NCBI GenBank assembly: GCA_002170005.2
Contig: NHGT02000026.1
Span: 41,463 to 75,884, forward strand
Length of the DNA stretch: 34,422 nt
Direction: 5' to 3'
Origin: a bacterium TMED144
GTDB taxonomy: Bacteria > Fidelibacterota > Marinisomatia > Marinisomatales > TCS55
Below are positions 1 through 34,422 of the stretch, in pieces. Made by a program: the position numbers and the translations under genes. Under the pieces are notes generated by a model. It saw only the letters and a list, made by a program, of their open reading frames with translations, did not search any database and had not been told where the DNA came from. Each line of letters starts with the position of its first letter. The stretch's first letter is position 1.

Positions 1-194
1 CCACGATCTTCTGTTTGCTCAATAACAAATCTATGACGATTTAATATTCTATTTGCAAGTGTGACAAAATCTTCATTGGTAGCCAGACCAATGGATACTC
101 TATGGTCTCTTACTTTTGGACCGTTGCTACTTGTACCAGCACAATTGATCAAAAACAAAGACAGCATAAATGTTAAAATAATTTTTCTGTTCAT
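1..194 (-). CDS. Partial lipoprotein (N-terminus only; runs off the window edge)
   Basis: Reverse complement from 194 reads MNRKIILTFMLSLFLINCAGTSSNGPKVRDHRVSIGLATNEDFVTLANRILNRHRFVIEQTEDRG, open to base 1. It has a signal peptide and lipobox (FLINC). Confidence 0.75.
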   Translation of the reverse strand, partial: MNRKIILTFMLSLFLINCAGTSSNGPKVRDHRVSIGLATNEDFVTLANRILNRHRFVIEQTEDR

Positions 195-210
195 AATTGT
201 AGTTCCTTAG

Positions 211-246
211 CAAAAAAAAAGGCCCTAATAAATAGGGCCTTTTTTA
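211..246 (-). terminator. Rho-independent terminator downstream of the susCD-like genes
   Basis: Stem AGGCCCT (220-226) / AGGGCCT (234-240) with 7-nt loop, flanked by A and T tracts on the two sides. It follows the minus-strand stop at 266. Confidence 0.8.
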
Positions 247-265
247 TATAATATAAACCGATAGT

Positions 266-1924
266 TTACTTATGAGCGCTGTCTGTTAAAGGTGTTACTT
301 TATCCCACTCAATAACAAAACCGCGAGTTCTAAATCCACCATTACCATCAAATGGTGATATTTTTCTTCCTGCTGTACCATCTGTCCCAATAGCATCTTG
401 ACCACCAAAAGAGTAAGAATCCATCAATAGAATTTCTAACTCTTTACCTGGAATTGGTAAATGTTCAGCTGTACCTTTAACAAGATCGCCATGACCTCTT
501 CTATGATAAAATGGTACGAACGGATTAGTTTGAGTTGATTCTATAATTTGCTCGTACTTTAGCATAGCCCAAAGTGATGCATCATCAAGTGCGCTTGGCG
601 CATCTGATGGTGATCCTACTGGTGTCGAAGCAGTTGCAGCTGACAGACCTCCAATAGTTACACGACTATTGTTAATAAAGGTCGCAGCATTTGCAGCATC
701 ACTGCCACGAAGTGCTGCTTCTGCTCTATAAAGATCAAGTTCTGATTGAACTACATCGTGCATAGGGCCAACTAAGGTTGTTGCATAAGCTGATTGCCTA
801 TTCCAAAAGTAATAAGTTTGGTGATACGTTCCTCTGGAAGCAATCAAACGAGTGCGATACTCATTTAGACCGTACAAGCCAGCTGCCTGTGTACCATCGC
901 CTGCATCGCCAGCTGATATTCTTTTATCATCAGTTACAATTGAGAAAGCTTTACGTCCAGCAACAGTAGCATCACTGCCATCACCTAACCAATTCTTATA
1001 ACCATCTGATTTATCAGCAGGGCCGATCATCTTGTAATCTGCTCTACCCCAACTTCTAGAAACAGCTGAATAATACTGGGTTCTTGTCCACCAAAAATCA
1101 CCATCACCAACAGGAGCAAAAGTGCCACCTTTGGTAGCATGTGATGCAATGTCAGCCCAATCAGCTGAAGCTCTTTCACTAGCATCTCTACCTACAGCAG
1201 CCTTATAACGTGCGAGCATACTGTGACCAACTGCAGCAAGATCTGCCATGGTCATGCCAGGAATTTGCATCCAATCTTCAGGTACAGATACGGTACTATT
1301 AGCTTCTGCATCAGATACGACTGCTTCAAGCGCAGTTAGTGCACTTGACATCAGAGTTTTGTAATCAACTGTTTCAATCTTCTGAGAAAAGTCAGTGTCC
1401 CCATCTACGTAAAAGCCCTTGTCGTACCATGATGCAACTTGAGCGTTAGATATTGCTAGAATGAACTTTGCAAATACTTCTGCTCTTTTGTCATCTTCAG
1501 CAGTAGCTAAAAAGTTTTTACCACCCTCTTGACCTGCTTTTAATGAAGCTAATCCATCTTTAGCAGATGAAATAGCACCATATAAGTCATACCATGGATC
1601 CTCAATATAAAATGCATATCCCCATGCAGGACTATTGTTAATAGCGGCCCTAGGCTCACTTGACATTTCACGCATTCCATAGTTACCCCATGAAGAAGAC
1701 TGTGAGTCTCCCATAACCATAGGCTGGAAACCTGATCCTGTCACGTGGACGCCTTGCCACCAGGTTAAAAATGTACTCTTAATCAAAGATTCTACATCTG
1801 CTGGAGATGCTAGAGCACGAGACTGGTCAGGAGCATTGGTATTGGTAACATCCAAATCAGCACAAGCTGTCATAAACATTACGAACGATAATGCTAGACC
1901 AGTTATTTTATTAGTTATTTTCAT
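266..1924 (-). CDS. SusD/RagB-like outer-membrane lipoprotein
   Basis: Signal peptide with lipobox (FMTACADLD), DVVQSELDLYRAEAALR-type helix, directly downstream of a SusC-like gene. Confidence 0.85.
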   Translation of the reverse strand: MKITNKITGLALSFVMFMTACADLDVTNTNAPDQSRALASPADVESLIKSTFLTWWQGVHVTGSGFQPMVMGDSQSSSWGNYGMREMSSEPRAAINNSPAWGYAFYIEDPWYDLYGAISSAKDGLASLKAGQEGGKNFLATAEDDKRAEVFAKFILAISNAQVASWYDKGFYVDGDTDFSQKIETVDYKTLMSSALTALEAVVSDAEANSTVSVPEDWMQIPGMTMADLAAVGHSMLARYKAAVGRDASERASADWADIASHATKGGTFAPVGDGDFWWTRTQYYSAVSRSWGRADYKMIGPADKSDGYKNWLGDGSDATVAGRKAFSIVTDDKRISAGDAGDGTQAAGLYGLNEYRTRLIASRGTYHQTYYFWNRQSAYATTLVGPMHDVVQSELDLYRAEAALRGSDAANAATFINNSRVTIGGLSAATASTPVGSPSDAPSALDDASLWAMLKYEQIIESTQTNPFVPFYHRRGHGDLVKGTAEHLPIPGKELEILLMDSYSFGGQDAIGTDGTAGRKISPFDGNGGFRTRGFVIEWDKVTPLTDSAHK

Positions 1925-1941
1925 ATTTTCTTCTCCTACTC

Positions 1942-4900
1942 TTAAAAGTCTACATCTAATGTAAACGAGAAAGTTCTGTAGTTTGGATAGCCGTATGAGT
2001 CTACACGAGCATTTACTGCTGAACCTAATGTTCCACCTCCGTAGCCTACTTCAGGATCATATCCTTGGTAGTCAGTCCAGGTGATGAGGTTGCGTCCAAC
2101 AATACCAACTTGTAAGCCATTTATACCGACCGATCTTAAATCAACGAGACTACTTACGTTATACTTAACAGAAAGTTCCCGTAGCTTCATATATGATGCA
2201 TCTTCAACGTAATAGTCGTTAGCTGCGTTCACATGGTAAAGATCGCGATAGTAAATAGTTGGCTTCATTTCAGCTTCTGACTTTCCATACTGATCTACGT
2301 CACCAGTAGCAGCTTCTCTAGCTCCCCACTGTCTAGTGTGATTATAGATATTACCACCGCTTTGACCATCAAACATCGCATAAACTGATAGTCCTTGGAA
2401 TCTGAAGTTTGCGTTAAAAGAGTATCCAAAATCAGGCACTGATGTACCAATTTGATGAAGGGAATTTCCTGTTTCATCAACAAACTGAATTGGACGTCCC
2501 CAATTATAGGTTTGACTTAAACCGGTTGAGGTTCTTCCCCATAAGGTTTTAGAAATACCTTCAGTAACTTTATTACCATCACCAACCCAAACTAAATAGC
2601 CATCGCTATTTGTAGCAAATTGGCTAATGCTAGCTTGATCTGCTGCTGGAAGATGAGCAGCGCCAGTAGCCCACTTGGTTCCCCAGAATGATGCATACTG
2701 TGTGTTGTTCTTCATGTAAAAAACAGTCTGACCACTACCACTACTTGTAAGGTAAGCAGGCATATTAAATGAGGTTAATTGTTGATCATAAGTATCATAA
2801 TTAAAACCTAAAGATAATGACATATCTCTAGTGTTAAGAACGTAACCATTAACTGATAGCTCTAGAGCATCAGCTTCCAATGTTCCAGCATTCTGCCACT
2901 GACTGCTATAGCCATAAAAACCAGCCAATGGTACTGGTAATAACTGATCTTCGTTCAAAGTGCTTGAAGAAGTAAGTTCAACTGAAACACGATCTAGTAT
3001 ACTAAAATCAACACCAAATTCTGTTTCGGTTGTTGTTTGTGGCTTAAGATCTTTGTTTCCTAAAGCACCCTTTGAAATATTACCACCAGCTACTGACCAG
3101 GTCTCATATTGCTGAGAAAATGCAGGTCTAACACCAGCAGTACCACTACTGAACCTGAACTTAAATTCTGGCAATAGACCCTTTAGAGGTCCCCAGTATG
3201 ATTCTTCACTCAAACGATAAGCTCCACTGAATTTGTAGTAGCTATTTTCACGATTTTGTGGACCGAACAAAGAGCTACGATCTTGTCTCAAACTCAAGTC
3301 GATGATGTATCTGTCAAGAAGATCGATTTGACCGCCGATATTGAAACCGTCAGAGTTTACAGTTTGATTTGAAGAGCTTACAGTTTTGTCAGCTCCAGTT
3401 TCTAGCTGAGGGACATCGCCAACAGCTAAGTTCCAAGCATTGCCACTGCGATATACATAGTCATAAGCTTCATAGTTGTAACGACCTCTTACTATAATAT
3501 CTGCTTCACCTACCTGGGTAGCATAATTAACACCAACATCACCATTGATAGATTGCTCATTGGTATTAGACTTTGTGAGGTTACCATCATTAAAATTAGG
3601 ACTAGGAGTAATTGTTAACCAACCCTTAGGATATGAGTTACTCCATAGCCTTGCTGAACGATCATAGCTTAATGAACCAACTGCTTTCAGTGATGGTGTT
3701 AGTGACCAGCTAAAGTTGGTTCCCAATAAAACTCTATCACGTGTACTTAAACGATCGTTATAAGCAATTTGATAAACAGGATTTGCTTCTTCTTCATTGC
3801 GAGGGTCAGGTTGAATATAATAGTCACCATCGGCATTCTTAGCTAGAATATCAACATCCCATGGAAAGAATGTTACATCAAAGAAAGCAGCAGCGCTTGC
3901 TTCTTCTTTTAATGAACGAGAAAGAAGTGAGCTAAAACCAAGCTTGATACCAGCTGGTAAGCTAACATCAGTATTTAAACGAAATGTATTTCTTGTAAAA
4001 CCATCGATGAAATCACCAAATACACCGTCTTCTCCTTGGCTAGAAAGTCCAACAAAAACATTGAAGGATTCTGCATTTCTACTCATTGAGAAAGTATGCT
4101 TTGTGTAATCACCATCAGAGTACATACGCTGAACATGATCATATCCAGGTCTTCCACCATTATCTGGTAGTAATTTTGGACTACCATCTGTTGGATCACC
4201 AGTAGCTACATATTTGTAAGGTTTAGTCGCGAAATAATAACCAGCAGCATACGAACTATCAGTGTTATATGCTTCTGGAATAGGGCTTTTAGTGTTATCA
4301 CGAGGATCAAATGGCAAACCGGAATCATTGTCAATCATATAGCCTGTAGCAGGATCTATTTGAAAGAAGTGTGACCCATTAGTTTGAATTGAACCTTGAA
4401 GCTGATTATAGCCTTGTTCCATTTTATAGTTAAATCTGGTTTGTCCTAGTCCAAGTTCGGAACCGCGCTTAGTTGTAATAGCAATAACACCATTAGCTGC
4501 ACGTGCACCATACTCGGAAGCTCCGGAAGCGCCTTTAATGATCTCAATACTTTGAACATCATCAGGGCTAATATCACCCATAGGACTTCCTGAAACAGAA
4601 GGATCAATGATAATTCCATCAACAATGTATAAAGGAGCTTGTGAACGTCCACTAGCATTAATGCTGGTAGCGCCTCTTAATTGTACTGAAGCTGCATAGC
4701 CTGGCTCTCCAGAACCTTTTACAACTTTAACACCTGCTGATTTACCTCTAATCATTGATTCGACGGTAGTTGATGGAGCAAGCTCAAGAACATCAGAATC
4801 GATTTTATCGATAGCAAAAGGTGTCTTGGTCTTTGTTAATTCTCCAGCAACACCAGTAACCATGACTGCATCCATCTTCAAAACGTCTTCTTGAAGATTG

Positions 4901-5184
4901 AAATCAGTAGTTCCTGATTCACTAACAGTCACTGTGGATTGCTTATATCCAATGTAACGTGCTGTTAACTTTGCCGATGTTAAACCGGCTGGGACAGTAA
5001 CAGAATAGTTACCATCAACGTCTGTAGATGTACCTGTATCGGTTCCCTCTACAATGACGTTTGCTCCAACAAGCTTGTCACCTGTTTGAGCGTCAGTTAC
5101 AGTTCCAGATACTTGTATTTGCGCAAGCAAAAAACCAGGTATCATAAGAAAAGTAGCTGCTATTAAGGCAAATGATTTTCTCAT
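1942..5184 (-). CDS. SusC/RagA-like TonB-dependent outer-membrane receptor
   Basis: Carboxypeptidase-like N-terminal domain (VSGTVTDAQTGDKLVGANVIVEGT), plug-domain motifs (RGATSINASGRSQAPLYIVDGI; IEIIKGASGASEYGARAANGVIAITTKRG), long beta-barrel ending in a C-terminal F. Confidence 0.93.
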   Translation of the reverse strand: MRKSFALIAATFLMIPGFLLAQIQVSGTVTDAQTGDKLVGANVIVEGTDTGTSTDVDGNYSVTVPAGLTSAKLTARYIGYKQSTVTVSESGTTDFNLQEDVLKMDAVMVTGVAGELTKTKTPFAIDKIDSDVLELAPSTTVESMIRGKSAGVKVVKGSGEPGYAASVQLRGATSINASGRSQAPLYIVDGIIIDPSVSGSPMGDISPDDVQSIEIIKGASGASEYGARAANGVIAITTKRGSELGLGQTRFNYKMEQGYNQLQGSIQTNGSHFFQIDPATGYMIDNDSGLPFDPRDNTKSPIPEAYNTDSSYAAGYYFATKPYKYVATGDPTDGSPKLLPDNGGRPGYDHVQRMYSDGDYTKHTFSMSRNAESFNVFVGLSSQGEDGVFGDFIDGFTRNTFRLNTDVSLPAGIKLGFSSLLSRSLKEEASAAAFFDVTFFPWDVDILAKNADGDYYIQPDPRNEEEANPVYQIAYNDRLSTRDRVLLGTNFSWSLTPSLKAVGSLSYDRSARLWSNSYPKGWLTITPSPNFNDGNLTKSNTNEQSINGDVGVNYATQVGEADIIVRGRYNYEAYDYVYRSGNAWNLAVGDVPQLETGADKTVSSSNQTVNSDGFNIGGQIDLLDRYIIDLSLRQDRSSLFGPQNRENSYYKFSGAYRLSEESYWGPLKGLLPEFKFRFSSGTAGVRPAFSQQYETWSVAGGNISKGALGNKDLKPQTTTETEFGVDFSILDRVSVELTSSSTLNEDQLLPVPLAGFYGYSSQWQNAGTLEADALELSVNGYVLNTRDMSLSLGFNYDTYDQQLTSFNMPAYLTSSGSGQTVFYMKNNTQYASFWGTKWATGAAHLPAADQASISQFATNSDGYLVWVGDGNKVTEGISKTLWGRTSTGLSQTYNWGRPIQFVDETGNSLHQIGTSVPDFGYSFNANFRFQGLSVYAMFDGQSGGNIYNHTRQWGAREAATGDVDQYGKSEAEMKPTIYYRDLYHVNAANDYYVEDASYMKLRELSVKYNVSSLVDLRSVGINGLQVGIVGRNLITWTDYQGYDPEVGYGGGTLGSAVNARVDSYGYPNYRTFSFTLDVDF

Positions 5185-5225
5185 TTATTAGTGCCCTCCA
5201 CTGTTTTAATATCAAAAATGTACAT

Positions 5226-5271
5226 AAAAAGCCTATCTTACCTCGGCTTTAGTAAGTCTTTTGTCAAAGAC
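5226..5271 (-). promoter_or_regulatory. Candidate transcriptional attenuator in the susC leader
   Basis: On the minus strand: GTCTTT-GACA-AAAGAC hairpin (5271-5256), then CTTAC/GTAAG (5256-5252 / 5241-5237) overlapping AAAGCC/GGCTTT (5250-5245 / 5233-5228) followed by a T tract (5230-5226). Confidence 0.4.
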
Positions 5272-5371
5272 ATTAAACCAAAAATAAACTAAGAATCAAC
5301 GTTTTTTTAAAAAAAACAAATTTTTTTTATTTAATGAAATCAAAAAGATTTATTAGCATTATTATAAATAC

Positions 5372-6355
5372 ATGAAAAATGCATTCATTACTGGTGCTTC
5401 AGGCCATTTGGGGTCCTGCTTAGTTCGCTATCTATTAAAAGATAATTGGATTGTAAAATGTTTAATTAATAAGGATACTAAATCAATTGATGATTTAAAT
5501 GTTGAGAAAATTTACGAAAGTATATTTGACGAGCAAGCTTTAGCAAAAAATATGATCGATTGCGATGTTGTTTTTCACCTTGCAGCGATTGTTGCTCAAG
5601 AGAAAGTTGATTATAAAAACATGATAAAAGTAAATGTTGGTGGAACTAAATCCATTTGCAATGCTGCTTTAAAATCCAAAATAAATAAACTTATCTATTT
5701 TTCTAGCATTCACGCTTTTAATCAATCCCCTTATCAATCTGTTCTAAATGAAAAAAGACAGCTTGTAGATACCCAATCAGCATCACCCTATGATTTTACT
5801 AAGGCATTGGCTCAAAAAGAAGTTTACAAAGCTATTGAAAAAGGGCTAGATGCTAGCATCTTACACCCAACTGGCGTCATTGGACCCTATGATTACAAAC
5901 CCAGTAGAATGGGTCAAATGATTTTAGATATAAAAAATAAGAGAATGCCTCTTGCTATTAAAACAGGTTACAATTGGGTCGATGTAAGGGATGTATGTTC
6001 TGCTGCCATAAAATGTGTGAAGCATGGCAAAAAAGGACAAAACTATATAGTATCAGGAGACTGGCGATCTTTCAAGGATTTATCAATTTTAATTCAAGAA
6101 AAGGTTAATAAAAAAATATACTATGGTGAAATACCATTTCTTTTTTTGTACATTATCCTTCCATTCTCAAAGTTGTGGTCCTTGTTATCAAAAAAAAGGG
6201 AGCTAATAAATTTGGGGAGTATTTACACACTTAAAAATCAGTGCTCAAAAATTAGTTACGATCTAGCTAAAAATAAGTTAAATCACAACCCTCGCAGTAT
6301 TGATTCAACAATCACTGATACATTATCCTGGTTTGATTCTGAATATGATATTTGA
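5372..6355 (+). CDS. NAD(P)-dependent epimerase/dehydratase family protein (3-beta-HSD / dihydroflavonol reductase-like extended SDR)
   Basis: N-terminal TGASGHLGSCLVRYLL Rossmann motif, DVVFHLAAIVA, YDFTKALAQKEV (YxxxK). Confidence 0.85.
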   Translation: MKNAFITGASGHLGSCLVRYLLKDNWIVKCLINKDTKSIDDLNVEKIYESIFDEQALAKNMIDCDVVFHLAAIVAQEKVDYKNMIKVNVGGTKSICNAALKSKINKLIYFSSIHAFNQSPYQSVLNEKRQLVDTQSASPYDFTKALAQKEVYKAIEKGLDASILHPTGVIGPYDYKPSRMGQMILDIKNKRMPLAIKTGYNWVDVRDVCSAAIKCVKHGKKGQNYIVSGDWRSFKDLSILIQEKVNKKIYYGEIPFLFLYIILPFSKLWSLLSKKRELINLGSIYTLKNQCSKISYDLAKNKLNHNPRSIDSTITDTLSWFDSEYDI

Positions 6356-7112
6356 TTATTCAAATTTCAATGTAATTATTACAGCTTGGACTCTTCTATC
6401 TTTCTTGGTTTTTGTTATTTTATATTTCGTTAAAGCACCATATGGTAAACACGATCAAGAAGGATGGGGAATAAGAATTCCCGCTAGACTGGGATGGATT
6501 GCTATGGAAATGCCAAGCTGGATTTTAATGATAATATTTGCTTTGTTATCATTGAAAAATGGGTTTAGAACAGTGAGCTTGATAATGGCATGTTTTTGGA
6601 TTTTACACTACTTTCATAGAAGCATGATCTGGCCATTTAGGGCAAAGATTTCGCACAAGAAGATGCCGCTTTCTATCGCGTTTTTAGCCGGGGGATTTAA
6701 TATTATAAATACTTCTATAAATGCCGAATGGATTTTTTTTTTAAGAGAACCTTACCCACTTTCCTGGCTCTATTCTATTCAATTTGTTGGTGGTATGATA
6801 ATTTTTTTTACTGGGTTCATCATCAATATATCATCTGATAATATTTTATTTAGACTAAGAAAAGGTGGAAAAGGTGAGTACAGCATTCCATATGGAAAGC
6901 TTTTTAATCGCATATCATGCCCAAATTATCTTGGTGAAATACTAGAATGGTTAGGTTGGGCAATTATGGTATTATCATTTGCTGGGTTTTCGTTTTTTGT
7001 GTGGACTTTAGCAAATCTAATACCAAGAGCGCTGTCAACCCATAAATGGTACAATGAGAATTTTCAAGATTACCCTAGGGATAGAAAAGCCCTAGTGCCT
7101 TACCTTTTTTAA
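6345..7112 (+). CDS. 3-oxo-5-alpha-steroid 4-dehydrogenase (steroid 5-alpha-reductase) family membrane protein
   Basis: Multi-TM protein ending in the family C-terminal pattern (CPNYLGEILEWLGWAI...NLIPRALSTHKWYNENFQDYPRDRKALVPYLF). Start at ATG 6345, overlapping the upstream gene; the track starts at 6300. Confidence 0.8.
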   Translation: MIFDYSNFNVIITAWTLLSFLVFVILYFVKAPYGKHDQEGWGIRIPARLGWIAMEMPSWILMIIFALLSLKNGFRTVSLIMACFWILHYFHRSMIWPFRAKISHKKMPLSIAFLAGGFNIINTSINAEWIFFLREPYPLSWLYSIQFVGGMIIFFTGFIINISSDNILFRLRKGGKGEYSIPYGKLFNRISCPNYLGEILEWLGWAIMVLSFAGFSFFVWTLANLIPRALSTHKWYNENFQDYPRDRKALVPYLF

Positions 7113-7195
7113 TTCTAATTTTTTAAAATTGATATAGCGACATGATACATTAAATTTTAAATTGTATTCTTAGATTTAAACATGTGAGGATTAAA

Positions 7196-7621
7196 ATGCA
7201 AAAAGGTAGTATTAACAAAGTTGTATTGATTGGTCACTTAGGTGGAAACCCTGAGTCAAGATTCACCCCATCAGGTGCTGCAGTAGCAAACTTTACTCTA
7301 GCCACTAATGAATCCTGGAAAGACTCTAATGGAGAAATTCAAGATAAAACTGAATGGCATCGCTGTGTTATGTTCGGAAAACCTGCTGAATTAGCCGGTG
7401 ATCTATTGAAGAAGGGCCAATTAATATATACTGAGGGCAAGCTCCAAACAAGAAACTGGGAAGACAACAACGGAGTCAAACGATATACAACAGAAGTTGT
7501 ATGTGAACAATTTACAATGCTCGGCAGAAAGATGGAATCAAACAATTCACCATCACAAGCTGTGAATCAACAAAATGTTGAGCCATCTAATGAAGAAATT
7601 GATGATGACCTTCCTTTCTAA
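7196..7621 (+). CDS. ssb: Single-stranded DNA-binding protein
   Basis: NKVVLIGHLGGNPESRFTPSGAAVANFTLATNE OB fold and acidic DDDLPF C-terminal tip. ATG 7196 has a good SD (TGAGGA). Confidence 0.95.
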   Translation: MQKGSINKVVLIGHLGGNPESRFTPSGAAVANFTLATNESWKDSNGEIQDKTEWHRCVMFGKPAELAGDLLKKGQLIYTEGKLQTRNWEDNNGVKRYTTEVVCEQFTMLGRKMESNNSPSQAVNQQNVEPSNEEIDDDLPF

Positions 7622-7634
7622 GCCCAAATTTTAG

Positions 7635-9050
7635 ATGAAAAAATCTCATATATCTTCAGAAATATCATCATATATAGACAATTTTTGGAATGATGAAATA
7701 ATACCAGAGCTCGTTGAATATATCAAGATACCCAATAAATCACCCGCTTTTGATAAAAATTGGGAAGAAAATGGATATATGGAAGAGGTGCTACAGAATG
7801 CAATCAAATGGGCAAAAGAGCATGCGCCTGAAAAAAGTGAATTTCATATAAAAAAAGCGAATGGTAAAACACCTCTTATATTAATTGACATTCCTGGTAA
7901 TAAAGAAGGCGATATTCTAATGTACGGACACTTAGATAAACAACCTGAAATGGATGGATGGAGAGATGATCTCGGACCGTGGAAACCAGTTATCCAAGAT
8001 GATAAACTATACGGGAGAGGTGGCGCTGATGATGGGTATGCTCTGTTTGCTTGTATTGCTGCTGTGAATTCTTTAATCAAGCAAGGAGTATCACTTCCAA
8101 GAATAATTATTTTAATAGAATTTTGCGAAGAAAGCGGATCACCAGACCTTCCCTATTATATGGAGAGTTGTAAAGATATTATAGGGAATATAGATCTTGT
8201 TATATGTTTGGATTCGGGTGCCGGCAATTATGAACAATTTTGGACAACCGTTTCTCTAAGAGGAATGATAGCATGTAAGCTTAAAGTTAATGTACTAAAG
8301 GAAGGAGTTCATTCTGGTAGTGCAAGTGGAGTAGTTCCTTCTCCATTCAGACTTTTAAATAAATTAATAAATAGATTAGAAGATTCCGATTCTGGTAAAA
8401 TACATCTTGAAAGTTTGAATGTAGAAATACCAGATGAACGTAAAGCCCAAGCTTTGGAAATGGTTGATTGCCTTGGTAATTGGGAAGAAGAATTTCCATG
8501 GTATGGCAACACTAAACCATCAACATCTGATTCGTATGAGTCCATGCTAAACAGAACTTGGAGACCTACCATGACTGTCATAGGTATTGATGGAATACCA
8601 CCAATAAAAAATGGAGGAAACGTTTTATTGCCATTCTCTGCTGCAAATCTTTCCTTCAGATTGCCTCCGACAGCTGAATCCAAAAAAGCAATGCAAGAAG
8701 TTGAAAAAACTTTACTCAGCGACCCACCGAATAGTTGTGAAGTATCAATAAAATGGGAAAAAGCTGCTAACGGTTGGAACGCTCCTTCTTGTAAGTCTTG
8801 GCTAAATGATGCAATAAATGAATCATCTGAAAAAATATTTGGCAAACCAGCTAGAGCTATGGGTGAAGGGGGAACAATACCTTTTATGGCTATGCTTGGA
8901 GAAAGATACCCCCAAGCGCAATTTGTAATTACTGGAGTACTTGGGCCAAATTCAAATGCACATGGTCCAAATGAATTCATTCACATCCCTTTTGCTAAAA
9001 GATTAAATACCTGTATCGCTTTAATTTTATCAAATTATCAAAATAACTAA
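7635..9050 (+). CDS. M20-family metallopeptidase (ArgE/DapE/dipeptidase-like)
   Basis: MYGHLDKQPEMDGW, LYGRGGADDGYALFA, EFCEESGSPDLPYYM, GEGGTIPFMAMLG metal-binding motifs. Confidence 0.9.
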   Translation: MKKSHISSEISSYIDNFWNDEIIPELVEYIKIPNKSPAFDKNWEENGYMEEVLQNAIKWAKEHAPEKSEFHIKKANGKTPLILIDIPGNKEGDILMYGHLDKQPEMDGWRDDLGPWKPVIQDDKLYGRGGADDGYALFACIAAVNSLIKQGVSLPRIIILIEFCEESGSPDLPYYMESCKDIIGNIDLVICLDSGAGNYEQFWTTVSLRGMIACKLKVNVLKEGVHSGSASGVVPSPFRLLNKLINRLEDSDSGKIHLESLNVEIPDERKAQALEMVDCLGNWEEEFPWYGNTKPSTSDSYESMLNRTWRPTMTVIGIDGIPPIKNGGNVLLPFSAANLSFRLPPTAESKKAMQEVEKTLLSDPPNSCEVSIKWEKAANGWNAPSCKSWLNDAINESSEKIFGKPARAMGEGGTIPFMAMLGERYPQAQFVITGVLGPNSNAHGPNEFIHIPFAKRLNTCIALILSNYQNN

Positions 9051-9059
9051 AAAATTATA

Positions 9060-9776
9060 ATGTCTCCAAAAAGAGGATTGGACAAATATAAACCAAGGCC
9101 TGAATGGATTCGATATTTACTTAGCTATATTGCACTTTTTTTGGGTAGAGTTATCTTTAAAATCACTATCACGGGTCAAGAGAACATCCCCAAAAAAGGA
9201 CCTTACATCATTGCTGGAAATCATTTTACCGTATTTGATCCACCTTTAGTTATATTAGCTGTAAAAAAGCCTATTTCTTTCTTGGCTGCAAGCGACATGG
9301 AGGTAAATTGGTATGAAAATTTAGGATTATGGCTTTATGGTTTTATTCCAACAAATAGAGCTCAACTAGCACCTTCTACAATTAAAAAGGCTAGAAAAGT
9401 GTTAAAACAAAATAAGATACTAGGAATATTTCCTGAAGGTAACACTGAATCAAGCAGACTAAGAAAGGCAAAACCTGGAGTTGTTTATTTGTCAACTATG
9501 GAAAAAGTTAAAATCTTACCAATTGGTATTTACGGTTTAAAGAAGAATCCTATTAATTATATCTTAAGGGGTATAAGGCCCAAGATTTCTATAAAAATCG
9601 GAAAGCCTTTTGGTCCTTTAAAACTTCCAATTAATAAATCTGAAAGAAATATGGCCCTGGAACATATTGGTAAAGAGGTTATGTTAAATATTGCTGCGCT
9701 ACTTCCAGATAAGTGCCATGGAGAATACTCTGGAGATAATATAATTTATAATATCAGAAAAAATATTAAATCATAA
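9060..9776 (+). CDS. 1-acyl-sn-glycerol-3-phosphate acyltransferase family protein (PlsC-like)
   Basis: HX4D motif in GNHFTVFDPP; FPEGNTESSRLRKAKPGVVYLS. Confidence 0.88.
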   Translation: MSPKRGLDKYKPRPEWIRYLLSYIALFLGRVIFKITITGQENIPKKGPYIIAGNHFTVFDPPLVILAVKKPISFLAASDMEVNWYENLGLWLYGFIPTNRAQLAPSTIKKARKVLKQNKILGIFPEGNTESSRLRKAKPGVVYLSTMEKVKILPIGIYGLKKNPINYILRGIRPKISIKIGKPFGPLKLPINKSERNMALEHIGKEVMLNIAALLPDKCHGEYSGDNIIYNIRKNIKS

Positions 9777-9925
9777 TGAATCAAGAAAATAAAAGTGAGC
9801 CAAAGAAGATTCACTATATTATTGTGATAAGTATAACTATTCTTTTTTTAGTTTTTCTTAGATTAAGAGCTCTTGAAAGAGAAAATATGATTAAAAACAA
9901 AGTTGAAGAGACCATTATAAATTGA
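9776..9925 (+). CDS. Small single-TM protein (49 aa), unknown function
   Basis: ATG overlaps the upstream stop (TAATG) and its TGA overlaps the TTG start of the next gene. Translation MNQENKSEPKKIHYIIVISITILFLVFLRLRALERENMIKNKVEETIIN. Not in the ORF track because of length. Confidence 0.5.
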   Translation: MNQENKSEPKKIHYIIVISITILFLVFLRLRALERENMIKNKVEETIIN

Positions 9926-10704
9926 AACTATTTATATTATTTTTTTCACTTATTGTTGGGATGCAACCAAAAGATTCTGTTTATGCTTTGATTAGAAATG
10001 AAGCCATCAATGCAGGCATTGATAAAACCTTCCTGGATAAAACATTTAATCATAAGGATATAAAGGTTCACTCTAAAATCAAGGAACTATTTGAAAAACC
10101 TTATGAAAAGAAAAGTTGGGCAGAATATAGAAAAATATTTGTAACAAAAAAAAGAGTGAACTCGGGAGCAAAATTCTACTCTGGCCAATACAACTTGCTA
10201 GATAGCACTTCAACTTCAATGAATATTGACCCTCTATTGATATTAAGTATTATTGGAGTCGAAACTAATTATGGAACTCAAAGAGGTAGTTACAATGTTT
10301 TTAATGCTCTTTATACTCAAATTAAAATTATGCCTGGAAAGCGCTCAAGATGGGCAAAGAAAGAACTCATTTCATTCTTAGAATATTGTTATAATGATAA
10401 TATTTCTCCACATTCGATTAAGGGATCTTACGCTGGAGCATTTGGTTATGGGCAATTTATACCAACTAGCTTTGTTAATTATTCTGTTGACGGAAATAAG
10501 AATGGAAAAAGAGAACCTTATGCTTGGGGGGATGTTTTTTCTAGCATTGCAAACTATTTAATCAAAAATGGCTACCCAACATCAGAAATCAAGGACCCAA
10601 AAGAGGTTTATGATTCAATATTTAGCTATAATCATTCTGATAATTACGTTAGAGTAGTTCTGGAACTAAGAAACGAAATAGAAAAAGAACTTAGTTTAAA
10701 TTAA
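9922..10704 (+). CDS. Lytic murein transglycosylase, MltB-like
   Basis: GVETNYGTQRGSYNVFNALYTQ and GSYAGAFGYGQFIPTSFVNYSVDGNKNGKREPYAWGDVFSSIANYL. TTG start plus signal peptide. Confidence 0.88.
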   Translation: MKLFILFFSLIVGMQPKDSVYALIRNEAINAGIDKTFLDKTFNHKDIKVHSKIKELFEKPYEKKSWAEYRKIFVTKKRVNSGAKFYSGQYNLLDSTSTSMNIDPLLILSIIGVETNYGTQRGSYNVFNALYTQIKIMPGKRSRWAKKELISFLEYCYNDNISPHSIKGSYAGAFGYGQFIPTSFVNYSVDGNKNGKREPYAWGDVFSSIANYLIKNGYPTSEIKDPKEVYDSIFSYNHSDNYVRVVLELRNEIEKELSLN

Positions 10705-11078
10705 TGTCAAATGAAAAGATAGAGATAATCGTTTCTACTAAATTTTTACCTGAGAGATCTGATCCTACAAAATCATTATTTCTTTTTTCATATGATGTTA
10801 AAATTATGAATAATGGAAAAGATAGTGTCCAATTAAAAGATCGTTACTGGAATATAACTGATGCTAAAAACAATACAGAAGAAATTAGAGGACCTGGGGT
10901 CATCGGTAACCAACCTGTAATTAAACCTGGCCAATCATACGAATATAAAAGCTTTTGCCCATTAAAGACAGAGTTTGGAGTAATGCATGGTCATTTTGGC
11001 ATGAAAACTAGCAATGGAAAAAAATTTAATGCTAAAATTAACCCTTTTAGGTTAACCATCCCCTTTTCTGTAAATTAG
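10704..11078 (+). CDS. apaG: ApaG (DUF525) family protein
   Basis: FSYDVKIMNNGKDSVQLKDRYWNITDA...GPGVIGNQPVIKPGQSYEYKSFCPLKTEFGVMHGHFGM. Confidence 0.92.
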   Translation: MSNEKIEIIVSTKFLPERSDPTKSLFLFSYDVKIMNNGKDSVQLKDRYWNITDAKNNTEEIRGPGVIGNQPVIKPGQSYEYKSFCPLKTEFGVMHGHFGMKTSNGKKFNAKINPFRLTIPFSVN

Positions 11079-11086
11079 GACTATTA

Positions 11087-12493
11087 ATGAAAACAAATAC
11101 GAAAATAATAGCGACACTGGGCCCCTCATGTAGCGATCCAGAAATCATAAACCAAATGATAAATAATGGGGCTAACATATTTAGATTAAATATGTCTCAT
11201 GGTAGCAGAGATTCGAAGATTGAACTTTATGATCTTTTAAAAGGGTTCAAATTAAAAGACGGAGAAAGACCTACCATCTTAACAGATCTATGCGGACCAA
11301 AAGTAAGAATCAATAGTAAGTTTAAAACTTTAGACATTTCTAAAGATGAAACTGTAATACTATCAAGCAAAGATTCTTTAGATGGGGAAATATTAATAAC
11401 TGAAAATATATCACTTTCAAATATTGATCTAAAATCTGAAATCCTAATTAACGATGGTAAGATAAAATTATTAGTTCAAAAAAAGATTTCAAAATTCAAA
11501 TTAGAATGTAAAGTATTAATTAGTGGCAAGGTTGAGCCAAGCAAAGGTGTAAATTTTCCAAATTCAACCTTAGATCTACCATCATTAACTATTCAAGATG
11601 TAGAAGATTTAGAACTTGCGCTTGAAAAAGGCGCAGATTTAATTGCACTGTCTTTTGTTAGAAATCATAAAGATATAAACGAAATAAAAAGAATTATGAA
11701 AAAGAATAATTCTTTTTTGCCCGTTATAGCAAAAATTGAAAAATGGGAAGCGCTCGATGATATAGATAATATTATAAGTAACTTTGATGGTGTTATGGTT
11801 GCAAGAGGCGACCTAGGAGTTGAAATTCCATCTGCAAAAGTGCCTATAGCTCAAAAAAAGATTGCTAAACTTGCCAACAAGCATGGTAAACCAGTTATAA
11901 TTGCTACACAGATGCTTGAATCAATGATAACTAATCAAGTTCCCACAAGAGCAGAAGTAAGTGATATTGCTAATTCAATTTTTGATAGCGTCGACGCATT
12001 AATGGTAACTGGAGAGACTGCAATTGGAAATTATCCTATTGAGGTTGTAAAGACTTTAAAAGATGTTATTCGCTTAACTGAAAAATCATTAGTACAAGAA
12101 AAAGTTTTCAACCCTGATGAAATAAATAAAACTGGCGATGCAATAAGCCATGCTGTCTGTCAAATAACTAAAGATTTGAATATTAACATTATCATGACAA
12201 TGACGCACAGTGGTGGCACCGCTAGAATGATATCAAAATATAGACCTCCTTCAAATGTTATTGCTCTTACCCCATTTAATTCTATCATCAGACAACTAAG
12301 ATTAATTTGGGGGATCACTCCTATAAAAGTCGATAAATATGACGATATAGATTTAATACCAGACCTTTGCAAAAGAGTAATTGATACCAACAAATTGTTG
12401 GGTAAGGGTGAAAAATTTATAATAACCGGTGGTGTTCCTATGGGCGTTTCTGGAACAACTAATTATTTATCAGTTCAAACAAACGATAATTGA
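11087..12493 (+). CDS. pyk: Pyruvate kinase
   Basis: TKIIATLGPSC, NMSHG, DLCGPKVR, VARGDLGVEIP, VIIATQMLESMI, MVTGETAIG. Confidence 0.96.
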   Translation: MKTNTKIIATLGPSCSDPEIINQMINNGANIFRLNMSHGSRDSKIELYDLLKGFKLKDGERPTILTDLCGPKVRINSKFKTLDISKDETVILSSKDSLDGEILITENISLSNIDLKSEILINDGKIKLLVQKKISKFKLECKVLISGKVEPSKGVNFPNSTLDLPSLTIQDVEDLELALEKGADLIALSFVRNHKDINEIKRIMKKNNSFLPVIAKIEKWEALDDIDNIISNFDGVMVARGDLGVEIPSAKVPIAQKKIAKLANKHGKPVIIATQMLESMITNQVPTRAEVSDIANSIFDSVDALMVTGETAIGNYPIEVVKTLKDVIRLTEKSLVQEKVFNPDEINKTGDAISHAVCQITKDLNINIIMTMTHSGGTARMISKYRPPSNVIALTPFNSIIRQLRLIWGITPIKVDKYDDIDLIPDLCKRVIDTNKLLGKGEKFIITGGVPMGVSGTTNYLSVQTNDN

Positions 12494-12499
12494 GAGTTT

Positions 12500-13696
12500 A
12501 TGAGAAAATTATTCTTATTAGTAACAATTTTTTTATCAGTATTTTTATCATCGTGTGATAATGATGCAGCGCTAATGGAATTAGCAAATGAATTGTCTAA
12601 AAAATTTATAATTACAGATGGTCATATTGATTTACCATACAGATTAGATGGTAGATACCAAGATATATCAGGCTTGTTTGAAGGTGGAGATTTTGACTAT
12701 CTAAGAGCTAAAAAAGGGGGCCTTGATGTTCCATTTTTGGCAATATACGTTTCCGCATCATATCAAGAAACGGGTGGGGCCAAAGAAAGAGCAGATTCAT
12801 TAATTGATTTAGTAAATGAAATAGCTAACAGAGATCCTGATAAATTTGAAATTGCAAATAACGTAGAAGATGCTGAAAGAATATTTTCCCAAGGAAAAAT
12901 CGCTCTACCGATGGGTATCGAAAATGGTGCTGCCATTGAAAAAGATTTATCAAATCTTAAGCATTTTTATGATAGGGGTATTAGATACATTACTCTAACT
13001 CACTCAAAAGATAATTTAATTTGTGATTCTTCCTATGACACTACACGCACCTGGGGAGGTTTAAGCTCTTTTGGTAAAAAAGTCGTTGGCGAAATGAACA
13101 GGCTTGGGATAATGGTAGATATTTCACATGTTACTGATGAAGTAATAAATCAAATATTTGACATGACTAATGTACCAGTAATTGCATCTCATTCATCGTG
13201 CAGAAAATTTACTCCTGGTTGGGAAAGAAACATGGGAGATAAAGAAATAATACGATTAAAAGAAAATGGAGGCGTGATTCAAATTAATTTTGGTTCAGCT
13301 TTCTTGACTCAGGAATCACAAGACAAAAGAAATGAAAATAATAAAAAAGTAGAGGCTTATAAAAATCAATACAATTTGAATGATGAAGATGAAAAGTTGT
13401 TAGCCTTTAGAGAAAAAATCTTTAAAAGAAATCCCATATACGCAGATGTAAAAGACGTAGTTAAGCATATTGATCATGTCGTTGATATTGCAGGTATTGA
13501 TCACGTTGGTCTTGGGTCTGATTATGACGGCGTAGGAGATTCACTCCCTTATGGGCTCAAAGATGTTTCATTCTACCCGAATCTTATTTTTCACTTATTA
13601 AAAAGTGGTTACAGCGAAGAACAGATTGAAAAAATATGTTATAAAAATATATGGAGAGTTTGGAAAGCTGTTGAAAATACAGCAGTAAGATCATAA
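12500..13696 (+). CDS. Membrane dipeptidase (peptidase M19), lipoprotein
   Basis: Lipobox LSSC; DGHIDLPYR, RYITLTHSKDN, MVDISHVTDEVI, VIASHSSCR, HVGLGSDYDGVG. Confidence 0.93.
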   Translation: MRKLFLLVTIFLSVFLSSCDNDAALMELANELSKKFIITDGHIDLPYRLDGRYQDISGLFEGGDFDYLRAKKGGLDVPFLAIYVSASYQETGGAKERADSLIDLVNEIANRDPDKFEIANNVEDAERIFSQGKIALPMGIENGAAIEKDLSNLKHFYDRGIRYITLTHSKDNLICDSSYDTTRTWGGLSSFGKKVVGEMNRLGIMVDISHVTDEVINQIFDMTNVPVIASHSSCRKFTPGWERNMGDKEIIRLKENGGVIQINFGSAFLTQESQDKRNENNKKVEAYKNQYNLNDEDEKLLAFREKIFKRNPIYADVKDVVKHIDHVVDIAGIDHVGLGSDYDGVGDSLPYGLKDVSFYPNLIFHLLKSGYSEEQIEKICYKNIWRVWKAVENTAVRS

Positions 13697-13723
13697 TTTT
13701 TTTTTAACATAAAATATTAAATC

Positions 13724-14533
13724 TTATGTATTTTCTAATTCTTCTGAATCTACTGCTTTTGATATTTTTTCAAATAACCATTTATTAAAAAAGATTTTTA
13801 CAAAAGGAATGTATTTTAAATAGTTGGGGATAAAGATATTTTTCTTTTTTAGCTTGATTCCTTTAATTATTAAATCTGTACAAACATCTAATTCAATTGC
13901 CTTGTTACTATGCTTTAGATGGCTATCTCCAATTTTTTCTCCGTTTGGTCCGATTGCATTTGCTCGTAAGCTTGTATTTTTTATCCAGCCCAAGTAAACA
14001 TTTATAAACTGAATTTTACCTTTGGTCTCCAATTCAAGACCTTCTAAAAATCCTTTCAGTGCATGTTTGGATGCAGAATAAAAAGTAGCTTTAGGAAACC
14101 CTATAAATGCTTGAGCTGTAGTAATGGAAACAATTGTACCGCTTGATTCTTTCAAGCTTTTAAGTGAGCAGTGTATACTGTTGACAGAACCATTAAAATT
14201 CACATTAGCCAATTCATTAAACTTTGAAATATCTTTGATTTCATCAAAACGCGACCACATGCTTAAACCTGCATTTAATATTAAATAATCAATTTGGCCA
14301 AATTCATTTATTGTCTTTGAGATTAAATTTTGACAGGACTGGATATCTGTGATATCAGTTTTAACAGAAAGAGCTGTTCCCTTAGACAAATTGATTTCTT
14401 CAGCGATTTTTTTTAATTGATTGAAATTTCTTGAAGCTAAAACAATATTAAAATTTTCTTTAGCTAATTTAAAAGATAATGACTTTCCAATTCCTGAGGA
14501 AGCGCCAGTAATGATGGCTGTTTTTTTTAAGAT
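13724..14533 (-). CDS. Short-chain dehydrogenase/reductase; likely non-canonical start codon
   Basis: The open frame extends upstream of the track start (TTG 14389) as ILKKTAIITGASSGIGKSLSFKLAKENFNIVLASRNFNQLKKIAEEINLSKGTALSV..., restoring the TGASSGIG cofactor motif; YSASK catalytic motif present. The in-frame TAG at 14560-14558 limits extension, and no ATG/GTG/TTG lies before the Rossmann motif. Start placed at ATC 14533 (ATC 14545 also possible). Confidence 0.8.
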   Translation of the reverse strand: MLKKTAIITGASSGIGKSLSFKLAKENFNIVLASRNFNQLKKIAEEINLSKGTALSVKTDITDIQSCQNLISKTINEFGQIDYLILNAGLSMWSRFDEIKDISKFNELANVNFNGSVNSIHCSLKSLKESSGTIVSITTAQAFIGFPKATFYSASKHALKGFLEGLELETKGKIQFINVYLGWIKNTSLRANAIGPNGEKIGDSHLKHSNKAIELDVCTDLIIKGIKLKKKNIFIPNYLKYIPFVKIFFNKWLFEKISKAVDSEELENT

Positions 14534-14549
14534 TTTATAGCCGATATTG

Positions 14550-16319
14550 TTATTTTGCTAAAATACCGTTTTTTGCGCCAAATATATTTTGTGGATCATG
14601 CGCCAATTTTAGTTCTTGAACTAGTTGCATACTGGTTTCAGATAAGGTATTTGGTAAAAAGTCTTTTCTAAGCTTACCTACGCCATGGTGATGGGATATT
14701 GAACCTCCATTTTTAATTATAACCTCTCTAAGTGTATGCTCAATTTTACTAAATTTCTCTTCCGGATCCTCTATTCCTTTCACGCTCATTCCAAGCATAA
14801 AATAAATGCACACTCCAGTGTGATAAATTTGAGGAATGCGATACGATACATAAGGTTTGCCTGGCATTTTATATAAACTATGCAATTCATTCAATTTCTC
14901 AGATACTGCATTAATTACATTTTGAATATTTGACCATGAAACTGTAGTCTCCATAGTCTCACCCATAATTTGATAATCAGAAACAAAATCTCTAACGTAG
15001 GCGATAGCATAGGTTAACATAAATCCACGTTTGCCATTGCCAGATCCACCGATCATACCCTTACATGATTTTGCTAGTTTATTTATTTTTTTCTTTTGAT
15101 AGGACACTTCTTCGCTAGTTCCTTCCATGACAATCGTCAAGGCGCACATTTTATCAGGGTCAAAACCTTTAACATTTGTGACTAAAAATTTTTCAATTTT
15201 GCTTTTTATTTTTTTTAACCCTCCTGCTCTTGGCTTCAAAGCTTGGCCAAAACGAAATTGAATGTTGTCCACTAATCTTACGCTAGCTGGTATATAATTC
15301 GTTTTAGATAATTTTTTTAAAAATGTTACTCCTTCGCCCCAACTTTTAAATAAAACTGAGTTGTATTCCTGAGCTTCAGGCCTTTCATGGATTTTTAGAA
15401 TAGCTTTTGTAATGATTCCAAGATTACCTTCTGAACCAAATAACATATTCTGAGGCTTAAATCCTATGGATCCCCTAGATATCGGTTTTATTTGATTTAT
15501 TTCACCTTTTGGGGTAACTAAATGAACATTTTCAACAATATCCTCTATGTTGCCATACTTATTCTTTTTCATGCCGCTAGCATTGGTAGCAATCCAACCG
15601 CCGATAGTTGAAAGCTCAACACTATCTGGTTCATGTCCAATCATAAAGCCTTCTTTTTCTAGCAATTCATCTAGGTTTTTTCCAGTTATACCAGCCTCAA
15701 CACATACTCTTCTGTCTTCTTTATTTATCCATTCAATTTTTGACAGTCTTCTTGTGTCAATAGAAACAACAGTTCTTTTTTCATTTTCAGGGACAGATAG
15801 TGCACGTGTTACATTGGTTCCTCCACCATAAGGGATGAGACAAACATTGTGTTTTAAGGCAACTTCAATAATTTTTCTTACGTCTTCTTCAGATTCTGGA
15901 TAAAACACTAAGTCAACTAATCGATCTATAGATTTATACAAGACTTTATATATATCTTTGAATGTTTCTTGGCCGTGACTGTGAATCAAACGTTCAGTGT
16001 TTTCAATGGTATACTTGTCATTTTCAAAAACTTTTTCTAACTCTTGATAGAATTTTTCATCAACCCTGGAGGGCGAAACAAACTTTTCATCAACTTCTTT
16101 TAATTTGTCCTTATCTTCGATTTCAATATTTAGCATTTTTTCAATGTAGGGTATAAAATCAGGCATCTCTGTTCCACTGACTTCATAACGATCACCTGAA
16201 AATTTAACAACTTTATCACCAATGGACTTAAAACCTGAATCCTTAAAACCCCATTTGTGTAAGTGTTTGTTTGATTTGCTAGCTAAAAATTTACTCATTG
16301 ATGTGCTTCTTGCTTTCAT
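14550..16319 (-). CDS. Alkyldihydroxyacetonephosphate synthase-like FAD-dependent enzyme (AGPS family)
   Basis: PYGGGTNVTRAL FAD motif, EAGITGKNLDELLEKEGFMIGHEPDSVELSTIGGWIATNASGMKKNKYGNIEDIV, PASVRLVDN, HTGVCIYF, GGSISHHHGVGKLRKDFLP. Closely resembles eukaryotic AGPS as recalled. Confidence 0.9.
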   Translation of the reverse strand: MKARSTSMSKFLASKSNKHLHKWGFKDSGFKSIGDKVVKFSGDRYEVSGTEMPDFIPYIEKMLNIEIEDKDKLKEVDEKFVSPSRVDEKFYQELEKVFENDKYTIENTERLIHSHGQETFKDIYKVLYKSIDRLVDLVFYPESEEDVRKIIEVALKHNVCLIPYGGGTNVTRALSVPENEKRTVVSIDTRRLSKIEWINKEDRRVCVEAGITGKNLDELLEKEGFMIGHEPDSVELSTIGGWIATNASGMKKNKYGNIEDIVENVHLVTPKGEINQIKPISRGSIGFKPQNMLFGSEGNLGIITKAILKIHERPEAQEYNSVLFKSWGEGVTFLKKLSKTNYIPASVRLVDNIQFRFGQALKPRAGGLKKIKSKIEKFLVTNVKGFDPDKMCALTIVMEGTSEEVSYQKKKINKLAKSCKGMIGGSGNGKRGFMLTYAIAYVRDFVSDYQIMGETMETTVSWSNIQNVINAVSEKLNELHSLYKMPGKPYVSYRIPQIYHTGVCIYFMLGMSVKGIEDPEEKFSKIEHTLREVIIKNGGSISHHHGVGKLRKDFLPNTLSETSMQLVQELKLAHDPQNIFGAKNGILAK

Positions 16320-17013
16320 TCATAATTTTTTCTTCTAGTGATTTAGTTAATTGCTTTGCATTTAGAACATTGTCATTTTGATTAGAAATGTAATCATTAG
16401 GATCAATCGGCTCAAGAATATTTATTGTAATTTTACACGGTCTCATAAAAATTTTACCTTTTGGCCATGAATTTGATGATCCGTCGATATACATAGGAAC
16501 TATGGGCTTATTTAAGGCTAATGAAAATCTAGCAGCACCCTTCCTAAAGCTCTTCATTACATTTGGCTTTCCTCTCGATCCTTCTGGGAAAATAATTAGA
16601 TTTCTTTTGTCCAGTTCCATAAATGAATTACAGAGTGCGACTGTTTCATCAAAACTAATTGCATCGGTTCTATTTTCAGACTTCCTTGAAATTGGAATTA
16701 AGTTCATTATTAAGTTTGTCAAAACTCTTTTAATTGAACTATCAAACCAATAATCCACTGCGGCTAACATTCCGAAATGATTAAAACTTTTCCTTGCCGC
16801 ATGAGCTATCAAAGCAACATCCATATGACTATTGTGGTTGCTGCAAAAAATTGAGGGTTCATTTGGAATATTATTTCTTCCAAATACCTTAACAGGGGTG
16901 TATACAAAGAAAACAGCTTTACAATAATAATAGAAAATTATTTTCCAAATACGAAAAAAGAAGGATTGTTTTTCTGTTAAATAACTATATTGAGATTTAT
17001 CTAGGACTGACAT
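16291..17013 (-). CDS. 1-acylglycerol-3-phosphate acyltransferase family protein (PlsC-like)
   Basis: HX4D motif CSNHNSHMDVALIA; FPEGSRGKPNVMKSFRKGAARFSL. Overlaps the downstream AGPS-like gene. Confidence 0.87.
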   Translation of the reverse strand: MSVLDKSQYSYLTEKQSFFFRIWKIIFYYYCKAVFFVYTPVKVFGRNNIPNEPSIFCSNHNSHMDVALIAHAARKSFNHFGMLAAVDYWFDSSIKRVLTNLIMNLIPISRKSENRTDAISFDETVALCNSFMELDKRNLIIFPEGSRGKPNVMKSFRKGAARFSLALNKPIVPMYIDGSSNSWPKGKIFMRPCKITINILEPIDPNDYISNQNDNVLNAKQLTKSLEEKIMNESKKHINE

Positions 17014-17024
17014 CGGAAAAACAT

Positions 17025-18176
17025 CTATCTACCATATTTCATATGAGCCTTGGTAAATGTATCCGAAGCTAAAGCTGATAAAAGCGATGTCTCGAGTGCA
17101 AGAGCAGAAGCACAAATAATTTCAGCTAGTTTTTTGGATGAATTCTCACCTTCATGGCATCCTAAAAGCTTAAGATTTTGCTGTTGAGCCAAAAGACGAG
17201 TACCACCTCCTACAGTGCCTACAGTCATACTAGGCATTGTTAATCTAAATTTAACACCTTCATTAACTGATTCTATTTGAAAGTGGCCAATTGAATTCTC
17301 AGCTACACAAGCAGTGTCTTGTCCAGTAGCTAAATAAATTGCTGTTAAGGCATTTGAAATATGTAAATGTGTACCTTGTGTACCAGCTAACCGAGAAGTT
17401 GTGGGTCCAAGCTCCTGATACTTTTCAAGCTCAGATATATCGACATTAAGTATTCTTTGGACAATAGAGCTTTTTATGGTTGTTTCAGCGATGACACTAT
17501 GCCCTCTGCCCATAATCATGTTTCTAGCTGAAGCTTTTTTATCACTATTGAAACCTGACTCTAAAAAGAAATCCGCTCCAGTTTTTTCTTTTATATAATC
17601 ACATGCAACTTTAGCTGCTAATGTCACCATATTTTGCCCAGCAGCATTACCTGTATCTAAAACAAAATCCAATATTACATAGTTTTGAATTGGGTATTGA
17701 TCAATTCTTAACAACTTTCCATAATTTGATGTAGAGTCTGAGACATTTTTTATATCTTGGTGGTGCTTGTTAACCCATTGTATAAAATCAGAAGATCTAT
17801 TCAAATCTTCAAAAATAAAAACTGGGGCTCTTGAGAGTTCTTGCTTTATGTGCTTAACTGTGACACCTCCACACCGTTGAGCTGCCATCATGCCTCTATT
17901 CATTGATAATGCAAGAGTCCCCTCGAGAGTACATATTGGTACATGAAATTCGCCTTGAGCATAATCACCATTTATATCTAATGGGCCTGCAATTGCCATT
18001 GGAATATTCATAAATCCGATATGATTTTCTATAATACCTTTTAAATCTTCCGGCTCATTTTGAAGATTTGAAGAATATTTAAAGTTGATTTTAGAATTTA
18101 ACCAATCTAAACGATCTTGCGTATCCTTGCTATCATACCCGCTAGGAATTTTTGTCTGTTGTTGCTTCTCAGGCAT
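17025..18176 (-). CDS. Hydroxymethylglutaryl-CoA reductase-like protein
   Basis: ENHIGFMNIPMAIAGPL, CTLEGTLALSMNRGM, DKKASARNMIMGRGHSVIAE, GQDTACVAE, MTVGTVGGGTRL, C-terminal TKAHMKYGR with the expected catalytic His. Confidence 0.9.
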   Translation of the reverse strand: MPEKQQQTKIPSGYDSKDTQDRLDWLNSKINFKYSSNLQNEPEDLKGIIENHIGFMNIPMAIAGPLDINGDYAQGEFHVPICTLEGTLALSMNRGMMAAQRCGGVTVKHIKQELSRAPVFIFEDLNRSSDFIQWVNKHHQDIKNVSDSTSNYGKLLRIDQYPIQNYVILDFVLDTGNAAGQNMVTLAAKVACDYIKEKTGADFFLESGFNSDKKASARNMIMGRGHSVIAETTIKSSIVQRILNVDISELEKYQELGPTTSRLAGTQGTHLHISNALTAIYLATGQDTACVAENSIGHFQIESVNEGVKFRLTMPSMTVGTVGGGTRLLAQQQNLKLLGCHEGENSSKKLAEIICASALALETSLLSALASDTFTKAHMKYGR

Positions 18177-18252
18177 TTATTTCTATTCTTTCTAAAGTAT
18201 TAAAATAATATAAGATGAATTTAACAGATAAAAGTTAAAGGTTCCATTGGAA

Positions 18253-19227
18253 CTATTTTAAGTGATTCATTCTGTAAAGATTTTTTACCCAGTCTGAATC
18301 TTCTTTTGACAAAGCATCCCCGAGAGTTTTTGCAACCCCAACTTGCTTTGTGTTTCTTTGCCCAAGCAAAACACAACCCGTTGGTGAATCTTCTAATAGA
18401 GGTCCAATTAGTCCATGCAATACAGGATTTGGATGATAAGAAAATTTTCTTACTAACTCTTTTTTATTTTCTAGCATACAGTTAAGAATTTTTTGATCAA
18501 AAAAATCTTTAATTTTTAGTCTATGGTCACCTTTTTGAAACGTTGGAGGAGTTAAGTATTTACCTGTTAAAAGGCCGTGTTTTATTGGTGAAAAAAAGCA
18601 AACTCCTAAATTATTTAACGATATATATTGCTTAAGACCGCTAGATTTATAATCGCTATCCATTACATTGCGATAAGGTTGCACAACATCAAAATTGTAT
18701 TTGTCTATGTATTTCATTATCTTTATACAATCCCAGTCTGAAATCCCTAAAAATCGAATTTTTCCATTTTTTTGATAACCATCAATTATTTTAATTGCAT
18801 CAAAAAAATGTTTTTCCTCTTTGAAATTGCAATGATGCAAATATAACAAATCAATATAATCTGTATTTAAGTTTTTAAACGATCTATCAATATTTTTTTT
18901 TATGAGTTTAGGATGATAGAAATGTTCATATTCACCCATATCCCAACCAACCTTGGTTGCTAAAAAAATACTTGATCTTGATATATCTTTCCAAACCTCA
19001 CCAATAATTTTTTCAGATATACCATCTCCATACACATCAGCAGTATCCCAGTGATTTATACCTGCATCAAAAGCTTTTCTCAGAACATTAATGCTATCGT
19101 CTTTGCTCTGATTTGCCCATCCAACCGGAATATTTTTTCCTACAGTTCCTGGGCCCCCAAAAGCCCAAGTGCCTAGGCTAATAGTCGAAACTGTTTCATC
19201 TGTCTTACCTAATTTGATATATTTCAT
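18253..19227 (-). CDS. Aldo/keto reductase
   Basis: VSTISLGTWAFGG, AGINHWDTADVYGDGISEKIIGE, TKVGW, NTDYIDLLYLHHCN, FLGISDWD. Confidence 0.93.
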   Translation of the reverse strand: MKYIKLGKTDETVSTISLGTWAFGGPGTVGKNIPVGWANQSKDDSINVLRKAFDAGINHWDTADVYGDGISEKIIGEVWKDISRSSIFLATKVGWDMGEYEHFYHPKLIKKNIDRSFKNLNTDYIDLLYLHHCNFKEEKHFFDAIKIIDGYQKNGKIRFLGISDWDCIKIMKYIDKYNFDVVQPYRNVMDSDYKSSGLKQYISLNNLGVCFFSPIKHGLLTGKYLTPPTFQKGDHRLKIKDFFDQKILNCMLENKKELVRKFSYHPNPVLHGLIGPLLEDSPTGCVLLGQRNTKQVGVAKTLGDALSKEDSDWVKNLYRMNHLK

Positions 19228-19254
19228 TAGAAAAATTATAATTTAAAAACTTAA

Positions 19255-19587
19255 ATGCAAAGTAGACTTAAAATAATTGATATAGGGCACAGTGGATACA
19301 GTTTAGATAGAGCAATTTCTGAGCTTGAATACAATGTCAATCTATGCTTAGAAAATGGTAATTTTAGAGCTATTAAGATTATCCATGGCCATGGAACTGG
19401 TGCTTTAAGAAAAGAGGTCCGAGAGTGGTGCAATTACAATGAAGGAAGATTTCAATCCATTGTATATGGAGAAGACTATGATCTTTTTGACAAAAATTCA
19501 GTTGAAATGAGAGCAGACTGTGGTTCTCCCTATGATAATGATTTAGGGATGAAAAATAGCGCAGTAACATATATTTGGCTACGTTAA
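19255..19587 (+). CDS. Stand-alone Smr-domain protein
   Basis: IDIGHSGYSLDRAISELE and IIHGHGTGALRKEVREW. Confidence 0.85.
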   Translation: MQSRLKIIDIGHSGYSLDRAISELEYNVNLCLENGNFRAIKIIHGHGTGALRKEVREWCNYNEGRFQSIVYGEDYDLFDKNSVEMRADCGSPYDNDLGMKNSAVTYIWLR

Positions 19588-19625
19588 TTTGAAATTTTAA
19601 ATCTTTAATTTAAATTATAATTCAA

Positions 19626-20534
19626 ATGAATAATAAATACGATATACTATTCAAACATCAAGTACCTAACTCAATGGATGGAATAATTATTTTTGGAAAG
19701 GATGATAATTATTTAAAGCCTCAGCAATATAATAAAATAACAGATTTAGAAAATGAAATTTGGGCTGAATTATATAATAACGTTTCAGAACTACAGAAAA
19801 AATATGCATCTAAAGAATTTTTAGATGGATTGAAAAAACTTTCTATACCAAAAGATAATTTTCCAGATTTTAAATTAATATCAAAGGAGCTTTTTAATGC
19901 ATCCAAATGGGAACTTATTTCAGTAGCTGGTTTTTTAACAGAAGAGCTTTTCTTCGACCTGAATTCGCAGAGAAAATTCCCAGTAACGGATATCATAAGA
20001 AAATCCCCACGATTTGACGAAAAATACTATGGAGAAGATATTGTTAATGATGAAGGTTATACACCTGAGCCAGATATTTTTCATGATGTACAGGGTCATA
20101 TTCCTTTACTAGCAAACACAGAATATTCTAACTTTTTACATAAAGTTGGTATTCTTGGTGACAAAATCATAAAAAATGAGCTTGGCTTATCAAAAGATTT
20201 GATAGATCACAATCTAAAGCGCTTACAAAATTTTGCATGGTGGACATATGAATTTGGACTTTTAAAAAAACAAAATTTAAATTCAGTTAATGACATTGAC
20301 TATGAAATCTACGGATCTGGAATTTTATCATCGCAATCAGAAATATTAAATATTGTTAATTGTGCTAAAGATAAATCTTACCAATCAGTTTTCCTGCCCT
20401 ATGATATAGATGAAATTGTATTGACAAGTTTTAACTACTCTAACATTCAAGATAGATATTATGTCATTGATTCAATGAGTTCACTGTATCAATCGTTTGA
20501 TGACAACCAGAACTTGTTTTTTTACCAAGGTTAG
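19626..20534 (+). CDS. Biopterin-dependent aromatic amino acid hydroxylase (phenylalanine 4-monooxygenase-like)
   Basis: YTPEPDIFHDVQGHIPLLAN iron-binding motif; FAWWTYEFGLL; YGSGILSSQSE. Confidence 0.9.
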   Translation: MNNKYDILFKHQVPNSMDGIIIFGKDDNYLKPQQYNKITDLENEIWAELYNNVSELQKKYASKEFLDGLKKLSIPKDNFPDFKLISKELFNASKWELISVAGFLTEELFFDLNSQRKFPVTDIIRKSPRFDEKYYGEDIVNDEGYTPEPDIFHDVQGHIPLLANTEYSNFLHKVGILGDKIIKNELGLSKDLIDHNLKRLQNFAWWTYEFGLLKKQNLNSVNDIDYEIYGSGILSSQSEILNIVNCAKDKSYQSVFLPYDIDEIVLTSFNYSNIQDRYYVIDSMSSLYQSFDDNQNLFFYQG

Positions 20535-20537
20535 AAT

Positions 20538-21089
20538 ATCAAAAAATTTATTCTTAAAATTTTTTTTATAAGCGCTGTTAGCTATTTTTACAACTGCTCA
20601 AATAATTCATTGTCTAATTATAATAATGATGATCTTATTTTTAAATCTGATTCATTATTGAAAGCACATTCAAACGATGAACAAGTAAAAAAACTTATTC
20701 TAGCTGCTAAAGTTAAAGAGTTAAAAAAAAATTTAAATTCAAATCTGTATATTGAAATTTTGAAAATAGATCCCAAAAATCCTATTGCATTGTATGTATT
20801 TCATATGCAAGCGGGAAAATTGCATCATCAGAAAAGCTACAAAAATGGCCAATGGGATGCCATACAATCATTTCATAAAGCTGCAGCACAAATAGATACC
20901 CTTGGAGAGCCGTATTTTTGGATAGGTAAATCCTATGAAAAAAAAGATGAAATGGATTTCGATTCGGCTTTAGAATCTTATGATAAAGCATTAGACTTAT
21001 TTTTAGCTGATTCTACTAGAAAAATGGTAGAAACTGCATTAAAAGAGCTAACTAAGAAAAAAACAATCTATAAAAATTTCTGGAAATGA
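20538..21089 (+). CDS. TPR-like lipoprotein; likely AUC start
   Basis: Upstream of the track start (TTG 20610) the frame reads (ATC)KKFILKIFFISAVSYFYNCSNNSLSNYNNDD..., a signal peptide with Cys lipobox. AAGG lies 7 nt upstream of ATC 20538. TPR-like C-terminal part. Confidence 0.65.
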   Translation: MKKFILKIFFISAVSYFYNCSNNSLSNYNNDDLIFKSDSLLKAHSNDEQVKKLILAAKVKELKKNLNSNLYIEILKIDPKNPIALYVFHMQAGKLHHQKSYKNGQWDAIQSFHKAAAQIDTLGEPYFWIGKSYEKKDEMDFDSALESYDKALDLFLADSTRKMVETALKELTKKKTIYKNFWK

Positions 21090-21148
21090 TTGTGGCATGA
21101 TTTTTGTTTAAAAAAATGCAGTAAATAGTTAAAAATGTTTTATCATTT

Positions 21149-21180
21149 TTGACTTGGTTTAGTTAACAATATATTGTTAA
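21149..21180 (+). promoter_or_regulatory. Candidate promoter with 18-bp palindromic operator
   Basis: TTGACT (21149-21154), 17-nt spacer, TATTGT (21172-21177). Perfect palindrome TTAACAATATATTGTTAA at 21163-21180 overlaps the -10. Confidence 0.45.
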
Positions 21181-21237
21181 ACTTAGCTACTAAAGATAAA
21201 TTTCTTTTAAATGCCACTAAATCCGAGGTAAAGATAA

Positions 21238-22467
21238 ATGGCAAAAAAAATAAGAATGTATTTCTCGTTCTCTAGAGCGACGTACATATTCTTTGCGTCT
21301 GCATTGTTTGCGCAAGAACCACAAACCATAAGCGGTACTTTAACAGATACCAATAACGAGCCAGTAGTTCAAAGCACAATTCTACTTTTGAAGCCTGATG
21401 GCACTGAGCACAAACGAACCGAAACCTCTAAAAAAAGACTTGGCAGAGGGGGTGGTAAATTTGAATTTAAAGATGTTGAGCCAGGCAATTATACTTTACA
21501 ATCTGATGGTGGTGAATTAGGCAGCCTCAATTTTGAACTGGAAGTAATAGATGCTGAAATTAAACTTGGTGATATCAAACTTTCTTTATCGGATGCCTCA
21601 TCGGAAAACACCAATTCTCAAAATCAAGAAATGCTACCTGAAATGGTTAGTACTAGTGACCCAACTGAATCAAATAATCAAGAAAATAGCGAACAAACCA
21701 ATGGCATCAATGAAAACAATATCACAAATGCTTTCACTCCAGATCCCAACAAAGACTACATATTAAATGAACTAAGCTTTGAGATAAAGAAAATGACAGC
21801 TGAAGTTAAATATTTAAACGAAGAATTAGAGGACCTCAAAGCTCTGAGCAAAATGTGGGTCAATCCATTGGCTATATATTCGAAAGAAATTATCATGAAA
21901 AATGGGTCGACAGTTTTTGGAAAAATTGTGTACCAAGACGAAGAACAGCTAAAGGTAGAATCTCTTGTCGGTTATCTTATTATTAATAGAAGCGATGTTG
22001 TAAGAATTGTTGATAACGTTGTAACTGAAGAACAGGCAGAATATGTCCCGGAGCAAGTTAGAGATAGCTATACTCCACCTCCTATGCCAAAACTTGCTCA
22101 ACCACAGTACACCTCTGCAGAAAGAAGCAACGATAAAAAATACTCTGCAAATTGTGTTCTTTTAGGAAATATAACAGAAAAAAAAGATGCACAAGGAAAC
22201 ATAGTTTTCAATGGTGAGATAAAAAATATTGGAGGAAGAAGATCGGACTTTGTTAAAGTAGATTTTGTTTTTAGAAAAAATTGGAGTGGAGAAACAAAGA
22301 CGCTGACAACATTTGTTAGAGGAGGTTATCATACTTTTGATTCAGGCATAACAACTGATGCTACATTATTACCTGGCGCTACTGGTGCATTCGAATTGTA
22401 TGTGCCCAATGATTTTGGATCATTCATTGGTTACTCATATGTAATTGATTGGGAAGAATATGAATAA
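21238..22467 (+). CDS. Exported protein with carboxypeptidase-regulatory-like and FxLYD-like domains
   Basis: N-terminal hydrophobic signal then ISGTLTDTNNEPVVQSTILLLKPDG...GKFEFKDVEPGNYTLQSDGGE; coiled-coil middle; C-terminal beta domain (NCVLLGNITEKKDAQGNIVFNGEIKNIGGRRSDFVKVDFVF). Confidence 0.7.
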   Translation: MAKKIRMYFSFSRATYIFFASALFAQEPQTISGTLTDTNNEPVVQSTILLLKPDGTEHKRTETSKKRLGRGGGKFEFKDVEPGNYTLQSDGGELGSLNFELEVIDAEIKLGDIKLSLSDASSENTNSQNQEMLPEMVSTSDPTESNNQENSEQTNGINENNITNAFTPDPNKDYILNELSFEIKKMTAEVKYLNEELEDLKALSKMWVNPLAIYSKEIIMKNGSTVFGKIVYQDEEQLKVESLVGYLIINRSDVVRIVDNVVTEEQAEYVPEQVRDSYTPPPMPKLAQPQYTSAERSNDKKYSANCVLLGNITEKKDAQGNIVFNGEIKNIGGRRSDFVKVDFVFRKNWSGETKTLTTFVRGGYHTFDSGITTDATLLPGATGAFELYVPNDFGSFIGYSYVIDWEEYE

Positions 22468-23302
22468 AAAATTAATTAAGTTTTTTTCACACATTTCATT
22501 TATCGCGGCGGTTGCAAACAGCAGTAGTTATGCACAGGAAACTCCGCTCTCTGAAATCTTTTTTCTAGATTTAGGTATTGTAATTGAGCCTTCCAAAGGA
22601 GATGAATCGTATACTAGAAAAATAGACAAACCCTCTGAGGAGGTAAGCTTTAAAATAAAGAAAGTTGAAAGCGGAAGTGTAATGATGGCCTCATCTAAGG
22701 AATTATTATCAACTTTAGATAGAGTCAATGAGAGATTAAATAATTTAGAAAAATCTTTTCAAACTGAAATGCGGGCTCTCCATGACAAAAATGCTGAACT
22801 TGCAACTGCTTTAGATAATATTAATAATTTTAACTTTTACGAGGATGAACCAGGCCTTGTAGAAAAAAATATTTTACTACCTAACAAACAAAAAAACACT
22901 AATAAAATAGTTGAGAAAGTTAAAATGCCAATTTTCAATAAAGCAGTTTATATGACTGGAGTCTTTGCTTATCAAAGAGAGGACTATGAGGATGCACTTG
23001 AATATTTTTCAAGATTGAACACTTCAATTGCTAGCAACGAAGACAAAGAAAATATTTTTTACTGGATGGCAGACTCTTATCAGCGATTAGGTCAATATGA
23101 TGATGCACTTAACCTCCTAGAGAAAATCATGGAATTTGGCGATTTAAGAATCGATGATGCTCTTATTAAAAAAGGATTGCTTCATAGAAAATTAGGCGAT
23201 GAAGATTTAGCGCTAGCAGCATTCAATGACGTAGTTTTGGGACATCCTAACAGTGAATATTTACGACTTGCTCAAATGGAATTAAAAAAAATAGATAAGT
23301 AA
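22460..23302 (+). CDS. Periplasmic TPR protein (YbgF/CpoB-like organisation: coiled coil plus TPR)
   Basis: ATG 22460 overlapping the upstream gene; signal peptide ending SSYAQ; coiled coil; TPRs (VFAYQREDYEDALEYFSRL, WMADSYQRLGQYDDALNLLEKI). The track start is TTG 22445. Confidence 0.7.
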   Translation: MNKKLIKFFSHISFIAAVANSSSYAQETPLSEIFFLDLGIVIEPSKGDESYTRKIDKPSEEVSFKIKKVESGSVMMASSKELLSTLDRVNERLNNLEKSFQTEMRALHDKNAELATALDNINNFNFYEDEPGLVEKNILLPNKQKNTNKIVEKVKMPIFNKAVYMTGVFAYQREDYEDALEYFSRLNTSIASNEDKENIFYWMADSYQRLGQYDDALNLLEKIMEFGDLRIDDALIKKGLLHRKLGDEDLALAAFNDVVLGHPNSEYLRLAQMELKKIDK

Positions 23303-23303
23303 T

Positions 23304-24647
23304 ATGCTAAAGCTCATCAGGTATATAATTGCTATTACTATTATCATAAATAGTTCTTATAGTGCAACCAGGATTGCTTATTTAAGACCTGGTCCAATGA
23401 TGAAAATTCCTTTTTCTATGATTGGTACATCCCCTTATCTTTTTACAGCAGGTTTTGGGACAGAATTCCATAACTTGGCACCTATTAATACAGCAAAAGG
23501 ATTTTATTATAATATGCAAGCTGGGGGCTGGCTTTTAGGTTTTTCAACTGGCTCTGCTGGAGATACGACTAATATAGCAAATTTAGACGTTAGCACGTAT
23601 AGGGCCCCTGTAGAGTTTGGCTTTCATCTTCAGAGGCAATTATACTCAAAAGATAACATATCATTTTCGCTAGGGTTACAAGATATTGTATTTGAAAACA
23701 AGACTAGCGGATTAAACTTGGACCCCAATGAATTATCATTTTTCGGGGTTATAAGTAGCGAACAAATGATACGCGACTTCAAAGTTAATACATTTCTTGG
23801 CTTTGGAACTGGGGGATTTGGAGCTATCGATACAATTGAAGTCGATTCTCTAAAAACTTCGGGCACCTCTGCAGGTGTTTTTATGGGATTAATTTTCAAT
23901 ACTCCTTATCTTGATAAATGGGGAGGAATAGATATTGTGGGTGAATTCGATGGTAATGGCATCAATGTGGGACTCCGCATCCCCCTTACCTCGGATTATC
24001 GCCTGAACCTAGGATTCACCCACATAGAAAAATTACCAAATTGGAAAGATAGATACTGGGAAGGACACGCGGCGTTTACATTGGGTTTTGAGATTTCAGC
24101 TGCGCGAAGCTCTGGGGTAAAAATTCCAGGAGGAGGGCCCTCTCCAAATCTTTTACCTAACGATAAAATTTCTCAATCTAATGTTGATACAACACTAATG
24201 ATAGCTGATTACGCGGTAAATACACTAAGAGATTCAATGGGAATGATGAATAATGAAATGCGCAACTTAATGATTAGACTTGCCGCAATGGAACAACACT
24301 CAAAATTTTTAGAGGATTCTTTAAAAGCTGTTAAATTAAACAATAATGTAAGTGAACAAAAAATGAATGATGCAATGCGTCATTTATCTAGATCATTAAG
24401 GTATTTTTACGCTGGAAATTACAGATCATCGTTGCAAGAAGTAGAATCTGCCTTAGAATTAAACCCTAATCTTGCACTAGCATATGCAAGAAGAGGGTCC
24501 ATATATTATAAATTGGGAGATGTTCAAAGAGCGACTATCAATTGGAATCTTGCTCTAAGAATGGACCCTGAATACGATGACGTGAGAAATGTTTTAAAAG
24601 CCTTGCATGAAAATAGGCTTAAATCCACAACAATGATTGAGGAATAA
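23304..24647 (+). CDS. Outer-membrane beta-barrel-like protein with C-terminal TPR
   Basis: Signal peptide; Gly/aromatic beta-rich N-terminal ~270 aa; C-terminal TPR (LRYFYAGNYRSSLQEVESALELNPNLALAYARRGSIYYKLGDVQRATINWNLALRMDPEY). Confidence 0.6.
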   Translation: MLKLIRYIIAITIIINSSYSATRIAYLRPGPMMKIPFSMIGTSPYLFTAGFGTEFHNLAPINTAKGFYYNMQAGGWLLGFSTGSAGDTTNIANLDVSTYRAPVEFGFHLQRQLYSKDNISFSLGLQDIVFENKTSGLNLDPNELSFFGVISSEQMIRDFKVNTFLGFGTGGFGAIDTIEVDSLKTSGTSAGVFMGLIFNTPYLDKWGGIDIVGEFDGNGINVGLRIPLTSDYRLNLGFTHIEKLPNWKDRYWEGHAAFTLGFEISAARSSGVKIPGGGPSPNLLPNDKISQSNVDTTLMIADYAVNTLRDSMGMMNNEMRNLMIRLAAMEQHSKFLEDSLKAVKLNNNVSEQKMNDAMRHLSRSLRYFYAGNYRSSLQEVESALELNPNLALAYARRGSIYYKLGDVQRATINWNLALRMDPEYDDVRNVLKALHENRLKSTTMIEE

Positions 24648-24649
24648 AT

Positions 24650-25426
24650 ATGGATTTTGCTACCCTTATTGGAATTTTACTTGGATTAGGTGCGATCTTA
24701 GGAAGTATATTTTTAATGACACCAGACATTGGTATGTTTGGATCTCTATCAAGCTTTGGTATTGTTTTTGGAGGCATGATAGCATCGGTGTCAGTTGCTT
24801 TCCCTTTAAAAGATGTTTTGCAACTTGGTGCAGCTATGGGAGCCGTTTTCAAGGGTGGTGGTGATGCCCTTGGTGGATATGTTGAAGAAGCAGTTGAAGC
24901 AGCTGAGGTAGGTAGAAAGGGGACTGCTGATTTAGAAAAACATATTGACAGTGTTAAAAGTTATTTTTTTAAAGATGGACTCCAAATGGTAATTGACGGT
25001 TATTCATTAGATGAATTATCAGAAATTTTAAATACTAGAATTGATTATAGAGAACTTCGTGAAAATACACAGGCTGGTTTATTTAAATCGATGGGTGTTA
25101 TGTCACCAGCATGGGGCATGGTTGGAACCCTGATTGGTCTGGTAGTTATGCTATCGGGATTTGGCGGTGAAGGTGGTGGAACAGAAACGCTTGGTGCAGG
25201 TATGTCAGCTGCGCTTATTACAACATTTTATGGTGCTGTATTTGCAAATTTATTTTTTCTACCTATGGCTGATAAAATCAAAACAAGAATTACTTTTTCA
25301 AGCACATTACAAAATTTACAATTAGAGGCCGCTAGATTAATCCACCAGAAAAAACACCCGATAATTGTTAGGGAAAAACTAAATTCATTTATTCCTCCTA
25401 AAGAGTGGAAAAAAGAAGAAGGTTAA
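24650..25426 (+). CDS. motA: MotA-like stator protein (MotA/TolQ/ExbB superfamily)
   Basis: TLIGILLGLGAILGSI N-terminus, MGVMSPAWGMVGTLIGLVVML, GAGMSAALITTFYGAVFANLFFLPMADKIK. Confidence 0.92.
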   Translation: MDFATLIGILLGLGAILGSIFLMTPDIGMFGSLSSFGIVFGGMIASVSVAFPLKDVLQLGAAMGAVFKGGGDALGGYVEEAVEAAEVGRKGTADLEKHIDSVKSYFFKDGLQMVIDGYSLDELSEILNTRIDYRELRENTQAGLFKSMGVMSPAWGMVGTLIGLVVMLSGFGGEGGGTETLGAGMSAALITTFYGAVFANLFFLPMADKIKTRITFSSTLQNLQLEAARLIHQKKHPIIVREKLNSFIPPKEWKKEEG

Positions 25427-25429
25427 TAA

Positions 25430-26218
25430 GTGGCTGCTACCCCCCAAGAAATTAAAAAATTTGAAGCCAAAGGAAGAGAGCAAGTTGACGAGGGCCTTCC
25501 TGGCTGGTTTGGAACCTTTGCTGACATGATGACGCTTCTATTTGCTTTTTTCGTTTTACTGGCTGCTATTTCTACCATTGACCCAGTAAAACTTCAGAAC
25601 ATGGCTGACGGAATGGGGAAATCTGTTGGCAAAAAGGAAGAGCTTGATAATCAAGCAATGTCATTAGGTGATATTCATAAAGCTGCAACTAAAATGGTTG
25701 AAGAGATGGCAAAGGATTCAGAGAACGGTGAAACGCCTGTTGAGGTCACAACAAGCCCTAAGGGTGTTACTATTGGCATTTCATCAGATATTAGCTTTGA
25801 ATCTGGATCAGCAACAACCAAAGCAGGATTTTTAGAAATTTTAAAAAAAATATTACCAACTATTCAAGAATCATATTTTAAAATAGCTGTTGAAGGCCAT
25901 ACTGATAGTGATCAACTTCCAAAATCATTAAGAAGATTCTATCCAAGCAATTGGGAATTATCTAGTGCAAGAGCTTCCGCAGTTGTTAGGCTCCTTATAG
26001 GTCTTCAAGTCGATCCAACCAGATTAGAAGCAGTAGGTTATGGTGAATTTGTACCTAGGGATAAAAACACTGCAGAGATTATTACCACAGAATTAATACA
26101 AAAGTATAATTCCACACCCCAACAAAAAGCTAGAAATAGAAGAGTGGAGATTACATTTCTTGCGCCTCGCGGTGGACCAGTAGCTAAGTCGATGGATATG
26201 ACTGAAAATGAAGAATAA
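25430..26218 (+). CDS. motB: MotB-like stator protein with OmpA peptidoglycan-binding domain
   Basis: Single TM with ion-binding Asp (WFGTFADMMTLLFAFFVLLAA); OmpA domain (AVEGHTDSDQLP...NWELSSARASAVVRLLI...RLEAVGYGEFVP...RNRRVEITFL). GTG start. Confidence 0.92.
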   Translation: MAATPQEIKKFEAKGREQVDEGLPGWFGTFADMMTLLFAFFVLLAAISTIDPVKLQNMADGMGKSVGKKEELDNQAMSLGDIHKAATKMVEEMAKDSENGETPVEVTTSPKGVTIGISSDISFESGSATTKAGFLEILKKILPTIQESYFKIAVEGHTDSDQLPKSLRRFYPSNWELSSARASAVVRLLIGLQVDPTRLEAVGYGEFVPRDKNTAEIITTELIQKYNSTPQQKARNRRVEITFLAPRGGPVAKSMDMTENEE

Positions 26219-26243
26219 ATTTTATATGAATAAGGGAGTTACC

Positions 26244-27743
26244 ATGAAAAAATGGACTAGAACTGCATTCAAATATACTATACAATTATCAATGACTGGA
26301 TTATTGTTCGGTCAAGCAAGCAGCGGGTATCTAGCTCAAAAATTGATGATAGAAAATAGCTTAAGAACACGAATTTCAGACGCACTAGAAAAAGTCATTG
26401 AAAATAGAAAATATGTTATTGATGTTAGTGTTGATCTCGAACTTAGTAGTGCTGTAGAAAATCAAACTACGTACTCTCCAAATGGTAATTCTTTTGAATC
26501 TTTACAGTCAGTTGATGGTTCGCTGAGCAGAGATGAAATGGCAAACCCAGGTAGCGTTGGATTGCCTATACCGGGATTTGATTTTACAGGGGAAAATCAA
26601 CAGGCAAACACTAGTGCAGCTCAAGAAACTTCAATGGATTCACAACAAAGCGAGAATGTTGTTTCAAGGACTCAAACTGAAATGAGGCCTTCAATGGCAA
26701 GTGTCAGCAATATGGAGATTAGTATCATTTTACAGGAGGGCGCTGCGCCTGAATTAATAGAAAACATTCGCCAGGTTGTTATGGTAGCATCCAGATTTAA
26801 CCGTACGAGAGGTGATGTTTTAAGCATTATGACAGCTAGCTTTAGGGAAAGAAGGGATGAAAAATCTGCAGAGACAGTATTGCTAAAAAATATTGCTGAA
26901 AAATTGGAGTCACTTGAAAGCCAGAGAGAAAGACTTGGTGAAGTAGATTGGAAGCAAGAATTAGATAATTATAAACAAAATGAGGAGGAGAGAAGACAAG
27001 AGGACAGATTGTATTTCCAATCTCAATTAGCTGAATTAGAGAGTTCTGCTCGTGACGAGTCTTACAATCAAGAAAGGCAAGCGATGCTGAGGCAAGACTC
27101 GGTCAGATTGCAAACCTTGAATGAAGAAATTCAAAATCTTAAGTCTTTTTTAGGCGCAGATAATATTTCTGAATCTGAGATGGCTGAAGCCCAAAATACT
27201 GTTCAAGAAAAATTAGTAGAAAAAAACAGTCTTGATGCTCAAATAGAAGAAAAGCTTGCTATGTTAAACCAAGTTCAATCAGAATTAGACACAGCTCCTA
27301 GAGCTGGTATCATGAGCACTAACCCTGGTTTGGTCATCATTTTATCAATACTTGGTGCCTTAGTTCTTATTCTTGGTGTTATATTAATTGTTATACTTAT
27401 GAATAGACCAAAACAACCAAATTTACCGCCTTGGATGATGTACCCGCCAAGACGGCCAAAAAAAAAAGCCAACGCTAGCGGATCACCACAACCAATAATG
27501 ACACAAAATCAACAAGCTCCAACACAGCAGCCATCACCAGCTGAAGATATTCCAGTATTGCAAAGCGAAGTTAACGATATGAAACAAGCCGTTGTATCCA
27601 TGAGCGTTGGGCAACCACAAGCTGCAAACAAAATAGTAAAAGATTGGATTCTCGAGGAGGCCCCTCCTGAACCAGAACCTGCTCCAGTCCCAGAGCCTGA
27701 TGAAGATGAAGGAAAAGGAAAAAAGAAAAGAAAGAAAAAATAA
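26244..27743 (+). CDS. FliF-like MS-ring-related protein lacking an obvious N-terminal TM/RBM1-2 block
   Basis: LRTRISDALEKVIENRKYVIDVSVDLELSS...SNMEISIILQEGAAPELIENIRQVVMVASRFNRTRGDVLSIM resembles the FliF RBM3/collar. Single C-terminal TM (LVIILSILGALVLILGVILIVILM). C-terminal QPQAANKIVKDWILEE resembles the FliG-binding tail of FliF. ATG 26244 has SD GGGAG. Confidence 0.7.
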   Translation: MKKWTRTAFKYTIQLSMTGLLFGQASSGYLAQKLMIENSLRTRISDALEKVIENRKYVIDVSVDLELSSAVENQTTYSPNGNSFESLQSVDGSLSRDEMANPGSVGLPIPGFDFTGENQQANTSAAQETSMDSQQSENVVSRTQTEMRPSMASVSNMEISIILQEGAAPELIENIRQVVMVASRFNRTRGDVLSIMTASFRERRDEKSAETVLLKNIAEKLESLESQRERLGEVDWKQELDNYKQNEEERRQEDRLYFQSQLAELESSARDESYNQERQAMLRQDSVRLQTLNEEIQNLKSFLGADNISESEMAEAQNTVQEKLVEKNSLDAQIEEKLAMLNQVQSELDTAPRAGIMSTNPGLVIILSILGALVLILGVILIVILMNRPKQPNLPPWMMYPPRRPKKKANASGSPQPIMTQNQQAPTQQPSPAEDIPVLQSEVNDMKQAVVSMSVGQPQAANKIVKDWILEEAPPEPEPAPVPEPDEDEGKGKKKRKKK

Positions 27744-27752
27744 GAGGTAGAT

Positions 27753-28688
27753 ATGATCACAGAATACAGCAGATTGTCTGGCCTTCAAAAAGTAGCTATA
27801 CTTTTTTCAATACTTGGAGAAAGTTTAGCACTAAATCTTGTAAATGATCTTGATCAAACTGAAATAAGAAAAATCAGAGCCGCTATGCGAGGAGTAGGAA
27901 ATGTTTCTTTCGCTGTAAAGAAACAAGTTATGGAGGAATTTTATTTCTCCTTTGTAAGTGAAAAATTTCAACCACAAGAAGAAGATAATGAACCAAAAAA
28001 ACCATTTTTATTCTTGAGTGACATTACCGATGAACAGTTAGTAGCTATGCTTTCCAATGAGGATTCTAAAGTCATAGCGATAACCTTAGCACAAGTTGAT
28101 AGCAAAAAAAGGATGATGGTGCTAGACAGAATTGGTGAAGACGAAAAAAATGAAGTTTTATTAAGTATTGGAAACCTTGATGGCGTACCACTTGAAGCTG
28201 TTGTTCAAATTGCCCATCGATTACAAAAGAAGGCCAAAGGACTGCCCAAAACCGTTGCTTTTTCAAGAGGCGGTGGAAAAGATTTGGCTGATTTACTAGG
28301 AGAAATGAATGCTCAAGAAGAAGAGCTATTTATGGCTAATCTTGAGCAAAATGACCCTGATTTAGCTAGTGAAGTTAAAAAATACAGGATAACCTTTGAA
28401 TCAATTTTTGAAATCTTTCCTGACAATCTCCTTCGAGATTTAATGAATGCTGTAGATCTTGATGCTGTAGCGATGGCTTTAAAAGGCATGGATCAGGTAA
28501 TCACAGATAAAGTTCTCGGTGTTCTTCCAAAGAAAAAACAAGCTATGTTTGAGCCCGTAGAGGGAGCTGTACCAAAGAGAGATGTTGATACGGCTCGTAA
28601 GAATGTAGTTTCTGCTGCCAAACAAATGGAAAAAGATGGTGCGTTTAAGCTTGAAGATCTTTTGGGTGGTGGCGACACAGTTGAATAA
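27753..28688 (+). CDS. FliG-like flagellar motor switch protein homologue
   Basis: LSGLQKVAILFSILGESLALNLVNDLDQTEIRKIRAAM resembles FliG_N; ITFESIFEIFPDNLLRDLMNAVDLDAVAMALKGMDQVITDKVLGVLPKKKQAMFE resembles FliG_C; SD GAGG upstream. Confidence 0.88.
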   Translation: MITEYSRLSGLQKVAILFSILGESLALNLVNDLDQTEIRKIRAAMRGVGNVSFAVKKQVMEEFYFSFVSEKFQPQEEDNEPKKPFLFLSDITDEQLVAMLSNEDSKVIAITLAQVDSKKRMMVLDRIGEDEKNEVLLSIGNLDGVPLEAVVQIAHRLQKKAKGLPKTVAFSRGGGKDLADLLGEMNAQEEELFMANLEQNDPDLASEVKKYRITFESIFEIFPDNLLRDLMNAVDLDAVAMALKGMDQVITDKVLGVLPKKKQAMFEPVEGAVPKRDVDTARKNVVSAAKQMEKDGAFKLEDLLGGGDTVE

Positions 28689-28718
28689 GTTTTTTAATCC
28701 AAATTAAACTTTTTTATT

Positions 28719-28745
28719 AACCCTCAAACTATTGGGGGGTTTTAT
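28719..28745 (+). terminator. Rho-independent terminator after the FliG-like gene
   Basis: AACCCTCAAACTATTGGGGGGTTTT: CCCTCAA/TTGGGGG stem followed by a T tract. Confidence 0.7.
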
Positions 28746-28771
28746 ATGGTCTTTTCTTTAATTTTGTAAGA

Positions 28772-29335
28772 ATGAAAAACAAAGTTTTTAAGAAAGTCTT
28801 ACATAACAAACTAATCAATTATTTAAAAAGATATCCTAACGAAAAAGAAAAGGTAACAAAAACACTTCATCTTTTAGTTAATGATCATCATTGTTTTAAG
28901 CGTACTAACTGGGATGGACATTTCACTGCTTCAGCTTGGGTTGTCGATAAAAGTCGAAAATGGATTCTTATGACACATCATAAACAACTTAATATCTGGC
29001 TTCAGCTTGGTGGCCATGCTGAAGACAATAACAATTTGTTAGAAGTCGCTTTAAAAGAAGCCAAAGAAGAATCAGGAATAAATAATTTTAATATAATTAG
29101 TGAAGAAATATTTGATCTCGACATTCACAAAATACCAAAATATGGTTCTAATCCTGAGCACCTACACTACGATGTAAGATTTATACTCCAAGCAGATAAA
29201 CTAGAAGAGCTTTCAATCAGTAATGAATCTAATGATTTGGCATGGATTGAAATTGAAGATGTATTAAACCTAAACCCTAAAAAATCAATAGAGAGAATGA
29301 TGCATAAATTTGTTAATCAATTTTCACAAGCATGA
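28772..29335 (+). CDS. NUDIX hydrolase
   Basis: LGGHAEDNNNLLEVALKEAKEESGI matches a NUDIX box (GX5EX7REUXEEXGU variant). Confidence 0.88.
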   Translation: MKNKVFKKVLHNKLINYLKRYPNEKEKVTKTLHLLVNDHHCFKRTNWDGHFTASAWVVDKSRKWILMTHHKQLNIWLQLGGHAEDNNNLLEVALKEAKEESGINNFNIISEEIFDLDIHKIPKYGSNPEHLHYDVRFILQADKLEELSISNESNDLAWIEIEDVLNLNPKKSIERMMHKFVNQFSQA

Positions 29336-30606
29336 AAATTAAGAATAAGCTTAAGGAATTTATTTTAAGCAAGATTGTCAATGGCAATGATCGAAAAATA
29401 GGGCTTGAACTAGAAACATTTTATTATAATGAAGATCTTAAGCGAATTCAAGTAAACACAGTAGAAGATTTTTCAGCATTGCAATTTTTAGATGAAATAC
29501 GCAAAAGAAACACTGAAAGTTCATACTCGCTTGAACCGGGAGGACAACTTGAATGGGCTTCAAAGCCATGCAAAGACCTCTGGAGGATAGAATTAGAATT
29601 TAAAAAACATCAAAAGATTGAGGATGAAATTCTGACTCAAAATAGTATAAATAAACTTCAGGTTAGTGTAGACCCTTTACATGATGCTAACACTATAGAT
29701 TTAATAAAAGCTCCTAAATATGAGATAATGGCAAATCATTTAAAAAAAGGGGGGGGATTAAGTAGCTGGATGATGAGGAATACCACTAGCGTACAAGTCA
29801 ATATTGATTACACATCTGAAGATGATGCTAACCAAATGGCTTATATTGCCGACAATGTTCAACCTATTTATAGCATAATTTTTTCGAATTCTCCATTTAT
29901 AAACGGCAAGCTAGCGAAAGAGAGAAACTTAAGATGGGAAATATGGGAAAATACAGATCCTGATAGGTGCGGGTCTCTTTTTAACCATGGAATTAAAAAC
30001 ATTAATACTTTTATAGACGACTATATAGATTGGTTATTAGGTCAGCCATCAATGTATAAGGTTAATCAAAAAGGCCATTATTCAAAATTTCATGGCACAA
30101 TATTAGAATCTATAGATGAATCAGATGATATTTTTAATCAAATTGATATAATGCTTCACCAATCATTTACCAATGTTAGGTTCAAACCTTTTTTAGAGAT
30201 AAGATCGCCTGATCGTCCTATGAAGAATAATGAAATATCTCCTGGAGCTTTCATAACAGGAATTTTAGTCTCTCCGACTTCAAGAGAAAAGATGCTCAAA
30301 ATGATACATGAATGGTCGGATTCCGATAAGTTTAAACTAATAGAAAGCGCGTTTAGCTTATCCTATTCTAATCCTGGTCCAAAAGGAAAAATGATAGGTT
30401 ATTATATAGAAAAGATATCTGAGATAGCTTTAGAAGGGCTAGATGAACGATCAAAATTATATAATATAAAAAACGAAAAATCTATGCTCGAAGATTTTTT
30501 AAACAATGTAATATCTTATGGCCCAAAAACAATCCAACTGCAAAATGAATTCAAAGAGTCAGGAATGTCTATAGAAAACTTTATTAAAGAAATACTAATT
30601 TATTAG
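29332..30606 (+). CDS. Glutamate-cysteine ligase family (GCS2/plant-type GshA or EgtA-like)
   Basis: GLELETFYY; SLEPGGQLEWASKPC; MMRNTTSVQVNIDY; IFSNSPFINGK...RWEIWENTDPDRCG. Confidence 0.85.
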   Translation: MKIKNKLKEFILSKIVNGNDRKIGLELETFYYNEDLKRIQVNTVEDFSALQFLDEIRKRNTESSYSLEPGGQLEWASKPCKDLWRIELEFKKHQKIEDEILTQNSINKLQVSVDPLHDANTIDLIKAPKYEIMANHLKKGGGLSSWMMRNTTSVQVNIDYTSEDDANQMAYIADNVQPIYSIIFSNSPFINGKLAKERNLRWEIWENTDPDRCGSLFNHGIKNINTFIDDYIDWLLGQPSMYKVNQKGHYSKFHGTILESIDESDDIFNQIDIMLHQSFTNVRFKPFLEIRSPDRPMKNNEISPGAFITGILVSPTSREKMLKMIHEWSDSDKFKLIESAFSLSYSNPGPKGKMIGYYIEKISEIALEGLDERSKLYNIKNEKSMLEDFLNNVISYGPKTIQLQNEFKESGMSIENFIKEILIY

Positions 30607-31065
30607 ATGAATCCTAAAGTACTACATAACTTAACCATGATTCCCTTTTTTCTTTTTGGTATCATTGCATTGACTGTGGGTATTAGGTGGCTCTCTCATC
30701 CTGAGCCCTGGCTTTTAGATAAGATAGCCAATGAAACAATTTTAAAAGAATCATTCCAAGATCTATTTAAAAGAGAAGGAAACGACAATTTGCCTTTTTA
30801 TCTCACCAACATATATAGATTCTTTGGTCTGTGGGTAAGCTCAACTGGGGCACTGACACTTGTATTTACCTATTTAACTCGACTTGGTACACGTTTATCA
30901 AGGGCGCTAATTCAAAGTGTGTATTTATTTCTATTGGTTGGTGCTACTTACTTATTATATGTCTACATACCCAACTCACATTTTAAGTATCTTGCAGGTG
31001 CCTTTTGGGTTTTGTATGCTATTAGTTTTTGGAGTGGAATTCAACTAAATAAATTTGATAATTAA
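30607..31065 (+). CDS. Hypothetical four-TM membrane protein
   Basis: Hydrophobic segments; follows the GCL stop directly; no confidently recognised family. Confidence 0.65.
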   Translation: MNPKVLHNLTMIPFFLFGIIALTVGIRWLSHPEPWLLDKIANETILKESFQDLFKREGNDNLPFYLTNIYRFFGLWVSSTGALTLVFTYLTRLGTRLSRALIQSVYLFLLVGATYLLYVYIPNSHFKYLAGAFWVLYAISFWSGIQLNKFDN

Positions 31066-31120
31066 ATCGATTTAAAAAAGGTTATACATTATAAAAAATT
31101 TTAAACTTAAGATATTTATT

Positions 31121-32632
31121 ATGAAAAATTTTATATTAATTAAGTTAGCTATTGTTACTTTTGGTCTATCGCAACCCTATGATATTGTTATTAAGCAGGG
31201 TAGAGTAATTGATCCTGAGACAAATTTAGATCAAATTTGCAATATTGGTATAATAGGAAATCAGATATCAGATATTACCAAAAACTCTATAAACGGAAAA
31301 ATTGCGATAAATGCAAAAGGCTTGGTTGTATCACCTGGCTTCATTGACCTTCACGCACATGGACAAACAAATTCTGCACATCGCTATCAGGTAAAAGACG
31401 GAGTCACAACTGCCTTAGAAATGGAGAGCGGAGTAGCATTTATTGAACGTTGGATTGAAGCAAAAAAGGGAAGATCTCTTGTCAACTTTGGAGCAACGGC
31501 ACCTCACGGGTTTTTGCGCTCTATTTCGATGGTTAAAAATAAAAGTACAGCTAATAAGTTGATTAATCATTTTAGCAAAAATGAAATGAAAATAGAAGAT
31601 TCAACCCAAAATAAAGTTAAATCTTCTGAAGAGGACGAAAAGTTAAAAAAACTATATAGCAGTTTATCATCTTCAAATTATCAGTCACAATCGCCCAACG
31701 AAATAGAAGAAACAAAAAAATTAATCAAAGATTACATCGATAAAGGAGCATTGGGCATAGGTCTTCCAGTTGGATATTACCTTGGAGCATCTGCGGGTGA
31801 GGTTTTTGAAATTTATAAGTTCGCAAAAACTTTAAATGTAACAGTATATACCCATACAAGGGGTTTTGGAATGCCTGGCATTCAAGAAGCAATGGCTGCG
31901 GCAACTACGGCAGGCGCATCAGTTCACATTGTTCATGCTAACAGCATGTCTCTTGGAGAAATAGAAACAACTCTATCAATGGTTGAGTCAGCACAAAAGA
32001 ATGGTCTTGATATTACAACTGAAGTTTATCCATACACAGCAGCTTCAACATCATTAGAGTCCATTCTTTTTGACGAAGGGTGGAAAGAGACTTTGAATAT
32101 AAGTTATAACGATTTACAATGGGAAAAGACGGGTGAGAGACTAAATAAAAAAACATTTTATGAATATCGAAAAAAAGGTGGAGTTGTAATTATTCATATG
32201 ATGAAGCCCGAATGGATAAAAATAGGTGTTTCTCACCCTGTTTCAATCATTGCTTCTGATGGAATGCCTTATGCTCCAGGCGCACACCCTAGAACAGCTG
32301 GGACATTTTCGAGAATTCTTGGCAAATATGTTCGCGAAGAAAAGATTCTAGATCTGATAACAGCATTAAAAAAAATGACAATCATGCCTGCAAAACGCTT
32401 GGAAAAGATAGCCCCTTCAATGGCGCGAAAAGGAAGATTGCAAATTGGCGCTGATGCAGATATAACAATATTTAACCCTAACACAATTATCGATAAAGCT
32501 GATTTCAGCGGCTTAAAGTACTCAGAAGGCGTTGAAACAGTCATAATTGATGGTAAGATAATTATTAAAGAAGGTAGAATTATAGAAAATGTGTTTCCTG
32601 GTAAGCCAATACTAAGCAAATACAAAAAATAA
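31121..32632 (+). CDS. Exported amidohydrolase, N-acyl-D-amino-acid deacylase/D-aminoacylase-like
   Basis: Signal-like N-terminus; DIVIKQGRVIDPETN, VVSPGFIDLHAHGQ, DGVTTALEMESG, IIASDGMPYAPGAHPRTAGTF, ARKGRLQIGADADITIFNP. Confidence 0.85.
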   Translation: MKNFILIKLAIVTFGLSQPYDIVIKQGRVIDPETNLDQICNIGIIGNQISDITKNSINGKIAINAKGLVVSPGFIDLHAHGQTNSAHRYQVKDGVTTALEMESGVAFIERWIEAKKGRSLVNFGATAPHGFLRSISMVKNKSTANKLINHFSKNEMKIEDSTQNKVKSSEEDEKLKKLYSSLSSSNYQSQSPNEIEETKKLIKDYIDKGALGIGLPVGYYLGASAGEVFEIYKFAKTLNVTVYTHTRGFGMPGIQEAMAAATTAGASVHIVHANSMSLGEIETTLSMVESAQKNGLDITTEVYPYTAASTSLESILFDEGWKETLNISYNDLQWEKTGERLNKKTFYEYRKKGGVVIIHMMKPEWIKIGVSHPVSIIASDGMPYAPGAHPRTAGTFSRILGKYVREEKILDLITALKKMTIMPAKRLEKIAPSMARKGRLQIGADADITIFNPNTIIDKADFSGLKYSEGVETVIIDGKIIIKEGRIIENVFPGKPILSKYKK

Positions 32633-32711
32633 TTATACTATTCACCTTAAAAGATTATTTATTATAAACATGATTATTGTTTAATTTGTTTCTTATAAAA
32701 TTCTTATTATT

Positions 32712-33389
32712 ATGTTATTAAATCAGTTAAAAATTTTTATTAGTTCTACAATAGGCAAAAAAATAGTTGTCGCATCGACCGGTCTTTTGTTCTGTTTATT
32801 TTTACTTGCTCATTTGGCAAACAATTTTGTCATATACACAGGAGCTGAAAATTTTAATTTCTTAGTAAAGAGTTTAGAAAAAATAAAACCCTTGATAAGA
32901 TTAGCCGAAGTAATGCTTGTTCTCATTCTTGGGAGCCACATTTATAATTCTATTACTCTAGCATTAAAATCCAAAAAAGCCAAAGGAATAACTAATCGAT
33001 CAAAAATTGACGTAGCAAACGCATCCTTGTCATCCAGGACAATGGTATTTACAGGATCAATACTTTTTATTTTTCTTACAGTTCACTTATCAACATTTTG
33101 GTATACATTTCAAACTTCAGGACGGCATGATTATTATTTCATGGTTACAAGCGAATCCTTTGGTTTCGGAAATATTTTAATTACATCTTTATACCTTTTG
33201 GCCATGATTATACTAGGTTTTCATTTAAGGCATGGGTTTCAGTCTGCAATTAAAACACTAGGCATAGGAAATACTACTTTAGGGAAACTTTTAAGCTTAT
33301 TAAGCGTAGTATTTTGGTTACTTGTACCTGCAGGGTTTTTTAGTATTGCATTTTGGTTTGGCATAGTTAAACATTTTGGATTAGTATAG
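32712..33389 (+). CDS. sdhC: Succinate dehydrogenase/fumarate reductase cytochrome b subunit
   Basis: [29 protein letters not shown]; five-TM pattern; [26 protein letters not shown]; immediately upstream of sdhA. Confidence 0.9.
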
Positions 33390-33400
33390 AAAGATTACAT

Positions 33401-34422
33401 ATGAAGTTAGACGCAAAAATACCATCAGGTGATCTTAGTAATAAATGGGTTAACTATAGATCAAGCCTCCCTCTTGTCAGTCCTGCAAATAAGCAAAAGC
33501 AAGATGTAATAATTGTTGGTACAGGTCTGGCCGGAGCATCAGCAGCAGCTTCAATGGCAGAGATGGGGTACAATGTTAAAGCTTTTTGCTTTCAGGATAG
33601 CCCTAGAAGAGCGCACTCAATTGCTGCGCAAGGCGGGATTAACGCAGCCAAAAATTACCAAAATGATGGTGATAGTATTTACAGACTATTTTATGATACT
33701 ATTAAAGGTGGTGATTATCGATCTAGAGAAGCTAATGTTTATAGATTAGCTGAAGTTAGTGGTAACATAATTGACCAATGCGTTGCACAAGGGGTACCAT
33801 TCGCTAGGGAATATGGTGGAACTCTTGATAACAGATCCTTTGGTGGAGTACAGGTTTCAAGAACTTTTTATGCGAGAGGACAAACCGGGCAACAGCTTTT
33901 ATTAGGTGCTTATAGTGCTTTAAGTAGACAGATCAATCTTGGTAAAGTTGAAATGTATACCAAGCATGAGATGGTAGACCTGGTGTTAATTGATGGCCAC
34001 GCTAAAGGCATTATAGCGAGAAACCTAATAAATGGCAATATAGAGAAATATGCTGCAAATGCAGTTGTGCTTGCTACAGGTGGATATGGTAATGTTTATT
34101 ATCTGTCAACGAACGCTATGGGGAGCAATGTCACTGCTTCTTGGAAAGCTCATAAAAAAGGAGCAATGTTTAGCAACCCATGCTTTACACAAATTCATCC
34201 CACATGTATTCCAGTATCAGGTGAATACCAATCCAAACTTACTTTAATGTCTGAATCATTACGAAATGATGGTAGAATTTGGGTATCATCAATAAAAGGT
34301 GATACTAGACTACCATCTGAAATACCTGAAAATGAGAGAGATTATTATTTAGAAAGAAGATACCCAGCGTTTGGTAATCTAGTTCCAAGAGATATTGCTT
34401 CAAGAGCCGCTAAAGAAAGATG
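33401..34422 (+). CDS. sdhA: Succinate dehydrogenase/fumarate reductase flavoprotein subunit (partial, runs off the window)
   Basis: Frame from ATG 33401: [52 protein letters not shown]...[50 protein letters not shown]. No stop before the window end, so it is missing from the track. Confidence 0.95.

Follow-up and report, generated by a model that had tools for sequence, protein, structure and literature searches.

The window analyzed here, a stretch of 34,422 nucleotides from the bacterium TMED144, encodes an operon in which a flagellar-type MotA-MotB stator and reduced versions of FliF and FliG are combined with an outer-membrane beta-barrel protein and other secreted proteins. We believe it likely that the products of this operon constitute a non-flagellar rotary machine, which turns in a single direction and is coupled to an outer-membrane complex. 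The presence of the operon in genomes devoid of flagellum genes suggests that flagellar motor parts perform a non-flagellar job in these bacteria. The genes of the operon are as follows:

21238..22467, forward strand: protein A, first gene of the operon, secreted, with CarboxypepD_reg-like and FxLYD-like domains (weak family matches)
22445..23302, forward strand: protein B, a secreted, YbgF-like coiled-coil/TPR protein (TPR_6 2.4e-12 in Pfam; ybgF 1.1e-8 in NCBIfam)
23304..24647, forward strand: protein C, an outer-membrane beta-barrel with a helix and a TPR tail, used as the marker of the operon (AlphaFold2 model, Foldseek)
24650..25426, forward strand: MotA of the flagellar type, with equivalents of R90, E98, P173 and P222
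25430..26218, forward strand: MotB, with an equivalent of D32 and an OmpA-type peptidoglycan-binding domain
26244..27743, forward strand: reduced FliF-like ring protein, 499 amino acids from Met13 (YscJ_FliF_C match, Foldseek, invariant Met)
27753..28688, forward strand: reduced FliG with N, M and C domains (Pfam FliG_C 3e-19, FliG_N 2.5e-14 and FliG_M 4.6e-12, all above cut-off)

These genes form a contiguous array in the order A-B(TPR)-C-MotA-MotB-FliF-FliG, with gaps mostly of a few bases, and the same order is seen across the loci examined, namely about 40 loci from other genomes of the phylum, 80 named loci and additional, more divergent ones, some of them cut by contig ends. Protein B is present in one or two copies and is not recognized in a minority of loci. 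The most divergent family (f16) possesses the whole operon, with a FliF that falls below the Pfam threshold. Foldseek searches initiated with the model of protein C recovered OmpG and NanC-type porins, along with TPR structures, and the gene order points to a possible link of FliF and MotB to this barrel. That the ring protein lies outside the flagellar gene set, as part of a phylum-wide outer-membrane-barrel operon, had been overlooked in the initial annotation of this DNA.

Several peculiarities of individual loci were also recorded. In the single-contig genome G195 protein C seems broken: its last 66-77 codons lie upstream of motA (L044, G195:C1:2247500-2266500), a region that corresponds to positions 1-360 of C is situated about 0.5 Mb away (G195:C1:2763659), and neither A nor B stands beside the motor genes, pointing to either a rearrangement or an assembly error. 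Two copies of the operon, or of part of it, are found in G155 (contigs C1 and C14; L064, L065) and in G140 (contigs C7 and C52), possibly reflecting a mixture of strains in the bin. Positions 20610-21089 of the window encode a small protein, with weak TPR matches and no other family found, which precedes gene A in many of the loci from the window's order and was not seen in other classes. Elsewhere in the window are adjacent genes resembling a 3-beta-hydroxysteroid dehydrogenase/epimerase and a steroid 5-alpha-reductase (5372-7112; Pfam Steroid_dh 4.1e-47), which are unusual in a bacterium, an HMG-CoA reductase (17025-18176) and a biopterin-dependent aromatic amino acid hydroxylase (19626-20534).

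The open reading frame of the ring protein spans 26208-27743, and its residues are numbered here with residue 1 at 26208. Since Met13 (26244) is invariant among 25 relatives, 26244 is the probable start. Its segments are as follows:

26244..26312, forward strand, residues 13-35: signal-peptide-like N-terminus (G/S/A at -1 in 92/103 relatives)
26331..26837, forward strand, residues 42-210: RBM3 fold (AlphaFold2 pLDDT mostly >85 outside a loop; 15/15 Foldseek matches to FliF)
26859..27293, forward strand, residues 218-362: Glu/Gln/Arg-rich helical spacer (AlphaFold2 helices, heptad test)
27324..27401, forward strand, residues 373-398: single transmembrane (TM) helix (hydropathy, AlphaFold2 helix)
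27402..27548, forward strand: Pro/Gln-rich disordered linker (AlphaFold2 pLDDT mostly <50)
27549..27659, forward strand, residues 448-484: putative FliG-docking tail, with the motif VVSMSVGxPxxAxxIVxxWL (homology to canonical FliF tails)

Residues 60-212 match YscJ_FliF_C, the RBM3/collar family of Pfam, with an e-value of 2.8e-14. The single-chain AlphaFold2 (AF2) model, built from an alignment of 54 relatives, displays in this region the helix 42-63, the strands 69-79, 83-89, 154-160 and 164-176, the helix 181-194 and the strand 204-210, with mean pLDDT mostly >85 except in a loop at about 90-150. The strands 83-89 and 154-160 form the collar hairpin and are separated from each other by a low-complexity insertion. 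Foldseek comparisons of the model with the PDB yielded 15 matches with E<0.001 (best 1.3e-8), every one of which is a FliF S-ring/RBM3 chain or a FliF model, and an RBM-like fold is thus predicted between the signal peptide and the TM helix. PF01514 (YscJ_FliF, comprising RBM1 and RBM2) has zero matches in the window's genome, and almost no sequence is left in the model between the signal-peptide-like stretch and the start of RBM3. The proposal in the initial annotation that only one RBM is present is hence borne out, and the segment borders that it had guessed agree with the AF2 model to within a few residues.

The hydrophobic stretch at the N-terminus is weak (KD 0.8). A G, S or A precedes a conserved polar residue in 92 of the 103 relatives, and this small residue at -1 fits a cleaved signal peptide, in line with the signal-peptide-like start noted in the annotation, although position -3 usually holds Leu; any cleavage would probably take place before Gln36. 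The single TM helix that it had proposed corresponds to the only strong hydropathy peak (mean KD 3.3 for 373-398, all other peaks being <=1.2) and to a helix in the AF2 model. Its long coiled coil held up only in part: the spacer is helical throughout 218-362 at about 90 pLDDT, and heptad periodicity reaches significance in the helices 322-362 (P=0.005) and 290-316 (P=0.016) and not in 246-280. A heptad test across the entire spacer gave no signal because the spacer helices are out of register with each other. A coiled coil is therefore likely, albeit not a uniform one. The distance between RBM3 and the TM helix ranges from 44 to 210 residues within the reduced FliF family. A minimal form of the ring protein, 386-392 amino acids in length and with a near-zero RBM3-TM spacer, was observed in family f19 (L048, L049, L062).

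The architecture had further been described as rearranged, a characterization that we do not uphold because the order RBM3-TM-tail is the canonical one. This counterpart of the flagellar FliF is reduced and extended rather than rearranged, having lost RBM1-2 and gained a helical spacer of variable length. Nor is it implied that any ring formed by it would have altered dimensions, as had been claimed: the RBM3 of Salmonella FliF forms rings by itself (PMC8786727), and the diameter of the reduced FliF ring may therefore be unchanged, with the helical spacer being expected to change its height above the membrane.

The C-terminal tail is modeled as two helices, 448-468 and 470-483, the latter of which includes QPQAANKIVKDWILEE; this stretch and the motif given above are among the best-conserved parts of the reduced FliF family, and W480 is invariant. 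When a profile of the tail was run over 6447 open reading frames from the sampled loci, 11 of the 32 canonical FliFs were recovered in the top 40 (hypergeometric P 1e-17), each of these 11 being matched at its extreme C-terminus, and profile-profile comparison of the reduced tail with canonical FliF tails using hhalign gave P 6.9e-7. Likewise, comparison of the family profile with PDB sequences aligned RBM3 and then, collinearly, the tail of the Vibrio FliF. Canonical FliF tails co-fold with FliG_N (PMC6079021; structure 5TDY), and the FliG_N domain of the neighboring reduced FliG matches the FliG chain of that FliF-FliG complex (5tdy). As judged from these comparisons, the tail of the reduced FliF and the tail by which canonical FliF docks FliG are homologs. 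Of the earlier suggestion that FliG docking is kept, the homology stands, and docking itself would be its predicted consequence.

Equivalents of R90, E98, P173 and P222 of MotA are found in 99/99 sequences and that of D32 of MotB in 96/96, and the best NCBIfam scores of both proteins are to flagellar stators, the closest models being MotP/PomA and MotD/MotB, respectively. All 81 reduced FliGs examined possess K264, and the position of R281 is occupied by K or R in 81/81. In contrast, the EHPQ motif for docking of FliM is present in 0/81 reduced FliGs, as against 25/27 canonical ones, and its loss fits a ring that would not switch direction. In most reduced FliGs, D288/D289, the acidic pair of the torque helix, and R297 are out of register, with the pair replaced by E-P accompanied by a 4-residue deletion, a feature that counts against the rotary reading. 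The N domain of the reduced FliG is shortened.

Comparison of the window with its sister species gives dN/dS values of 0.018 to 0.067 for six operon genes (0.04 for the FliF-like protein), and on this measure selection on the operon is strongly purifying. The low dN/dS together with the conserved stator and rotor residues indicates that these parts are kept by selection. An alternative view would be that the operon is what degeneration has left of a former flagellum; there are precedents for flagellar remnants (PMC12199754), and the losses of RBM1-2 and of FliM docking have the look of reduction. We consider such a remnant exceedingly improbable, given that the gene order is kept phylum-wide, that dN/dS is about 0.02-0.07 with the stator residues intact, that no frameshifts or stops were seen in the PF08345 matches, that the sequences form a single deep clade in association with non-flagellar genes, and that 31 genomes combine the operon with the full flagellar export genes.

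Using protein C as a marker of the operon (E<1e-60), we detected it in 134 of 199 sampled genomes of the phylum (Marinimicrobia/Neomarinimicrobiota), with FlhA being found in 40; the two occur together in 31 genomes, whereas 103 contain only C and 9 only FlhA. FliM and FliN track FlhA in their occurrence, and most operon carriers lack FlhA or FliM/N, a pattern in which the incompleteness of metagenome-assembled genomes blurs individual absences and not the overall trend. The genome of G017, assembled as one 2.8-Mb contig, contains the operon, has the reduced version as its sole FliG, and lacks FlhA and FliM/N. The flagellated G142 and G112 harbor canonical and reduced sets together. The whole system is absent from small genomes (0.7-1.0 Mb) of family f2 in the window's order, such as G006, G028, G103 and others; since some of these f2 genomes are near-complete, cells of the phylum can do without the operon. 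Searches with protein C across 84,980 species gave 137 matches, of which the best 80 are from Marinimicrobia by title or bear generic labels (FCB group bacterium, bacterium or uncultured bacterium), and a search of plasmids returned only canonical FliG and TPR matches and none for FliF. A further search for relatives yielded sequences from within the order only.

The window's own genome was at one point taken to be non-flagellated, which we rejected upon finding FlhA, FliM and FliN in it. This genome (G000) and its only sampled congener (G131) contain a separate flagellar cluster (G000:C22, L151/L152; G131:C5, L153), with fliK, flgD, flgE, a second motA and motB, fliL to fliR, flhB, and flhA onward, the gene names being based on reading of the region in addition to the FlhA and FliM/N matches. 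Canonical FliF, FliG, FliE and FliI were not found in either genome, and together with the presence of FlhA, FliM and FliN this could be taken to mean that the reduced FliF and FliG serve as the flagellar MS-ring and switch of this genus in place of the canonical ones. However, the absences extend to FliE and a genuine FliI, and the flagellar contigs of both genomes end inside fliK, adjoining the expected position of fliE-fliJ; a shared assembly gap is hence the simplest account of the missing fliE, fliF, fliG and fliI, though an actual loss of these four canonical genes in the genus is possible. Moreover, G142 and G112 carry both sets, and the reduced FliG is without the FliM-docking motif and is found in genomes that have no export apparatus. 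Accordingly, we judge a replacement of the flagellar ring and switch to be very unlikely.

In a phylogenetic tree of FliG, all 28 reduced sequences constitute a single clade (100/100), which a long branch sets far apart from every flagellar FliG, and the flagellar FliGs of the phylum group with those of Bacillota and Pseudomonadota. Thus, the tree supports a single origin of the reduced FliG prior to the spread of the phylum. A tree in which the reduced form arose by duplicating a flagellar FliG of the phylum itself was not rejected (AU p 0.28); as duplication accompanied by fast change is compatible with the data, an older split of the reduced FliG is not proven.

From the identities of the parts, the stator residues, the homologous tail, the gene order, the purifying selection and the absence of FlhA and FliM/N, all of which are backed by sequence or models, we infer a machine that would involve ring assembly, binding of FliG to the tail, rotation, contact with C and a cargo. 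In this machine, MotA and MotB would act as an ion-driven stator anchored to peptidoglycan, pushing a cytoplasmic ring of the reduced FliG, which in turn would be docked via its N domain onto the C-terminal helix of the reduced FliF. The latter would cross the inner membrane once and present a periplasmic RBM3/collar ring raised on the helical spacers. The rotor is predicted to turn one way only, as expected from the absence of FliM/FliN docking, and with RBM1/RBM2 gone it would, in genomes that lack an export apparatus, hold neither rod nor filament. Torque would instead be passed to an outer-membrane complex comprising the barrel C with its TPR tail, the TPR protein B and protein A. Its most likely task would be to move or position components of the cell surface or outer membrane, as in gliding, adhesin movement or envelope maintenance.

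One such output would be a gliding or surface-adhesin motor akin to the Myxococcus Agl-Glt system, in which the rotor would move adhesive surface material by means of the TPR proteins and the barrel. The Myxococcus machinery provides a precedent, with the MotAB-like AglRQS and components spanning to the outer membrane (PMC9120999), and it shares with the operon the kit of an ion-driven motor, TPR proteins and an outer-membrane barrel; also consistent with this output are an adhesin-like beta-sandwich match in protein A and the occurrence of the operon mostly in genomes without flagella. On the other hand, AglRS are generic CCD3 stators (PMC12505986) whereas the operon MotA scores as flagellar, C and A have no sequence kinship to Glt proteins beyond TPR (a GltC match in the operon, at 8.7e-4, is through TPR only), and the literature examined yielded a single isolate of the phylum, Fidelibacter multiformis (AP035449), which is reported to be non-motile (PMC11652737), an observation that also weighs against the rotary machine itself. 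We advance this output tentatively, as a possibility. Alternatively, the motor might pull or turn a trans-envelope complex coupling peptidoglycan and the outer membrane, thereby maintaining the envelope in the manner of Tol-Pal. In keeping with this, protein B scores as YbgF/CpoB, a companion of Tol-Pal, retention of the operon extends across the phylum, its flagellated members included, and dN/dS is low. However, Tol-Pal has no need of a FliF/FliG ring, the operon is absent from the near-complete f2 genomes mentioned above, and a check of the operon genes for TolQ, TolR, TolA, TolB and Pal found none, leaving the YbgF-like TPR protein as the sole Tol-Pal-type match. Taken singly, envelope maintenance is on the unlikely side, though it is the other output that we would put forward for the MotAB-FliG-FliF rotor.

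Comparisons with known systems help place this rotor. The reduced FliF shares with canonical FliF an RBM3 with collar, a TM helix after RBM3, a cytoplasmic putative FliG-docking tail and a gene directly upstream of fliG, but differs in having a signal-peptide-like start in place of RBM1, RBM2 and a clear N-terminal TM, a long helical spacer separating RBM3 from the TM helix, and a gene that does not accompany rod or export genes. Similarly, the reduced FliG resembles the FliG of the flagellar C-ring in its N, M and C domains, K264, the basic residue at R281 and its position downstream of fliF, but it lacks EHPQ, is shortened in the N domain and at the end of the torque helix, belongs to a separate clade and is found mostly in carriers without FliM/FliN. 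The stators have the charged interface residues, the D32 and the OmpA domain of flagellar MotAB/PomAB (the FIT group), but their genes adjoin those for outer-membrane and TPR proteins instead of flagellar genes. Agl-Glt, too, is a flagellum-free machine in which an ion-driven motor is joined by components in the periplasm and outer membrane, but its stator is of the generic type, it has no known FliF/FliG, and its machinery travels along the cell. Tol-Pal likewise has an ion-driven inner-membrane motor, a YbgF-like TPR protein and an outer-membrane partner, but uses TolQRA instead of MotAB and no ring proteins. RBM domains make periplasmic rings outside flagella in SpoIIIAG and SctJ/PrgK; these are not known to have a FliG-docking tail or a MotAB or FliG partner, and no FliF or FliG is known in the Tol, Exb, Agl and Gld ion-driven motors that operate outside flagella.

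In the open literature, where absence is weak evidence as preprints and most subscription papers lay outside the scope of the search, we found no description of a system of this kind. A survey from 2025 noted rotor proteins without filaments and left their role open (PMC12199754). The ring protein is a variant of FliF, and the system appears to put the stator-rotor pair of the flagellum to a use that has not been described. We see about an even chance for the broader reading, in which an outer-membrane complex is driven throughout the phylum, with neither secretion apparatus nor filament, by a rotor composed of MotAB, FliG and a FliF ring with a single RBM; this would represent a distinct class of ion-driven trans-envelope rotor, perhaps ancient enough to inform the origin of the flagellar rotor. 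If true, it would show that the flagellum's torque-generating half is able to exist independently of the export apparatus, the rod and the filament, and the RBM3-only ring with its FliG tail offers a minimal natural ring as a testable object. It would also provide a candidate mechanism for the Marinimicrobia, a marine phylum that is abundant but has hardly any cultured members.
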